From: Pelagicoccus sp. SDUM812003
GTDB taxonomy: Bacteria; Verrucomicrobiota; Verrucomicrobiia; Opitutales; Opitutaceae
DNA: 64,000 nt
Direction of reading: 5' to 3'
Assembly: GCF_031127815.1 (NCBI RefSeq)
Contig: NZ_JARXHY010000003.1
Location: 248,001 to 312,000 of the forward strand
Part shown: positions 1 through 64,000 of the stretch, piece after piece
Layout: each line of letters begins with the position of its first letter
How positions within the stretch are numbered: the first letter of the stretch is position 1
Made by a program: the position numbers and the translations under genes
The notes under the pieces: model-generated
What the model saw: the letters and a program-made list of their open reading frames with translations, nothing else
What the model was told of the DNA's origin: nothing
Databases searched by the model: none

Positions 1-103
1 GCGTCTTTTTTTTTGGCGGCGCGTCCCGGCCTTTGGACGTAAAAAGCAGCGAGCGTTTCGGCTGGCTGCTGCGTGTGCAAAACGATGCTTCGAGGCGGCC
101 GCT

Positions 104-793
104 CTAGAAGGAGTAGGCCATGTAGTTGAAGCGCTTGCTGGCAGGTTGGGTGAAGCGATCGCTGTCGAGGCTCTTCTTTTTGACCGGGACGGCTGGGAGA
201 AGCTCCTCGTGCACCGGGATGCGGGAGCAAAGCCGCTCCAGTTCCGGGTGATCCTGAATCCGTTGGAACACGTGGGCCAGGAGGATCGCGTCGCTCATGG
301 CGTCGTGGCGACGCATGGACGAGAGCCCAGCCGAAAGGCGTTCCGCGATATCGTCCAAGGAGTTTCTCAGGCGAGAGAAGTCGCGCCAGAGCACCTCGAA
401 GATATCCATGGTATCGATGAAGCGCACGGAGCGTGTCTCCACGTCGTCGCGCTTGGTGTACTTCCGGATGAAATTGAAATCGAACCGATAGATGTCGTGC
501 CCGAAGAGCGTGGCGTCGCCGACGTACTCGGAAAACGCGGTCAGCGCCTCCAGCGGTTTCGGGGCTCCGGCCACATCGTGGTCGCGCACGCGAGTCAGTT
601 CTTGGATTTCGCTCGGAATGGGCTTGCCCGGATCGACGTAGGTCGAAAAGGAGTCCTCGATTTCCATCAGGATGCCTCCGAGCCTTACCCCAGCGATTTG
701 AGTAATCTCCTCCTGCTTGTAGCGCAAACCAGTGGTCTCGAGATCGAATGCGACGAGTTCCTTCACTCCCAAAAGGGGGTGAAAGGCTGGCAT
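104..793 (-). CDS. DnaQ-like DEDDh 3'-5' exonuclease
   Basis: A protein of about 229 residues of the RNase T/DnaQ exonuclease fold, predicted to remove nucleotides from 3' ends of DNA or RNA in the cytoplasm. Near the N terminus FDLETTGL is motif Exo I (Asp and Glu metal ligands). GHDIYRFDFNF in the middle is Exo II, and HDAMSDA near residue 170 is Exo III with the His-Asp of the DEDDh type. It is a stand-alone domain with no polymerase part, so it could be a proofreading subunit, an RNase T-like enzyme or a repair nuclease; the sequence does not decide. An in-frame GTG at 817 would add eight residues; I prefer the ATG at 793. No obvious operon partner. Confidence 0.88.
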   Translation of the reverse strand: MPAFHPLLGVKELVAFDLETTGLRYKQEEITQIAGVRLGGILMEIEDSFSTYVDPGKPIPSEIQELTRVRDHDVAGAPKPLEALTAFSEYVGDATLFGHDIYRFDFNFIRKYTKRDDVETRSVRFIDTMDIFEVLWRDFSRLRNSLDDIAERLSAGLSSMRRHDAMSDAILLAHVFQRIQDHPELERLCSRIPVHEELLPAVPVKKKSLDSDRFTQPASKRFNYMAYSF

Positions 794-1098
794 TTTGTCT
801 TCGTATGGTGGTTTCACTAGGGTGAGAAGGTGGTTTATGTTGTATCGTCTAGTAGAACGAAAACTTCCAGTCTGCGTTCCTTTAGAAGATCTTTTTCACA
901 GGTTCTTTCTAAGTTCTCATGCAAAAAGCGAGCCCGATATGGAGATCTTCGGAAAAATACGAACAGCGGATGTGCCAAATCGCAAATTTTTCATGCTTTT
1001 AGCTGAACCGATGAATGCTAGCGCCGATAAGGGCTAGGGTATTCTACTCGTTCCGCCTGCATGGGCGGCGGGTTGTTTTCGTCGCCTTGATCTTCTAA
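794..1098. other. AT-rich intergenic stretch, no gene seen
   Basis: About 300 bases between the divergent exonuclease and histidine kinase genes, clearly richer in A and T than its surroundings. It must hold both promoters, but I cannot fix them with confidence. A short open frame inside shows no protein-like features and I do not call it. No tRNA-like fold was recognised. Confidence 0.5.
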
Positions 1099-3852
1099 AT
1101 GTTTGAAAATAAAAAGGTTCGCAGTCGGATGTATCTTATCTGGGCGAGCGGGGCGTTGCTGCTCTGCGCTCTCGGCTATCTGGCGGCGTCCCGCTGGTTG
1201 CCCGCGGCGGGGGACACGGCGAGCCAGGTCCCGGCCTTTGCGATTTTCATCGGAATCGGCTTTGGAAACTGCGCATTGCTTTGGGGCTTCGCCCGCGCCC
1301 TGACCGGGCGAAACGACCGAGATTGGTCGCGTCGCATCGAGCTGGAGGCGACGCGCTCCGAGGTGGTTTTGCCGGAGGGGCTCACCGCTGGAGAACGGCT
1401 TGAGCGCTGGGGGCGCGAGCTTCGGGAGCGGGAGAACGAGCAGCGCTCCAAGCTGGCGTTCGCCACGCCTTTGGTCGATGCCTGTCGCGGCGCGGATCTG
1501 GGGCTCTTCCTGTGCGACGAGGAAGGTCGCGTTCTGTGGGTGAACGGAGCCACGGAAGAATTGACGGGACGCCCCTTCCAGGATCTGGCGAAGCGGGCCA
1601 AGCTGGATTTTCTCAACCACGCGCTCAACGACCCGCTGGACCACATGCGTCTCAACGCGGCCTTGGACAAACGGCACGCCACGCAGTTGACCTTGGCCTG
1701 CCAGCGGGCGGACGGAGAGACGCGATGGGTGTCCCTGAGCCTGAAGCCGCTGCAGGGATCGACTCCCAGCGATGCCCGGTTCTTCGGCGTTTTGATCGAC
1801 TCCACGGAGACGCGAAACGCTCAGACGGAGTTCGAGGAGATCTCCAAGCGCTTCGCCTTGGCGACCGAAAGCGCCAACATCGCCATCTGGGATTGGGATG
1901 TGAAAAACGACCGTTTGGTGTGGGACGACTACATGCACGAGCTGTATGGCTGCCGCCGCGGGGAGTTTTCTCCAAGCTATCAAGGCTGGATAGGGCGAAT
2001 CCACGAGGACGATATGAACCGGGTGATCCGAACTATCGACCAGGGATTGATGAAGGCTCGGAACGTCGAGTTCGTGGCCCGTGTGGAACGGGGAGATCAG
2101 GACGTGGTCCACATACGAAACGCAGGGAAGGCATTCCTCAACGAGCGCGGCGAGGTGATTCGATACATCGGGGTTGCGTCGGATGTGACAGGAGAGCGGG
2201 AGGCTCGTATCCAAGTTTTGGATCAGAAAGAGGAGGCGGAGCGCCTGGCGATCCGTCTCGCGGAAGCGGTCAAGCACTCCAAGGATGCGGCTGCGGAGGC
2301 GGAGCGGGCCACCCGGGCCAAAAGCGCTTTTCTGGCCATGATGAGCCATGAGATTCGCACCCCGATGAATGGAGTGATCGGAATGGCGAGCCTGCTGTTG
2401 GATACGAAGCTCGACGAGCACCAGCGCGACTATCTGAACACCATTCGCACCAGTGGCGACGCGTTGATGACCTTGATCAACGACATTCTGGACTACTCCA
2501 AGATCGAGTCGGGAAAGCTGGATATCGAGATGGCTCCATTCAATCTCTGCGATTGCGTGGAGGACACCATGGAACTCTTCGCCGCTCGAGCTTCCGAAAA
2601 GAATCTGGAGCTTATCTGTATCATCGATCCAAATACGCCTGAGGAGGTGATCGGGGACTCTACACGCTTGCGTCAGATCCTGGCGAACTTGCTAGGCAAC
2701 GCCATCAAGTTCACCGACGTGGGCGAAGTCGAACTCCGGGTGGACGCTCCTGCGGATGGACGAATCTCGTTTTCCGTACGAGATACTGGCATCGGGGTGA
2801 AGGAGGATCGCTTGCACAAGCTATTCGAGGTATTCACCCAAGCGGACTCCTCGACGACGCGAAAATATGGCGGCACGGGACTGGGGTTGTCCATCAGCAA
2901 GCAACTGGCGAATCTCATGGGCGGGGACATGCGAGTGAAGAGCTCATTCGGAAAAGGATCAGTCTTCTCTTTCGACATCGCGTTCGATGGCTTGCTCGAC
3001 GCTACGCCCCATCCCGCCTTCGAAGCTCAGGACTCCCTGAAAGGCAGGAAGGTGGCTATCGTGCAGTCCAACGGGGTGGTGCGGCAGGCGCTCCAGTCAA
3101 CCGTTTCTCGTTGGGGGATGGAGTGCAGGGCCTTCAAGGCGCTGGCTTCCTTGAGAGGGGAGATGGGGGCGGATGATTCTTGGGATCTCGTTGTCGTAGA
3201 CAGGAACGCCGCCGAATCCTTAGACGATATCGAAATACTGAATACGCTGGAAAAGTCGAAGACGACCTTGCTCTGGCTGCTGAGCCCAAATGAATCCTTC
3301 GAGCGAAGCGAAAGGCGATTCGCCATCTACAAGCCCTATCGGACCCAGGGCTTGCTGGATACGGTGATGGAGGCTCTGGCAAGCTGCGACAATCCGGCGG
3401 GCGGCAAGGTTTCGAAGCTCGACGCTCGCGCCGAAGCGGACCAGGTCGAGGTGAAGGTGCCGCTTAAGATTTTGGTAGCGGATGATAATCTGGTTAACCG
3501 GAAAGTCGCGCGCGTGATGCTCAAGCGATGCGGCTATCAAGCGGATATGGCGTGTAATGGGGTCGAAGCGGTCGAAGCCGTGAAGCGCCGCGAGTACGAT
3601 CTGATTTTTATGGATTGCCAGATGCCTGAAATGGATGGCTTCGAGGCGACCCGAGTGATTCGCAGTCTGGAAGGGGATCGTTCCGGGCACAAGCGGTCCT
3701 GCGTTTATGCCCTCACGGCCAATGTAAGGGACGAATCGATACAGATGTCTCGCGCTGCGGGGATGGACGGCTTTCTGGGCAAGCCCATAAAGCTCGACGA
3801 TATTCGCCAAGCAGTGGATGAAGTGTGCACGTCCCTGGCGTCTCAGAATTAG
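1099..3852 (+). CDS. Membrane hybrid sensor histidine kinase with PAS domains and receiver
   Basis: A 917-residue hybrid kinase. Two membrane helices lie near residues 12-32 and 45-65, with only a short loop between them, so sensing is probably by the cytoplasmic PAS domains (about 125-240 and 250-370) rather than by a periplasmic domain. A short coiled coil leads to HisKA with [12 protein letters not shown]; His417 is the phosphoacceptor. The HATPase shows [13 protein letters not shown] and GTGLGLSI. A degenerate receiver-like stretch (about 650-760) is followed by a full receiver (about 790-912) with ILVADD, Asp839 in MDCQMP and a late Lys in GKPIK. No response regulator gene is adjacent, so the output partner is unknown. 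Start chosen at the ATG before the first membrane helix; the ribosome site is weak. Confidence 0.93.
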
Positions 3853-3906
3853 CCGGCCAGAGCTACCGCTAGGGCTCTTGACTCCGGCTGAAGCTCGTGG
3901 CAGTGG

Positions 3907-4566
3907 ATGGGACGAATGCCTGTTCCCTTGGATATCCTTTATCAAGACGACGACCTGATCGTGGTGGACAAGCCTTCTGGCGTATTGAGCGAGGGAGGCG
4001 GCGATCGGGAGCGCGATCTCGAACAGCTTGTATCCGAAATTGTGGGACGTCGCGCCTTTTGCTGCCACCGTCTCGATCGCCTAACGAGTGGAGCCATCGC
4101 GTTGCGAACGCGAAATCGGCTGAAGAGGGAGTTCGCGCAGCTCTTCGAAGGCCACGGCGTGCGCAAGGAGTACTGGTTGCTGACGCAGGGGCTTTGGGAT
4201 CCGAAGATCAAGCGCGTGCAGAGTCGCATCGATAGTTTGGGCCGAGGACGCTGGGCGAACGTGCAGCATGGCGGCAAGGAAGCGGTGAGCACCTTTCAAT
4301 TGCTAGGGCGCCACGAGGCGTCGGGATTGTCGTTTTTGCGGGGATTGCTAAAGACGGGCCGTACCCATCAATTGCGTTTGCACGCCCTCAAGGCGAAGTG
4401 TCCCATCGTGGGCGATCCTTTGTATGGGGTGGAGAGAGACGACGGATTGTTCGGTCTGCATTGCCGCTCGCTGCGTTTCCGTCACCCGGAAACCGGTCAG
4501 GAGGTTCGGGCTCAAGCGGAGCCTCCGACCAACTGGCAGAGTTTGTTGGATCTTTTTCGCGTTTAG
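3907..4566 (+). CDS. RluA-family RNA pseudouridine synthase
   Basis: A 219-residue enzyme that converts a uridine in rRNA or tRNA to pseudouridine. The active-site signature HRLDRLTSG lies near residues 54-62 with the catalytic Asp at about 57; the N-terminal ILYQDDDLIVVDKPSG and the later GRTHQLRLH and GDPLYG are typical of the RluA superfamily. There is no N-terminal S4 domain, as in RluA and TruC-like members. Which position it modifies cannot be read from the sequence. A second ATG nine bases downstream (3916) is an equally good start. The gene follows the hybrid kinase by about 50 bases and could be cotranscribed, without an evident functional link. Confidence 0.9.
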   Translation: MGRMPVPLDILYQDDDLIVVDKPSGVLSEGGGDRERDLEQLVSEIVGRRAFCCHRLDRLTSGAIALRTRNRLKREFAQLFEGHGVRKEYWLLTQGLWDPKIKRVQSRIDSLGRGRWANVQHGGKEAVSTFQLLGRHEASGLSFLRGLLKTGRTHQLRLHALKAKCPIVGDPLYGVERDDGLFGLHCRSLRFRHPETGQEVRAQAEPPTNWQSLLDLFRV

Positions 4567-4589
4567 CGGAAGCCCTCCCCCCGTGTTCG

Positions 4590-5609
4590 CTAATCGAAGT
4601 GCTTTTGTATTAGCTCCGTCAATACGGGGCGGACTCGGTCGGCCAACTGGACGTTCGCGTAGGCGATCCAGGAAACGGTAGTGGTGGTGTCGAGGGGAAT
4701 CGCGAGTTCCGGGGCCTCAGCAGTTTCCACCACCACGCCGGCGGCTCTAGCCACTAGGGCGGCGCAGAGATCGTAGGGATGGCAGGTCAGAGACTGAGCG
4801 TAGCCGTGTTTGGCGTAGGCGAGTGGGCGAATGTCGATGACCAGCCGATCGTGACCTGCGATGAGTTCGTAGAGCTGGCCGCCGGTCGAGATGTATTGAT
4901 CGTCGAAAATGAGGGCTTCCGCTCGCTCTGCGGCTGGGGTGAGCTCGTGGCAAAGCTCTTCTTCGAAGGCTGCCAGGGCGGCTTTGCATTGGGGAAAGAA
5001 CTTGGCCACCGAAAGGAAGCCATGCGAAAGCTCGTTGGCCTGCGAAGGAGAGGCCGGCAGGCGGGTTTCCGTTTTCCGAATCAGATCTGTGGATACGCGA
5101 TGAAAGCTGGTGACGCCATTGGTGGACCGCGTGGCGCTGAGCTGTTCGGAGATGAACTGCTTGGAGGTGGGGAGCTCGGTCATCGCGGCCACCGAAATGT
5201 CTTCGAGGGTGGTGGTGGGGCCGCGCTGCGGGGCTAATCCGATGAGGGCCCAGGCGGAGCGCTTGTCGTACATGAGCCCGCGTGTTCCGTCGATGGGGTC
5301 GATGATGAGCTTGTAGGCGGTTTTTCCCAGTGGCGTGGCCGTGGGAAAGCTGACCAGCTGGTCGTCTTCGATGCCCTCCATCACCAGTTGCACCGGCAGA
5401 TTCTCGGGCCAGTTCTCCTCCAACCAGCGGAGGATGAGTTCTTCGCTGACCTTGTCGATTTCGTAGATCACATCGGCGGTGGAGCGTTCGGCGACCGAGG
5501 CGAGCTGCTCGACAGGGCGGTGTTGTTGGGCGCGCAGGGTGTCGCGGATGGCGGCGCCGAGCTGGCAGAGCAGCGTGCGAAAGGTTTCGAATTGGGAGGA
5601 GGTGGTCAC
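4590..5609 (-). CDS. Inositol monophosphatase superfamily phosphatase
   Basis: About 339 residues of the IMPase/FBPase/CysQ fold, metal-dependent phosphatases acting on inositol phosphate, 3'-phosphoadenosine phosphate or sugar phosphates. The key signature is LIIDPIDGTRG in the N-terminal third (metal-binding Asp residues), preceded by EEL and an acidic stretch; a second motif, LTCHPYDLCAALVARAAG, near the C terminus corresponds to the usual W-D-x-A-A-G element but with His-Pro-Tyr-Asp in place of W-D. The substrate is not evident. The start is taken as GTG at 5609, because upstream sequence in the same frame is shadow coding opposite to other genes. Divergent from the Spx/ArsC-like gene with 57 bases between. 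Confidence 0.8.
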   Translation of the reverse strand: MTTSSQFETFRTLLCQLGAAIRDTLRAQQHRPVEQLASVAERSTADVIYEIDKVSEELILRWLEENWPENLPVQLVMEGIEDDQLVSFPTATPLGKTAYKLIIDPIDGTRGLMYDKRSAWALIGLAPQRGPTTTLEDISVAAMTELPTSKQFISEQLSATRSTNGVTSFHRVSTDLIRKTETRLPASPSQANELSHGFLSVAKFFPQCKAALAAFEEELCHELTPAAERAEALIFDDQYISTGGQLYELIAGHDRLVIDIRPLAYAKHGYAQSLTCHPYDLCAALVARAAGVVVETAEAPELAIPLDTTTTVSWIAYANVQLADRVRPVLTELIQKHFD

Positions 5610-5666
5610 GGAGTGGTGGAAATGCGATTGATTCGGGCGAGGGCTGAGGTTTTGTTTTCTGCCCAT

Positions 5667-6020
5667 ATGGTGAAGCTTTACATGTACAAGGGGTGCGACG
5701 GGTGCCGCAAGGCGAAGAAGTGGCTGCAGGCGCAGGACGTCGCGTTCGAGGAAGTCGCCATTCGCGAAGTCACTCCTAGCAAGAGCGAGCTCAAGGAAGC
5801 CCTGGCCTTGCATGATCTCAACCTGAGAAAGCTTTTCAACGTGTCCGGCGGCGACTACCGATCGATGGGGTTGAAGGAAAAGCTTCCGACCCTCTCCACT
5901 GACGAGGCCTTGGAGCTGCTGGTGGACAATGGAAATCTGGTCAAGCGGCCCTTCCTCGCTACCGACAAGGGGTGCTATTCCGGGTTCGACGAGGCTATCT
6001 GGTCGGAGCTGGTGAAATAG
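5667..6020 (+). CDS. Spx/ArsC (YffB-like) thioredoxin-fold protein
   Basis: A 117-residue protein of the arsenate reductase/Spx/YffB family. The N-terminal beta strand is followed by CDGC (C-x-x-C) in MYKGCDGCRKAKKWL, then FEEVAIREVTPSKSELKE, LFNVSGGDYRSMGLKEKL and KRPFLATDKGCYSGF, the usual ArsC-family order. YffB-like members use the CxxC or the first Cys in thiol chemistry; true arsenate reductase activity is not proven by the sequence, and no ars genes are adjacent. The start is the ATG immediately before VKLYMYKG. Confidence 0.82.
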   Translation: MVKLYMYKGCDGCRKAKKWLQAQDVAFEEVAIREVTPSKSELKEALALHDLNLRKLFNVSGGDYRSMGLKEKLPTLSTDEALELLVDNGNLVKRPFLATDKGCYSGFDEAIWSELVK

Positions 6021-6124
6021 GTGCTCGTTGCGTGTCCGCTGGCTGGACGGTTCTCCGAGCCGGGGCAGGCAGCCCTTTACGCGGAGTTTACATGAAATGA
6101 GTAAAGCCCTGCAGCTTGCGGCCG

Positions 6125-6217
6125 TATAATGTAGGCAGAAGGACTCAAGCCCTTCTAACCATACAAAACGACTCTCTCCCACATAAAGAACCGAGATGGA
6201 AACGTCTCGGCTCTTTT
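6125..6217 (+). ncRNA. Possible small RNA or mpl leader
   Basis: In the 300-base gap before mpl a perfect TATAAT (6125-6130) is followed by a small hairpin (AGAAGG 6137-6142 with CCTTCT 6151-6156), an unstructured A/C-rich stretch, and a terminator-like hairpin (CCGAGA 6191-6196 with TCTCGG 6205-6210) ending in CTCTTTTG. Transcription from the -10 box would give an RNA of roughly 85 bases. I see no good -35 box at the right distance, so this is a weak call; it could also be an attenuator in the mpl leader. Confidence 0.25.
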
Positions 6218-6320
6218 GCGTCTGGTTCTGGTGAGAGCGGATCGAAACCGGCCTGGTTCGCGACGCGGCCTTGGCGTTTTTGCGTCGCAATCGCAATCCC
6301 GCTGCCTTCACTTTCCCGAC

Positions 6321-7739
6321 ATGCGGATCTATTTTCTGGGCATTGCGGGCACGGCCATGGGCAACGCGGCCCTGTTGTTTCGAGCCATGGGCCACCAGGT
6401 CATGGGCTGCGACCAGGCGATCTACCCGCCGATGAGCGACTTGCTTCGCGATGCGGGGGTGGAGATCATGGAAGGCTACGATGCGGAGCGTTTGCGGACG
6501 CTTTCTCCCGACCTGGTGGTGGTAGGCAACGCCTACTCGCGCGGAAACGTGGAGGTGGAGTATCTGCTGGAGGCGCGAAGCGTCGAGTTCACCTCGCTGC
6601 CCGACGCCTTGCGACGCTTCGTGCTGAGTCGCCGTAACAACATTGTCATTACGGGTACCCATGGGAAAACCACCACCACCTCCCTTGCCGCCTTCTTGCT
6701 CGCTCAGGCGGGCGTCCAGCCGGGCTACATGATTGGGGGAGCTCCCATCGACCCGGAACGAGGCTGGGCCGTGGGGCGCGAGGGCGGGACGTTCGTGATC
6801 GAGGGCGACGAGTATGACAGCGCCTTTTTCGACAAGCGCAGCAAATTCATCCACTACCAGCCGCGCATCGTGGTCTTGAACAACCTTGAGTTCGATCATG
6901 CGGACATCTTTCGCGATCTGCAGGACGTGAAGCGCACGTTTTCCCACTTGCTTCGACTGGTGCCCAAGAGCGGTTTCGTGCTGGTGAACGGCGACGACGA
7001 AAACGCGCTTTCGCTCACTGGCTTGGACTGGACCACGGTTTTCCAGATCGGCACGGCCCACGATGCGGATCTGCGTATTGAAAATTATCAGACAACCGCC
7101 ACCGGTTCGCGCTTCGATCTGGTTTGGCAGGGCGCGCTCTGGGCCAGCATCGAGTGGGGCATGACCGGTCTCTTCAACGCCCGCAACGCCGCCATGGCCA
7201 GCCTGGCCGCTGCCTTGCAGAGCGGCGGCCCGCACGCGGTTCGGGGGTTCGACGTCTCCGCCCTCAGGCGATTCCGAGGGGTGAAGCGTCGCCAGCAAAC
7301 GCGTTTTTCCTCGGAAACGCTCACCGTGATCGAGGACTTCGGCCACCACGCCACCGCCATTCGCGATACGCTGATCGCCTTGCGCGCCCGCTACGCGGAT
7401 ACGAAAATCGTGGCTGCTTTCGAACCCCGCAGCAATACCTCGCGCCTGGAGCTGATGCGCCAGCCGACCATTGCCGCTCTCAGCAATGCTGACGTGGCCT
7501 ACATCGGAGCGGTGAAAAGTCGCAACAGCTCTGGTGTCGAGCTGATGGATACGTCGAGCCTCGCAGCGGATTTGCGGGTGAGGGGAATCGAGGCCCAAGC
7601 CTTCGATAGCAACGAGCAGCTGCACGCCAGCTTGTCGAAATTGCGTCGCGAAAGCGCCGGCAGTCTGCTGGTGGTCTTTTTCACCAACGGCTCCTTTGGC
7701 GGCGTGATCGATCGCTTCGCAGCGGAGTGCGAGGCGTAG
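6321..7739 (+). CDS. mpl: UDP-N-acetylmuramate:L-alanyl-gamma-D-glutamyl-meso-diaminopimelate ligase
   Basis: A 472-residue Mur ligase of the Mpl type, which joins the recycled tripeptide L-Ala-gamma-D-Glu-meso-DAP to UDP-MurNAc in the cytoplasm and so returns murein fragments to synthesis. The N terminus MRIYFLGIAGTAMGNAALL is the Rossmann-like Mur domain; ITGTHGKTTTTSL near residue 112 is the ATP loop; EGDEYDSAFFDKRSKF and NNLEFDHADIF are characteristic of Mpl rather than MurC; the C-terminal domain carries AFEPRSNTSR. Its presence indicates Gram-negative type DAP peptidoglycan. The start is the ATG directly before RIYFLGIAG; the upstream in-frame extension lacks family features. Confidence 0.93.
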   Translation: MRIYFLGIAGTAMGNAALLFRAMGHQVMGCDQAIYPPMSDLLRDAGVEIMEGYDAERLRTLSPDLVVVGNAYSRGNVEVEYLLEARSVEFTSLPDALRRFVLSRRNNIVITGTHGKTTTTSLAAFLLAQAGVQPGYMIGGAPIDPERGWAVGREGGTFVIEGDEYDSAFFDKRSKFIHYQPRIVVLNNLEFDHADIFRDLQDVKRTFSHLLRLVPKSGFVLVNGDDENALSLTGLDWTTVFQIGTAHDADLRIENYQTTATGSRFDLVWQGALWASIEWGMTGLFNARNAAMASLAAALQSGGPHAVRGFDVSALRRFRGVKRRQQTRFSSETLTVIEDFGHHATAIRDTLIALRARYADTKIVAAFEPRSNTSRLELMRQPTIAALSNADVAYIGAVKSRNSSGVELMDTSSLAADLRVRGIEAQAFDSNEQLHASLSKLRRESAGSLLVVFFTNGSFGGVIDRFAAECEA

Positions 7740-7874
7740 AACCTTCCGCCATCGCGGCGAGGCCTGGGCTCTCTTCTCCCATCGAAACTGATTTCACGCA
7801 TCAGTATCGTTAATTATAAGCCCTACTTATTCTCCTGACTTGCGAAGCTGTGGGCGGCACTTACGTTGCGAGCC

Positions 7875-9512
<1,638 letters not shown>

Positions 9513-9545
9513 GCGATCGGTATTCGATTTGAGTCATGTTAGTGA

Positions 9546-9575
9546 GGACGCGCCGATTTTCGGCGCGTTCTTTTT
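9546..9575 (+). terminator. Rho-independent terminator of the fumarase gene
   Basis: A ten-base-pair GC-rich stem (ACGCGCCGA with TCGGCGCGT plus one G-T pair), a loop of ATTTT, then TTTTT. It lies about 34 bases after the fumarase stop codon. Confidence 0.85.
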
Positions 9576-9660
9576 GTATCCAAGCGCTGGGAGCTCTTAA
9601 GGGAAGCTCCTGATCTGATTTGCTTGGCGCCAGTCGGGCAATGCCTTCAAATGCCGGTCT

Positions 9661-10410
9661 ATGAGAACCTCGAATCCCGCCCTAAGCGATAAAGCCTTTC
9701 AAACCGACGCCCCCGCCAGCGGTAAGGTCATGACCATCAACGGCACCGTCAACAAGACTGGCATGCTGTTATCCCTTTGCATCTTCGTGGCCGCGGTGTC
9801 GTGGGACAAAGCCTTCACCGCAGCGGAGCAGACTGGGAGCGCTGCGGCTCTCTTCCCGTGGATGATCGGCAGCTCCATCGCCGGACTGATCATCGCCCTG
9901 ATCACCGTTTTCAAGAAAACCGCCGCACCCATCACCGCTCCGCTCTACGCCATCGTGGAGGGCGTGTTCATCGGCATCATTTCCGCCTTTTTCGAAATGT
10001 CCTATCCAGGCATCGTCTTCCAGGCGGCCACGCTGACCTTCGGGGTGCTTTTCGCCCTCTTATTGGCCTATCGTTCGGGTCTGATCAAAGCTACGGAAAA
10101 CTTCAAACTCGGCATCGCGGCCGCCACCGGGGGCATCTTTCTGGTCTATCTGGCGAGCATGGTGCTCGGTTTCTTCGGCATATCCATGCCGTTGATACAC
10201 GACAGCGGAGTGATCGGCATCGGCTTCAGCCTCTTCGTAGTGGTGATCGCCGCGTTGAACCTGGTGCTGGATTTCGACTTCATCGAAAACGGGGCGGCTC
10301 AGGGAGCGCCCAAGTACTTGGAGTGGTACGCCGCCTTCGGCTTGTTGGTCACCCTGATCTGGCTCTACATCGAGATCCTGCGCTTGCTGTCCAAGCTGAG
10401 GAGTCGCTAG
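9661..10410 (+). CDS. Bax inhibitor-1/YccA family membrane protein
   Basis: A 249-residue inner-membrane protein with about seven hydrophobic segments starting near residue 35. The N terminus MRTSNPALSDKAF is the recurrent start of the bacterial Bax1-I subfamily. Helices run through MLLSLCIFVAAVSW, WMIGSSIAGLIIALI, FIGIISAFF, ATLTFGVLFALLLAY, GIFLVYLASMVLGFF, GFSLFVVVIAALNLVLDF and LLVTLIWLYIEILRLL; the acidic FDFIENG before the last helix is typical of the family, where it is tied to calcium leak in some members. The physiological role in bacteria is unclear. Monocistronic by position. Confidence 0.88.
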   Translation: MRTSNPALSDKAFQTDAPASGKVMTINGTVNKTGMLLSLCIFVAAVSWDKAFTAAEQTGSAAALFPWMIGSSIAGLIIALITVFKKTAAPITAPLYAIVEGVFIGIISAFFEMSYPGIVFQAATLTFGVLFALLLAYRSGLIKATENFKLGIAAATGGIFLVYLASMVLGFFGISMPLIHDSGVIGIGFSLFVVVIAALNLVLDFDFIENGAAQGAPKYLEWYAAFGLLVTLIWLYIEILRLLSKLRSR

Positions 10411-10471
10411 GAAAGCAAGGGTGTAGCCGCGTTCGCCGGCCTCAGACCGCGGCTGTCTTTGCTATTCAGAT

Positions 10472-10498
10472 CTGTAGGTCGCCGCGTTGAGGCGACAC
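10472..10498. repeat. Intergenic repeat GTAGGTCGCCGCG, copy A
   Basis: The string CTGTAGGTCGCCGCGT followed by TGAGGCGACA recurs at 15039-15064 with one changed base in the shared part. GTCGCC and GGCGAC can pair around a seven-base loop, so each copy is a small stem-loop. This copy lies in the gap between the Bax-inhibitor-like gene and the convergent DciA-like gene, next to further imperfect inverted sequence (CCGCGTTCGCCGG). Confidence 0.6.
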
Positions 10499-10564
10499 GC
10501 CAATGCGGACGGCGGGTCGGCGCCCCGCCCTGCAGTGGCATTGGCCGTCGGAACGAAAGCTATG

Positions 10565-10948
10565 CTAGCCTGACTTGAAGACGATGCTGCGGATCTTCTT
10601 GGCGCCTTCCAGGCGATGGAGATTTTGCATGATGAGCCGTTTGTTGAACTCCAGCTCCTGGCGTATTATGGGATTGGATACGGCGATGATCAAGGTGCGT
10701 TCCCGCTCGATGCGCGAGGGGGTGCAGTTGCGAGCGTTGCTCGCTCCCACGATCTGAGGCCAGTTTTCGTTGATGCGATCCTCCAGCGATTCGACGCCGA
10801 TCTTGTATTTGGTGAGGATGCGATCCAGCACGCTCTCCATTGACTTGTCGGTCTTGGGAGCTTCGCCCGGGTAGTTCTCCGGGATGCCGCGGAAGTTGGC
10901 GATGAGCCGCTCCACGTTTTTTCGAAAGTTATAGGGATGCTTGGCCAA
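10565..10948 (-). CDS. DUF721 (DciA-like) protein
   Basis: A 127-residue protein with the DUF721 domain over residues 35-125: SVLDRILTKYKIG, INENWPQIVG, and the C-terminal LIIAVSNPIIRQELEFNKRLIMQNLH. DUF721 proteins of the DciA type load the replicative helicase DnaB in bacteria lacking DnaC, so a replication role is plausible; that function is established only for some family members. The gene is 58 bases after the stop of the MDR reductase gene on the same strand and may be cotranscribed with it. Confidence 0.75.
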   Translation of the reverse strand: MAKHPYNFRKNVERLIANFRGIPENYPGEAPKTDKSMESVLDRILTKYKIGVESLEDRINENWPQIVGASNARNCTPSRIERERTLIIAVSNPIIRQELEFNKRLIMQNLHRLEGAKKIRSIVFKSG

Positions 10949-11006
10949 AGTGGTTTCTTGGTGAAAAACGCTGTTCGATCGGGGCCTGCTTCGAGACCGG
11001 ACGGGC

Positions 11007-12014
11007 CTAGTGGGGGCCGAGGTCGCCCGAGAGATCGAACATCACCTTGCCGCCTTTGCCTGGCTTTTGGGCGTGTTCGAACGCGTCCTTGAACTGGTCG
11101 AGCCGATAGCGAGCGATGACCTTCACCGCGGACTTGCTGTTTTCCATGAAGGTGAAGACGTCGTTGTGCAGCTTGTAAATCTCCTCGCGTGAGGCGGTGG
11201 CGTACCAATGCGTCATCCAGAAACCGCGCAGCTGGATGTCGTTGAAGATCAAATACCGCGTAGGGAAGGGGGCGGGTTCGCGATCCATGCCGCCGAAGGT
11301 GACCAGCACTCCGCGGTCGGCCAGCAGCTTGCACATGCCAAGAGCGCTGCTGCCTCCGATGGAATTGAGGGCCAGCTTGGCCTTTTTCCCTTTGGTCGCT
11401 TCCAGGGCGGCCTTGGCGGCTCCGCGATCGTCGATCAGCACGATGTCGGCCCCGAGCTCCTTGAGGGCGTGCTCCTCGTCCAGCGAGCGGGCGAGGTTGA
11501 TGGTCTTGATGCCGAGGTGGTCGGCGATCTGGATCACGAAGCGACCCACCGCCGAAGTGGGGGCGTTCTGCACCAGAATGTCGCCCGCCTTGAGCTTGAC
11601 GAACTGGTGCATGAGCTGCCAGGCGGTGGCAGGATTGACCCAGCCCATGGCGGCCTGCTCGACCGGCAGTTTTTCCGGTGCCGGGTAGAGCTCCTCGTAG
11701 GGGATGACAGCGGCGGTCTGCCACGAGCCGACGCTGGAGGGGATGAAGACGCGCTGGCCGACTCGGAATTGGGTTGAGCCTCCGCCGAGGGCAACGATCT
11801 CTCCCACGCCTTCTAGGCCGCCCACAGCGGGAAGCGGCGCGAGGTCGCCGTAGGTGCCGCCCACGCGGCCGAAGTCGGCGGGATTGACGGGAGCTGCCAG
11901 GCATTTCACCAAGGCCTCTCCCTCTTTAGGTTCGTCCAGCGGCAGTTCCTCGAGTTTTAGAGTCTCTGCGGGAGTTCCGTATTGATGGTACCGAAGTGCG
12001 GTGGTGGTTGGCAT
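11007..12014 (-). CDS. MDR-family 2-enoyl reductase-like oxidoreductase (MECR-like)
   Basis: A 335-residue medium-chain dehydrogenase/reductase without structural or catalytic zinc ligands. The N-terminal GroES-like part has LAAPVNPADFGRVGGTYG, and the cofactor domain has GDILVQNAPTSAVGRFVIQIA followed by INLAR, which resemble mitochondrial MECR/Etr1 trans-2-enoyl-thioester reductases (NADPH) more than quinone reductases. Fatty acid related enoyl reduction is the best guess but quinone or alkenal reduction cannot be excluded. The start is the ATG before PTTTALRYHQYG; the upstream extension shows no family similarity. Confidence 0.78.
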   Translation of the reverse strand: MPTTTALRYHQYGTPAETLKLEELPLDEPKEGEALVKCLAAPVNPADFGRVGGTYGDLAPLPAVGGLEGVGEIVALGGGSTQFRVGQRVFIPSSVGSWQTAAVIPYEELYPAPEKLPVEQAAMGWVNPATAWQLMHQFVKLKAGDILVQNAPTSAVGRFVIQIADHLGIKTINLARSLDEEHALKELGADIVLIDDRGAAKAALEATKGKKAKLALNSIGGSSALGMCKLLADRGVLVTFGGMDREPAPFPTRYLIFNDIQLRGFWMTHWYATASREEIYKLHNDVFTFMENSKSAVKVIARYRLDQFKDAFEHAQKPGKGGKVMFDLSGDLGPH

Positions 12015-12102
12015 AAGGTGGGCCAATATAGGGACCATAGCTCGACGCACAAGAAGGGGATGTGGGTTTTTCGTATTCCCGCCGCGGATGAGCCCGCAGC
12101 CG

Positions 12103-12582
12103 TCACTCCTCGCCGTCGAAATAGTCCAGCGGCGCGGAGCGTATAAGCTGCTTTTCTGGCATCAATACGATCCACTTCTTGGAATCGGGATAGTAGCAGT
12201 GATCGCCGATCGGATTGTCGGCGATGACGTAGTAGACGAAGTCGGTATCCCCTTCGTTTCGCACCTGATGCGCTTCGCCGGGTTTGAAAAGAAAGGCGTC
12301 GCCGGGTTCGACCTCGGTTTCTCCTTGTTCGTCGCGCACGATGCCGCGCCCGCTCAACACATGATAGAACTCCCATTGCGTGGCGTGCACATGGTAGGGG
12401 CAGAGCGCTTTGCCGGGAGGGAGGGTGACGATGGCGACGTCGAAAGGGTGTCGCTTCATCAGGTCCGTGGAGGAATCCTCGCGGCCGAGAGCGACGGAGA
12501 TTTCCTTGATGGAGGCGCCGAACTTGTTTTTTGGGGAGCTGCGATGAGTGGCTTCGAGTTGGTTGGAGTTTATCTTCTGCAT
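12103..12582 (-). CDS. Single-domain cupin protein
   Basis: A 159-residue protein with one cupin barrel at about residues 60-130. CPYHVHATQWEFYHVLSGRG supplies the His, His, Glu of cupin motif 1, and LFKPGEAHQVRN supplies the His of motif 2, so a metal-binding site is intact. The substrate is unknown; similar proteins include sugar-phosphate isomerase-like and storage-type cupins. Located 88 bases upstream of the MDR reductase gene on the same strand. Confidence 0.82.
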   Translation of the reverse strand: MQKINSNQLEATHRSSPKNKFGASIKEISVALGREDSSTDLMKRHPFDVAIVTLPPGKALCPYHVHATQWEFYHVLSGRGIVRDEQGETEVEPGDAFLFKPGEAHQVRNEGDTDFVYYVIADNPIGDHCYYPDSKKWIVLMPEKQLIRSAPLDYFDGEE

Positions 12583-12600
12583 GATGGATTGGAGAGGTTT

Positions 12601-12765
12601 CTAGGATATTGCGGACGTCGCGGGGGACCTCAGCTGGACGTAGTCGATGTGCTCGCATTCTGGATACGAAGATGCGGTTTCATAGCGCCGCTTGACCGCT
12701 CGGCGCAACGCTCGGGCGAAGGTCGGTTTTCCGATTCCGCTCACTCCCACGGTGTTGATGCGAGG
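12601..12765 (-). pseudogene. Possible remnant of a P-loop kinase gene
   Basis: The minus strand can be read as INTVGVSGIGKPTFARAL, which closely matches the Walker A start of adenylate-kinase-like P-loop proteins (usually VGTSGSGKSTFARALA), but the Thr/Ser after the Lys is replaced by Pro and the similarity stops after about 20 residues before a TAG. I take it as a decayed or truncated gene; chance resemblance is possible. The rest of the 345-base gap between the cupin gene and the oligopeptidase gene shows nothing else. Confidence 0.3.
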
Positions 12766-12927
12766 GCCTTGAGCGGGGTCGGGTGGGGGCCTTGACGGGT
12801 TGGAGTGCAAAGGAGTAGGAGATCGGCGGAAAAGATGACGCATGCTTGGCATGGCAGGCAATCTCGTTTCGGACTTTGTCACGCTTCTCGGTTGTCATGG
12901 GAAAAATCTCTTCTAGGGTCGCCGGTC

Positions 12928-14994
12928 ATGAGTGCCGACTCTCACCCTTTTCATGATTCATCCAAACTCGTCGACTGGTCGACCCTGACGCCGGATCGCA
13001 TCCAGTCCGACATCGAGGCCGCCATCGCGGAGGCCCAATCCGAAATCGATGCCATCTGCGAGGTCGCCCCTGAGGACGCGACCTTCGAAAACACCTTTCT
13101 CGCTCTGGAAAAGGCGGGGGAGACGCTCTCCCGGGCATGGGGGCGCGTGGATCATCTGACATCGGTCAAGGACAGCGAAGCCCTGCGCGAAGCCCATCGC
13201 GGCATGCTGCCGAAAGTCACCGAGCACTGGTCCCGCATCCCGCTCAATCCCAAGCTGTGGGCCGCTCTCAAATCCTTCGCGGAAAAGCCGGCGGCCAAGA
13301 AGCTGAAAGGACTGCAGAAGCGCTATTTCGAGGAAACGGTGGCGGACTTCGTCCAGGCGGGCGCAGACCTGCCGGAGGACAAGAAGAAACGGCTGCAGGC
13401 CCTCAATAGCGAACTAGCTGAAATCACCAAGAACTACTCCGAGAACGTGCTCGACTCGACCAACGCATACGAGCTGCTGATCGATGACGAGAGCCGCCTG
13501 GCGGGCTTGCCCGACTCCGCCAAGGCCGCGGCTCGCCAAAGCGCCAAGAGCAAGGGCCATGGCAGTGACGAGAAGCCTGTATGGAGATTTACCCTACAAG
13601 TTCCGTCCTATCTGCCGGTGCTCAAGTACGCTGACGACGCTTCGCTGCGAAAGGAGATTTACGAGGAAGCGGCCCAGGTCGGTCTCAAAGACAAGTGGGA
13701 CAACACCCAGTTGATCCGCGAAATTCTGACCCTGCGCCAGGAGAAGGCGCAGCTGCTGGGAAAAGCGAATTTCGCTGATCAGGTCCTGCAGCGTCGCATG
13801 GCGAGAAGCGGCCAGCAGGCCCTCGATTTCGTGCAGGATCTGCACGCCAAGACCAAGCCTGTGTTCGACGTGGAGATCGCCGAATTGGAGGCCTTCGTGG
13901 CGGAAAGGACGGGACAGCCTGTCCAGAAGCTGGAGCCGTGGGATGTGAGCTACTGGTCGGAGAAACTGCGCCTAGCGAAATACGATTTCGACGAGGAAGC
14001 CCTGCGTCCCTATTTTTCCATCGACGGCGTGCTCGATGGCATGTTCCGCATCGCCGAGCGTATATTCGGACTTCGGATACAACGACACGACGGATCGGAA
14101 AATAGCTGGCATCCGGACGTGAAGCTTTACGATCTTTACGATGAAGGCGGCGAGCTGCTGGGCTATTTTTACGCCGACTGGCATCCCCGCGAAGAGAAGC
14201 GCGGCGGAGCGTGGATGAATTATCTGGATACAGGCGAGCCCCAAGCGGATGGCAGCCGCTCGCCTCACGTGGGACTGATCACGGGAAACTTGAGCGAGCC
14301 CGTCGACGGAAAGCCAGCCTTGCTGCTCCATTATGAAGTGGAGACCATTTTTCACGAATTCGGCCACCTGCTGCATCACCTTCTGGGCCGCATCGACATC
14401 AAGTCGCTCAATGGCGTCAACGTGGCGTGGGACTTCGTGGAGCTGCCCTCTCAAATCATGGAGAACTGGTGCTGGAACCGCGAGAGCCTGGACCAGTTCG
14501 CCCGCCACTACGAAACCGGCGAGCCGATCCCGGAGGAGCTCTTCCAGAAGATGGTGGCGGCCCGAAACTTCCAAAGCGCCGCGGCCATGATGCGTCAGCT
14601 CAGCCTCGGCAAGATGGACCTCGAAATGCACCTCAACCCAGAGCGCTACCTGAAGGGAGACCTCGACGCCTCCATTCGCGAGACGCTCAAGGGCTACCAG
14701 GCGGAATTGAAGACCACCCCGCGCAGCATCGTGCGACGCTTCGGCCACCTTTTTTCCAGCCCGGTCGGCTACGCGGCAGGCTACTACTCCTACAAATGGG
14801 CCGAGGTGCTGGACGCCGACGCGTTCACACGCTTCGAGACGGAAGGGGTCTTCAACGAGAAAACCGGCCGAGCCTTCCGAGAGTGCATCCTCTCCAAGGG
14901 CAATTCCGAGGATCCGATGGCTCTCTTCAAGGCCTTCATGGGTCGCGAGCCGGATAGCGAGGCCCTGCTCGTACGCAGCGGCTTGGCGTCCTAG
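12928..14994 (+). CDS. M3 family oligopeptidase (oligopeptidase A-like)
   Basis: A 688-residue cytoplasmic zinc metallopeptidase of the thimet oligopeptidase family, close in length to E. coli oligopeptidase A (680), degrading short peptides such as cleaved signal peptides. The zinc signature HEFGHLLHHLL (HExxH) lies near residue 473, and the downstream GVNVAWDFVELPSQIMENW supplies the third ligand Glu region; the C-terminal FSSPVGYAAGYYSYKWAEV is highly typical. The start is the ATG before SADSHPFHD; longer frames upstream run through the remnant described above. Confidence 0.94.
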   Translation: MSADSHPFHDSSKLVDWSTLTPDRIQSDIEAAIAEAQSEIDAICEVAPEDATFENTFLALEKAGETLSRAWGRVDHLTSVKDSEALREAHRGMLPKVTEHWSRIPLNPKLWAALKSFAEKPAAKKLKGLQKRYFEETVADFVQAGADLPEDKKKRLQALNSELAEITKNYSENVLDSTNAYELLIDDESRLAGLPDSAKAAARQSAKSKGHGSDEKPVWRFTLQVPSYLPVLKYADDASLRKEIYEEAAQVGLKDKWDNTQLIREILTLRQEKAQLLGKANFADQVLQRRMARSGQQALDFVQDLHAKTKPVFDVEIAELEAFVAERTGQPVQKLEPWDVSYWSEKLRLAKYDFDEEALRPYFSIDGVLDGMFRIAERIFGLRIQRHDGSENSWHPDVKLYDLYDEGGELLGYFYADWHPREEKRGGAWMNYLDTGEPQADGSRSPHVGLITGNLSEPVDGKPALLLHYEVETIFHEFGHLLHHLLGRIDIKSLNGVNVAWDFVELPSQIMENWCWNRESLDQFARHYETGEPIPEELFQKMVAARNFQSAAAMMRQLSLGKMDLEMHLNPERYLKGDLDASIRETLKGYQAELKTTPRSIVRRFGHLFSSPVGYAAGYYSYKWAEVLDADAFTRFETEGVFNEKTGRAFRECILSKGNSEDPMALFKAFMGREPDSEALLVRSGLAS

Positions 14995-15000
14995 CTGGGA

Positions 15001-15379
15001 AAGCCTCGCCGAAGGTCGCCGCGCTGCTGGTCGCCTCGCTGTAGGTCGCCGCGCTGAGGCGACAAGGTGTTAGTCTGCTTCGGTCCTGGGCTGGCGAGTC
15101 GCCGCCTGGCCTTGCAGGCTGGAGCAGGCCCGCTCGGCAGGATTTCAGGACTCGATCGCTCAAATCGGGCGCTGTGACGCGCTTTGGAGATAGTCTGTCG
15201 CATTCTGCGACGGGCTGTCGCGCATGATTTGCGTAGAAAAAATTGCGAAAAATAATTCGCTTTTCGTAAACTGCTGTCGATAAGAGGGTAGTGTAGGGCA
15301 CGAGCGGAGCTTGCCGCGCATTCGGGAACTTGGAATGCTCGTTGCTCTCTATAGATCGGGAGTTTCTTAAATCACAACC
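15001..15379. other. Intergenic region with degenerate GGTCGCCGCG repeats
   Basis: About 380 bases without a gene. The first 110 bases hold several degenerate GGTCGCCGCGCTG units (near 15013, 15028 and 15043) and related GAGTCGCCGCC near 15096. From about 15215 the sequence becomes AT-rich, which fits a promoter region for the following metallopeptidase gene, but no box was convincing. Confidence 0.5.
15039..15064. repeat. Intergenic repeat GTAGGTCGCCGCG, copy B
   Basis: Second copy of the stem-loop found at 10472-10498; the two agree apart from a C/T change in GCGCTGAGG versus GCGTTGAGG. Here it is part of a run of partial units. Confidence 0.6.
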
Positions 15380-16075
15380 ATGACATCAATCTTACCATTT
15401 CTCATCTTAATTGTGCCGACCTTCATTCTGGCCTTCTGGGCTCAGAACAAGGTGCGGTCCGCTTACGGCAAGTACGTGCAGATCCCGTCGAGGGGTCGCA
15501 TCACGGGTCGTGAGGCTGCTCTTGCGGTGATGCAGAAAGCGGGTATTCACGACGTGGAAATCGTGCAGGTGCCGGGTCAGCTCACCGACCACTACGATCC
15601 GATGAACAAGCGGCTGGCGTTGAGCGAGGACAACTATCACGGTACGAGCTTGGCAGCTCTCGGCGTGGCCGCCCACGAAGCGGGACATGCCGTGCAGCAC
15701 AAGGTCGGCTACTCGATGCTCAACGCCCGCATGGCGATGGTTCCGGTGACCAACATCGCATCCAGCGTCCTGCCCATCGTGATGATCGGTTCGCTGTTTG
15801 TCTTCTCGGCGGCCATGAGCGGTTTGATTCTCAAGATCGCCGTGGCCTGTTATCTAGTGTTGACCGCGTTTCACCTGATCACTCTGCCGGTGGAGTTCGA
15901 CGCCAGCCGCCGCGCCAAGCAGGAGCTGGTTTCGCTCGGCATCCTTGGCCAAGACGAATTGGTCGGGGTGAACAAGACTCTCGATGCCGCGGCCTGGACC
16001 TATGTCGCTGCGTTCATTTCATCGCTCGGTTACTTGATCTACCTCCTCTCCATGCTGGGAGGAAACCGAGAGTAA
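15380..16075 (+). CDS. YugP-type neutral zinc metallopeptidase
   Basis: A 231-residue membrane-bound metalloprotease of the Zn_peptidase_2 (YugP) family. An N-terminal helix (LPFLILIVPTFILAFWAQN) is followed by the soluble part with GVAAHEAGHAVQHKVGYS, the HExxH zinc motif near residue 97, and at least two further membrane helices (IVMIGSLFVFSAAMSGLI and IAVACYLVLTAFHLITL). The third ligand is likely the Glu in VEFDASRRA. Substrates are unknown; membrane protein quality control is often suggested for HtpX-like relatives. A strong terminator follows at 16140. Confidence 0.88.
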   Translation: MTSILPFLILIVPTFILAFWAQNKVRSAYGKYVQIPSRGRITGREAALAVMQKAGIHDVEIVQVPGQLTDHYDPMNKRLALSEDNYHGTSLAALGVAAHEAGHAVQHKVGYSMLNARMAMVPVTNIASSVLPIVMIGSLFVFSAAMSGLILKIAVACYLVLTAFHLITLPVEFDASRRAKQELVSLGILGQDELVGVNKTLDAAAWTYVAAFISSLGYLIYLLSMLGGNRE

Positions 16076-16139
16076 GTTTAGACACTTTCTTGCTACAGGG
16101 GACAACTGTAGTAGAGGGAAGAGGAAATAAATAGGGAGG

Positions 16140-16176
16140 GAGCCGTCTCGCGAGAGGCGGCTCTTTTCCGTTTTTT
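16140..16176 (+). terminator. Rho-independent terminator after the YugP-like gene
   Basis: Ten-base-pair stem GAGCCGTCTC with GAGGCGGCTC-type pairing (one G-T pair) closed by a GCGA tetraloop, followed by TTTTCCGTTTTTT. It ends transcription 65 bases beyond the stop codon and just before the convergent large gene. Confidence 0.85.
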
Positions 16177-16202
16177 AGAAGGCGATGATCGCTGACCCCG
16201 GA

Positions 16203-19200
16203 CTATCGGCTAAGCTGATAGGTGGCCTTCTTCGGATCGAACGGCTGTTCCGTCACTTCGCCGTCGGGCCAGCGGACCTTGATCGCCTTCGGTGGATTTT
16301 CGGATGCGTATCCAAAAAACGAGGTCGCCTGAGGTTGGGAAAGGTATCCTACGTGGCTGGCGATTTCGCTCGTGGCTTGGCTGCCGTCCGCGTAGATCGT
16401 GGTGATCCGAGCTCCGTACGCATGACGATTTCCCGGTTGGCCAACGAGCGAGACGGAGAATGAGTTTCGTCCCGAGATGCCGCGGTTTTTGAATACGAGC
16501 GTTTTGTCGCTATTTTGCGAGACGATGAGATCGGCCCAGCCGTTTTGATCGAGGTCGGCGGTGATGAGTGCCTTGGCGTCGCCGCGCACCATGATGCCGC
16601 TTTCGGAGGTGGTCACTGCGGAGAGGTTCCCTGTGCCGTCGCCGGTCAGCAGGAGGCTTAGTCCGCCGTTGAAGCGACCGGTGGTCGGCTCAGGGGAAAA
16701 CGAGTTTTGAGCCACCATCAAATCGATGTGGCCATCTCCGTTGAAGTCCTGAATCGCCATTCCGTAGATCGGAGCGATTTGAGCGAGTCGAGGCAGTTCG
16801 CGGCCTGCGTAGGAGCCATCTTCTTGGCTCAGGAACAGGGCGCTTGCCAGGTGGGTGGCTTGATAGCGCTGCGCCTGTTCCAGCAAGGCGGGGTCGAAGA
16901 TCTCTTCAAGCGTCGCGTCGGCGAAGGATTGGAAGGACGGAAACTTGTTTCCCAAGCTCGGAAATGCGTAGCGCAGTTTGCTGTAGGGACGGATTGGGTA
17001 CAGGTTTTCGTCGCCATCCTCATATTGCGCTTCGATCAGGTGAGACTCTCCGCCTTCTTCGAAAACGCCGTCGAAGAGCAGCGTGGGACGCTCCGGCGAC
17101 GCTAGGTATTTGGTATTGAGGCCCACGTTTCCGAAGACGTAGTCCATGCGGCCGTCTTCATTGAAGTCGCCGGCGGCCACCGAATTCCACCAGCCGAACC
17201 GTTCGCTCCAGCCAGCGCTCTCGCTGGCGTCTTCGAGCTGTGAACCGGTGTTGAGCAGCAGAGTGGGGTGATCCCATTCGAGAGCCAGCAGCAAGTCGGG
17301 CCGTCCGTCGTCATTGGCGTCGCTCCAGAGCGCGGAGCTGACCATGCCGATTTCCGCCAGCTTGGGGTTCCATTTTTCCGTTACGTCTACCAGGGATCCA
17401 TCGCGGTTTTCGAAAAGGTAGCTGCGCGGGAGATCTGGATACGAGCCGGGAACGGAACGGCCACCCACGAAGAGGTCGAGGTCGCCGTCGCCGTCGATGT
17501 CGGCTGCCGCGAGCACGGAGGTTGAAGAGTGGGGGAGCGTTGCGCTCAGCGGTTTGCCGGATGCGCCAAGGGCTAGGTCTTCAAAGCCGGCTTCCACGCC
17601 GCCGTTCGCGAGGTAGGTGAAGTCGTCGAGGACGGCGATGCCGAGGGTCTCGCCCTCGCGTTGAAGCAATGGCTCGGGCAGGTCGACCGCGGTGAAGGCT
17701 CCGTTTTGCAGTCGGAACGCCTGGGTCGGGAAATCGGTCGCTCCGCCGATGATCAGCTCCTGCTTCCCGTCTCGGTCGATATCCCCCCAACCCAGCGCCG
17801 GGCCTTGCTTGGCGAGTCGGCGCGGCAGGAGGAGCTGTGTGGTGAGCTCGTTGTAGTAGGCTTCCTGATGGGTGTGCTTGAGGCCGATCGCTCGGCTCGC
17901 TTCAATGAACTGCGCCGTTTCCTGGTAGTGAGTGGCGGCGTCCTTGACTGGCGTCAGCTCGGCGTCTCCGCTCGGTTCGGTGATGGTATAGAGCTGACCG
18001 GCGGAGAGGTTTTCGAAACGCTGACTGTGTCCGGACGGCCAATGCACGGCGAGCGATCTGGCGCTGGCATCGTCGCCTAGCCCGAAATGAACCAGGGGCT
18101 CGTCGGAGGAGAGCACTCCTCGAGCGAGCGTGAGCTGGCGGGTTTGCGTGCCGGCGGAGCTTTCAAGATAGAGTATGGAGCCGATGCCGTATTCATTGCT
18201 GGATACGCCTTTCAGTCGCAGGAGAAGACCGTTGCTGGAGGAGTTGTTCCGATAGATCTTCAGGTTGTCGTCATAGTTGTTGACCACCAGATCGAGGTCG
18301 CCATCTCGGTCGAGATCGGAATAGGAGGCGCCGAAGCTGATGCCGAGGTGGTCGAGTCCCCACTGCTTTGATACGTTTTCGAAATTGAGATCGCCATTGT
18401 TGCGAAAGGCGAGGTTTCGCTCCTCTAGCGGGGGAGCGTTCTTGTAGACGCGGATGCGAGCGGCGAGGTTGAAGGCGACGTTCTGCTTATCGAGCAGATC
18501 GGCCTCCATGAAGTTTCTGATATTTCCGTTAGTGATGAAGAGATCGTTCCAGCCGTCGTTGTCCAAGTCGGAGAATTTGACCGACCAGGTCCAGTCCGAG
18601 GCGTCGAGGCGGTTCATGTAGGCGATTTCGTTGAAGCGCTCGGTCCCGTTGTTGAGATAGAAGGCGTTGCGCATGTACATGGGGAAAAGGGTGTCGACGC
18701 GTTCGTTTTCCCAGATGCCGCGACCCATCTCCGCCATGCCGGTCTTGTCCTTTTCGTGCGTGGTGGCCGCCATGTCTCCCACGAAGAAGTCGGTCAGGCC
18801 ATTGTTTGTGACGTCTCCCAGATCGCTTCCCATGGAGAAGTAGGACGTGTGGGGGATGGTTTCGGAGAGCACGTCGGTGAAGGACCCGTCTCCATTGTTT
18901 CGATACAGGCGATCCGAGTTCTCGAAGTCGTTGGCCACGTAGATGTCTGGCCAGCCGTCGTGGTTGTAGTCCCACCAGGTGGCGGAGTGGCCTTGGGAGA
19001 TGCCCCAGATGCCTGCCTCCGCGGTGATGTCCGTAAACCCGGCTTCTCCGTCGTTGCGCAGGAAGTAGTCGGGGCGGCCTTTGAAGCTCTGGTTGTAGTC
19101 GAGGATGTTGGTTTGCAGGTAGAGGTCCAGGTCTCCGTCTCTATCGTAGTCCGCGAAGGCGGCCATTACGGAGGCGTCGGAGATGTCGAGCCCGTAGGCG

Positions 19201-19724
19201 GCGGCCTGCTCGGTGAAGGTTCCGTCCTTCTGGTTGACGAAGAGCTGGTTGGGAGCGGCGAAGTTGCAGATGTAGAGATCCAGCCAGCCGTCGTCGTTGA
19301 TGTCGACGAAGGTGGAGCCGGTGCACCAGGATTCGGAACCCGCCACGCCAGCGCTTTCGGTGACGTCTTCGAACTGGAAGGGGGCGGTTTGGCGGAAAAG
19401 CTTGTTGGGCCCGGTTTTTGAAACGGCGTAGATGTCCGGCAGTCCGTCCATGTCGAAATCGCCCGTGGCGACGCCTGCCCCGACGGCTCCCAGGGTGAAT
19501 TCGCGGTAGAGCCGTCCCCACATTTGCGGGTCGTCGTAGGTGTTGTGGAACTCGATGCCAATGGAGGCTGGTGGGATGTCGGTGAAAAGGGTCGCCGCCG
19601 CGTCGTTTCGGACCTTGGGCGGATTCAAGGGCTGGCTCTCTGTTTGCTGAGCGGCGGCGGAGCCGGTGAGGGCGAGCGCAGTCAGACCGAAGGGCAGGAG
19701 TCGGAAGGGAGTGGATAGGAGCAT
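16203..19724 (-). CDS. Large secreted FG-GAP/VCBS protein with two ASPIC/UnbV domains
   Basis: An 1173-residue protein with a signal peptide (about residues 1-25, ending ALTGSAAAQQ). Two halves each consist of FG-GAP/VCBS beta-propeller repeats with DxDxDG calcium loops (for example DFDMDGLPDIY, DYDRDGDLDLY, DINDDGWLDLY, DIDGDGDLDLF) followed by an ASPIC/UnbV domain, the first near residues 515-595 (VHWPSGHSQRFENL) and the second at the C terminus (VRWPDGEVTEQ). The CRTAC1-like architecture is common and often expanded in Verrucomicrobiota, Planctomycetota and Bacteroidota; the function is not established, with surface or extracellular ligand binding the usual suggestion. Doubled architecture suggests internal duplication. 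Followed downstream by nothing on this strand; upstream is the haloperoxidase-like gene 115 bases away. Confidence 0.88.
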   Translation of the reverse strand: MLLSTPFRLLPFGLTALALTGSAAAQQTESQPLNPPKVRNDAAATLFTDIPPASIGIEFHNTYDDPQMWGRLYREFTLGAVGAGVATGDFDMDGLPDIYAVSKTGPNKLFRQTAPFQFEDVTESAGVAGSESWCTGSTFVDINDDGWLDLYICNFAAPNQLFVNQKDGTFTEQAAAYGLDISDASVMAAFADYDRDGDLDLYLQTNILDYNQSFKGRPDYFLRNDGEAGFTDITAEAGIWGISQGHSATWWDYNHDGWPDIYVANDFENSDRLYRNNGDGSFTDVLSETIPHTSYFSMGSDLGDVTNNGLTDFFVGDMAATTHEKDKTGMAEMGRGIWENERVDTLFPMYMRNAFYLNNGTERFNEIAYMNRLDASDWTWSVKFSDLDNDGWNDLFITNGNIRNFMEADLLDKQNVAFNLAARIRVYKNAPPLEERNLAFRNNGDLNFENVSKQWGLDHLGISFGASYSDLDRDGDLDLVVNNYDDNLKIYRNNSSSNGLLLRLKGVSSNEYGIGSILYLESSAGTQTRQLTLARGVLSSDEPLVHFGLGDDASARSLAVHWPSGHSQRFENLSAGQLYTITEPSGDAELTPVKDAATHYQETAQFIEASRAIGLKHTHQEAYYNELTTQLLLPRRLAKQGPALGWGDIDRDGKQELIIGGATDFPTQAFRLQNGAFTAVDLPEPLLQREGETLGIAVLDDFTYLANGGVEAGFEDLALGASGKPLSATLPHSSTSVLAAADIDGDGDLDLFVGGRSVPGSYPDLPRSYLFENRDGSLVDVTEKWNPKLAEIGMVSSALWSDANDDGRPDLLLALEWDHPTLLLNTGSQLEDASESAGWSERFGWWNSVAAGDFNEDGRMDYVFGNVGLNTKYLASPERPTLLFDGVFEEGGESHLIEAQYEDGDENLYPIRPYSKLRYAFPSLGNKFPSFQSFADATLEEIFDPALLEQAQRYQATHLASALFLSQEDGSYAGRELPRLAQIAPIYGMAIQDFNGDGHIDLMVAQNSFSPEPTTGRFNGGLSLLLTGDGTGNLSAVTTSESGIMVRGDAKALITADLDQNGWADLIVSQNSDKTLVFKNRGISGRNSFSVSLVGQPGNRHAYGARITTIYADGSQATSEIASHVGYLSQPQATSFFGYASENPPKAIKVRWPDGEVTEQPFDPKKATYQLSR

Positions 19725-19839
19725 TTTTCTGAAAGGGGTTAACGCAGGGAATCCCCGGCTCGAATCATGCGTTCAAGCGGGGGACTCTAAAGCTTTTTTG
19801 TACGACGTTTGAAGGAGGCGAGGCGTTTTTCTGCCAGCG

Positions 19840-21084
19840 CTAACGCGGCAGAAGGAAGTTGTCGGCGACGTAGTTGGCGAGAGCTTTGCCGGAGCGCTGT
19901 CCTTCGATGTCGGCGAACTTGTAGTGGATGCCGCCGAAGATGCGGGAACGTCCTACCTCCTTGGCGGCTTCGGAGAAGCTGTGAAAGGTGCGCACGTCGC
20001 CCGGAAAGCCTTCCGACACGGTGCTGAAGGTGATCTTGTCGGTGCCGAAGAAACGGGTCAGGGCTTGGGTGCAGGCTCGACTGAAGGTGCTGTGCCCGGA
20101 GGTGTAGTCGGGGAAGGTCGGGCTAGGCATGAGCGGGATGAATTCCGGGTCGTGAACCACGCCGGCGTGCTCGTAGGTGTCCGCTTCGCGAATGGCGTTT
20201 TCCGGGCGCCAGAAGTTGTAGTGGTACTTGGCCTCCCAGACCGAGATGCCGGCGTCGGCTGCGGTGAGGTTGAGCAAGGCGAAGAGGCGAGCGTTTTCGG
20301 TGAAGCTTAGGCCCTGCTCTCGAGAAATGTCCTGGGCGACCACGTTCCAGTGCCCGGGTGGGGTGGCGGTGCCGAGGTCGTCCGACCAGAAGATGGTGCT
20401 ATTGGTCTCGTATTCGCTGCGTTCGGTGGAGTCGCGGTGGCCTAGGCGCTGCACTTCGTTGGTCGCTTCGGCGAATTCCTCGCTGTCGATGGCAGGGGGC
20501 GGTTTCGGACGAAACTGGTCGCCGCTCTTCATGGTGAACGGTTTTACATTGCCCCAGTGTGGGTCGGTGGGGGCTCGAAAGAATGGAGGGGTGGGCTTCC
20601 ATACTCCCGGGGTCTCCCCGATCACCGGATCGACGCGAGCCATGGTGCCGTCGTTTTCCCGCAGGGCGATGATGCGCTCCGCCACGAGCTTGCCCCAAGC
20701 GAGTCCGTCTTGCTTGGCCGGACCGTCGGGGATCTCGGCGAGCTTCTCCTTGTAGACGGAGAGGAAGGGGCTGGGGTTGGCTTTTTTGCCCATCACCTTC
20801 ATGAAGGCCACGCGTGCGGCCTCCGCGGCGGCGGCTTCCCGGTCGGCCCCGTCTGGGGCGGTTTCGGTGACATAGTAGGGCTGGTAGGACCCTTCGATGC
20901 CGTTGACCGCGTCGTAGATGGAAGCGTGGTAGACGGCCAGGGCGTAGCTGGCCTGCGGGGGCGGCGTGCGGGAGAGGCGAATGGCGTCCAGCATTTGCTC
21001 GTTCCAATCGAGAATGCTGTCGGCGCGCAGGGAGCTGAGGCTCGCCAGAGAAGCGAGCAGGATGGTGGTAAGCGTGTTTTTCAT
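19840..21084 (-). CDS. Secreted vanadium-dependent haloperoxidase-like PAP2 enzyme
   Basis: A 414-residue protein with a signal peptide (MKNTLTTILLASLASLSSL, cut near ADSILDW). The C-terminal half carries the PAP2/vanadium haloperoxidase signatures: PSPTFPDYTSGHSTFSRA (P-S-G-H with the active-site His) and IFGGIHYKFADIEGQRSG (Arg-rich vanadate/phosphate site with second His). An upstream KYHYNFWRPENAI resembles the first motif. Family members either oxidise halides with vanadate and peroxide or are acid phosphatases; the sequence alone does not tell. It lies upstream of the large FG-GAP gene on the same strand, so the two may form an export-associated pair. The start is the ATG before KNTLTT. 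Confidence 0.85.
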   Translation of the reverse strand: MKNTLTTILLASLASLSSLRADSILDWNEQMLDAIRLSRTPPPQASYALAVYHASIYDAVNGIEGSYQPYYVTETAPDGADREAAAAEAARVAFMKVMGKKANPSPFLSVYKEKLAEIPDGPAKQDGLAWGKLVAERIIALRENDGTMARVDPVIGETPGVWKPTPPFFRAPTDPHWGNVKPFTMKSGDQFRPKPPPAIDSEEFAEATNEVQRLGHRDSTERSEYETNSTIFWSDDLGTATPPGHWNVVAQDISREQGLSFTENARLFALLNLTAADAGISVWEAKYHYNFWRPENAIREADTYEHAGVVHDPEFIPLMPSPTFPDYTSGHSTFSRACTQALTRFFGTDKITFSTVSEGFPGDVRTFHSFSEAAKEVGRSRIFGGIHYKFADIEGQRSGKALANYVADNFLLPR

Positions 21085-21560
21085 GGGGCTTGAGACTGTG
21101 GAGGCTGGTCGAAAGCGCTCCACCTCTGGTTTGGGTTAGTCTGGGACCCATATTTGTCCTGGGGCGCCGTCTTGTGAATATTAGAGGGACGAACTGCTGA
21201 TATAAGGTGGTGAAATACCAGTAGGGCGCGTTTTGGGGTGGGGCTTTCAATCGGGCGGATCGTATCGGAATTCGTCCGAACGCGAAAAATCCTCCGACCC
21301 GGGCTGACGAACCGGGTGGAGGATTTTCGACCTGAATTGTGTGACAACCAGTGAACTAAACTGGTCCTCCTCGCAAATCCTACCGCTGATCTTGAAGAGG
21401 GAATCCGTTGAACTGCTCCTACCTTTAGGCGCGGAGAGGCGTTTGTGAACGCTTTAGGGACGAACCGCTCGCGAAAAGGGGTGAAATGGCAGGGAGGAGG
21501 CCCGGCTTCGATTTTGGTCGGGACGCGTTCCTGGCGAGGGGAGGGTTCCTCCGGCGTAGC
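21085..21560. other. Gap between haloperoxidase and response regulator genes
   Basis: 476 bases. It contains the strong hairpin described at 21281, a smaller stem near 21345 (CCAGT with ACTGG), and otherwise nothing recognisable. The stretch 21331-21560 between the response regulator stop and the hairpin is long for a plain 3' untranslated end and could hold an RNA, but I found no promoter to support one. Confidence 0.4.
21281..21330 (-). terminator. Strong, near-symmetrical terminator hairpin
   Basis: AAAATCCTCC (21286-21295) pairs with GGAGGATTTT (21318-21327) and, after one bulged G, ACCCGG with CCGGGT; the loop is nine bases. On the minus strand the stem is followed by a T-run, so it can end the histidine kinase/response regulator transcript; on the plus strand it also has four T and may act both ways. 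Confidence 0.75.
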
Positions 21561-22337
21561 TTACTTTCCGAGCAGCGGCTTGAGAGCGTCCTTGTAGCTG
21601 CGACTGGCGGTGAGTTTGGCGCCATCGCGCAGGATGACGGCATGCTCGCCGTGGAAGAGCGGCTGGATCTCGCGAATGCGATCGATGCAGACGATGGTGG
21701 AGCGGCTGATGCGCAGGAAGCGTTCCGGATCGAGCTGGGTTTCCAGCTGGCTGAGGGTTTCGCGCATCAGGTGCTGAGCCTTGCCGATATGGATTTCCAC
21801 GTAGTTGTTGGCGGAGCCGATCCAGTCGATGTCCTCCACGCGGGCCAGGATCACCCGTCCTTCGGTTTTGATGGAGAGTCGGTCCAGGTAGCGCTTGGCG
21901 CCGGCAGCGGGAGCGAACTCGCGCAGCAGGCTGGCCAGCTTTTGGTCGATGTCGCTGGGGCTTTGCCGGGCGTGGGCGGCGATCGCTTTGTCCAGCGCCG
22001 CTTCGAAGCGGGCTCGGTCGAATGGCTTGAGCAGGTAGTCCGTGGCGTGAAGGTCGAAGGCCTTGAGGGCGAAGGTGTCGTAGGCGGTGACGAAGATGAT
22101 GAGCGGGAGTTTGGGCAGGCTGCTCTGCAGCTCGGTCGCGGCCTCGATGCCGGTTTTTTCCGGCATTTGAATGTCGAGGAAGAGCAGTTCCGGCTGCAGC
22201 TCGCGGCAGAGGCGCAAGGCGGTGGCCCCATCTCCCGCTTCGCCGACCAGCTCGATGCGCTCGTCTTTTTCGAGCAGGCTGCGCAGCCGGTCGCGGGCGA
22301 GCGCTTCGTCGTCTACGATGAGAGTGCGGAGGGGCAT
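21561..22337 (-). CDS. LytTR-type response regulator
   Basis: A 258-residue response regulator. The receiver (residues 1-120) has LIVDDEALARDRL, the phosphoacceptor Asp in ELLFLDIQMPEKTG and the Lys in YLLKPFD. The C-terminal LytTR DNA-binding domain (about 155-255) shows DIDWIGSANNYVEIHIGKAQHL-type residues and FLRISRSTIVCIDRI. The kinase gene lies 24 bases upstream on the same strand, so the pair is an operon. LytTR regulators usually control a nearby or few surface and secretion genes; here the neighbours are the haloperoxidase-like and FG-GAP genes, an attractive but unproven target. Confidence 0.92.
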   Translation of the reverse strand: MPLRTLIVDDEALARDRLRSLLEKDERIELVGEAGDGATALRLCRELQPELLFLDIQMPEKTGIEAATELQSSLPKLPLIIFVTAYDTFALKAFDLHATDYLLKPFDRARFEAALDKAIAAHARQSPSDIDQKLASLLREFAPAAGAKRYLDRLSIKTEGRVILARVEDIDWIGSANNYVEIHIGKAQHLMRETLSQLETQLDPERFLRISRSTIVCIDRIREIQPLFHGEHAVILRDGAKLTASRSYKDALKPLLGK

Positions 22338-22361
22338 GGCGGGGAAAGGCGTAGCGGCGGG

Positions 22362-23471
22362 TTAGTCTGAGAGGGGGAGGGTGATAAGAACGCGAACGCC
22401 TCCTTCGGGTCGTTGGGTGATGGAGAAACTCTGACGATCACCATAGAGTTCGGAGAGGCGGGTTTTTGTATTCGAGAGACCGATACCATCCTGGGTGTGG
22501 TCTGCCAAGCCTCCACCGTTGTCCTTCACTTCGAGTTGCAGTGAACGTTCACTTGCTCGGGCGCTGATGGTCAGCTTTCCGGGCCGGGCGTAGGGGGCGA
22601 TGCCGTGTTTCAGGGCGTTCTCCACGATGGGCTGTAGGATGAAACTGGGTACGTGCTGCGTGTGCAATTCGGCCGGGATGTCGAACTCGGTGGCGAGTCG
22701 GTCGCCGAAGCGGATGCGCTCGATATCGAGGTAGCTTTGCAGGAAGGTGATTTCCTCGGAAAGCGGAATGGTCTGGTTCTTGTCCTTTTTCAGGCTGAGC
22801 CGGAGCAGGTCGGAGAGTTTCGCCAGCATGGAGTCCGCCGCGTCGACATCCTTGTGCATGAGAGCGGAGATGCTGTGCATGGCGTTGAAGAGGAAGTGCG
22901 GGTTGAGCTGGGCTTGCAGGGCTTGCAGGCGTGCTTCGGTCAGGCGCCTCTCCAGATCGAGGGCGGAGCGCTCCCGCTCGTGAAACTTGCGGTAGTAGCT
23001 CGCGGCGTGGGCGATCGCAGCGATGACCCAGTATACGATGAAGTTGAAGTGGTAGGTCTTGAAGAGCAGCGGCTGGATGAGCTCGACGTAGCTGGCCGGG
23101 TCGCCGATGAGCCAGCTTTGAGCTTGAGCGACCAGGGCGCGGATGAAGGCGTAGAGAAGGGCGATGCTGGTGCTGGCGATGAGGTGGATAAGTAGCGGAT
23201 TGGACCAGCGCAGCCGTTCGATGGGGTAGCGGCGGCAGAGCGCCAGCACGCCCACGGACAGGGCGGCCCAGACGTACCAATCGACCAGGGAGTAGGAGAG
23301 CGCTTGGGACCAGGTGACGGGGTAGCCGGACAAGCTGCTGGACAGGTAGAATTGGCTGGCGAAGGACAGGCCGATCGCGGTCCACAAGGCGAACAGCAAC
23401 AGGAAGGCGCGAAGTGGCGAACGTCTCGGGGACACTCCAGGAAGGGGGGTGGCTGTGGCGATTTCCGGCAT
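22362..23471 (-). CDS. LytS-type sensor histidine kinase (His_kinase family)
   Basis: About 369 residues. Four predicted membrane helices in the N-terminal 150 residues (for example LRAFLLLFALWTAIGLSFAS and WYVWAALSVGVLALC), a short linker, then the His_kinase domain with AQLNPHFLFNAMHSISALM, in which the His after NP is the phosphoacceptor, and a HATPase with PSFILQPIVENALKHG and DNGGGLADHTQDGIGLSNT. This is the LytS/YehU type that pairs with LytTR regulators, as found here immediately downstream. A GTG at 23495 would add eight residues; the ATG at 23471 is preferred. Confidence 0.9.
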   Translation of the reverse strand: MPEIATATPLPGVSPRRSPLRAFLLLFALWTAIGLSFASQFYLSSSLSGYPVTWSQALSYSLVDWYVWAALSVGVLALCRRYPIERLRWSNPLLIHLIASTSIALLYAFIRALVAQAQSWLIGDPASYVELIQPLLFKTYHFNFIVYWVIAAIAHAASYYRKFHERERSALDLERRLTEARLQALQAQLNPHFLFNAMHSISALMHKDVDAADSMLAKLSDLLRLSLKKDKNQTIPLSEEITFLQSYLDIERIRFGDRLATEFDIPAELHTQHVPSFILQPIVENALKHGIAPYARPGKLTISARASERSLQLEVKDNGGGLADHTQDGIGLSNTKTRLSELYGDRQSFSITQRPEGGVRVLITLPLSD

Positions 23472-23570
23472 GTAGGGCGGGGTCTGGACCTGCACAGGAA
23501 AACACTCGCCACTGGCCGATGGCTAGCTCTTTTCTATGGGGTGACGACCGGAAGTCGCATTTTTCCCCTC

Positions 23571-25370
23571 ATGCACCAGAAGACCGAAACGCTCCAGAGC
23601 CACCGGGATCGATCCGTGGCCCCGCCTCGGGTGTCGCGGGCGCTCTGTGCGCTCTGGGGACTTTGCATCCTGGTGGTGGTGGCCTGCTTCGGCTTCTTCG
23701 CCTCGGACCGATTCGATGCGGAGCCGCCCGCTCCGCGCTTTATCGACGTCACCAAATCGTCCGGCATCTCCTTCGCGCACAACAATGGAGCGACCAGCCA
23801 GAATCTCCTGCCGGAAACCATGGGAAGCGGGGTGGCGTTTTTCGACTTCGACAACGACGGGGATCAGGATCTCGTATTTGCCAACAGCGACTACTGGGAA
23901 TGGGAGCGCCAGCCGGGCGCCGATCCAACGCGCCTGGCGGTGTATCGAAACGATGGCCAGGGACATTTTGAAGAAGTGGCCATGGAGCTGGGCTTGGCGG
24001 TGAGCATGTACGGCATGGGGATCGCGGCGGCCGACTACGACAACGATGGCTGGAGCGATCTTTTTCTTACCGGTGTGGGGCCGAACCGTCTTTTTCGAAA
24101 CCTGCGGGGAAACGGCTTCGTGGAGGTGAGCGCCGCGGCGGGCGTGCGTGGGCTGGAAAACGATTGGAGCACGAGCGCGGCGTGGGTGGACGTGGACAAT
24201 GATGGCTTGCTGGACCTGTTCGTCTGCAACTACGTGCGCTGGGCTCGGGAACTGGGGATCGAGCTCGCGTTTAAGCTGGCGGGGATTGGGCATGGATATG
24301 GACCGCAGGTCAACTTCACCGGAACCTTCCCTTATCTGTATTTGAATCGTGGCGACGGAACCTTCCGGGAGGTGGCCCGTTCTCGCGGGATGGAGCTGCT
24401 GGAAGACAGCGGTTTTCCGGCGGCTCGGTCCTTGGCGGTGGCGCCGATCGATCTGGATGACGATGGCTGGCTCGATCTGGTGGTGGCCAACCACGAGGCG
24501 GCCCCGTTCGTTTTTCGCAACAGCGGAGGGGGGCGATTCGAGGAGATCGGTTCGCTGTACGGCGCCGCGGACGGAGCGGACGCTGCTGGCCGCAGCATGG
24601 GTATCGATGTCGCTCGTTTAGGCCAGGAGGACGAGCTGGGCATTTCATTGGGAAGCTTCGCCAATGAGATGAATCGCGTGTATCGAAATTCCGGAGACTC
24701 CGTGGTTTTTGCCGAGACTGCTCTGCCCGACGAGGAAATCAGGGAAGCGAGCTTGCAGCGCTTTGGCATGTTCTTCTTCGATTTCGACCTCGATGGGAGA
24801 TTGGATCTCCTCGGGGTGAACGGCTTTTTGGAAAAGGAGATCAATCGCATCGATCCCGAGATGGACTTTCGCAGGCCGGCTCAACTGTTCTGGAACGCGG
24901 GAGCTCGCTCCGCGCAGCCCTTCATCGAGGTGGAGGCCGAAAGGGGAGAGCCGGACGACCTGTTCGAGCCGATGATCGGTCGCGGGTCCGCGTTCGCCGA
25001 CGTGGATGGCGATGGCAGTCTTGATGTGGTGGTGACGCAAAACGGCGGCGCTCCCATGCTGCTGAAGAACGAAGCTGCGGAGGGGAATAATTGGCTGCGT
25101 ATCAAGCTAGTGGGCACGACGTGCAACCGGGATGCGATCGGAGCCAAGGTGGAAGCCAGAATCGGGCATCGCGTCCTGCATGGTCGGGTGATGCCGACCC
25201 GCAGCTACCTGTCGCAGTCGGAGCTGCCGGTCACGATCGGTCTTGGCAAAGGCTGGAAGGTGAGGGAGGTTGTGGTTCGTTGGCCCGACGGCGCGATCGA
25301 GAGTTTCTGCGAGGTGCCGATCAATCGGCAGGTGACGCTGGTGCAGGGAGAAGGTGAGGACGCCAGTTAA
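23571..25370 (+). CDS. Membrane-anchored CRTAC1-like FG-GAP/ASPIC protein
   Basis: A 599-residue protein with one N-terminal membrane helix (about residues 23-42, ALCALWGLCILVVVACFGFF), probably a signal anchor, then FG-GAP repeats with calcium loops (DFDNDGDQDLVF, DYDNDGWSDLF, DVDNDGLLDLF, DLDDDGWLDLV, DVDGDGSLDVV) and a C-terminal ASPIC/UnbV domain (about 505-595) with the VVRWPDGAIESF motif. This is the single-unit version of the architecture seen twice in the 1173-residue protein at 16203. It is transcribed divergently from the histidine kinase, with 99 bases between, and its 3' end overlaps that of the TPR gene by four bases. Confidence 0.88.
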   Translation: MHQKTETLQSHRDRSVAPPRVSRALCALWGLCILVVVACFGFFASDRFDAEPPAPRFIDVTKSSGISFAHNNGATSQNLLPETMGSGVAFFDFDNDGDQDLVFANSDYWEWERQPGADPTRLAVYRNDGQGHFEEVAMELGLAVSMYGMGIAAADYDNDGWSDLFLTGVGPNRLFRNLRGNGFVEVSAAAGVRGLENDWSTSAAWVDVDNDGLLDLFVCNYVRWARELGIELAFKLAGIGHGYGPQVNFTGTFPYLYLNRGDGTFREVARSRGMELLEDSGFPAARSLAVAPIDLDDDGWLDLVVANHEAAPFVFRNSGGGRFEEIGSLYGAADGADAAGRSMGIDVARLGQEDELGISLGSFANEMNRVYRNSGDSVVFAETALPDEEIREASLQRFGMFFFDFDLDGRLDLLGVNGFLEKEINRIDPEMDFRRPAQLFWNAGARSAQPFIEVEAERGEPDDLFEPMIGRGSAFADVDGDGSLDVVVTQNGGAPMLLKNEAAEGNNWLRIKLVGTTCNRDAIGAKVEARIGHRVLHGRVMPTRSYLSQSELPVTIGLGKGWKVREVVVRWPDGAIESFCEVPINRQVTLVQGEGEDAS

Positions 25371-26782
25371 GGAGCCGATCCGAAGACTCGACGATAGGCG
25401 TTTTCCAGCTGGTTTAAATGGTCCCGACCCACCCGTGGGAGTTCGCCGAGACGCTTGAGCCAGCGAACCGCCTCGCTTTGGTTTCCGTTCATAATGGAGT
25501 GGTATGCCATGGTGGATACGGCGATGGCGTTGTTCGGTTCTTTCTCGATGGCCCGTTTGATTTGCTCGATGCCTTCTTCGTCCCGTCCCAGGCTCATATA
25601 GGCTTTGGCTAGCTCGACGTAGCCGATCGCTTCGTGCGGACGCAGTTCGATGGAGCGATTGAACGCGGCGATGGCCTCATCGACGCGGTTTTGTTGGAGC
25701 ATCAGCTTTCCTTTTTCGATTTGGAGCGATGGCGAGCGTGGAGCGGCTCTCAGGGCCGCGTCCAGCAAGCGTCGTCGCGTAGTGGGACTTTGGCGACGCT
25801 CCGCTATGTTCATGAGCCCCAGCCACGCGTCGGCAAGGCCCGGCTCGAGCTCCACGCAACGCTGGTAGTGCCTTTCCGCCTCTTCCAGGTCGCTCATCTG
25901 CATGTAGACGCCAGCCATCTGGAAATGGATGGTGGAATTGTCCGGATCTAGCGATTCGGCCCGCTTGAGGTAGCGAAGCCCGGCTCTCGAATCGCCCTGA
26001 TGGACCACCCAGCCTCCGGCGATGGAAACCTGATAGGCGTCGTAGCAATCGTTGATCAAGTCGAGCGACCAGGGATCCGGGATGTCCGCGTAGCTTCCCC
26101 AGCGGATGGTTTCCAGCACCTGGTACTCCTGACGCTCGAGTCCGAGCTTTTCATAGACGTCGCCCAGCAGGTCGGCCCCGATCTGGAAGTTCGAATCGGC
26201 CGTGGCCTTTTCGAGATGGGTCTTCGCCCCGCTCCAGTTCTCCCGGGCGATCTCGACCCGTCCTAGCCCCACGCTGGCGTATGCGTTCTTCTTGTCCAGG
26301 GAAAGCGTTTTCCGGTAGACTGCCTCCGCTTCTTCGATCCTGTTCTGCTTCAGGAGCGTATCTCCCAGACGGATACGCGCGGGTATGTAGTCGGGATCGA
26401 GGTCGATAGTCCTTTCGAAGAGCGGAGTGGCCTCTTCAAGTTTCCCGTAGCCGGCTAGCAGTCGGCCGAATCGGTAGTGCCAGAGGGGGTCTTGGGGCTC
26501 CACTACCACCAGGGTGGCGTAGCATTGCCAGGCCTCGTTGGTGAATCCGTTGGCATCGTAGAGCTTGCTCAGTTCCGCTAGGCCCTCGATGGATCCTTCG
26601 TTCGCTTGTGTGGTAGCATTCTGGATACGTTCTTGCAGGCGAGGGTGCGAGATGCCGTCGCTGGGTATGTCCGGGACGGATGCGGCGACGAGACGGGCAG
26701 TCTTTTGCTGTCCCATCCAGTAGCTTAGGCCGAGGACGAGAGCTACGACGAGTGCGAGCGCGATGGCGAGTTTCGCTTTCAT
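25367..26782 (-). CDS. Membrane-anchored TPR protein
   Basis: A 471-residue protein with one N-terminal membrane helix (residues 5-24, LAIALALVVALVLGLSYWMG) and at least eight tetratricopeptide repeats over the rest, recognisable by W/L-G-Y-A-P spacing such as PLWHYRFGRLLAGYGKLEEA and KNAYASVGLGRVEIARENW. TPR proteins of this form often travel with CRTAC1-like proteins; here it is 22 bases downstream of the FG-GAP lipoprotein gene on the same strand, so the two form an operon. Partner binding is the expected role; the partner is unknown. Confidence 0.87.
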   Translation of the reverse strand: MKAKLAIALALVVALVLGLSYWMGQQKTARLVAASVPDIPSDGISHPRLQERIQNATTQANEGSIEGLAELSKLYDANGFTNEAWQCYATLVVVEPQDPLWHYRFGRLLAGYGKLEEATPLFERTIDLDPDYIPARIRLGDTLLKQNRIEEAEAVYRKTLSLDKKNAYASVGLGRVEIARENWSGAKTHLEKATADSNFQIGADLLGDVYEKLGLERQEYQVLETIRWGSYADIPDPWSLDLINDCYDAYQVSIAGGWVVHQGDSRAGLRYLKRAESLDPDNSTIHFQMAGVYMQMSDLEEAERHYQRCVELEPGLADAWLGLMNIAERRQSPTTRRRLLDAALRAAPRSPSLQIEKGKLMLQQNRVDEAIAAFNRSIELRPHEAIGYVELAKAYMSLGRDEEGIEQIKRAIEKEPNNAIAVSTMAYHSIMNGNQSEAVRWLKRLGELPRVGRDHLNQLENAYRRVFGSAP

Positions 26783-26804
26783 GCTGTAGTGGTGGGGGTG
26801 AACG

Positions 26805-28103
26805 TTACTCTTGCGGACGCCAGATCATGAGCCGGCTCATTCTCTCGTAGGGCGTGTAGGCGTGGAAACCTCCGGTGACTAGGCTGAACCGGCCGCTACC
26901 GTCGAAATCGCCAGCGTCGAGCGTGAGCAGTTGTATGGGATTGTAAGCGAGCACTACCGGGGTGAACTTCATGTCGCCATCGTTTCGATACAGCATCATG
27001 GATTCCGCTTTGGGGTTCGACCAGTCGTTGAAGCTGCTCAGGGCGAGCACGTCCATGTCGCCATCGTGGTCGATATCGACCGCCAGGGGGCTGTAGGCGC
27101 CGCCGAGATCTCCAATGCGGTTGTACTTGAAGAATCCGTTTCCCTTGTTCTCCAGCCATTGCACCCCGTGCCAGGGACGGGGGCCGGGGACGGGATTGGG
27201 GCCAAAGCCGTCTCCGTTTGTGAATACGAGATCCGGTTTGCCGTCGCGATTGAGGTCGGCGGAGCTCATGCCGCTGATGGCGTAGTCGTCATTGGTGGAC
27301 CCCCAGATGACGCGGCTCTTCCTGAAGCCGCCTTGAGCGTCGTTTTCGAAGAGGTGGATTTCCTCCCACTGCTGGGAGACGAGGGCGGCGAAGTCGAGCC
27401 AGCCATCGCCGTTGTAGTCGTCGATGGTCACGTTGACGGTGCCGGAAAGTCGGAGGGTGATTTCGCTGGTGTAGTTCCAGTTTCCATCGTTTCGCATCCA
27501 GCGAACTTCTCCCTGGTCGTATCCAAATTGCCCGACGACGATATCCAGGTCTCCGTCCTTGTCCATGTCGGCCGCCCGGGCGTCGACCACGCGCTCCACC
27601 TTTTCCAGCAGGATGCGTTGGGTGAAGTTTTCCGAGCCGTCGTTTTCCAGAGCGATCAAGGCTCCGATCTTGTCGTTGTTGGGAAAGACGATGTTCATGC
27701 TGGAGACCAGCACGTCCAAGTCTCCGTCCAGATCCAGATCGTACACCTCCGCGTGCACGGGGGCTTGGGCGTCGGAGGCGATGACGATCTCCTCGAAGGA
27801 TCCGTCCGGCTGCTGGCGTATCCAAAGGACCTCGCTGTCCTTCGATTCGCAGGCGATGACGTCGAGCAATCCGTCCTCGTCCAAATCGACCGCCCGCACG
27901 TGGGCCACCCAGGGGCGACGCTCGCCGATCGGCTCGCCGATGGACTCGCCGACGAAGCGCTCCAAATCGACCTCGGTGACGGTTTTGGGCGGCGGAGGGA
28001 GCTTGAGGTCCGCTTCCGAGGGACCGCAGGCGGAAAGCAACGCTGCAGCGGCCGCGATGATGAAGATCCGTGGGGTGGGGCGAAGGTGTTTGGGCAGCTT
28101 CAT
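26805..28103 (-). CDS. FG-GAP/VCBS repeat lipoprotein
   Basis: A 432-residue predicted lipoprotein: the N terminus has a hydrophobic stretch (IFIIAAAAALLSAC) ending in a lipobox with Cys near residue 25. The remainder is a beta-propeller of FG-GAP repeats with clear calcium loops (DLDEDGLLDVI, DLDLDGDLDVL, DMDKDGDLDIV, DYNGDGWLDFA, DLNRDGKPDLV, DIDHDGDMDVL). No ASPIC domain follows. First gene of a two-gene operon with the TPR protein. The start is the ATG directly before the basic, then hydrophobic, leader; upstream codons lack a signal. Confidence 0.86.
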   Translation of the reverse strand: MKLPKHLRPTPRIFIIAAAAALLSACGPSEADLKLPPPPKTVTEVDLERFVGESIGEPIGERRPWVAHVRAVDLDEDGLLDVIACESKDSEVLWIRQQPDGSFEEIVIASDAQAPVHAEVYDLDLDGDLDVLVSSMNIVFPNNDKIGALIALENDGSENFTQRILLEKVERVVDARAADMDKDGDLDIVVGQFGYDQGEVRWMRNDGNWNYTSEITLRLSGTVNVTIDDYNGDGWLDFAALVSQQWEEIHLFENDAQGGFRKSRVIWGSTNDDYAISGMSSADLNRDGKPDLVFTNGDGFGPNPVPGPRPWHGVQWLENKGNGFFKYNRIGDLGGAYSPLAVDIDHDGDMDVLALSSFNDWSNPKAESMMLYRNDGDMKFTPVVLAYNPIQLLTLDAGDFDGSGRFSLVTGGFHAYTPYERMSRLMIWRPQE

Positions 28104-28342
28104 AGGGGGCTTTGATTCTTTTTGAGCGGGAAGGCGCGAGCAAGGCTTAATCGGAGCGAACGTTCGGCAGGGCGACTCGTCGACCAGGCGATCGAATGCG
28201 CTCGTCGGCACGTTCGACCATTTTTTTGGGGCCTTAGTTGACGGCAAGGCGAAACGGTTGGCGCGTCGGATGCTCAAGGACGACTGAACGCGGCAAGCAG
28301 GTCGCGAGTAACTGAAATACAACTCTAGAAAGGGAATATACG

Positions 28343-28696
28343 ATGAACACTAAATCGCTGACAGAAACGAGAGTAGGGAATGACGAAACCATTCGCCCGA
28401 CTCAACAAGCGGCGACTGTTCACGATGTTCTCTTGCTCCGATTGCTGGCCCTCCTGGACGCGACCATGCGGGAGACATGGATGCCGATGAGCTTTCGCAC
28501 GGTGGTGGTTCAGGAGTTTCCAACCATTCGCCGCGAGCTGAGCAAGCGAAAGTCGGACCTTTCGCTGGTGGAGAGCCGGGTGATGCACATTCTCGACGCC
28601 GCCGATCCCTACCGGGGATTCGCCGAGCGCTCGGAGGCGCTGCTCGCCCTGCGCATGCTGCACGGAGAACTCGCCGCGACTCGCTTCGCAGCCTAG
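28343..28696 (+). CDS. Small protein of unknown function
   Basis: A 117-residue protein that I cannot assign. It is preceded by AAAGGGAATATACG, giving a GGGA ribosome site nine bases before the ATG. Residues 25-117 are predicted mostly helical, with a hydrophobic stretch VHDVLLLRLLALLDATM and a basic middle (RRELSKRKSDLSLVESRV). No signal peptide, cysteine or known motif. Divergent from the FG-GAP lipoprotein gene. Confidence 0.6.
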   Translation: MNTKSLTETRVGNDETIRPTQQAATVHDVLLLRLLALLDATMRETWMPMSFRTVVVQEFPTIRRELSKRKSDLSLVESRVMHILDAADPYRGFAERSEALLALRMLHGELAATRFAA

Positions 28697-28909
28697 GGAA
28701 AACGAATTTACGTATAGGGGTAGTAGGGACGTTTCTTCGTCACCAGCGGTCGCGTCGGAGTAGGCGCGACCGCCTGAAGAGAAGTCACGAGTGAAGGCCA
28801 GTTTTGTCGGCATGGGGATGGCGACAGGCAGCGAGAAATCTACTGATCGGGGCGCATGGGTGGCAAGCCGTCCTGAGCGGAGGCTAGAGGTTTGCGCGAT
28901 GGGAGCGTT

Positions 28910-30040
28910 TTAGAATGAACCGAAGAGCGAATGGGCGTATCCGGTGAGCTCGGTGTAGCCGATGCCGATCGTATTGCCCTCCGAGTCGAAGGCTTGGCTG
29001 GCTCCCTCCCAATAGGTGAAGTCGGCCAAGGCTCCGATGAGCTCCTGACGGTCGCCAAAGGGCTTCACCACCACGCTGCCGGATCTGTCGCCAGAATCCC
29101 ATGACACTTTGTACTCCACGGGATAGCGCGCCCCGGAGTCCGGGCTCTCCCAGTAGCGGAGTGGCTCCCAGCGGAACGACTCGCTGTCGAAACGAGTCGT
29201 CGCTCCGTCCGGATCGATCAGGGTCAGCGTGGAGCGGGGATCGGTTTGCCCATCCTCGCGCCGCATCACGTAGGCCATGAGCTCGCTTCCGTCGTCAAGG
29301 ATGAGGCTGGTCCAGTCCCAGCCGATCTGCCCGGGGGAGAGCTGGCTGCTGCTGAACTCGTGATCCATCCAGGCCAAGCCGCTCAAGGCGTGGCTTCTAC
29401 CGTCGATGGTGGCCTCGGCGGTGACGCCGAGACGGGTGAAGGTGGCGTAGTAGCTGGCGTCGCCGACCTGGTCGCCTTTGCGGGAGTAGCCCTCCTGGCC
29501 GAAGAGGGTGAGGGGCTTGAGGGGGACGAAGGCCAGCGAAAGCGCTCCGAACTGGGCGAGCGAGAAGCGGGCGGACATGCGCTCCGTATCCGCATCCACC
29601 ATGCGCAGGTGCCAGTTGCCGTTGAAGACGTCCAATTCGCCGACGCTCGCGTGAGCGTTCCAGTGATCACTATTGAGCCGCTCCTCGTGATAAAATTGAT
29701 CGCTTTGTTTGTCGAACACCGCGGCGTGAGCCATGTAGAGCTGTTTTCCATTCGCCTCTTCCGCGGAGCGAAAGAAGGTGAGCTGGAAGCCGAGATCGAT
29801 TGCGTCGTCTACCGACTTCAGGTGTCCGGTGAGGTACCACCACTCGGTTTTGAAGGACGGATGGCTGCCATGATCGCGCGGAAAGCGGAGCTCGACTCCC
29901 GGCGTGGCGATGGCGAATCCCTCTTGGTCGAAGTCGCCTGCCGGAAACGAATCCCGCTGCGGAGCGCGGTCTTCTCCAGAGGCCAGGCTGGTTGCCAGGA
30001 TCGTGGAGAGCAAGGTGATGCGGGTGAAAAAGCTGAGCAT
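28910..30040 (-). CDS. AttH/CrtC-type lipocalin-like secreted protein
   Basis: A 376-residue protein with a signal peptide (residues 1-21, ending ATSLASG) and the AttH/carotenoid 1,2-hydratase-like double lipocalin fold. The typical start FPRDHGSHPSFKTEWWYLTGHL, then LGFQLTFFR and AHAAVFD, and MDHEFSSSQLSPGQIGWDW in the middle are the signature blocks. True hydratase activity requires residues I cannot verify; in AttEFGH-like operons the protein is periplasmic and of unclear role. It is the last gene of the operon that begins with the ATPase at 33331, 10 bases after the permease stop. Confidence 0.85.
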   Translation of the reverse strand: MLSFFTRITLLSTILATSLASGEDRAPQRDSFPAGDFDQEGFAIATPGVELRFPRDHGSHPSFKTEWWYLTGHLKSVDDAIDLGFQLTFFRSAEEANGKQLYMAHAAVFDKQSDQFYHEERLNSDHWNAHASVGELDVFNGNWHLRMVDADTERMSARFSLAQFGALSLAFVPLKPLTLFGQEGYSRKGDQVGDASYYATFTRLGVTAEATIDGRSHALSGLAWMDHEFSSSQLSPGQIGWDWTSLILDDGSELMAYVMRREDGQTDPRSTLTLIDPDGATTRFDSESFRWEPLRYWESPDSGARYPVEYKVSWDSGDRSGSVVVKPFGDRQELIGALADFTYWEGASQAFDSEGNTIGIGYTELTGYAHSLFGSF

Positions 30041-30050
30041 GGCGATCGGT

Positions 30051-32666
30051 CTATTCTTCGTTCGTCAGAGGGCGGTTCGCTGACCAGCGTCCTACGAAAT
30101 AGGATACGCAGGCGGCTCCAGCCAAGGTCAGTCCAGCCAGACTGGCCAGCGAGCCGATAGGAAAGTGCAGGGCGAGCGTCCAGCCGAAGGATTGCTTGTT
30201 TATGATAAACACGAGCACCAGGCCTAGAGCGGCCCCGAGCGAGAGACCGCTCGCCACCCCGAGCGTCGCCAGCCCCAGTCCCTCCCAGAGAGTGGCCAAA
30301 GCTCCCTGTCGCGGACTGACGCCGATGCGTAGCAACGCTCCGGTTTCGCCGCGCCGTTCTATGAGCAGGGAGGCGAGCATGGAGCCGAGGCCAACCACTG
30401 AGATGAGCAGGCCGATGGCTTGCAGGGCGTAGGTGATGGAGAAGACGCGATTGAAAATGCGCAGCGTTTCCTCGCGCAGCCAGCGGTTGCTCATCACTTC
30501 GATCGCCGGGTAGCGCTGGCGGAGTTCGGCCGCGAGCGGCTCAATCTCCTGCGGTTGCCCCACATGCAGAGCGATGCCGCGAGGAGCCCGTTGACCGGTC
30601 AGCTCCTCGTAGGGCTGCTGGTCGATGCCGATGGCCCCGTTTTCATTTCCGTAGTCCGCGTATATGCCGATCACCGTGACGCTCGTCGACTTGGTTGCGG
30701 AAGGCAGCTCTATCACGCTGCCGACGCTCGCGTCGAAGCGACTGGCGAACGCTTCGTTTACGATCGCTCGGTCCCCGCGTGCGAGGTCCAGCAGGTTTTC
30801 TGGCTCGTCGATCCAGGTCGTGTGGTCGATGCGGTGGAGGTAGTCCGTGTCGAACCCGATGAGTTGTGTCGGAGCATTTTGAATACGAACGCTCTGGGAT
30901 CGAATGCTGCCAATGTCCGAGACGCGGGCGTCGTGCTCAAGTTCTCGATACAATTCGATCGATAGGTCTGCGGAATCATGCATGGAGCTGACGGCTTTGG
31001 AGCGAACGAACAGATCCGCCTGCAACGTGTTTCCGATCCAGGCCCGCACTGTGGATTCGAAGCTGCCGATGAGGATGACCATCGCCGCGGTCATTCCTAC
31101 GGACAAGGTCACTCCTGAAAGAGCCAGTCGATGCCGGGTGACTGGTTTTCGAAACTGGCTCAGGGCCATGCGAAGGGTGGCATGGCTCCTGCCCAGCGGC
31201 CGCGTCAATGCTCCCAACCCTTCCAAGCTGAGGGACGCTAGGCAAACCGCGATACCGATGCAAAACAGGGCTAGGGCGTAGCCGCCGACGGGGATCGAGT
31301 GTCCGTTTTCCGCGGGCAAGGGTGGAAGCAGGTAGGCCCGCCAGGCTAGAAACGCCAGGACGGCGGCGGCGATCAGGTAGGCGAGGCGTGAGTAGGAGGA
31401 GCGGCGTCCGGATTGTCGCATGGTTTCGACCAGCGGCGATCGGGCGGCCTGTCGGGCAGGCCACCAGCCAGCGATAAGGCAGAAACCCAGCGTCAAGCCG
31501 AGAGCGGTGGCGGCTTCACCGAGCGAAAAGCTGAGTGATTCCTCGCTGGCCCGAAAGTAGAGCGTATTCACCGTTTGGGTAACGAGACGAGTGGAGGCAT
31601 GAGCCATGATCCAACCGAAGCAAAGGCCAGCTGTTCCGCCCAGCAAACCGATGAACGCGGCGTCCGCGAGCCAGAGACGCCGTGTCAGTCGAGTGGATAC
31701 GCCGAGCGAATGCAAGGTGGCGATTTCGCCTTGTCGACGGGCCACGGCGCTGTCCATGGCTTGAAAAACGAGACAGATCGCCACGATGAGCGAGAGAGCG
31801 GAAAGCGCTCGGAGGTTCATGCGCAGGGCAAGCGTCATGGTCGCTCCGCTCTCTTGCCGCTGCGCCTGCGATTCGATGATCCAATGACCTGGGTTCGCCT
31901 GCTGCAGGGAGCCGACAGCCTCGGCTATCGTTTCTTCCTCAGGCGTCTCTCCTGCCCAGATGAGATCCACTCGGTCCGCTTGCAGAGGCGACCTCAGGGC
32001 GCTTGCCAGATCCTGCCAGTCGATGATCAGCACGCGGGCGGCGCTCTCGTAGCTCTCGTCGAGCTGCGGTATGGTTCCCGCCCAGCGGAGATCGATGCGT
32101 TTGTCCTCAAGGTAGAGTGGGATCTGATCGTCCGGCGCCCACCCATATTCGCTCGCCACGGATTCCTGGGTGAAGACGCGCGGCGCCCTGGAGGTCTCTT
32201 CTTCGTCTTCAGGCGCGAGGAAGCCGCTTTTCGCTCCATACCGTATCAGAAAGTTGGATGCAGCGAGAAGGTCCATCCCGATCAGCGTGACGACGCTGTC
32301 TTCGTAGCGGCTTTCGGTGAGATCGGCCAGTCGGGCGTTTCGAACGAGCTGCGGCGCGAGGGCGGCTTCGCTGTCAAGCAGGGCCCGGCGAATCGCCCTG
32401 AGGTCCTCGAGCGAAAGCGCTCCGAGGCTGGCGGTGAGCACGACTTGGCTCCGACCGGACACGGTTTGGGCGAACTGGTCGAAGCTTCGTGTGGCGGCCC
32501 GATTGGCGAGACCGATGGCTAGGAAGCTGCCCGTGCCCAGGCCAACGATGCCGACCAGCAGAGCCAGCTTGAGCCAATGCCGCTTCCAGTATCGCAGCGA
32601 GAAGCGGTGCAGCAAGGACCAGAAGGCGCGGGCGCCGATGCGGGAGTTGGCGGGAGACGACTTCAC
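30051..32666 (-). CDS. FtsX-like ABC transporter permease
   Basis: An 871-residue inner-membrane permease with the ten-helix duplicated FtsX/MacB layout: an N-terminal helix (LALLVGIVGLGTGSFLAIGLAN), a large periplasmic domain, three helices around residues 280-410, two further helices, another periplasmic domain and a final three-helix FtsX block (LQAIGLLISVVGLGSMLASL, LATLGVASGLSLGAALGLVLVF, IGSLASLAGLTLAGAACVSYF). The start is GTG, whose codon overlaps the ATPase stop (GTGA). With the LolD-like ATPase and the AttH-like lipocalin this forms a complete AttEFGH-type unit that acts on envelope lipids or hydrophobic compounds. Confidence 0.9.
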   Translation of the reverse strand: MKSSPANSRIGARAFWSLLHRFSLRYWKRHWLKLALLVGIVGLGTGSFLAIGLANRAATRSFDQFAQTVSGRSQVVLTASLGALSLEDLRAIRRALLDSEAALAPQLVRNARLADLTESRYEDSVVTLIGMDLLAASNFLIRYGAKSGFLAPEDEEETSRAPRVFTQESVASEYGWAPDDQIPLYLEDKRIDLRWAGTIPQLDESYESAARVLIIDWQDLASALRSPLQADRVDLIWAGETPEEETIAEAVGSLQQANPGHWIIESQAQRQESGATMTLALRMNLRALSALSLIVAICLVFQAMDSAVARRQGEIATLHSLGVSTRLTRRLWLADAAFIGLLGGTAGLCFGWIMAHASTRLVTQTVNTLYFRASEESLSFSLGEAATALGLTLGFCLIAGWWPARQAARSPLVETMRQSGRRSSYSRLAYLIAAAVLAFLAWRAYLLPPLPAENGHSIPVGGYALALFCIGIAVCLASLSLEGLGALTRPLGRSHATLRMALSQFRKPVTRHRLALSGVTLSVGMTAAMVILIGSFESTVRAWIGNTLQADLFVRSKAVSSMHDSADLSIELYRELEHDARVSDIGSIRSQSVRIQNAPTQLIGFDTDYLHRIDHTTWIDEPENLLDLARGDRAIVNEAFASRFDASVGSVIELPSATKSTSVTVIGIYADYGNENGAIGIDQQPYEELTGQRAPRGIALHVGQPQEIEPLAAELRQRYPAIEVMSNRWLREETLRIFNRVFSITYALQAIGLLISVVGLGSMLASLLIERRGETGALLRIGVSPRQGALATLWEGLGLATLGVASGLSLGAALGLVLVFIINKQSFGWTLALHFPIGSLASLAGLTLAGAACVSYFVGRWSANRPLTNEE

Positions 32667-33331
32667 GCGGCGATCAGCTGTCCCTCGCTTAGGGTGAGTC
32701 GGCGGGAGCAGATGCGGGCCGCCTCCTCGCTGTGGGTCACCATCAGAAGAGCGGTGCCTTCCTCGCCAGTGATTTCTCGCAGCAATTCCAGCACTCGGGC
32801 TCCGGAGCTCTGGTCCAGATTTCCCGTAGGTTCGTCCGCGAATAGGATTTCCGGCCGATGGGCGATGGCCCTGGCGATGGCGACGCGCTGCATCTCGCCG
32901 CCGGAGAGGGCGTCGGGAAAAGCGTGCGCCCGGCTCTCCAGCCCCATCCGTTTCAGCAGCGCTTCGACGCGGCGCTTTCTGCGGGAGGCGTCCTGGTTCA
33001 GAAGCTGCAGGGGCAGCTCGATGTTTTCATAGGCGCTGAGCGTGGGCAGCAGATGGAAAAACTGGAATACGGTGCCGATGTGCTGGCGTCGGCAATGGGC
33101 GAGCTGCTCCGGATCCATCTGGCTCAAAGTCAGTCCAGCCAGCGTGACGCTGCCGGAATCCAATGGCGTCACCCCGCTGATGCAATGCAGCAGCGTGGAT
33201 TTTCCCGCCCCGGAGGGCCCCAGCAGAGCAAGCCGCTCGCCGGACTGCAGGCTCAGGTCGACGTTTCGAAATAGGTTTCTGGGGCCGAAGGACTTACTCA
33301 TCCCGCGGCACTCTAGCGGTAGATTTGCCAT
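32663..33331 (-). CDS. LolD/MacB-type ABC transporter ATPase
   Basis: A 222-residue ATPase. Walker A GPSGAGKST near residue 39, Q-loop FQFFHLLPTLSAYENIELPL, signature LSGGEMQRVAIARAIAHRPEILFADEPTG with Walker B, and the H-loop in LLMVTHSEEAA. It belongs to the LolD/MacB group that pairs with FtsX-type permeases, here the adjacent 871-residue protein (four-base overlap). Its promoter lies in the AT-rich divergent region 33332-33509 shared with the photolyase operon. Confidence 0.92.
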   Translation of the reverse strand: MANLPLECRGMSKSFGPRNLFRNVDLSLQSGERLALLGPSGAGKSTLLHCISGVTPLDSGSVTLAGLTLSQMDPEQLAHCRRQHIGTVFQFFHLLPTLSAYENIELPLQLLNQDASRRKRRVEALLKRMGLESRAHAFPDALSGGEMQRVAIARAIAHRPEILFADEPTGNLDQSSGARVLELLREITGEEGTALLMVTHSEEAARICSRRLTLSEGQLIAA

Positions 33332-33347
33332 GATCGTGAATACGAAG

Positions 33348-33482
33348 TGAACAATATGTGAATCAAATAATCTTATGTCAAAATTAGTTCTTCTTCTTGA
33401 TTTATGCCGGTCTTGTGATCAAATGAACACGATTTGAACAAGATGATGTCACTGGAGGGAAAACTGTTGGAGGCGTTGAACA
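33348..33482. promoter_or_regulatory. Divergent promoter region with four TGAACA half sites
   Basis: TGAACA occurs at 33348-33353, 33424-33429, 33435-33440 and 33477-33482, all in the same orientation. The second and third copies are exactly 11 bases apart, one helical turn, the spacing expected for tandem protein binding. The surrounding stretch is strikingly AT-rich. It lies between the ABC/AttH operon and the photolyase operon and is a likely shared operator; MerR-type light regulators and ECF sigma factors control comparable gene sets elsewhere, but neither is encoded nearby. Confidence 0.45.
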
Positions 33483-33509
33483 ACTGCGCTCGGGGGAGCG
33501 ATTGGAGGG

Positions 33510-33983
33510 ATGAAGGCTATAAAAGTCATAGGGATGTTCGGTAGTGTATGGTTCACGGCCATGGGGATGGCGAAAGACCCAATCGAGGCGCTTCGCTGGG
33601 AAAAGCGAATCGTGGTCTACCAGTTGGAGTCCGAGTCCGCGCGGGAGGCGGCTCGGGCTCGCTGGCTCGAATGGAGGGAGGACTTCGAAGAGCGCGATCT
33701 CGTTTGGGTGAATGTGGGCAAGCCGGAGCTTTCGATTGCCGACGGAGTGGATTTGCGGCGCGAGCAGAAGGACGAATGGCGGCGTCGGCTGGCTTTCGGC
33801 GAAAAGAGCGGAGCGTCCGTGGAGCGGGAGGGAGCGAGCGAGTTCGTGCTGATCGGCAAGGATGGGGGAACAAAGGACCGCCAGATGGGCGAGCTCGATC
33901 TGCCGGAGTTCTTCGCCTTGATCGACACCATGCCCATGCGACTCCGGGAGATGCGGTTTCAGCGAGAAACGGAGGCTCGGTGA
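33510..33983 (+). CDS. DUF4174 protein
   Basis: A 157-residue protein with a short hydrophobic leader and the DUF4174 domain: ALRWEKRIVVYQLE at the start, EFVLIGKDGGTKDRQMGELDLPEFFALIDTMPMRLREM at the end is the family hallmark. The fold resembles thioredoxin-like proteins but no CxxC is present. Function unknown; DUF4174 genes commonly sit in stress gene sets. First gene of the six-gene run to 39378; its TGA overlaps the GTG start of the transporter gene. The start is supported by GGAGGG immediately upstream. Confidence 0.85.
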   Translation: MKAIKVIGMFGSVWFTAMGMAKDPIEALRWEKRIVVYQLESESAREAARARWLEWREDFEERDLVWVNVGKPELSIADGVDLRREQKDEWRRRLAFGEKSGASVEREGASEFVLIGKDGGTKDRQMGELDLPEFFALIDTMPMRLREMRFQRETEAR

Positions 33984-35353
33984 GCGGGAGCCCGCACAGT
34001 CCTCCTAGCGGGTGGTTGAAATCCGGATACGGGACCGCTGAGGTCGGGCTCGTCGCGGTGGAGGTGATGCTGCAGGTCTACCTGCTCGAACTCTACGTGA
34101 CCGCCGGACTGGATCCGGTATGGGCTGGCGTCGCTCTAGCGCTTGCGGTGTTGTGGGACGCCATAAGCGATCCCCTCATGGGCATCGTGTCGGATCGCAC
34201 TCCAGCGCCCAGCGCCCGTGGCAAGCGTCTGCCATACCTCTTCGCTGGGGCTTTGCTGGGGGGGCTGGCGTTTACGCAATTGTTTTCGCCGAGCGCCGGC
34301 GGCGGGCAATGGCAGCTCTTTGGGGAGCTGCTGCTCTGGTATTTGGTTCTGAATACAGCGATGACGCTGAGCATCGTCCCTTATCTCGCTCTCATCAACG
34401 ACCTTGGCAAGCGTTCGCAGGATCGCGGGGGCTTTTTCGGTTGGCGGCTGGTTTTCAGCGGAGCGGGTTTGATAGTCGGATTGAGCATTCCTTCGCTATT
34501 GGCGCAGCAGCAGGGGGTGGAGATCGAAACGGGGGATCGCGAGGCGCTCCTAGCCAATCGATCCCTCGCGTCCTATTGGATCAGCGGCGCGTTGCTGCTG
34601 TTTTCCTGCTCGGCGATCGCCGCGGTTTGGAAGGCTTCTGGTCGAGCCGAGCCTTCGGAGGAGTCGCTCGCCGGTGGATCGATTTTGGAGGTTTGGAAAA
34701 CGGCATTTCGTTCGCGCGGCTTCCTGCTCATCGTGGGCGCTTTTGTATTCATATCTATGGGACGAGCGATCAACGCTAGTCTCGCTCTCATTTTCTACAA
34801 GGGAACGTTGCGGTTCTCCGATGACCAAGTGGCGGTGGCTTTGATCGGCCTTTCCCTTGTCGTCATGGTCGCCACGCCTTTTTGGGTCTGGCTGTCGAAG
34901 CGGTTTCGCAAGCGCAGCCTCTGCGTTTGGGGCAGCCTGGCGCTCACTGCCTTGACCGCCACAGTCTATCCGCTGATGCCCCCGGAAGCGATTGCTCCCT
35001 TGGCGTTTATCATCGTTTCGGGAGGGATCGCCGCATCGAGCGTGGTACTGTTGGAGGCCTTGTTTTCGGATGTGGTGGAGTCGGACGGTTCGCGCATGGG
35101 CCGATCCCTGAGCGGCTCTTACTACGGGCTTTGGCGCATGGCGACCAAGGTGGCGCGAGCGGGCGGCCTGGCGGTTTCCGGGCTTTTCCTGGGGGCGATC
35201 GGGTATGAAGAGGGAGCCGCCGAACAGAGCCACCAGGCCCTGAGATCGGTCGCCTGGGCTTTTGGACCAGGAGTGGCGTTCTTCTTTGCGATAGGCACCG
35301 GACTGATCTGGAAGGAGAAAGTGGCGGCGATGAAAAGCGAGGAGGTTCAATGA
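33980..35353 (+). CDS. MFS transporter of the GPH (MelB-like) type
   Basis: A 457-residue transporter with about twelve membrane helices. The loop AVLWDAISDPLMGIVSDRTPAPSARGKRLPY is the helix 2-3 signature of the glycoside-pentoside-hexuronide family (Asp in DP and SDRT, then RGKRxPY). Substrate unknown; sugar symport is the family norm but its presence in a photolyase operon suggests another role. GTG start at 33980 overlaps the stop of the DUF4174 gene, and its own stop overlaps the photolyase start (ATGA), which indicates tight translational coupling. Confidence 0.87.
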   Translation: MSGSPHSPPSGWLKSGYGTAEVGLVAVEVMLQVYLLELYVTAGLDPVWAGVALALAVLWDAISDPLMGIVSDRTPAPSARGKRLPYLFAGALLGGLAFTQLFSPSAGGGQWQLFGELLLWYLVLNTAMTLSIVPYLALINDLGKRSQDRGGFFGWRLVFSGAGLIVGLSIPSLLAQQQGVEIETGDREALLANRSLASYWISGALLLFSCSAIAAVWKASGRAEPSEESLAGGSILEVWKTAFRSRGFLLIVGAFVFISMGRAINASLALIFYKGTLRFSDDQVAVALIGLSLVVMVATPFWVWLSKRFRKRSLCVWGSLALTALTATVYPLMPPEAIAPLAFIIVSGGIAASSVVLLEALFSDVVESDGSRMGRSLSGSYYGLWRMATKVARAGGLAVSGLFLGAIGYEEGAAEQSHQALRSVAWAFGPGVAFFFAIGTGLIWKEKVAAMKSEEVQ

Positions 35354-36918
35354 GTCGAAACCGCAAGCAATCGATCCGACGGTTGGTGGTTGTTCTCGGA
35401 GACCAGCTTTCGACACGCTTGGCGAGCTTTCAGGGCTTCGACAAGAAGCGCGATCGGGTTTGCATGGCTGAGGTGTCGGAAGAAAGCGAATACGCGTGGT
35501 CGTCTAAGCAGCGCACAGCCTTCTTCTTCGCGGCGATGCGGCATTTTCGAGAGGAGCTTCTGGCGGACGGATACGACGTATCGTATCAGGAAATTGGAGA
35601 TAGGAAAGGGACCGGTGGACTGAAGGAGGCGCTTGACCATTCCTTGAAGCAGCTCGATCTCGAGGAAGTCGTGATGGTGGAGCCCGGGGAATATCGACTG
35701 GCGAAGGATTTCGAGGAGGTTTGCGCGTCGCATGGGGTCTCACCGAGCGTGCGCGAGGACAATTCCTTCTTTTGCTCGCGGGAGCGCTTCGAGTCCCATG
35801 CCGAAGGACGCAAGCAGTTGCGCATGGAGTACTTCTATCGGGAGATGCGAAGAGAGCATGGGGTCTTGATGGACGGTGATCGGCCGGCGGGGGGAAAGTG
35901 GAATTTCGACGCCAGCAACCGGGAGTCGTTTGGCAAGGAGGGGCCGGAGCGGTTGCGGGCGAGACTGCGCTTTGAGCCCGACGAACTGACGCGAAAAGCG
36001 ATCGCGGATGTAGAGAGTCGCTTTGGCGACCATCCGGGCAGTTTGGATTTGTTCTCCTGGCCGGTGACTCGCTCCCAGGCCTTGGAGGCGTTGACGGAGT
36101 TTATCGAACACGAACTTCCGCTCTTCGGCCGATTCCAGGACGCCATGTGGTCGGGCGAACCGTTTCTGCACCATAGCCTTCTTTCTGGAGCGATGAACGT
36201 GCGACTGCTGGATCCGGGGGAAGTGGTCGCAGCTGCGGAGAAGGCGTACCGGGATGGATCGGCTCCCATCGAGGCGGTGGAAGGGTTCGTACGTCAGGTG
36301 CTGGGCTGGCGGGAGTACGTCCGAGGAATCTACTGGAAGTTCATGCCTGGCTATTTGGAGCGAAACGCTTTGCGGGCGGAGGAGGATCTTCCCGCGTTCT
36401 ATTGGACCGCAGAAACGGAGATGCGGTGCCTCTCGGAGACGATTGGGCAGACGTTGAAATATGGATACGCCCATCATATTCAGCGTTTGATGATCACTGG
36501 ATTGTTCGCCCTCCTGTATGGAGTGAGGCCTCAGGACGTGCACAAATGGTATCTCGCGGTCTACATCGACGCGGTCGAGTGGGTCGAGCTGCCTAATACG
36601 CTTGGCATGTCGCAGTTTGCGGACCGTGGGGTGATGGCGAGCAAGCCTTATGTCGCGAGCGGAAAGTACATCCAGCGCATGAGCAACTACTGCTCCAGTT
36701 GTCGCTACCGACCGGACAAGCGTAGCGGCGATGATGCCTGTCCATTCACTGTCCTGTATTGGGATTTTCTGACACGACATCAAAAAACGCTGTCGGATAA
36801 CGCTAGGATGGGCATGCAATTGAGAAACGTGAAGCGACTTTCCGACGGTGAGAAGGACGAAATTGCTAAAACCACGAAGGAGCTGCGAAGGCGCATTTCC
36901 AATGGAATAGGAGTCTGA
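35350..36918 (+). CDS. Iron-sulfur bacterial photolyase/cryptochrome (FeS-BCP)
   Basis: A 522-residue protein of the deoxyribodipyrimidine photolyase-related family. The N terminus LVVLGDQLS and the C-terminal half YGVRPQDVHKWYLAVYIDAVEWVELPNTLGMSQFADRG place it in the FeS-BCP/PhrB group, flavoproteins with a [4Fe-4S] cluster that repair (6-4) photoproducts. Four Cys at 360, 448, 451 and 464 have the same spacings (88, 3, 13) as the cluster ligands of Agrobacterium PhrB (350, 438, 441, 454), so the cluster should be intact. Cotranscribed with the MFS gene before and the SDR gene after (one base gap). Confidence 0.94.
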   Translation: MSRNRKQSIRRLVVVLGDQLSTRLASFQGFDKKRDRVCMAEVSEESEYAWSSKQRTAFFFAAMRHFREELLADGYDVSYQEIGDRKGTGGLKEALDHSLKQLDLEEVVMVEPGEYRLAKDFEEVCASHGVSPSVREDNSFFCSRERFESHAEGRKQLRMEYFYREMRREHGVLMDGDRPAGGKWNFDASNRESFGKEGPERLRARLRFEPDELTRKAIADVESRFGDHPGSLDLFSWPVTRSQALEALTEFIEHELPLFGRFQDAMWSGEPFLHHSLLSGAMNVRLLDPGEVVAAAEKAYRDGSAPIEAVEGFVRQVLGWREYVRGIYWKFMPGYLERNALRAEEDLPAFYWTAETEMRCLSETIGQTLKYGYAHHIQRLMITGLFALLYGVRPQDVHKWYLAVYIDAVEWVELPNTLGMSQFADRGVMASKPYVASGKYIQRMSNYCSSCRYRPDKRSGDDACPFTVLYWDFLTRHQKTLSDNARMGMQLRNVKRLSDGEKDEIAKTTKELRRRISNGIGV

Positions 36919-36919
36919 A

Positions 36920-37660
36920 ATGGAAAAGAGAAACTATCTGATTCTGGGAGCGAGTGGATCGATCGGCAGTGAAACCGCCCAGCTGCTTCTACAGGAGGGG
37001 CATCGCGTCTGCGCGGGAGTGCGGGACCTGGACGAGGCGTCAGCCTTGGACGCTCTCCAGGGCGCGGATTTGGAGTCGTTCGACGCTCGAGACTGGGATT
37101 CGATCGATGCTTTGGTTGGAAAGGCCCAGGAGCGTTATCAGCGCATCGATGGCGTGGCTGTATGCGTAGGGTCGATACTGCTGAAAGCTGCGCACCTTAC
37201 GAGCCGGAAGGAGTTCGAGGACGTCATCGCTCTCAACCTCTCCTCCTGTTTCGCCACGCTGCGAGCTGTGGCGAAACCCATGATGAAGCAAGGTGGATCG
37301 ATCGTGCTGGTATCTTCGGCGGCGGCTCGAAAAGGATTTCCCAATCATGAAGCCATCGCGGCGGCCAAGGCTGGAGTCATCGGTCTCACGCTTTCCGCTG
37401 CCGCGACCTATGCCACCTACGGGATTCGCGTAAACTGCGTGGCTCCGGGGTTGGTGCGGAGCAAGATGTCGCGTGGGTTGACCGAGAATGCGATGATGCT
37501 CAAAGCGTCGCAATCGATGCACGCTCTCGGTCGTATCGGTGAAGCGGAGGAGGTCGCTCGGGCTATCGCGTGGCTGCTAGACGGAAAACAGGGCTGGATA
37601 ACTGGTCAGACGCTCGGCGTAGATGGCGGACTTGGAACGCTGCATAGCAAGAAAGCCTAG
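36920..37660 (+). CDS. SDR-family protein lacking the catalytic Tyr
   Basis: A 246-residue short-chain dehydrogenase/reductase. The cofactor loop GASGSIGSETA, the Ser in VLVSSAAARKG and the Lys150 of AAAKAG are in place, but the usual YxxxK Tyr is Ile146 (HEAIAAAK), so standard catalysis is unlikely or uses another residue. Loss of Tyr is known in a minority of SDR proteins. One base after the photolyase stop; the protein may serve a structural or redox-sensing role in the same stress response. Confidence 0.88.
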   Translation: MEKRNYLILGASGSIGSETAQLLLQEGHRVCAGVRDLDEASALDALQGADLESFDARDWDSIDALVGKAQERYQRIDGVAVCVGSILLKAAHLTSRKEFEDVIALNLSSCFATLRAVAKPMMKQGGSIVLVSSAAARKGFPNHEAIAAAKAGVIGLTLSAAATYATYGIRVNCVAPGLVRSKMSRGLTENAMMLKASQSMHALGRIGEAEEVARAIAWLLDGKQGWITGQTLGVDGGLGTLHSKKA

Positions 37661-37704
37661 ACCGTTCGCCGAGGTCGGCCGTTGCAAGCGGAGAGGAGAA
37701 ACAA

Positions 37705-38247
37705 ATGAAAGGGAAACTACTATGGCTAACTGGAATCATCGCAATGGCAGGGCTGCTCGCCGCCTGCAACACCGGGAGCGTTAAGATGCCGAATCAGGAA
37801 CTTGCAGCGTCCGTAGACCTGAATCGATTCATGGGCACGTGGTACGTGCATGGATACACGCCGACCTTTCTCGACCGAAACGCCTATGGAGCCACTGAGA
37901 CTTACGAACTCAATGAGTCTGGAAAGATCGAGACCACCTACCGATTTCGCAAGGGTGGGCCTGATGGCAAGCTCAAGACCATGACGCCAACCGGTTGGGT
38001 GCATGACGAGAAGACAAATGCCGAATGGCGCATGCGTTTCTTCGGGTTGTTCACGTCGCCTTACTACATATTGTACGTGAGTCCAGACTACGGGGAGACG
38101 GTGATCGGTCATCCGGGCAAGGAGATGGCTTGGATCATGACACGCTCGTCACAGATTTCGGATACGAAGTACCAGACGCTCCGTATGGAGCTCGCTCGTC
38201 GCGATTACGATCTAAGCGAGCTCACACGCGTCGAACACGGAGAGTAG
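37705..38247 (+). CDS. Blc-type outer-membrane lipocalin
   Basis: A 180-residue lipoprotein with leader ending LLAAC (Cys near residue 21) and a lipocalin fold: FMGTWYVHGYTP is the conserved G-x-W block, followed by YELNESGKIETTYRF and a C-terminal LYVSPDYGETVIGHP. Blc-type lipocalins bind lipids in the outer membrane and respond to envelope stress. Located 44 bases after the SDR gene in the photolyase operon. Confidence 0.9.
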   Translation: MKGKLLWLTGIIAMAGLLAACNTGSVKMPNQELAASVDLNRFMGTWYVHGYTPTFLDRNAYGATETYELNESGKIETTYRFRKGGPDGKLKTMTPTGWVHDEKTNAEWRMRFFGLFTSPYYILYVSPDYGETVIGHPGKEMAWIMTRSSQISDTKYQTLRMELARRDYDLSELTRVEHGE

Positions 38248-38313
38248 AGGGATCGCCAGGTGGCGTTTTGATGCTTGGCAGGGCGTCCGTCTTGGGTTCT
38301 TTTCTTGTCAGCG

Positions 38314-39378
38314 ATGCCCGAGCTTGGATCCTTCTCCGCCTACCTGCCCATCATCGTCACCCTAGTCGTGGTGGCGGTGACGCTGCTAGTGGCGCGGTGG
38401 GTCTACGAAAAGCGAGACGCCAGGTTTGGCACCCACAGCAACTTTTCGCGCCCGATCCTTATGCTCTGTCTCCTGGCGGTGGGAATCGTGGCGTTGATCA
38501 TCGCCCTTCCGCTAAAGGATGCGACCAAGGATCAGTTGCTCGGATTGTTCGGTCTCGTCTTGACCGGCATCATCGCCTTGTCCTCCACCACGTTCGTGTC
38601 CAACGCCATGGCGGGCTTCATGATTCGATCGATTGGATCGTTTCGATCGGGAGACTTCGTGCGAGTGGGCGGGCATTTTGGTCGAGTCTCGGCCCGCGGG
38701 CTTTTTCACACGGAAATACAGACTGAGGATCGAGACCTGACCACGCTGCCGAATCTATTTCTGGTCACGAACCCTGTGACCGTGGTGCGAAACTCAGGCA
38801 CGATCATCTCGGCGTCCGTGTCGCTCGGATACGACGTACATCAGGCGAAGGTTGAGGGGCTGTTGATCGAAGCCGCAAAAGCCGCGGGCCTGAAAGAGCC
38901 CTTCGTGCGCGTGATGGAGCTGGGCGACTTTTCTGTGAGCTATCGTGTGGCCGGGTTGCTGGAGGAGGTGAAGCAGCTCGTGAGCAAACGTTCCGATCTA
39001 CATATCGAAACGCTGAATACGCTGCACCAGGCAGGGATCGAGATCCTGTCGCCATCCGCCATGATGCAGCGCCCGTTGAAAGACGGGCAGCGAATCATGC
39101 CGCAGCAGGACGTGGTCGCTCCTCCCTCGATGAAGCGGGATGACTCGCCTGAGGAGAGAATCTTCGACAAGGCCGAAGAAGCGGAGGCGTTGGAGAAGCT
39201 TGCGTTCGAGCGCACGCGCTTGGCGAAGGAGAAGGAGACTTTGCAGTCTCAGCTGTCCACTGCGAGCGAGCAAGAGAAGTCGACGATCGATCGAGAAATC
39301 CAGAAGTTGGATACGGAAATCGATCGCTTGGAAGCTCATCGCAAAGCGGTCGAAGGAGACGAGCAGCCGAGCTCCTAG
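38314..39378 (+). CDS. Small-conductance mechanosensitive channel (MscS) family protein
   Basis: A 354-residue inner-membrane channel. Three to four N-terminal helices (IIVTLVVVAVTLLVARWVY, PILMLCLLAVGIVALIIAL, GLFGLVLTGIIALSSTTF) precede the MscS pore-lining block NAMAGFMIRSIGSFRSGDFVRVGGHFGRV and the beta domain with EIQTEDRDLTTLPNLFLVTNPVTV. The C terminus (about 290-350) is a charged coiled coil rich in Glu, Lys and Arg. It releases solutes when membrane tension rises. Last gene of the photolyase operon; the ATG before PELGSF is used as start. Confidence 0.88.
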   Translation: MPELGSFSAYLPIIVTLVVVAVTLLVARWVYEKRDARFGTHSNFSRPILMLCLLAVGIVALIIALPLKDATKDQLLGLFGLVLTGIIALSSTTFVSNAMAGFMIRSIGSFRSGDFVRVGGHFGRVSARGLFHTEIQTEDRDLTTLPNLFLVTNPVTVVRNSGTIISASVSLGYDVHQAKVEGLLIEAAKAAGLKEPFVRVMELGDFSVSYRVAGLLEEVKQLVSKRSDLHIETLNTLHQAGIEILSPSAMMQRPLKDGQRIMPQQDVVAPPSMKRDDSPEERIFDKAEEAEALEKLAFERTRLAKEKETLQSQLSTASEQEKSTIDREIQKLDTEIDRLEAHRKAVEGDEQPSS

Positions 39379-39412
39379 GTTTGCTCGTCAAGGACGAGCG
39401 GTCCAGAGCTGC

Positions 39413-41554
39413 TCATTCCTGTGTGGTATCCGCCTCTTCGTTCGGGTCGGTCGACTCCTCGTAGGTATAGGCTTCCGCTTCGGCTTCGTATCGAAGGATG
39501 TTGTCCATCATCGCGTGAGCCGGTTCCAGTTCGTCGTCCCAGGACAGAGCGTATAGCAGTTCGTTTTTCGCTTCCTCGTAGTTTTGGTTGAAGAAGTAGA
39601 CGTAGCCCAGAACGAAGTGAGCTTTGAAGTCCCGCGGGTAGCGCTCCACCCATTCCTCGAGTTCGTTCGCATGTCGGGCGAAGGAGTCGCTGTCGGAGTA
39701 GATCTCGGAGAGACTCAGTCGGAGGTCCACCCATCCGGGAATGATTTCCATGCCTTTCTTGAGATCGTCGAATGCTTCTCGATAGTCGCCGATCGCGATG
39801 TAGGCCTGAGCTCGCGCGAGATAGAGCAAGCCATTGTCTGGATCGGCGATAATGGCCCGCTTGAAGTGCATAATGGAGTCGTAATATCGGTTCTGGGCGA
39901 AGGAGACATAGGCTTGGGAAATAGGGGTCTTCGAATAGAAGATATCCACTGGAGAACCGCCTGCCAGAAACTCGTCATAAGCCCAGTCCGGGAAGTGACG
40001 GTTGCGGTAGTCGCCAAGGTCGATGAAGAAGAAAAGGCTATCGGACTGGCCGATTCTGTAGTAGGAACGAGGATACGTGAACCATCGGCCTGAGACGTAG
40101 TAGTGGCCGCAATCGTTTCCGTGAACATGGCCGTCGCCGTTCACCACGAGCCAACTGGATCCGTCGTAGACGTGGCCGCAGGTCTCAGAGTGGTAGTGGC
40201 GTTGTGGGAAGTCGTTCCAGCGCCCGTCGTAGAAATAGTGGCCGCAGTGCTCGTGGTGGTGGTGGTAGCGCGGGCGGTTGTGCCAATATCCATCATAGAA
40301 GTAGTGGCCGCAACCGATGTGATGACGATGGCGGCTTCCCGAGTAGGAGAGCCAGATGCCGCCATCTTGAAAGTGGCCGCAGCCGGGTCCATGGATATGG
40401 CCGAGGGTGAAGGAAATCCAGATCCCGTTCACCAATGAATGCCCGCAATGGGCGTGGTGGCGATGAGTGCGAGGAAAGTCGTGCCATCGTCCGTCGAAGT
40501 AGTGGTGACCGCAACCGTGGCCGTGACGGTGGTGAAAGCTCTTCTTGGAATTGTGGTCGTGATGATGCGAAAAGTGCCGCCGGGCTCGATCGTAGCGTTC
40601 GCGAGAGGAATGACGCGCTTCGTCGCGTCGGTCGCGGTAGTGCTTGCGGGCAGTTTCGGAGTCGTAACGGAAGAGCTGGCGTCCGTAGTGGGATGTATCC
40701 ACCACGGTGTGACGATAGCCTCTTCGGACCTCGTCTAGACTGGCTCGATGGTCATCTCGTCCCCTCCAGGAGCGCGTATCATGATCGCGATCGCGTTGGT
40801 GATCCCGATGGTGATGATTTTCCCGGTCCCGATGCCCGTCCCGGTCCCGATGTTCATCTCGGTGTCCGTCGTGATCCCGTCGATCGGGGCGGTTGATCTC
40901 GACCGGGTGTCGATTGGGTATTGGGGGGCCTGCGACCACTGCATTGCGGCGGGACTCAACCGATGGTCCGGAGATGCGTGGACGCTGGTTGCCGTTGTTG
41001 AATTGCGGCTGGCGCTCGTGGTTCTGGTTGCGATGGTCTTGGCGGTTTTGATCGAACCGCCGGTTTTGCGGGAAAGTCGGACCGCTAAGCTGGCGTGAGC
41101 TGGGGCGCGTCTGCTCGGCTGGCGGACTGGGTCTCTGGATTCGCTGAACGGTCGGCGTCTGCTGGTTGGAGGGAACGCCATGCCGCGTGATTTGGTGAGG
41201 TTGAGGGATTCTCGTCGGCGCGCTGACGTTTGCTGGCTGTCGAGATTGCGGCGTCTGAACCTGGGGTCGAGGGGGGAGCGTTCGATGCGGTTGGCTAGGA
41301 GGCGAAGGTGGACGCGGCTGAGCGCGCTCGACAGCGGGGCGGGAAGACGGAGTCTGCCGTGGCGGCTGGGACTGGGTAGTGGCGCGAGTGTGCGAGGACG
41401 GTCGCTGCACATCGGTACGGGTTTGCCCTTGGTTGTGTCGTTCCGGTCGGGCGTCGAGCGGCGCGGAGGGAGTCGCCGCTAGCAGAAGTCCAAGCGCCCA
41501 TACGCTAGCGGTTTTGAGCATCTTGCTCAGTGGGTAGATTCGCTCTTGCTTCAT
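39413..41554 (-). CDS. Secreted Cys-Gly-His repeat and TPR protein
   Basis: A 713-residue protein of unknown function with a signal peptide (about residues 12-35, SVWALGLLLAATPSAPLDA). Residues 40-280 are very rich in Arg, Gln, Pro and His and probably disordered. Residues 348-497 hold seven copies of a 22-23-residue unit CGHxxxxGxWxxxxxxHxHxxx, each with one Cys and several His; this could bind metal or heme. Residues 520-690 contain tetratricopeptide repeats (YLARAQAYIAIGDYREAFDDL, AHFVLGYVYFFNQNYEEAKNEL) and the end is acidic. It is downstream of the MoxR operon on the same strand with about 110 bases between, and ends head-on with the MscS gene. Confidence 0.85.
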   Translation of the reverse strand: MKQERIYPLSKMLKTASVWALGLLLAATPSAPLDARPERHNQGQTRTDVQRPSSHTRATTQSQPPRQTPSSRPAVERAQPRPPSPPSQPHRTLPPRPQVQTPQSRQPANVSAPTRIPQPHQITRHGVPSNQQTPTVQRIQRPSPPAEQTRPSSRQLSGPTFPQNRRFDQNRQDHRNQNHERQPQFNNGNQRPRISGPSVESRRNAVVAGPPIPNRHPVEINRPDRRDHDGHRDEHRDRDGHRDRENHHHRDHQRDRDHDTRSWRGRDDHRASLDEVRRGYRHTVVDTSHYGRQLFRYDSETARKHYRDRRDEARHSSRERYDRARRHFSHHHDHNSKKSFHHRHGHGCGHHYFDGRWHDFPRTHRHHAHCGHSLVNGIWISFTLGHIHGPGCGHFQDGGIWLSYSGSRHRHHIGCGHYFYDGYWHNRPRYHHHHEHCGHYFYDGRWNDFPQRHYHSETCGHVYDGSSWLVVNGDGHVHGNDCGHYYVSGRWFTYPRSYYRIGQSDSLFFFIDLGDYRNRHFPDWAYDEFLAGGSPVDIFYSKTPISQAYVSFAQNRYYDSIMHFKRAIIADPDNGLLYLARAQAYIAIGDYREAFDDLKKGMEIIPGWVDLRLSLSEIYSDSDSFARHANELEEWVERYPRDFKAHFVLGYVYFFNQNYEEAKNELLYALSWDDELEPAHAMMDNILRYEAEAEAYTYEESTDPNEEADTTQE
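40063..40513 (-). repeat. Seven tandem Cys-Gly-His units within the repeat protein
   Basis: Six complete units of 66-69 bases plus a final partial one. The Cys codons of the first and last units are at 40513 and 40111, giving protein positions 348 and 482. Units vary in sequence but keep C-G-H, G-x-W at position 8-10 and H-x-H near position 17-19, so selection on the protein rather than recent duplication is likely. Confidence 0.85.
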
Positions 41555-41664
41555 GGCGGGGTCCTTGGGTTGAAGTGGGCTCGATTTTCGGGCAGGTCGA
41601 CTTGGGCGCGAATGCGGGCCGCGTGACCTTGGGACGAGCGTGTTCAGCTAAGTATTCATTTGTT

Positions 41665-44600
41665 TTAGGAAGATTGCGAACGGTTTGCGTCGTCGGACGC
41701 GGAAAGCTGCGTCGAAGTCGTCTTCAAGTAAGTACGTTTGAACTGCAGCACCTGGTTTGCTAGTTGTTGGACGAATTCGGCGTCTACCGTTTTTCCGTAG
41801 CGTTGCGAGGCGAGCTGTCGGCGCAGGGTTTCGATGCTTGCGGAATCGCTCGTTTGGTTGCGAGCCAGGGACTCCGTCTGAGCCAGCAAGCGTCCGGCGC
41901 GAGCTCTAAGCCGAAGTTCAGCGCTTTGGGGAGCTTTGTTTTTTACGTTTCGCAGGAACGTGATGAAGGGATGGATCAATGCCAAGCCCAGCAGGAGCAG
42001 GATCCAGGCGTGACTTGGGCGCAGACGTCCCGGCTGCTTGGCTGGCTCGTGCGCGAGGGAAGGCTCGACCGGGGCGGGACGCTGCTCTATCGTCGCCTCC
42101 GTTCGCTGACTGTTTGGGAGCGAAACGGGCGCTGGGTCTCGCCCTGAATCGGAGCCCGACGCCCTTTCTTGGGGATCCTGGCTGGATTGCGTGACTGCCT
42201 CGGGGCGCGTTTCCTGCGGTTCTTCTGGGGCGACGGGGTTCGTGGACGCGACGGGAGAAGTCGTCGATGGTTTGGCTTGGCTCATGCCCTCCTTGATCGA
42301 AGCGAGCTGACTTAGCTGATCGAGTTCGGAGCTCTGCTCGCTCGACAGGGAAGGTTCGGGCGATTCGTTGAGCCTTGGCGCTGCGGCGTCCTCGCTCGTC
42401 GCTGGCGCCTTCGATAGTTCGTCCCGATGCAAGGATTCGGCCGTTTCGAGCTGGGCCAGTGTTTGCCGGTTTTCGACCTGGTCGCCTTGAGCGTCGCGAT
42501 TGAGCTGCGCCTCGAAAACGGGAGGCGTGGGATCGAAGCGTATCCATCGATTGGATTCGTCTAGGTACTCAACCCAGGCGTGAGCGTTGAGCTGACGGAA
42601 AACGTAGCGTCGCTTGTCGGGCTCGTATTCGCTGCTTGCGAAGCCGGTAACCACTCGCGCAGGTATTCCGCGCGATCGGGCGAGCATAACGAACGCCGCA
42701 GCATAGTTCTCGCACAGGCCGGGACTTTCGCTTTGCAGCCAACGTACCACGATGTGCCCGGAGCCAGGACGGATGTCCGTCTCGTATGCGTAGGGATGGG
42801 TTTGCGAAAAGTAGCGGGCGGCGTTTCGAGCGAAGATCTGGCGCGAGGCGTCGCCATTTGCGAGCCGCTTGCTGAGTCGTTTCAGAAAGGCGCGGTCCCT
42901 GGCGGCGATAGGGAGCTCGGTGAACGCGGCCTGCTGCTGTTCGCTAAGCTGGCAGGGCAGGCGCTCCTGACTCGTCACGGTGAAATCGGCGCCGCGTACT
43001 TTATAGCTGATCGGCTGATCCGAGCGGGGAGCGGCGATGGTGCGGCGCTCGGGATTTGCTCGCAGGACGTCGTGGTCGATGATCCGGGCGGATTGGAAGG
43101 ACTCGGGAAGCGGCAGAGAGGAAAGGCGTTGCGGCACAGCGGTGAGGGTGAGGCTGGCTGAGGCGTCGCGACTGGTCTGGAAGGCGTTCATCCTTACGAA
43201 GGCGCCGGATTGAGAGGCAGTCGTTTCTGTATTGGAGAGATCGTTACGCTGAGATAGGCCATTGCTTGTGATTGTATCGAGAAAGTCGAGACGGAGGTAG
43301 AGACGCTGGGGCAGGGTACGGGCGGAGTCGATCGTTGCGGTAAGCAGTGGAGCGCTGCTGGTGATCTGTTGCGTATTGCTATGTTGGAGGTCCATCGACC
43401 GTCCTTCGTAAAAAGGCTGCGCCGATTCGGTCCCGGCCCAAGTGTCGTCGTTACTTGCTGAGGCCGGAGACGATGGCGTCGAGCGGATGGCATCGACCAC
43501 CTGATCGATGACGCTTGGGCGGCTCTCGTCTTGGCCTCGGCTTGGCGGCGTATCGTAGCTTCCGGGACTCTCCAAGGTGGTGTGCAGTCCAGCCTTTTCC
43601 TGAGGAACATCCGTTTTGTATTCGCTTGTTTCCGACGGGCGTGAGGGGCTGATGGTGATCAGGGAATTGATATCGTCGTTTCGGTAGCGAGCTCCCGAGG
43701 CTAGGGGGCTGTCGACTTGGGGAACCTTGAAGCGGATTCCCGAGCCCTCCGCGGAACCTGACGCAGGCGCGGGCTGGTCGACCTGGCTGGATTTGGCCCT
43801 CGCGGGCTCCGTGCGGGCCACGGTTTGCTGAAGGTCCTCTCGGGTTGAGCTTGGTGCCTGGTTTTGGGACCCGAACGATGGGAATCTCTCCTCTATGAAG
43901 CGTGTATCCAAATCTCCACTATGAGAAAGCTCTCGCGCTGACTGCGCCATCTGTCGAACATGAAATGGGGCGTTTCGAGCGAGGTCGCCCCAGAACGGCG
44001 TTTTCAGGAGAACCATGAAGAGAAGCGCGCCGAATAGAACGGCCAGCGCGGCGAAGGGAATGGAGCTTCGCAGAAAGGACCCGTAGGACGGCGAGGGCGT
44101 AGACTCTGGCGATTCGTGAAGGGAGCTGTAGTTCTCCCCATGCAGCCCTTTCGAACGTTGGTGCGACTCGATGGCGAAACCAAGGATCGGCAGAGCTCCG
44201 AGCAAGGTGGCGAGCGGTGCGGATTCGATTTGGAAGCTGGCGAAGATCGCCAGAAGCAGGGCGAATGGAAACTCGATGGCTTCCGCCTGGTCGCTCGTCG
44301 CCTTTCGGCGGCTGCGCAGTATTTCGATGAATGCGATGAAGGGAGCGAGCTCAAGTATCTCGCGATAGGGAGGGATGAACTCGTAGCTGATGATCAGATT
44401 TCGAAAGAACAGAAGGGTGGCGATGACGACGAAGATGGTGATGGCTCTGCCAGCGCCCAGTCGCGCGCTGAGCGAGGCCGCGAGCGTCGAGGTGGAAACG
44501 ATGATCGCCCATGGGATCCAGTGGTACTCGTAAAGCGAATACGGCCAGAGCGGGATGAGGAAGAAGAGGTAGAGGCCGACGATGAAACCCCAACGCGCGT

Positions 44601-44796
44601 AGGCGCTAGCGGTCGCTCGCGCTTTGGAGCGACTGTATGAAAGCGCTTTCAGAAACGAGAAGAGAATTGCCGTGGAGAAGGCGAGAACGGCATTGCTGCT
44701 GATGATGGCGAAGGAGATGGTGGCCGAGCTGAGTATCAGCCAGCTCGAAAGTTCCGCATTCGAAAGCGGGGTGGGTCGGTTTAGAATGCGCTTCAT
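41665..44796 (-). CDS. TgpA-type membrane transglutaminase-like protein
   Basis: A 1043-residue protein. Residues 10-280 contain six or more membrane helices; a long periplasmic segment leads to the transglutaminase core (about 640-770) with the Cys in SPGLCENYAAAFVMLARSRGIP, the His in QLNAHAWVEYL and the Asp in WIRFDPTPP. A Pro/Ser/Glu-rich linker and one more membrane helix (HAWILLLLGLALIHPFITFL) follow. TgpA-like proteins act in the envelope with MoxR ATPases and DUF58 proteins. Its start codon follows the DUF58 stop directly. Confidence 0.9.
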   Translation of the reverse strand: MKRILNRPTPLSNAELSSWLILSSATISFAIISSNAVLAFSTAILFSFLKALSYSRSKARATASAYARWGFIVGLYLFFLIPLWPYSLYEYHWIPWAIIVSTSTLAASLSARLGAGRAITIFVVIATLLFFRNLIISYEFIPPYREILELAPFIAFIEILRSRRKATSDQAEAIEFPFALLLAIFASFQIESAPLATLLGALPILGFAIESHQRSKGLHGENYSSLHESPESTPSPSYGSFLRSSIPFAALAVLFGALLFMVLLKTPFWGDLARNAPFHVRQMAQSARELSHSGDLDTRFIEERFPSFGSQNQAPSSTREDLQQTVARTEPARAKSSQVDQPAPASGSAEGSGIRFKVPQVDSPLASGARYRNDDINSLITISPSRPSETSEYKTDVPQEKAGLHTTLESPGSYDTPPSRGQDESRPSVIDQVVDAIRSTPSSPASASNDDTWAGTESAQPFYEGRSMDLQHSNTQQITSSAPLLTATIDSARTLPQRLYLRLDFLDTITSNGLSQRNDLSNTETTASQSGAFVRMNAFQTSRDASASLTLTAVPQRLSSLPLPESFQSARIIDHDVLRANPERRTIAAPRSDQPISYKVRGADFTVTSQERLPCQLSEQQQAAFTELPIAARDRAFLKRLSKRLANGDASRQIFARNAARYFSQTHPYAYETDIRPGSGHIVVRWLQSESPGLCENYAAAFVMLARSRGIPARVVTGFASSEYEPDKRRYVFRQLNAHAWVEYLDESNRWIRFDPTPPVFEAQLNRDAQGDQVENRQTLAQLETAESLHRDELSKAPATSEDAAAPRLNESPEPSLSSEQSSELDQLSQLASIKEGMSQAKPSTTSPVASTNPVAPEEPQETRPEAVTQSSQDPQERASGSDSGRDPAPVSLPNSQRTEATIEQRPAPVEPSLAHEPAKQPGRLRPSHAWILLLLGLALIHPFITFLRNVKNKAPQSAELRLRARAGRLLAQTESLARNQTSDSASIETLRRQLASQRYGKTVDAEFVQQLANQVLQFKRTYLKTTSTQLSASDDANRSQSS

Positions 44797-45849
44797 CTAT
44801 CGGGCGTGGGCGAGGTCCTTGCTGAGGCGTTTTATGACGATGCCCAGAGTCGGATCGGGAAGCACCGAAAGAAAGCGCTGGCCTTCCTCGTCGGGAGGTT
44901 GGGGAGCGGTATCGGACAGCTGCGCGAGCGCCAGGGCGTCGTAGACCTTGATCGAGTCAGCGGGGTTCGAGAGCGGGAAGTAGCTGTCGTCGATCGCCAG
45001 GCCGATGAGGCGTCTTTGCTTGAGTAGGTCTGGCAGGATAGCGACCAGGCGGGAGAGAGCTCGCTCGAATGCGACATCGGTTCTCCAGACTGCGCGAGCG
45101 GTGGTGAAGCGAAGCTCGAAGCGCGGCTCTTTCTGGGCCTTGCTTTCGATCACCATCGGCTTGTCCGCTTTGGCGGTGAGCTTCCAGTTGATGAGCCGTC
45201 GCGGATCGCCTGTCTGGTAGTCGCGAATGAGGGCGCTGTCGGTGTCGTCGGGATGGCGGCTCTGTTGACCTGACTGCGGCTCCTTGCGAGTGGGTTGATA
45301 GCGAAGCACCGCTTGGAGGGAAGTCGGCAAGGCCCGAGGCCAAACGAGGATCGGGTCGCTGACGCGTTCGAGGAGTCGGGTGGCATGGTAGAAGCCGAAG
45401 GGGAAAAAGCAGTGAAGCGTCGCGAGACAGAGCCGATTTTCGCCGCGTTTTTGGAAGGTGAATCTCGACGGTAGCGTGACGGTGGCTTGGGGCAGGATCG
45501 CTCCTTTGTAGTGGATCTTGTGGATACGGTGGTCCTCCGGTTCCTTCACGTCCAAGGTCGGGTAGAAGATCGGGAAGATGCGGCTCCGATTGCTGAGGGA
45601 GACCTGGATTGGCGTTTCCTCCCCGCAGCGAGCTCGGTCGCTGGGCAGGGAGATGCGTGTATCGAGATTTTTGAGACCGCGTTTGGCGAGCAGCCGGGCG
45701 AAGAGGCAGACTGAAAGCAGCAGGCAGGCCAGGATGGCCAGTATGTCGACGCGAACGATGAGGAAGCCGAAAAGGGCCAACCAGCCCAGCTGCCAGACGA
45801 ATCGTCCAGCGTCGGTTGTCTCCAGCGCGACTTTGGCGGTTGCGGGCAC
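44797..45849 (-). CDS. DUF58 protein
   Basis: A 350-residue membrane-associated protein. Two N-terminal helices (FVWQLGWLALFGFLIVRV and ILACLLLSVCLFARLLA) precede a DUF58 domain with IRDYQTGDPRRLINWKLTAKADKPMV, the family hallmark. DUF58 proteins contain a VWA-like fold and work with MoxR AAA ATPases, probably as target adaptors. Start is GTG, three bases after the moxR-like stop; its own stop abuts the transglutaminase ATG. Confidence 0.92.
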   Translation of the reverse strand: MPATAKVALETTDAGRFVWQLGWLALFGFLIVRVDILAILACLLLSVCLFARLLAKRGLKNLDTRISLPSDRARCGEETPIQVSLSNRSRIFPIFYPTLDVKEPEDHRIHKIHYKGAILPQATVTLPSRFTFQKRGENRLCLATLHCFFPFGFYHATRLLERVSDPILVWPRALPTSLQAVLRYQPTRKEPQSGQQSRHPDDTDSALIRDYQTGDPRRLINWKLTAKADKPMVIESKAQKEPRFELRFTTARAVWRTDVAFERALSRLVAILPDLLKQRRLIGLAIDDSYFPLSNPADSIKVYDALALAQLSDTAPQPPDEEGQRFLSVLPDPTLGIVIKRLSKDLAHAR

Positions 45850-45852
45850 GGC

Positions 45853-46797
45853 TCAGTCCTTCAGATGCGGGGCGGGTTGGGCGTTGAGGATTTCTTCGAT
45901 CAGGTGGGCGGCGTTTTGCCAGCCGTACTCGAAATCGTAGCGCTCGCGCAGGCGCAGCCGGTGGGCGAGGCAGGGAACGGCGAATCGGCGGATGTCGTTT
46001 GGTTCCACGAAGCTGCGACCGTCGACCAGCGCCGCCGCTTGCAGAGCGGCTTTGAAGGCAAGGGCGCCGCGCGGACTGATGCCCACCTCGATCTGCGGAT
46101 GCTGACGGGTTCGGGTCACGATGGAGTGGATGTAGTCGTAGATCGACTCCTCCATGAACACTTCGCGCGCTTGGGATTGCAGGTCCGCGATATCGCCCTT
46201 TTCCGCGACTGATTGGATTTCCATGTCGTCGTAGTGCAGGGCTCCGTGGCGCAGCATGTCGCGCTCGCTTTGGTCGTCGGGGTATCCCAGCGAAATGCGC
46301 ATGAGAAAGCGGTCCAGCTGGGCGCTGGGCAGCGGAAAGGTGCTCTCGAAGTCGACCGGGTTTTGGGTGGCGATGACCATGAAGGGCCGATCGATCGGAT
46401 GCGAGACGCCATCGCTAGTGACCAGCCCGCGCTCCATGGCTTCCAGCAGAGCCGACTGGGCTTTGGGCGAGGCCCGATTGATTTCGTCGGCTAGCACGAT
46501 GTTGGCGAAGACAGGTCCAGGAAGAAACTCGAACTGGGAGCGATCCTTCTGGTAGACGGATACGCCCACGATGTCGGAGGGAATGATATCCGAGGTGAAC
46601 TGGACGCGGTTGAAATCGCAGTGGATGGCTCGCGACAGGGCGTAGGCCAAGGTGGTTTTTCCCACCCCTGGCACGTCTTCGATCAGCAGGTGCCCGCCAG
46701 CGATGAGGCAGGTCAGGGTGGCGTCGATGGCGGCGGGCTTTCCGTGGATGTGTTCAGCCAGAGCGTCTCGGATGGCGTTGATGCGTTGCTGCGGCAT
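45853..46797 (-). CDS. MoxR-family AAA ATPase
   Basis: A 314-residue ATPase. Walker A GVGKTT in LLIEDVPGVGKTTLAYALS near residue 44, Walker B in NIVLADEINRASPKAQSALLEAME, sensor 1 in MVIATQNP and an arginine-rich C-terminal lid typical of MoxR. MoxR proteins act as chaperones in assembly of protein complexes. First gene of the MoxR-DUF58-transglutaminase operon (spacings 3 and 0 bases). Confidence 0.95.
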   Translation of the reverse strand: MPQQRINAIRDALAEHIHGKPAAIDATLTCLIAGGHLLIEDVPGVGKTTLAYALSRAIHCDFNRVQFTSDIIPSDIVGVSVYQKDRSQFEFLPGPVFANIVLADEINRASPKAQSALLEAMERGLVTSDGVSHPIDRPFMVIATQNPVDFESTFPLPSAQLDRFLMRISLGYPDDQSERDMLRHGALHYDDMEIQSVAEKGDIADLQSQAREVFMEESIYDYIHSIVTRTRQHPQIEVGISPRGALAFKAALQAAALVDGRSFVEPNDIRRFAVPCLAHRLRLRERYDFEYGWQNAAHLIEEILNAQPAPHLKD

Positions 46798-46890
46798 GGC
46801 GGTGAGGGCAGGGTGGCTGAAGAAGCGGCCGGAGTCGAGGTCAAGGCGTCCTTCTGCGGTCGGCGGAAGGCCATCTGCCGTGCTGTCCGG

Positions 46891-47592
46891 CTACTGCAGG
46901 GCGGTGAAGAATCGCTCGAAGCGCGGCTGGTACTTGTCGAGAATGTCGAACGACAGGAGCACCGCTCGAGCCTCTCCAATGATTGACTCCCGATCGGCGA
47001 ATCCGAATGCGCGCGAATCGTGGCTGTTGTCGCGATTGTCGCCCATAATGAAATATTTGCCCTCGGGCACCACGATCTTCGAAAATGAGCGAGCGCGAGC
47101 TGGCAGCTCGGGGGTGGCCATCACCGCGTGGGCTCGGTCGGGCAGCTGTTCCTGAGCGAAGGCGGAGCGGCTTTTCAGCGGCTCGGGCATGCTGTGGATC
47201 GCTGGATCGGAGAGCGGAGCGTAGGCGATGCTACGCCCGTTTAGAAGCAGCCGGTTTTGTCGCATTTCGATCTCGTCGCCCGGAACGCCGATAACGCGTT
47301 TCACGAGGCGCGTTTCGTCTTCCGGAGAAAACAGCACCACGATGTCGCCCCGCTGCGGATCGGCCCAGCGATCGAGCCGCTTAAGGGTCAGGGGGACGCG
47401 CAGGTCGTAGGCTAGCTTGTTCACGAACACCAGATCGCCTTCCAAAATGGTGGGGTTCATCGAGCCGCTCGGCACCCAGTTCCAGTCTGCGAAGCTCGAT
47501 TTGATGGGGATGACGACGAAGAGAATGAAGGCGATGGCGCCGCGCCATTCTCGCCAGTGTCGATGCAGGGCTGATCGAAGTGCGGAACTCAT
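46891..47592 (-). CDS. lepB: Signal peptidase I
   Basis: A 233-residue membrane protease that removes signal peptides from exported proteins at the outer face of the inner membrane. One helix (AIAFILFVVIPIKSSF) precedes the catalytic Ser44 in VPSGSMNPTI; the general base Lys98 is in TRLVKRVIGVPGDEIEM, and GDNRDNSHDSR near residue 190 is the third conserved block. It lies 93 bases upstream of the moxR-like gene on the same strand and may be transcribed with it. One of possibly several paralogues. Confidence 0.94.
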   Translation of the reverse strand: MSSALRSALHRHWREWRGAIAFILFVVIPIKSSFADWNWVPSGSMNPTILEGDLVFVNKLAYDLRVPLTLKRLDRWADPQRGDIVVLFSPEDETRLVKRVIGVPGDEIEMRQNRLLLNGRSIAYAPLSDPAIHSMPEPLKSRSAFAQEQLPDRAHAVMATPELPARARSFSKIVVPEGKYFIMGDNRDNSHDSRAFGFADRESIIGEARAVLLSFDILDKYQPRFERFFTALQ

Positions 47593-47654
47593 GAGGCGTT
47601 AGGGTTGAGCGGTGATGTCGCATTCTACAACCCGGGCCTTGCCGACTTGTTCCC

Positions 47655-47695
47655 ATATAAAAAGAGGCGAGCGGAGGATTCATCCTCCGCTCGCC
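47655..47695 (-). terminator. Terminator of the ECF sigma factor gene
   Basis: A perfect 14-base inverted repeat: GGCGAGCGGAGGAT (47666-47679 region) with ATCCTCCGCTCGCC (47682-47695) separated by two bases, followed on the minus strand by CTCTTTTTATA. It lies about 60 bases past the stop codon of the sigma factor gene. Confidence 0.85.
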
Positions 47696-47756
47696 AAGCG
47701 ACCCGTCCTCGACGGATCGTTTCCCCTCCTATTTTTTCTCAGAAATCGATTTGCGT

Positions 47757-48266
47757 TCAGCTGGCTTCGGCGAGCTGCTCCTCGCTCGGCTCCGGCAGGG
47801 AAAACTCCTTGCCGAATGCGGCGTGCAGCTTCTTGCGAGCCCGGTGGGTATGGCTGAGCACGGTGCCGCGGGGCATGCCGGTGCGGGCCGAAATCTCCTT
47901 GGCGGTGTAGCCTTCGATGTAGTTGAGGTACACGCATTGGCGTTCGACTGGTGTGAGGATGCTCAGCACGGAGTCGAGATCGTGCGACGTGCCAAAGCTC
48001 TCGCTGGCTCCGATCGAGTAGTCGTGAGACTCGAGAGCCTCGAAGCGCACGATCTTGGCTCGCCGGCTGGAGTCGATGAAGAGGTTGCGAATGGCCCGAA
48101 AGAGCAAACCGCGATCCTTTACCTGCTGGTACTTGATCTTGAGCTTCATCCAGGCCTGCTGGGCGAGGTCCTCCGCGTCGTGCATGTCGCGGGTGAAGGA
48201 ATAGGCGTAGTTGCGACCCTGCTGGATCAGCTCGCTGTCAGTCAAAGGATGTGAGGTGGTGTTCAT
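47757..48266 (-). CDS. ECF-type RNA polymerase sigma factor
   Basis: A 169-residue sigma factor with region 2 (AYSFTRDMHDAEDLAQQAWMKL) and region 4 (LTPVERQCVYLNYIEGYTAKEISARTGMPRGTVLSHTHRARKKL). No anti-sigma gene is adjacent, so its control is unclear: it could be regulated at transcription. The upstream gap contains a 36-base perfect palindrome (48497-48532) and, close to the start, tandem GGTCGG units near 48316-48328. Target promoters cannot be read from the window. Confidence 0.9.
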   Translation of the reverse strand: MNTTSHPLTDSELIQQGRNYAYSFTRDMHDAEDLAQQAWMKLKIKYQQVKDRGLLFRAIRNLFIDSSRRAKIVRFEALESHDYSIGASESFGTSHDLDSVLSILTPVERQCVYLNYIEGYTAKEISARTGMPRGTVLSHTHRARKKLHAAFGKEFSLPEPSEEQLAEAS

Positions 48267-48496
48267 GATCAGTGTCGGTTTGGTTGGATTTAGGCTGTCG
48301 CTGAGTAAAGGAACGACCGGTCGGTCGGATTGATTGATAAAAAAATGTAGTTACGCAAGAAGAGAGTGGCCGGGGCTGAGGTTTATTCCCGAAACGGAGC
48401 GGAATCGATCCCACGGCTTTGGCCTGGCGGCGGTCGCGCTATCAGTCTTCTAGGGCGTGTAGAGCCAGCTGCTGCGATTTCGGCGACCGCCTTCCG
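48267..48496. other. Upstream region of the sigma factor gene, no gene seen
   Basis: Part of a 448-base gap between the sigma factor and TlpA genes. CGACCGGTCG near 48314 is a ten-base palindrome and is followed by another GTCGG; an A-rich stretch (near 48348) may belong to a promoter. No coding frame is convincing. Confidence 0.4.
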
Positions 48497-48532
48497 GCAA
48501 CTAACATTTGCAACGTTGCAAATGTTAGTTGC
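48497..48532. promoter_or_regulatory. 36-base perfect palindrome centred on CAACGTTG
   Basis: The left half is GCAACTAACATTTGCAAC (48497-48514), and the right half is its exact reverse complement with no loop. It is AT-rich in a GC-rich gap, 231 bases upstream of the sigma factor start. The core TTGCAACGTTGCAA has the shape of LacI-family operators (central CG). Alternatively it forms a long hairpin in RNA. No T-run follows on either strand. Confidence 0.5.
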
Positions 48533-48635
48533 TCCAGCGTGGCCTGCTGCGGATCCCGAGAGGGGGGATGGGGAGCGAGGAGGCGAGGGACTTTTTGGTG
48601 GGAGGGTGTGGGAGCGAGCTGAAGCGTTGAGGGAC

Positions 48636-48669
48636 AAAAAAGCCGCCGCGAGGAGTGTATCGCGGCGGC
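48636..48669 (-). terminator. Terminator of the tlpA-like gene
   Basis: GCCGCCGCG (48642-48650) pairs with CGCGGCGGC (48661-48669) around ten bases; on the minus strand the stem is followed by six T. It lies about 45 bases past the TlpA stop. Confidence 0.85.
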
Positions 48670-48714
48670 GGGGGAGTAAATCGGGTACTTTTCGGAAGCG
48701 CTGGGCTTTGCTGG

Positions 48715-49188
48715 TTAGCTCTTGGCGAGACCTTTCAGCGTTTCCGCGGTGAGGGTGGCTGGGTGGCCGGTCCAGATGACGGTGCCTTGGGGGTTCATCA
48801 CCACGGCGTGGGGAATGGCGCGAACTTTGAAATGTTTCATCAAACGGGCTTCGGTGTCGATGGCGCTCGGGTAGTTTATGTTGGCTCGCTTGAAGCCGCG
48901 CACGGTGGCTTCGTCTTCGTTTGACAGGGCCATGACCACGAAATCCTCGCCCAGCTCTTTGCTCAGCTCGTTCATGTGCGGGATGCTTCTAACGCAGGGG
49001 CCGCACCAGGTGGCCCAGAAGTCGATCACCACGTATTTGTTTTCCAGATCGGGCTGCTCCGAGAGCCATTTTTCGACTTGGATTTTAGGGCCTTGTTTTC
49101 CGACGAATTCGTCCGCTTCGATGGCGGGCGAGATCGCGACGATAAGGGCGGTGGCGAAGAAGGTGAGTAGTCGTTTTGCGGTGAGCAT
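48715..49188 (-). CDS. TlpA-like periplasmic thioredoxin
   Basis: A 157-residue secreted thioredoxin-fold protein. Signal peptide about residues 1-24 (LLTFFATALIVAISPAIEA), then VVIDFWATWCGPCVRSIPHMNEL with the CGPC active site near residue 63 and the cis-Pro in RAIPHAVVMNP. TlpA/ResA-like proteins reduce or guard thiols in the periplasm. Monocistronic with its own terminator. Confidence 0.9.
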   Translation of the reverse strand: MLTAKRLLTFFATALIVAISPAIEADEFVGKQGPKIQVEKWLSEQPDLENKYVVIDFWATWCGPCVRSIPHMNELSKELGEDFVVMALSNEDEATVRGFKRANINYPSAIDTEARLMKHFKVRAIPHAVVMNPQGTVIWTGHPATLTAETLKGLAKS

Positions 49189-49269
49189 AGGTTTTGCGGG
49201 GTCGATATTTTGAAGTTGGGCTCAGAGTCAGGTGACTGGGGCGAAGCGGAAAAGGTTCCGAGTTCGCGT

Positions 49270-49857
49270 TCAATGCAAGGTGGCGCCGATGGCCTGAGCG
49301 ACCTGCTTTCGGGCGGTGTCGATGGGCCAGAATTCGCGGAAATTTTGGCTCTCGATCATGGCTGCTTCGAAGAGCAGAAACACGATGCGCGAGAGGTGGA
49401 GCTGCTCTTCGGGGTCCTTCTCCGGGAAGATCTGCTCCACGCGCTGGAGGATGAAGTCCACCATGCCCTGCTTGTGGTTCTTGATTTCCGCTCGCATGGG
49501 GCTGTCCGCGTCAGGCGTTTCCGTTAGAGTGTTGATGAACGGGCAGCCGCGAAAATCGGATTTGCGCATCCACTCTTCGAGAGAGGTGAAGAGCGCCAGC
49601 AGTTGCTCTTTTGGCGTGGTGCCGGGGCGAGCGATCTCCTCCTGGCGCCAGCGCGACCAGTCGTTGTGACGCCGCTTCAGCCAGGCCAAGCCAAGCTCCT
49701 CCTTCGATTTGAAGTGACAGTAGAAGGTGCCTTTGGCGATGCCAGCTTCGTCGATGATCTGCTTGATGCCGGTGGCGTTGTACCCTTGGCAAAAGAAGAG
49801 TTTGGCGGCGACGTCGATGATCTGATCTTTTTTACTTTCGCTACAGTTGCGGTTCAT
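49270..49857 (-). CDS. TetR/AcrR-family transcriptional regulator
   Basis: A 195-residue regulator. The N-terminal helix-turn-helix spans about residues 10-55 with IIDVAAKLFFCQGYNATGIKQIIDEAGIAKGTFYCHFKSKEELGLA-type order (AKLFFCQGY, AGIAKGTFYCHF). The C-terminal ligand domain has no recognisable ligand. Divergent from the EamA transporter gene with 167 bases between; the inverted repeat at 49885 is a probable operator. The start is the ATG before NRNCSESKKDQ. Confidence 0.9.
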   Translation of the reverse strand: MNRNCSESKKDQIIDVAAKLFFCQGYNATGIKQIIDEAGIAKGTFYCHFKSKEELGLAWLKRRHNDWSRWRQEEIARPGTTPKEQLLALFTSLEEWMRKSDFRGCPFINTLTETPDADSPMRAEIKNHKQGMVDFILQRVEQIFPEKDPEEQLHLSRIVFLLFEAAMIESQNFREFWPIDTARKQVAQAIGATLH

Positions 49858-49884
49858 ACGGGTGGAGACAGGGGAACGCTGTTT

Positions 49885-49904
49885 TTGACCATCCAATCGG
49901 TCAA
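49885..49904. promoter_or_regulatory. Candidate TetR operator
   Basis: TTGACC-N8-GGTCAA, an inverted repeat 28 bases upstream of the TetR start and 120 bases before the EamA start. Size and position suit an autoregulatory operator. Confidence 0.5.
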
Positions 49905-50024
49905 GTGGATAGCGTCCATAAGGCAAATCACGAACAAGACCGGTCCACGACTGCGGTCACGCCACCGCTTTCGCTTTGACCTCGAGGCGTGGCGACCGAC
50001 GATGTCGCCCGTAAGTTGCTGACT

Positions 50025-50975
50025 ATGGGAGAGGAAGAAAAAGCGAGTCGGGTGTGGATCGTGGTGGCGTTCGCAACGCTTTACGTAATCTGGGGCTCGA
50101 CCTACCTGGCGATCAAGGTGGCGATCGAAACCATGCCGCCCTTCCTCATGGCGACGGCTCGCTTCGTTTTGGCCGGAGCGGTGCTCTACGCGATCGCGCG
50201 GCTCACCGGGGCCCGCCGACCGAGTCGTGAAAACTGGAAGCACGCCGCGATCGTGGGTTCGATGCTGATGGCGGGAGGAAACGGCGTGGTCAGTCTCGCC
50301 GAACGCTGGATCGACTCGGGCTTGGCGGCGCTGATCATTGGTAGCAGCCCCATTCTGATGACACTGTTCGGCTGGTGGGCGAATCTGGAGAGACGCCCTG
50401 ATCTTGGCGTTTGGGCCAGCTTGCTGGGTGGATTTACAGGCGTGGCGTTTCTGGTGGCCTCCAGTTCTGGCGTGGAATCGGAGGGCGGCTTGTTAGGCTC
50501 TCTGCTCGTGGTGCTCGCTATGATCTCGTGGACTTTGGGCTGCGTTTTTTCAAAGCGCCATCCGCAACGGATCAACCTTTGGCTGCAATCGGGCATGCAG
50601 ATGTTTTGCGGCGGGCTGACCTGCTTGCTGATCGGGGCGCTCCTGGGCGAGTTTGACGGATTTTATGTATCCGAAATTTCGATGCGCTCGTGGATGGCGT
50701 TCGGCTACTTGATCGTGTTCGGCTCCTTTGCCGGGTTCACTTCCTACGTTTATGTATTGAAGCACTGCGCTCCATCTGCGGTGGCCTCGCACGCTTACGT
50801 CAACCCAGCGGTGGCGGTTTTCCTTGGCTGGCTGATTCTGGGAGAGACCATGAGCGCTAGCGGCATCGCTGGCTCGATCCTTATTTTAGCTTCGGTTTAC
50901 GCCTTGCTGAAACGCAAGGCGAAGGAAGCCCCTGTCGAACGGCTGGCGACGTCACCTGAGCGGAGTGAAATATGA
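50025..50975 (+). CDS. EamA/DMT-superfamily transporter
   Basis: A 316-residue inner-membrane transporter with ten predicted helices in two EamA repeats. The start block VWIVVAFATLYVIWGSTYLAIKVAIETMPPFL is typical of the RhaT/YedA-like group; the second repeat ends with VAVFLGWLILGETMSASGIAGSILILASVY. These proteins export metabolites or amino acids; the substrate is unknown. Divergent from TetR, which probably regulates it. The ATG at 50025 is preferred over a GTG at 49989. Confidence 0.9.
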   Translation: MGEEEKASRVWIVVAFATLYVIWGSTYLAIKVAIETMPPFLMATARFVLAGAVLYAIARLTGARRPSRENWKHAAIVGSMLMAGGNGVVSLAERWIDSGLAALIIGSSPILMTLFGWWANLERRPDLGVWASLLGGFTGVAFLVASSSGVESEGGLLGSLLVVLAMISWTLGCVFSKRHPQRINLWLQSGMQMFCGGLTCLLIGALLGEFDGFYVSEISMRSWMAFGYLIVFGSFAGFTSYVYVLKHCAPSAVASHAYVNPAVAVFLGWLILGETMSASGIAGSILILASVYALLKRKAKEAPVERLATSPERSEI

Positions 50976-51024
50976 CGGGAATTTCTTTTGAAGGGGCCTG
51001 CACTTTATCATTGGCTGGTGCGAA

Positions 51025-52062
51025 ATGAGTTACGAGCGACACTTCGAGTATCCGCTTTCAGCGAGCAGCCGACTGACGGGAAGTCTCGCCTTAGGCGATC
51101 TGGAGACAGGCCAACGCTGCTATCGGGAGGGGCGGTTGTCAGTGGACGGCGGACGCTCGTTGCCAATCTCGCTGACCCATAGCCCGGCGACGGAGCGGCT
51201 GATGTACGGGGGCGAGGTCGAATGTATCGAACATTTGAGGACGTCGCTTCGGGAGATGGGAGTTGAGCTGCCTGGATCGGGGGGTCGCTGGCTGCCCGGG
51301 CCGTTGCTCTTGGGGAGCGAACGGACTCGGGTGACGCAGGCGGGCGTGCTGGATTGCATGCGCTCGCCGGCCTTCGAGGAGGCTCTAGCGAACCGTCAGG
51401 AGGGCGAGGTCGTGGTCCTGCCTGTCCTGCGCGAGGGCATGAAGTACGGGCTGCAGGAAGCGGTGTGCGACGTTTTGGGGGCGCATTGCGACGAAGTAGT
51501 AGTCGATGCTCATCATGTGCCGGACGAGTCGGTGCCATATCTGGGACGTCGAATGGAGTTGAGCGTCTTCAAGGATGCGGACCTGACGCTGGCTCAGCGC
51601 GAGAAGGTGAAGGTGGCCATTCTTGGCGACAGCGTGGCCAGCGGCACGGTGATCATTGGCTTGATCGAGGTGATCAAGCAGCGCTTTCCCAATGTGGAGC
51701 GGATCGAACTGGTGGCTCCGTTGGCGGCCGTGTATGGGCTGGCCCGCATCGCGGCCTTTGGGAACGAAGCGGTGCCGCTGCGGGCCCATGTGTTCGAGTC
51801 GCTGCTCAACGCATTGCCGCCGGAATACTATTTTTCGCCGTTCTTTCCTGAGGAGGAAATGCACATGGCGAAGAGGGCGTATTCAAACTATCGCGACTGG
51901 TGGGGTGTGGACAAGGCAGGGAAGCCCATCGCTGAAACGGCGTGCGCGGGCTACGGCTGGTCGGAAGCGTTTTTCAACCCGCGCAAGCAGATCGCTATGA
52001 TCGACGAACAGCTGCGGGAGCGACATGGGATGGGGCTGGCTGAGGTTTTGGGGCGATACTAA
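51025..52062 (+). CDS. Phosphoribosyltransferase-like protein of unknown family
   Basis: A 345-residue protein that I do not recognise. In the second half KVAILGDSVASGTVIIGLIE has the shape of the PRPP-binding motif of type I phosphoribosyltransferases (hydrophobic strand, acidic residue, then SG-T), and VVVLPVLREGMKYGLQEAV upstream resembles the preceding PRTase loop. The N-terminal part and the C-terminal 110 residues have no counterpart I know. The gene follows the EamA transporter by 49 bases, so it may be in the same operon. An enzyme acting on a ribose-phosphate donor is an inference only. Confidence 0.55.
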   Translation: MSYERHFEYPLSASSRLTGSLALGDLETGQRCYREGRLSVDGGRSLPISLTHSPATERLMYGGEVECIEHLRTSLREMGVELPGSGGRWLPGPLLLGSERTRVTQAGVLDCMRSPAFEEALANRQEGEVVVLPVLREGMKYGLQEAVCDVLGAHCDEVVVDAHHVPDESVPYLGRRMELSVFKDADLTLAQREKVKVAILGDSVASGTVIIGLIEVIKQRFPNVERIELVAPLAAVYGLARIAAFGNEAVPLRAHVFESLLNALPPEYYFSPFFPEEEMHMAKRAYSNYRDWWGVDKAGKPIAETACAGYGWSEAFFNPRKQIAMIDEQLRERHGMGLAEVLGRY

Positions 52063-52122
52063 AGAGGTTTTTGCTTGAGGGTGGGATGTGTTGAACGCGT
52101 CCGGAGGCCACGTTCCACCTGG

Positions 52123-52347
52123 TTAGCCTTCGATGCGGATGATGGAGACTGGGCAGTGGTCGGCAGCTTCCTTGAGGGCTTCGCGATCTTCCTCGAAGCC
52201 TTGGCCGATCTCGAAAGGATCGTCCGTATCCACAATCTGGTGCAGCTGGGCGAGCCCTTCTTCGTCCATCTTCCAGTAGTTGGGAGCGACCTCGGCGCAG
52301 AAGGCGCAGCCAATGCAGTCGCGTCGCTTGTGTTTGATGGTGAGCAT
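52123..52347 (-). CDS. Single-cluster ferredoxin
   Basis: A 74-residue protein with CIGCAFC near residue 11 and a late CP pair (HCPVSII), the layout of a [4Fe-4S] or [3Fe-4S] mono-cluster ferredoxin (Fer_13 type). It lies 30 bases downstream of the U32 peptidase gene on the same strand, so it is a likely electron donor or partner of that protein; the partnership is inferred from position. Confidence 0.9.
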   Translation of the reverse strand: MLTIKHKRRDCIGCAFCAEVAPNYWKMDEEGLAQLHQIVDTDDPFEIGQGFEEDREALKEAADHCPVSIIRIEG

Positions 52348-52360
52348 CGCTGGAATAGAG

Positions 52361-52383
52361 ATTTGAAATTTGAGATTTCAAAT
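52361..52383. repeat. AT-rich stem-loop ATTTGAAAT-N5-ATTTCAAAT
   Basis: A nine-base-pair inverted repeat with a five-base loop spanning the end of the U32 gene and the gap to the ferredoxin gene. The adjoining last codons of the U32 gene form another hairpin, ATGCGGGC with GCCCGCAT. Related AT-rich sequence occurs at 55295-55325. Confidence 0.55.
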
Positions 52384-53688
52384 GCGGGCGGAGCCCGCAT
52401 GGCTGAGGTGGAGGAAGAACTTGTCGTTTTGGCGGACCTTGGCGTCGACTTTGATTGAGAAGACTTGGCCGGATTTGACTTCGTCCACTGTAGTTGAATC
52501 GTCGAGACGCAACTCGGGAAGGGTGCCGGAGACCACGCCGGAGGTGTCGCCGATGATGAGGAATTCCTGGCCGGATTTGATGGGGCCGGTGGCGGTGATT
52601 TCCGCTACGCCGATTTTGGCGTAGTAGTGGGTCACGCGGCCGGCTTGGATTTTCTGGCGGGTGGACTTGTTGCCGTAGGCGGCGGACCAGCCTTGCTCGC
52701 GTCCGAGGTAGTAGCCGGAGGAGAGGCCGCGGTTGTAGACTTTCTCCAGATCCTGCTGGAGCTCAGAAACCAGCTCGGGAGTGAAGGTGGAGGCTTGAAT
52801 GGCGTCGATGCCTTTGCGGTAGGCGGCGACGACGGTGGCGACGTATTCCGGGGCCCGTCCGCGGCCTTCGAGTTTCAGGGTGTGCACACCGGCTTCGAGG
52901 ACTTGGTCGAGAAAGTCGATGGTGCAGATGTCGTTTGGCGACATGATGAAGTTGTTGTCCACCATCAGTTCCTTGCCGGATTCTTGATCGATGACCTTAT
53001 ATTCCTTGCGACAGTTTTGGGTGCAAGCCCCGCGGTTGGCGGAGGCGTTGTCGGTGTAGAGCGACATGCCGCAGCGGCCGGAGACCGCTATGCAAAGGGC
53101 GCCGTGGGCGAAGGCTTCGATTTCCACCGGACGCCCGGATGGGCCGCGTAGATCGTCGGCTTGGATCTGCTGGTGGATCTTGCGGATCATGGAGAGATTG
53201 AGCTCTCGGGCCAGCACGATGCGGTCGCAGAACTGGGCGTAGAATTTGAAGGACTGGTAGTTGGATACGGATAGCTGGGTGGAAAGGTGAACCTCCAGCC
53301 CGAGCTCGCGAGCTTTCAGGATGCAGGCCATGTCGGAGGCGATGACCGCGTCGACCTTTTGTTTGGCCGCTTCCTCCAGCAGGGCGAAGCAGAGCTTCAA
53401 GTCGTGATCGTAGAGAAGGGTATTGAGGGTGAGGTAGCCGCGGACGCCGGCATCGTGGCAGCGGGACATGATCTCCTCAAGGTCCTTGAGGTGAAAGGAG
53501 CGTCGCGAACGGGCCCGCATGTTGAGCTGGGCCAGGCCGAAGTAGACCGAGTCCGCTCCCGCGTCGATGGCGGCTTGCAGAGAGGCGTAGCAGCCGGCCG
53601 GTGCCAGTAGCTCGACGGGGCGGGGCGTCTGGGCGGCTTTGGGCTCGGAGGAGGTTTGTGGCTCGTTGGCGATGCTCTGGCTGCTCAT
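52378..53688 (-). CDS. Peptidase U32 family protein (tRNA hydroxylation TrhP-like)
   Basis: A 436-residue protein of the U32 family. [29 protein letters not shown] near residue 22 and [20 protein letters not shown] with [13 protein letters not shown] near residue 210 are the signatures; the Cys residues in the latter block are the probable iron-sulfur ligands. It resembles E. coli YegQ/TrhP and B. subtilis YrrO more than a true peptidase; TrhP makes 5-hydroxyuridine at tRNA position 34. The adjacent ferredoxin supports redox chemistry. The start is the ATG before SSQSIANE. Confidence 0.88.
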
Positions 53689-53854
53689 GGTGACGATCGT
53701 TCTTTGGTTCGCTCGGAGAAAAACGGAGAGTTCTGTGTGTTTTTTTAGGAGCGAGTCAAGAAGGGGGTCGGAGAATGCGGGAAGCCCGGTCCGCTTTCGC
53801 CGGTTTTTCACCGATACTCCTTGGTGCTCTCGACCGATTGCCTGCCGTTTGCCC

Positions 53855-53888
53855 AAAGTTTTCACTACAACGTTGTAGTGAAAACTTT
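53855..53888. promoter_or_regulatory. 34-base perfect palindrome centred on CAACGTTG
   Basis: The left half is AAAGTTTTCACTACAAC (53855-53871) and the right half its exact reverse complement, with no loop. It lies between panE-like and U32 genes, 25 bases after the former's stop and 167 bases before the latter's start. It could be a LacI-type operator for the U32 gene or, since a T-run adjoins (CTTTTT on the plus strand), a terminator. It shares CAACGTTG with the palindrome at 48497. Confidence 0.5.
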
Positions 53889-53912
53889 TTCCGTAGTGGG
53901 AAAATGGGTGTG

Positions 53913-54800
53913 CTAAGCGGTGTAGGTTTGTTCGAGCAGGCTGAGGAGCTGGGCGGCCATTTGGTTGCAGGGGGTGGGGATGCCGTGTTTTTGCCCGAGT
54001 CGGGCGATGACCCCGTTGCGGGCTTGCCATTCCATGGGTCGCTTGGCGGCGAGGTCGGCGTGCAGAGAGTTCATCGCTCCGGGCGGAGCGGCTGCGGCGG
54101 AGGCGATGACCTGTTCCGCGATGCTAGCCTCATCGAGTTCGGCTCCTTCGGCCCGGCCGACGGCGACGCATTCGGCGATGAGGGAGCGCATGATGGCGGC
54201 CGCTTCCGGTTTCGCGGCGACGTTTGCCGGCTGGTCGACGAGGGCGGAAATGGCTCCGGCGGCGTTGATGCAAAGCTTTTTCCAGGCTGCGGTGGTCCAG
54301 TCGCAGGTGATGTCGATGGTGACGGCGGGGTGATTGAAAAGCTGGGAGAATGCTTCGGCGGCTGGGACGTTGGGGGCGCTCATGAAAACGTCGCCGTGGC
54401 GAATGAACTTACCCGGAGCGGGGCGCTCGGCGGGGCAATCGATGATGACGGGCAAGGTGCGTTCGGGAGGGAAGGAAGGCTGGAGGTTGTCGAGGTGCTC
54501 GACGCCGTTTTGCACTACGGCGAGTTGTGTTTCCGGGCCGGTGAGGGCGGGCAGCCAGGCGGCTGCTTGGGGAACTTGGTAGGTTTTGGTGGCGAGGATG
54601 ATCCAGTCGACGGGGGCAAGGGCGTCGGGGCTGGTGGCGATGGTGGGAGAGAAGGATTTGGTTTCGCTTTGATGGGTGATGGAGAGGCAATCGATGGGAG
54701 TGCGGACGCAGAGGGTGACTTGGTTGTCGGGATTTTCGAGCAGGAGGCTGGCGAGGGTGCCGCCGATGGCTCCAGGACCGATGAGGGCGATGGTGTGCAT
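53913..54800 (-). CDS. panE: 2-dehydropantoate 2-reductase-like protein
   Basis: A 295-residue NADPH-dependent ketopantoate reductase of the pantothenate pathway, or a related reductase. The N terminus [20 protein letters not shown] is the nucleotide loop, [10 protein letters not shown] the second block, and [15 protein letters not shown] near residue 170 holds the catalytic Lys and Asn region. Paralogues that act on other keto acids exist, so the symbol is tentative. Transcribed in the same direction as the flanking HIT and U32 genes. Confidence 0.82.
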
Positions 54801-54949
54801 GGTGAGCGATGTCGGAAGGATAGGATCTTGTTGCCCACAGATGGCACGGATTTGCTCAGATTTGGTGGGACTGGACTTGCTTGGGTGTGAAAAAGCTCGG
54901 CGGGCGGGCCGAGCTTGTGGGGAGGGGGAGTGACGAAGGAGTGGTTGAA

Positions 54950-55291
54950 TCAGCCGGGGGGCCAGGCCATTTGGCGGCCGGCGAGCAGATGGATGTGCAG
55001 ATGGGGAACGGCTTCGCCGCCGTGGGGGCCGTGATTGATGACCGTTCGGAAACCGTCGGACCAGTCGAGCTTCTTGGCGAGTTGGCCGACGACCAGCATC
55101 ATGTGGCCGAGCAGCTCGGCGTCGTCGGGAGTGGCTTCGCCGATGCGGGGTATGAGCTTTTTAGGAATGAGCAGAAGGTGCGTGGGGGCCTTGGGATCAA
55201 TATCGTGGATGGCGATGCATTGGTCGTCCTCGTACTCGATTTTGCCCGGGATCTCGCGGTCGATGATTTTTTGGAAGATGGTTTTTTCCAT
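54950..55291 (-). CDS. HIT (HinT-type) family protein
   Basis: A 113-residue histidine triad protein that hydrolyses nucleoside phosphoramidates or adenylates in the cytoplasm. TIFQKIIDREIPGKIEYEDD at the start and VPHLHIHLLAGRQMAWPPG at the end (HxHxHxx triad) are complete. Length and ends match HinT. Confidence 0.95.
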   Translation of the reverse strand: MEKTIFQKIIDREIPGKIEYEDDQCIAIHDIDPKAPTHLLLIPKKLIPRIGEATPDDAELLGHMMLVVGQLAKKLDWSDGFRTVINHGPHGGEAVPHLHIHLLAGRQMAWPPG

Positions 55292-55294
55292 GGA

Positions 55295-55325
55295 ATTTAA
55301 AATCTGAGATTTGGTATTTCAGATC
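55295..55325. repeat. AT-rich inverted sequence before the HIT gene
   Basis: ATCTGA (55302-55307) and TCAGAT (55319-55324) form an imperfect stem just upstream of the HIT start codon, in sequence (AAATCTGAGATTT) similar to the AT-rich stem-loop at 52361. Possibly the same intergenic repeat family. Confidence 0.35.
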
Positions 55326-55337
55326 GGGTCGTAGCGT

Positions 55338-55805
55338 CTAGTAGATGACGAGGTTGAGGTGGCTGGAGGGGCGGGCGCGGGAGTGGCAGAAGGCGCGGGC
55401 GAAATCGATGGCGTCTTGGTACTCCTGCTTGCGGCGTGCGGTCCAGCGTTTGCCTTTGGGGCAGATGGCTTCTTTCAGTCCGGTGAGCACCAAGAGGGGG
55501 CGGCGAAAGCGGCAGGTTTTTTTGAGGGCTTCGAGGAGCTGGGCTCGCAGGGTGAGAATGGAAAAGCCTTCGGGGTCGCGGGCGGGAATGAGGCCGATGG
55601 CGAAGGCGTCCGGATCGTCCGCCATCTGATCGGCGAGCCGTTGGGCGGCAGCGAGAAAGGCGGCTGGGTCGTCTTGGCGGTCGGGAAGAGTGGCTTCGAT
55701 GGATTCCTTGATCTGCCGGGCGTAGTAGAGGTCGTCCCCTATGGAGTCCGCGAAGAGGGCACAGATGATCTGTATCTTGGAGTAGTCTGTGCGGGTCGCG
55801 GGCAT
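55338..55805 (-). CDS. Protein of unknown function
   Basis: A 155-residue protein that I cannot assign. It starts TDYSKIQIICALFADSIG, has no signal peptide or membrane segment, appears mainly helical with a basic patch (CPKGKRWTARRKQEY), and ends in a short hydrophobic HLNLVIY. The start is the ATG before PATRTDYSK. The gene lies between nrdR (53 bases) and the HIT gene (46 bases) on one strand. Confidence 0.6.
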   Translation of the reverse strand: MPATRTDYSKIQIICALFADSIGDDLYYARQIKESIEATLPDRQDDPAAFLAAAQRLADQMADDPDAFAIGLIPARDPEGFSILTLRAQLLEALKKTCRFRRPLLVLTGLKEAICPKGKRWTARRKQEYQDAIDFARAFCHSRARPSSHLNLVIY

Positions 55806-55858
55806 TTTTAGAGTGGGTGGTTGGCTGATGGTCGGGTGACGTTTTGTGGCTGCTACTC

Positions 55859-56320
55859 CTACAGGATTTTGGGGGTGTTGAGGTCGGAGATTTCGTCGAG
55901 GAATTCGTCGAGGTTTTTGAAGTCCTTGTAAACGGAGGCGAAGCGGATGTAGGCGATGGGGTCGATGGACTTGAGGTTTTCCATGACTTTCTCGCCGATG
56001 GCGTTGGAAGGGATTTCCATGCCGTGCTCGGCCTCGAGGGCGTCGATCATGTCCTCGACCAGGATGTTGATCTGTTCCGCGTCGACGGGTCGCTTTTGGC
56101 AAGCGCGGCGCAGCGAGTAGATGATTTTTGCTTTGTCGAAATCTTCGCGGCGTCCGTCACGCTTGGTCACGTAGAGGCACTCGCGCAGGATCTGCTCGGT
56201 GGTGGAATAGCGGTGGCCGCAATCGAGGCATTCGCGCCGTCGACGGATGGTCGAGCCGTCTTTGCTGACGCGCGAGTCGATGACCTTGTCGGCGGAGGAT
56301 GCGCATCTGGGACACCGCAT
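55859..56320 (-). CDS. nrdR: Transcriptional repressor NrdR
   Basis: A 153-residue regulator of ribonucleotide reductase genes. The N-terminal zinc ribbon MRCPRCASSADKVIDSR with a second pair CLDCGHRYST gives four Cys, and the ATP-cone follows (VTKRDGRREDFDKAKI, SLRRACQKRP). It senses ATP/dATP. No nrd genes are in the window. Six bases downstream of the PabA/TrpG-like gene. Confidence 0.95.
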   Translation of the reverse strand: MRCPRCASSADKVIDSRVSKDGSTIRRRRECLDCGHRYSTTEQILRECLYVTKRDGRREDFDKAKIIYSLRRACQKRPVDAEQINILVEDMIDALEAEHGMEIPSNAIGEKVMENLKSIDPIAYIRFASVYKDFKNLDEFLDEISDLNTPKIL

Positions 56321-56326
56321 GTTCGT

Positions 56327-56890
56327 TCAGAGAGTAAGAAAGTTTTTGAGAATATCCATCCCGTTTTCAGTGGCGATGGACTCGGGATGAAATTGCACGC
56401 CCCAGATGGGAAGCTCGCGGTGGCGCAGGCCCATGATCTCGCCTTCGGCGGTTTCGGCGGTGATTTCCAGGCAGTCGGGAAAGCTCTCGCGCTCGACCAG
56501 CAGCGAGTGGTAGCGGGTGGTTTTTATGTCCTGCGGGATGCCGCGGAAGAGGTCTTCGCCATGGTGCTTGATGGGCGAGGTCTTGCCGTGCATGAGGCGA
56601 TCGGCACGCACTACTTTTCCTCCGAAGTGCTGGCCGATGGACTGGTGGCCGAGGCAGACGCCGAAGATGGGAACCTTGCCTGCGAAGGCGTCGATGATGG
56701 CGATGGAGGCGCCTGCTTCGCTGGGCGAGCAGGGACCGGGGGAGATCAGCACGCGCTCGGGATTGAGAGCGAGGGCTTCTTCCGGGGTGATCTTGTCGTT
56801 TCGATAGACGCGCTGCTCGACGCCGAGGGTACCGAAGTACTGGACGAGGTTGAAGGTGAAGGAGTCGTAGTTGTCGATGACAAGCAGCAT
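56327..56890 (-). CDS. Anthranilate/aminodeoxychorismate synthase glutamine amidotransferase
   Basis: A 187-residue class I glutamine amidotransferase. [13 protein letters not shown] at the start, the nucleophile Cys in [15 protein letters not shown] near residue 79, and the His-Glu pair in GVQFHPESI complete the triad. It supplies ammonia to TrpE or PabB; a paired synthase subunit is not in the window, so TrpG and PabA roles cannot be separated, and it may serve both. Confidence 0.9.
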
Positions 56891-57088
56891 GTTGCGTGAA
56901 GTTATTCGAGGTTAAATAGATAGGTCCTCATGGGGTCAAGCTCGGCGCGGCGGGTGTGAATAAGTGGGTGGAATGGTGAATAATGAATGGTGAGTGGGGA
57001 ATTGGGTTTGGAGGCGTAAGGGGTGGCGTCTTCGGTCAAATTTGGGATTGTGGGGCGAGGCGCTTGGGCTAGGGTGGCGGCGATTTTT

Positions 57089-58228
57089 ATGAGCGAGCAC
57101 TTTGAGTTGTTGAAAACGGATGAGCAGACGGACGCTCGCCGCGGTCGGTTGAAGACGTTGCATGGAACGATCGAGACGCCGATTTTCATGCCGGTGGGCA
57201 CCCAGGCCACGGTGAAGGGGCTGACTCCGACGCAGATCCGTGAGGAGGTGGGCGCTCAGATCATTTTGGGAAACACCTACCATCTCAACCTGCGTCCGGG
57301 GTCGGAACTGATTCGCGAGGCGGGCGGGCTGCATCGCTTCATGGGCTGGGATGGACCGATCTTGACCGATAGCGGAGGGTTCCAGGCGTTTAGTTTGGCC
57401 AAGCTCAGCAAGCTTACGGACGAGGGCGTGGCGTTTCAGTCGCACCTCGATGGGGCGAAGGTGTTTTTGGGTCCCAAAGAGGTGATGTCCATCCAGGCCA
57501 ATCTCGGCTCGGACATCGCCATGGTGATCGATGAATGTCCTCCGTATCCATGTCCCAAGGACGCGTGCGAGAAGGCCATCGAGCGCACCACGCGGTGGGC
57601 CAAGGCCTGTAAGCAGATAGCGTCCGACAACGGTTTTCTGGAGAGCGGTCACCACGTGTTCGCTATCGCTCAAGGCTCCGAATACGAAGACCTGCGTCGC
57701 CGCTCGGCGGAGGAGTTGGCGGAGCTGGATTTTCCCGGCTACGCCATCGGAGGGGTGAGCGTGGGCGAACCGGAACCGGAAATGATCAAGCAAGTGCGAG
57801 CGACGGCCCCGTTTCTGCCAGCCGACAAACCGCGCTACACCATGGGGCTGGGAACGCCGCCGCAAATGCTCAAGATGATCGCGGCGGGCGTGGACATGTT
57901 CGACTGCGTACTGCCCAGCCGGGTCGCTCGCAACGGAGCGTTTTTCACGCCGGATGGCATGATGACGGTACGCAATGCACGCTTCGCCAAGGATCTCGGC
58001 CCCTTGGTCGAAGGCATGGACAACTACACCTGCCGCAATTTCTCCCGGGCGTATCTGCGGCATCTGATCATGGCCAAGGAGATGCTCGGCTGCACGCTGC
58101 TGACGATCCACAATTTGCGCTTTTATCTCGATCTGATGAAGCAGGCTCGGGCTCACATCGAGGCGGGCGATTTCAAGAGCTGGAGCGAAGCGTGGATCGA
58201 GCGCTATAAAGCGGGCGAAAGCGAGTAG
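57089..58228 (+). CDS. tgt: Queuine tRNA-ribosyltransferase with altered zinc site
   Basis: A 379-residue Tgt, which exchanges guanine 34 of certain tRNAs for a queuine precursor. Active-site blocks are intact: ILTDSGGFQAFSL (Asp near 92), FAIAQGSEYEDLR, GGVSVGEP and DMFDCVLPSRVARNG. The zinc site is not: of the expected C-x-C-x-x-C...H, positions 310 and 312 are Met and Asn; only Cys315 and His341 remain, with the normal 26-residue spacing to His. So alignment is secure but zinc binding is doubtful. The start is the ATG before SEHFELLK, divergent from the PabA/TrpG gene. Confidence 0.93.
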   Translation: MSEHFELLKTDEQTDARRGRLKTLHGTIETPIFMPVGTQATVKGLTPTQIREEVGAQIILGNTYHLNLRPGSELIREAGGLHRFMGWDGPILTDSGGFQAFSLAKLSKLTDEGVAFQSHLDGAKVFLGPKEVMSIQANLGSDIAMVIDECPPYPCPKDACEKAIERTTRWAKACKQIASDNGFLESGHHVFAIAQGSEYEDLRRRSAEELAELDFPGYAIGGVSVGEPEPEMIKQVRATAPFLPADKPRYTMGLGTPPQMLKMIAAGVDMFDCVLPSRVARNGAFFTPDGMMTVRNARFAKDLGPLVEGMDNYTCRNFSRAYLRHLIMAKEMLGCTLLTIHNLRFYLDLMKQARAHIEAGDFKSWSEAWIERYKAGESE

Positions 58229-58264
58229 CTAGGTTTTGGTTGTATTGAGAAAGGCGCGACGGGG

Positions 58265-59644
58265 ATGAATGAACGACTCGACTCGAAACTCCGTACCAAT
58301 ATGCGGCTGTCTGTGGTGGAGGGGCTCTTCGCCATGCCGATCTGCTTTTTCGCCCTGCCGGGAAACTTTCTTCTAGCCAGCCTTTCCACCGAAGCGCTCG
58401 GGTTGAACGAGGCGGTGTACGGGATCATCGCTTCGCTGCCTGCGTGGGCGAACGTGGCGCAGCTCTTCGCGTTGCCTTGGCTGTCTCGGCGCTTGTCGGC
58501 CAAGACGATCTGCTTATCCTTTTCCTGGATACACATCTTTTGTTGGACTGCGATCGGCTACAGCTTGCCGAAGATGGCGGGCGATGGGCCGTGGCATTCC
58601 CCGACACTGGTCGTTGGGCTTTTCGCGGCGGGAGCCTTGGCTTTCGCATTGGTGAACGTGAGCTGGACGTCGTGGGTGCAGGAGTGGCTGCCGAACCGCT
58701 CGAGGGGCAAATATCTAGGGCGACGAAATCGCATGCTGCAGGCGAGCACGGTCGGTTTTCTGATCGCCGCGTCGGCGTTTCTTGGATACTGGCGAGAGAG
58801 CCCTGTTTTCGGGTTTCAGATGCTGATTTTCGCAAGCGTGGCGATGCGGGCGGTTTCCATTGTATTGCAGGTGCGGATACTGCCAACCAAGTGCATCGTC
58901 GATGAGCGAGCGGTATCGTTGCGGGACCAGTTTTCCTCCATTCTAGCCAACAAGCCGCTGATGCGCTTCGTGATGTTCGGAGCGACCTTCGGTTTCACCG
59001 CGAATTTCTTCGGCCCGTTCTTCCCGGTCTTTTTCTACAAGGTGCTGGGAATGAGCGTAGATGAGGTGGCGAGGCTGGTGATCGTTTCCACCGCTACTGG
59101 GGCGATTTCCATGCCGCGCTGGGGTGCGATCTGCGATCGCTTCGGGTGCCGTCCGACTTTGCTGCTATCGTTGACGGTTTGGATGGGCGTTGGCTACGGC
59201 TATTTTCTGGTGACGCCTGATCGGGTGTGGGTGTTGTACGTCGTTTGGGCGATTGGTGGCATGGCCGGCGCTGGCTTTTTGTTCGGCACCTTCAATATGA
59301 TCCTAAAGCTCATTCCCGTAGACGGAAAGACAGCGGCGATCAGTTTCAATCTGGCGGCCAGCTCGCTGGCGGCGGCGGTGGCCCCGATCCTGGGCGGACT
59401 GGTTTTCGCTTGGGTGGATCGAACGTTTGCCGATCGCTTGTACTCGTTTCACGTGATTTCCTGTATCCATCATACGCTTACGCTTCTGACTGGGACCATT
59501 CTGCTGGGCGTTGCGGAACCGAAGGCCGCGACCTTGACGCAGGCTATCGGGGCGATGCGACCGATGCGTCAGATCGGCGGTCTGCTCGGGGTGTCGTTTC
59601 TGGCCAACTACAGCTTTTTCCGCCGCAAGGAGGGGGACGAGTGA
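58265..59644 (+). CDS. MFS transporter
   Basis: A 459-residue transporter with about twelve membrane helices (for example FFALPGNFLLASLSTEALGLN, VVGLFAAGALAFALVNVSWTS, AISFNLAASSLAAAVAPILGG). WVQEWLPNRSRGKYLGRRN corresponds to an MFS cytoplasmic loop. Substrate unknown. GGGG seven bases before the ATG is the ribosome site; 36 bases after tgt, so probably cotranscribed. Confidence 0.85.
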   Translation: MNERLDSKLRTNMRLSVVEGLFAMPICFFALPGNFLLASLSTEALGLNEAVYGIIASLPAWANVAQLFALPWLSRRLSAKTICLSFSWIHIFCWTAIGYSLPKMAGDGPWHSPTLVVGLFAAGALAFALVNVSWTSWVQEWLPNRSRGKYLGRRNRMLQASTVGFLIAASAFLGYWRESPVFGFQMLIFASVAMRAVSIVLQVRILPTKCIVDERAVSLRDQFSSILANKPLMRFVMFGATFGFTANFFGPFFPVFFYKVLGMSVDEVARLVIVSTATGAISMPRWGAICDRFGCRPTLLLSLTVWMGVGYGYFLVTPDRVWVLYVVWAIGGMAGAGFLFGTFNMILKLIPVDGKTAAISFNLAASSLAAAVAPILGGLVFAWVDRTFADRLYSFHVISCIHHTLTLLTGTILLGVAEPKAATLTQAIGAMRPMRQIGGLLGVSFLANYSFFRRKEGDE

Positions 59645-59735
59645 GGCCTTTCCTTGCAGTTGACAGGGGAGCGGGAATCGCAAGGGTTTGGGTGAACGTT
59701 TAATCCAACGATCGAGCGACCTAGCAAAAACGAAA

Positions 59736-60668
59736 ATGAGAATACTCGTAACCGGAGGAGCCGGCTTCTTAGGGAGTCATTTGTGCGAACGCCTTTTGAG
59801 CGAAGGCCACGAAGTGATCTGCCTCGATAACCTCTTCACGGGGCGCAAGCGAAACATCGCCCACTTGCTCGAGAATCCGTATTTCGAATTCGTGCGGCAC
59901 GACGTGATCGATTCCTTCAAGTTCGAAGTCGACCAGATCTACAATCTGGCGTGTCCGGCTTCGCCGCCGCACTACCAGTACAACGCCATCAAGACCATCA
60001 AGACCTCGGTCATGGGGGCCATCAACTGCCTGGGGCTGGCCAAGCGCGTGAGAGCCCGCGTGTTTCAGGCGTCAACCTCGGAGGTGTACGGCGACCCGCT
60101 GGTGCATCCCCAGCCGGAGAGCTACTGGGGGCACGTCAACCCCATCGGAGCGCGCTCCTGCTACGACGAAGGCAAGCGCTGCGCCGAAACCTTGTTTTTC
60201 GACTACCATCGCCAGAATGGCGTCGATATCCGCATCGTGCGCATCTTCAACACCTACGGACCGCGCATGCTGCCGAACGACGGTCGGGTCGTTTCCAATT
60301 TCATCGTGCAAGCCCTCAAAGGCGAGGACATCACCGTCTACGGCGACGGCTCGCAGACGCGCTCCTTCTGCTACTACAGCGATCTGATCGAAGGTTTCAT
60401 ACGTCTCATGAACAAGGACGAGGTCATCGGACCGATCAACATCGGCAATCCGGGCGAGTTCACCATGCTGGAGCTCGCGCAGGAGGTGCTCGGTTTGGTG
60501 GATTCGAAATCGAAGATCGTGCATCTTGATCTTCCCTCGGACGACCCGAAGCAGCGCCAGCCGGACATCTCCGAAGCCAAAGCCAAGCTCGGCTGGGAGC
60601 CGACGGTGTCTCTGCGCGAGGGGCTGAAGGAAACGATCGACTATTTTCGAAACGAAATTCAGCTCTGA
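59736..60668 (+). CDS. UDP-glucuronic acid decarboxylase (UDP-xylose synthase)
   Basis: A 310-residue extended SDR enzyme that converts UDP-glucuronate to UDP-xylose for surface polysaccharide. The NAD loop is [16 protein letters not shown], the typical [20 protein letters not shown] of UXS is at residues 85-105, the catalytic Ser in [10 protein letters not shown], and [11 protein letters not shown] provides Tyr and Lys. The C terminus [15 protein letters not shown] is also characteristic. Followed by a strong terminator. Confidence 0.93.
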
Positions 60669-60735
60669 ACCGAACTCCCTCTGGGGCGCGAAGCGAAGAC
60701 GTTCATCGCCCGCGCGCCGAACCTTTTCATTGCCA

Positions 60736-60777
60736 GCCTGTCCGCTTTCCTCTAGCGGGACAGGCTTTCACTTTTAC
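60736..60777 (+). terminator. Terminator between the UXS and secA genes
   Basis: AGCCTGTCC-GCT pairs with AGC-GGGACAGGCT with one bulged base around a short loop, followed by TTCACTTTT. About 67 bases after the UXS stop and just before secA. Confidence 0.8.
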
Positions 60778-60787
60778 CTAAGCTCCA

Positions 60788-63703
60788 ATGCTCTCTTCAA
60801 TTTTCAAGAAATTCGCAGGTCGCTCCAACAAGAAGTGGCTCAAAGCGTGCGAACCCCTCGTCGCCAAAATCAATGAGCTCGAAGTCTCCTACCAGTCGCT
60901 AAGTGACGACGAATTGAAGGCCCACACCCAAGCGTTTCGCGAGCGCGTCGACAACGGCGAGACCTTGGAGGATCTGCTCCCGGAGGCCTTCGCCACCGTT
61001 AAGAACGCCGCCCGCCGCCTGATGGGCACAACCGCCATGGTTTGCGGCCGCGAGCAGACTTGGGACATGATCCACTACGACGTGCAGCTCATCGGCGGCA
61101 TGGCTCTGCATCAGGGACGCATCGCGGAAATGGCCACTGGCGAGGGTAAGACGCTGGTTTCCACCTTGCCCATCTACCTCAATGCCATGGCGAGCCGCAA
61201 TGTGCAGCTGGTGACGGTCAACGAATACCTGGCTCAGCGCGACTCCGAGTGGATGGGGCATCTCTTCAAGTATTTGGGCCTGACCGTCGGGTGTATCAAA
61301 AACCAGATGCCGCCCCCGGTGAAGCGTGAGATGTACGCTTGCGACGTCACCTACGGCACCTCTTCGGAATTCGGTTTCGACTACCTGCGCGACAACGGCA
61401 TGGCTCACACCAAGGAAGAGCAGGTGCAGCGCGACCATTTTTATGTGATCATCGACGAAGTGGACTCCATCCTGGTGGACGAGGCCCGCACGCCGCTGAT
61501 CATCTCCGGCCCTGCCCCCATCCAGCGCGAGCAGCCCTACACCAAGATGAAGGCGGGCATCGAGCGCCTGGTGAACGCTCAGAACAAGTATTGCAACACC
61601 CTCATTTCAGAGGTGAAGGCGGATCTTGAAAAGGAGAACGCCGACCACTGGGACCTGGGACTGAAGATGCTGCAGGTGAAGCTCGGCATGCCCAAGAATA
61701 AGCAGCTGCTGCGGCTTCTGGAGCAGGGAGAGTATCGCAAGTTGCTCGACAAGACTGACTTGGAAATGCATAGCGACATGAACAAGGAGAAGCTCTTCAG
61801 CCTCAAGGAAGACCTTTTCTTTGTCATCGACGAGAAGCAGCGTTCCGCGGATCTGACCGAAAAAGGTCGCTCCGAGCTGCGTCCTGACGACCCGGACGCC
61901 TTCATGCTGCCCGATTTGGCGACTCGTTTCAGCGAGTTGGACAAGGATGACTCGCTCAGCGCTGAAGAGAAGGACGCCATCAAGCTCAAGGAGCAGGAAA
62001 AGCTCGAAGTGGTGGGCGAAGACATTCACGCCATTTCTCAGCTGCTGCGGGCCTACGCCCTTTACGAAAAGGATGTGGAATACGTGGTGCAGGAAGGAAA
62101 GGTGGTCATCGTCGACGAGAATACCGGTCGCGTGATGCCGGGACGTCGCTGGGGCGACGGGCTGCATCAAGCGGTGGAGGCCAAGGAAAACGTCACCATC
62201 GAGCGCGAGACGCGCACCTACGCCACCATCACGGTGCAAAACTATTTCCGACTCTACGATAAGCTCGCCGGCATGACCGGCACCGCCGAAACCGAGGCGA
62301 CCGAGTTTCATGATATCTACAAGCTCGGCGTGGCGGTTATCCCGACCAACAAGCCCTGCATTCGCATCGACGAGAACGATGTCATCTACAAGTCCCGCCG
62401 AGAGAAGTACAACGCGGTGGTGGACGAGGTGGAAGCCGCCCATAAGAAGGGTCAGCCTGTGCTGGTGGGCACGGTGTCGGTGGAAGCTTCCGAGCTCGTC
62501 GGACGCATGCTGCGCCGCAAGAACATCCCGCACAACGTGTTGAACGCAAAGTTTCACCAGCAGGAAGCGGAGATCGTCGCCCGGGCAGGGATCAAAGGCG
62601 CCGTGACCATCGCCACCAACATGGCAGGCCGTGGTACCGACATCAAGCTGGGCGAAGGCGTGAAGGAGGTGGGCGGCTTGCTGGTGCTCGGCACCGAGCG
62701 CCACGAATCGCGTCGCATCGACCGCCAGCTGCGCGGCCGCTGCTCTCGTCAAGGCGACCCGGGCCGTTCGAAGTTCTACATCTCGCTGGAAGACGACTTG
62801 ATGCGTCTTTTCGCCAATTCCGGTTTCATGGCCAAGGTGCTGCACGGCTCCATGGTCGAAGGCGAGCCGTTGGAGCACGCCTTGCTGAATCGTTCCATCG
62901 AGACCGCTCAAAAGAAGGTAGAGGAGAGCAACTACTCCGTGCGCAAGCGCCTCCTCCAGTACGACGACGTGCTGAACAAGCAGCGAGAGATCATTTATGG
63001 GATCCGCAACGACGCGCTGCATAGCGACGCCCCATTGGACGCCATCTTTGATCTGATCGAGGAAGAGGTGGCGGAGCGTTTGGAGGAAAGCGGATCGGAT
63101 CTCTCCGTATTCGTGACCTGGGTGAATTCGCATTTTCCCATTGGCCTCGCTGAAGAGGACCTAGCCGGCAAGGGCTTCGAAGAGCAAAGCGGCGTCGTCC
63201 TGGACAAGATTCGGGAAGCCTACCGCATCAAGAAGACCGCGGAAAACGAGGACGCCTTGGCCCACCTCGAGCGCTTCGTGCTGCTCAGCGCCATCGATGG
63301 CCGCTGGCAGGAGCACCTGACGGAAATGGAGGACCTGCGCCGCAACGTGGGCCTGCGCAGCTACGGACAGAAGGATCCGCTCAACGAGTACAAGAACGAG
63401 GCCTACACCTACTTCGAGGAGCTCATGAAGAACGTGCGTCTTCAGGTCTGCTCGCGTCTCTTCCGCACCGCCACCAACGTGGCGGCCATCGAAAACGTGA
63501 AGATGATGCTCGCCCGCCAGGCGGTGGCCGAGGGAGGAGGCGCTGGTTCCTCGCCGTCTCTTGGCGTCTCAGCTGGGGCCAAAGCGAAGAAGGAGGTCAA
63601 GCTCCCCAAGGTCTCGGTGAAGCGAAATCTGCCAAAGGTCGGCCGAAACGATCCCTGTCCTTGCGGGAGCGGCAAGAAGTTCAAGCAGTGCTGCGGCCGA
63701 TGA
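60788..63703 (+). CDS. secA: Preprotein translocase ATPase SecA
   Basis: A 971-residue ATPase that drives export through SecYEG. Walker [15 protein letters not shown] near residue 115, [20 protein letters not shown] (DEAD), [14 protein letters not shown] in the second nucleotide domain and [22 protein letters not shown]. It ends with [17 protein letters not shown], the zinc-binding SEC-C motif that contacts SecB or the ribosome. A 90-residue insertion-like acidic stretch (about 305-410) follows the preprotein-binding region start, longer than in E. coli. Preceded by its own terminator-separated upstream region. Confidence 0.96.
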
Positions 63704-64000
63704 CGCCTTAGCAGGTCGTATCGTTCCTTCCGCCGGATTTCTTCGAGGTTTTCGTCCCACTTTGCGGGATCTGCAGCGATCTGGCGCATGAGGGATTGCA
63801 GGCCGTTTTAGACGCGCGCCAAATTTCCTTTCAACCCCGTTTGCCAAACGATGGGGGATTTGCCTCCATGGCGGTGAGCAATTCCCCGATCTCGTTTGTG
63901 AAAAAGAAGCCATTTCTCCCCGAATTTGTACAAATTTCCGACTTTTGCTGTATCAGTTGTCGCAGGCTGCCGATTGGGATTCTCGAAGCTGAATTTTAGA
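63704..64000. other. Region after secA, no gene seen
   Basis: About 297 bases to the window end. Short open frames exist on both strands but none resembles a protein. The base composition turns AT-richer after 63880, which suits a promoter for a gene beyond the window. Confidence 0.4.

Follow-up and report, generated by a model that had tools for sequence, protein, structure and literature searches.

The window, i.e., the whole stretch of 64,000 nucleotides from Pelagicoccus sp. SDUM812003 that was analysed, carries on its reverse strand a gene for a 713-residue protein. In the open reading frame (ORF), seven Cys-Gly-His (CGH) units followed by C-terminal TPRs were confirmed, as described in the initial annotation. 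The features of the locus are as follows.

39413..41554, (-) strand: CGH-repeat protein of 713 aa (ORF; homologs found)
41447..41554, (-) strand: probable N-terminal signal peptide, residues about 1-36 (by eye)
40532..41446, (-) strand: low-complexity basic part rich in Arg, Pro, His, and Gln, residues about 37-341; its length and letters differ among homologs
40064..40531, (-) strand: seven tandem units HxHxxxCGHx6Wx(5-7), residues 342-497; no family match
39485..39919, (-) strand: TPR domain, residues about 546-690 (Pfam TPR matches; AF2 ten-residue pLDDT means of 64-98)
41633..41658, (-) strand: promoter-like element TGAATA-N16-CGTC, six bases from the transglutaminase stop codon
41665..46797, (-) strand: MoxR (45853-46797), DUF58 (44797-45849), and transglutaminase (41665-44796) genes, judged not to be part of the system

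A hydrophobic N-terminus is visible by eye in the homologs as well, and the CGH-repeat protein is probably an exported envelope protein. The basic arm comprises ~305 residues (pI 11.6, 18% Arg) and is presumably disordered; in 13 of 13 homologs, measured from residue 26, it comprises 300-510 residues with a pI of 11.6-12.0. The Cys residues of the CGH units are located at positions 348, 370, 392, 415, 437, 459, and 482, at spacings of 22, 22, 23, 22, 22, and 23 residues, and these are the only seven Cys in the protein, whereas 30 of its 64 His fall within residues 346-520. The units are connected by a linker with FFFIDLG to the TPR domain, which belongs to the TPR superfamily on the basis of matches to PF13431, PF07719, PF00515, and others over the gathering cut-off and of its predicted helices.

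Repeat unit and its order among homologs

The motif H.H...CGH.{6}W occurs seven times in the protein, whereas shuffling of the repeat region (20,000 times) produced it 0.0002 times on average and never more than once. Among the other window ORFs of 150 aa or more, none has two CGH. The formula in the initial annotation placed HxH behind CGH; the repeat length of 22-23 residues was retained, whereas the order was corrected to HxHxxxCGHx6W because HxH precedes CGH. Among 70 units from ten seven-unit homologs, comparison indicates that the candidate ligands and the Trp are nearly invariant: the first His of the HxH pair is found in 70/70, the second in 69/70, and the Trp in 70/70, and, in the same count, the Cys is found in 70/70, the Gly in 68/70, and the last His in 70/70. 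Units were picked by C[GE]H and cut from six residues before, with unit 7 cut at 22 residues; the Cys and the last His are thus kept by construction, whereas HxH and Trp are independent of how units were picked. The count did not include L036, which has six CGH and a fusion of its first two units, the degenerate L037 and L058, or the decayed remnant L074. The real unit spacings (n=60) are 22 residues in 42 cases and 23 residues in 18. In all ten seven-unit homologs, HxH leads unit 1 and is missing after unit 7, which speaks for HxHxxxCGH as the functional loop; three His and one Cys per unit could then serve as ligands.

The order of the units is also kept, with the same-numbered unit as the best match in 472 of 630 comparisons (90 expected). 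Seven complete units are also present in the L056 copy, located on a metagenome-assembled genome (MAG) contig of another phylum; between this copy and the window the order signal is weak, the same-numbered unit being best in 5/14 comparisons (2 expected). The profile search proposed in the initial annotation recovered homologs, and no family match for the units was obtained in Pfam, NCBIfam, or PHROGs. When the TPR part was included in a profile search, the 60 matches listed of 125 were all confined to TPR-side columns. A PDB sequence search with the units gave no match better than E 0.29 (the next at E 1), the repeat region was unmatched in plasmid records, and 37 stretches of IMG/VR viral contigs fit the pattern, none of which (0/37) is a relative. 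Literature searches found no paper on this protein. Structure prediction of the seven-unit region, also proposed at the outset, was run with AF2; two predictions yielded no confident fold for the units (block pLDDT 23-44), and a β-hairpin was drawn in most units at very low confidence.

Distribution and decay among relatives

A search of 38 relatives with the repeat and the TPRs matched 17 genomes, only 8 of them beyond the TPRs, namely seven of the eight genus genomes (the window's own included) and G019; the repeat region alone matched the same 8 genomes of 76. A whole-protein scan of genome contigs gave no match, whereas a repeat-profile scan of the contigs gave six loci. Further homologs were found in G282, G347, and G677 and, as a remnant, in G368, all four under the genus label g72, and in G440, an uncultured Opitutaceae (locus L055). 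Across the order, 11 of 372 genomes match the combined profile at E 1e-9, including G674 (TPR part only) and the G368 remnant. The full seven-unit L056 copy lies on a contig of 4954 bp in a MAG named Sumerlaeota (G439), and among 40 genomes of that phylum the repeat is found only in the MAG itself, G719 matching the TPRs only; this copy may reflect either horizontal transfer or a mis-binned contig.

Several members of the family have lost units. In G002 (Pelagicoccus), six CGH remain and the first two units are fused. G019 retains one intact CGH unit, with the others altered, and G347, whose frame is still open, has two degenerate units and lacks CGH; the basic arm and the TPRs are kept in both. 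A broken C-terminal remnant (L074) lies in G368 between the neighbours found in G282, which has the same genus label. Furthermore, G005 is devoid of both the CGH gene and the mechanosensitive-channel gene located between the transglutaminase and lipocalin genes. In the tree of the TPR part, starred support is obtained only for Pelagicoccus against the rest, and the loss of Cys suggested for G347 is based, instead of on the tree, on a genus label and neighbours that it shares with seven-unit genomes. The loss of Cys/His sites with retention of the arm and TPRs in G347 and G019 argues against a function limited to metal binding; metal binding seems dispensable in these two genomes, and the Cys residues are not essential to the family.

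Promoter-like element and candidate regulon

The element TGAATA-N16-CGTC precedes the CGH gene in 10 of 11 testable Verrucomicrobiota homologs, and the eleventh (G019) has the N15 form. In a count of hexamer-gap-tetramer dyads, which did not cover L056, where the site is missing, or L071, with 15 nt of upstream sequence available, and in which the top three dyads per gap were listed, it ranked top at its gap (10/11); at gaps of 10-12 and 21 no dyad exceeded 2/11, and the three top dyads listed at gaps of 13-19 are shifted copies of the same element. Across about 318 kb of context sequence in 15 pieces, the N16 form occurs only before CGH genes, with two other N15 matches, and the pattern TGAATA-N16-CGTC was not found at the L056 copy or the G378 locus described below. 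In the 1.264 Mb (22%) of the own genome that was scanned, three perfect N16 sites were identified: before the CGH gene, before a gene for a 159-residue protein with a WxxGxW motif, and at a position with no gene start behind it. Sites with at most one mismatch number 64 in 2.53 Mb of strand sequence, i.e., about 0.008 are expected per 300 nt. The CGTC tetramer is described as comparable to many typical ECF -10 regions, and the ECF41 promoters studied have spacers of 16 +/- 1 (PMC3426412); the -10 CGTC and the spacer of about 16 are alike, whereas the -35 TGAATA of the CGH gene differs from the TGTCACA given there for ECF41. A -35/-10 element with fixed spacing is shared by the target genes, which is the mark of an RpoE-like ECF regulon, although the targets here are unlike those of E. 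coli RpoE. ECF regulons of RpoE/SigW-like sigma factors are among the closest systems known.

The WxxGxW gene of the own genome (L215:7778-8257, C2) encodes a secreted protein with a tail rich in His, Arg, and Cys. Fourteen of 38 genomes, G005 among them, carry a homolog (L199-L212), with a strict N16 site at 13 of the 14 loci and a one-mismatch site in G014; comparison thus points to conservation of the element at this second family, for which four scanned copies gave no Pfam match. In some genomes the WxxGxW gene is also linked to regulatory genes. It is followed by a small anti-sigma-like gene, with a transmembrane stretch visible by eye, in G000, G006, G019, G013, G014, and G027; of these proteins, only that of G013 matches zf-HC2 above the cut-off, four match below it, and that of G027 has no match. 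The WxxGxW gene is preceded by an ECF sigma gene in G013, G014, and G027, and among the own sigma ORFs recovered from 30 loci (of 51 matches) the best match of all three sigmas is L109 (36-46% identity). L109 is RpoE-like but not RpoE itself, on the evidence of its TIGR02939 RpoE match (5e-46; 157 bits against a cut-off of 236), and it may drive the CGH gene. A strict N16 scan of the 30 own ECF loci (of 51 matches) revealed no site before sigma genes, and the looser, one-mismatch scan placed CGAATA-N16-CGTC 73 nt upstream of the L109 gene. The same sequence lies 99 nt upstream of the G013 sigma gene, and the G014 and G027 sigma genes have no site with at most one mismatch, so that two of four sigma genes tested (G000 and G013) have a candidate site for autoregulation.

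Small secreted proteins that are alike by eye are encoded directly behind the ECF sigma genes of G000, G027, and G014 (L170:8884-9318, L213:7607-8029, and L219:8803-9237), and a similar protein is found at L218:6932-7381; in G020 the sigma gene was not found. These four proteins gave no Pfam matches (0/4). Within the window, another ECF-type sigma gene (47757-48266, (-) strand) lies upstream of MoxR and of a gene that is signal-peptidase-like by eye.

Readings of the protein and related systems

The initial annotation had proposed that the protein is assembled or cross-linked by the MoxR-DUF58-transglutaminase system. The CGH gene is adjacent to this system on the same strand in five of the seven Pelagicoccus genomes with the gene (the window, G001, G002, G003, and G007), where the transglutaminase gene lies directly upstream, and a basic, Gln-rich arm would suit a substrate or partner. 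However, MoxR, DUF58, and transglutaminase genes were found at 0/4 loci outside the genus (L037, L055, L057, and L058) within 8-9 kb of flank on each side, L056 and L071 having too little flank for the linkage test. In G004 and G006, the transglutaminase gene is 6-7 kb off with two other genes between, and MoxR and DUF58 lie beyond the pieces examined. G005 has the MoxR operon and is missing the CGH gene, in G440 the operon (1.06-1.07 Mb) and the CGH gene (about 0.45 Mb) are ~0.6 Mb apart, and the CGH gene has its own promoter-like element. The pairing is confined to Pelagicoccus among the homologs compared, and its absence from relatives is the outcome that the initial annotation had itself named as counting against the idea. 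Coupling to MoxR was rejected on this linkage test, a role as substrate or partner is now regarded as very improbable, and the adjacency is a tempting clue that misleads here. One of the genes in between in G006 and G004 (L033:3066-8378, L035:11831-17128) encodes a protein of 1765-1770 aa, whose L033 copy has no Pfam match. In G019, homologs of the lipocalin and SDR genes on the other flank of the window (37705-38247 and 36920-37660) are located at L037 15796-16290 and 18782-19513, within 8 kb of the CGH gene; this implies that part of the local gene order predates the genus.

Binding of heme, which had been suggested together with metal capture and surface adhesion, would account for many tandem Cys and His; CxxCH is the c-type heme motif, and the protein has none, its seven Cys all occurring as CGH. 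Since, moreover, no cytochrome domain exceeded the cut-off in Pfam or NCBIfam, only TPR parts of heme-biogenesis proteins appearing below it, a heme or cytochrome-like protein is the least credible reading considered. An array of seven solitary Cys could alternatively be sacrificial or sensing under oxidative envelope stress, with His setting their reactivity. The single Cys per unit and the ECF-type promoter are compatible with such a thiol redox role, as some literature ties ECF sigma factors to oxidative stress, but the protein has no CxxC and the near-invariant HxH pair would be left unexplained, so that we consider this improbable. A stronger contender, though still an unlikely one, is that the units act as structural mini-domains, stabilised by zinc or disulfides, and together build a rigid rod at the surface that serves in adhesion or as an envelope scaffold, the metal being glue rather than cargo. 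The low-confidence hairpins of AF2, the stable number and order of the units, and the retention of the hairpin Gly and Trp in both Cys-less G347 units and in one of three altered G019 units agree with a rod; the six CGH of G002, the weak order signal against L056, the odd number of Cys for intra-protein disulfides, and four ligands per unit, which exceed the need of a hairpin, argue against it.

Of the three roles first suggested, metal capture is the best supported, whereas heme binding and adhesion gained no positive evidence. It is favoured because the four potential ligands per unit are nearly invariant and because CGH peptides bind metal. Synthetic CGH peptides bind Co(II) and a Cys-to-Ser change abolishes binding, Zn(II) protects the thiol of a tandem CGH in an antibody from oxidation, and Ni(II) binding is also cited (PMC4946781). 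These designed peptides contain the same Cys-Gly-His, single or in tandem, but, as described there, without a preceding HxH or a Trp hairpin (PMC4946781). A Pfam scan of six window proteins, the CGH protein among them, revealed no metal transporter, metal regulator, or AdcA-like protein. We infer that metal binding is the best reading of the units, and we give an even chance to an explanation in which the protein is exported to the envelope as a member of an RpoE-like ECF regulon and binds metal ions under stress.

The metal-binding protein would be exported and would consist of a long basic disordered arm, seven metal-binding loops, and a TPR domain that may dock it to a partner, each HxHxxxCGH loop being carried by a short Trp-containing hairpin. 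Its gene would be transcribed from its own ECF-type promoter, TGAATA-N16-CGTC, within a regulon of an RpoE-like sigma factor and a zf-HC2-type anti-sigma factor that also makes the small His/Arg-rich WxxGxW secreted protein. Envelope or metal stress would release the sigma factor, the CGH protein would be made, and it could bind up to about seven transition-metal ions, perhaps one per unit and most likely Zn(II) or Cu(I), thereby buffering metal in the periplasm or on the outer surface. A broader proposal is offered only tentatively, as a possibility rather than an expectation: HxHxxxCGHx6W may be an undescribed metal-binding tandem repeat in which each unit forms a complete CysHis3 site by itself on a Trp hairpin. 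Seven such units in a fixed array would then act as a metal reservoir at the surface, deployed by Opitutales-type bacteria, along with the His-rich WxxGxW protein as partner, by means of a dedicated RpoE-like sigma regulon; the response to envelope stress and the sequestration of metal would be one and the same. If true, the known secreted metal-binding repeats would gain a Cys/His tandem repeat whose ligand pattern is unusually regular, and a small Verrucomicrobiota ECF regulon would be proposed, with a sigma gene, anti-sigma, promoter element, and two target families.

Among the known repeats, those of the pneumococcal Pht proteins are the closest comparison drawn here. According to the abstract of PMC3842936, PhtD is a surface protein with proposed short repeated three-stranded units and a His-rich metal motif, Zn is bound by three His and one Glu, and a role as zinc scavenger is proposed. 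Repeated short units with a His-rich motif are common to both proteins, whereas the Pht motif HxxHxH differs from the HxHxxxCGH of the 70 units, and the window protein has no Pht match at E 1 or better in a Pfam scan. The PhtD site as described has no Cys ligand, in contrast to the Cys of every CGH unit; the abstract mentions no TPR, which the CGH protein has; and phtD is in an operon with adcAII, whereas the CGH gene has its own ECF-type element (PMC3842936).

A smaller relative is encoded in G378, a genome of another family of the phylum, as a 135-residue protein that has two CGH units (E 1.6e-10) and no TPRs; by eye its start resembles a lipobox, and its linker is rich in His, Arg, and Lys. 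With a two-unit profile, 22 of 387 phylum genomes pass E 0.05, the best beyond the known homologs and G378 being 0.0057; the full motif was not found in the weak repeat-search matches other than G378. In this locus (L108:4629-8532), the genes upstream on the same strand encode an ECF sigma, a sub-cut-off zf-HC2 protein, two LTXXQ proteins, and a 99-residue His/Lys-rich protein. The first LTXXQ protein scores 32.1 bits for PF07813 (cut-off 24.3) and 28.1 for PF13801, Heavy-metal resistance (cut-off 29.2), and the second is below the cut-off at 20.1 bits. PF07813 and PF13801 proteins, which are of the Spy/CnrX type, are a different family with no CGH unit and were not found beside the window gene. 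Judged by these matches, the G378 locus alone among the contexts examined hints at metals. Its sigma is closest to the own sigma L115 (27%), not L109, and the locus is thus not assigned to the same regulon. The 99-residue His/Lys-rich protein gives a sub-cut-off match to NF052668 VPA0510 (8.7e-8; 32.7 of 95 bits).
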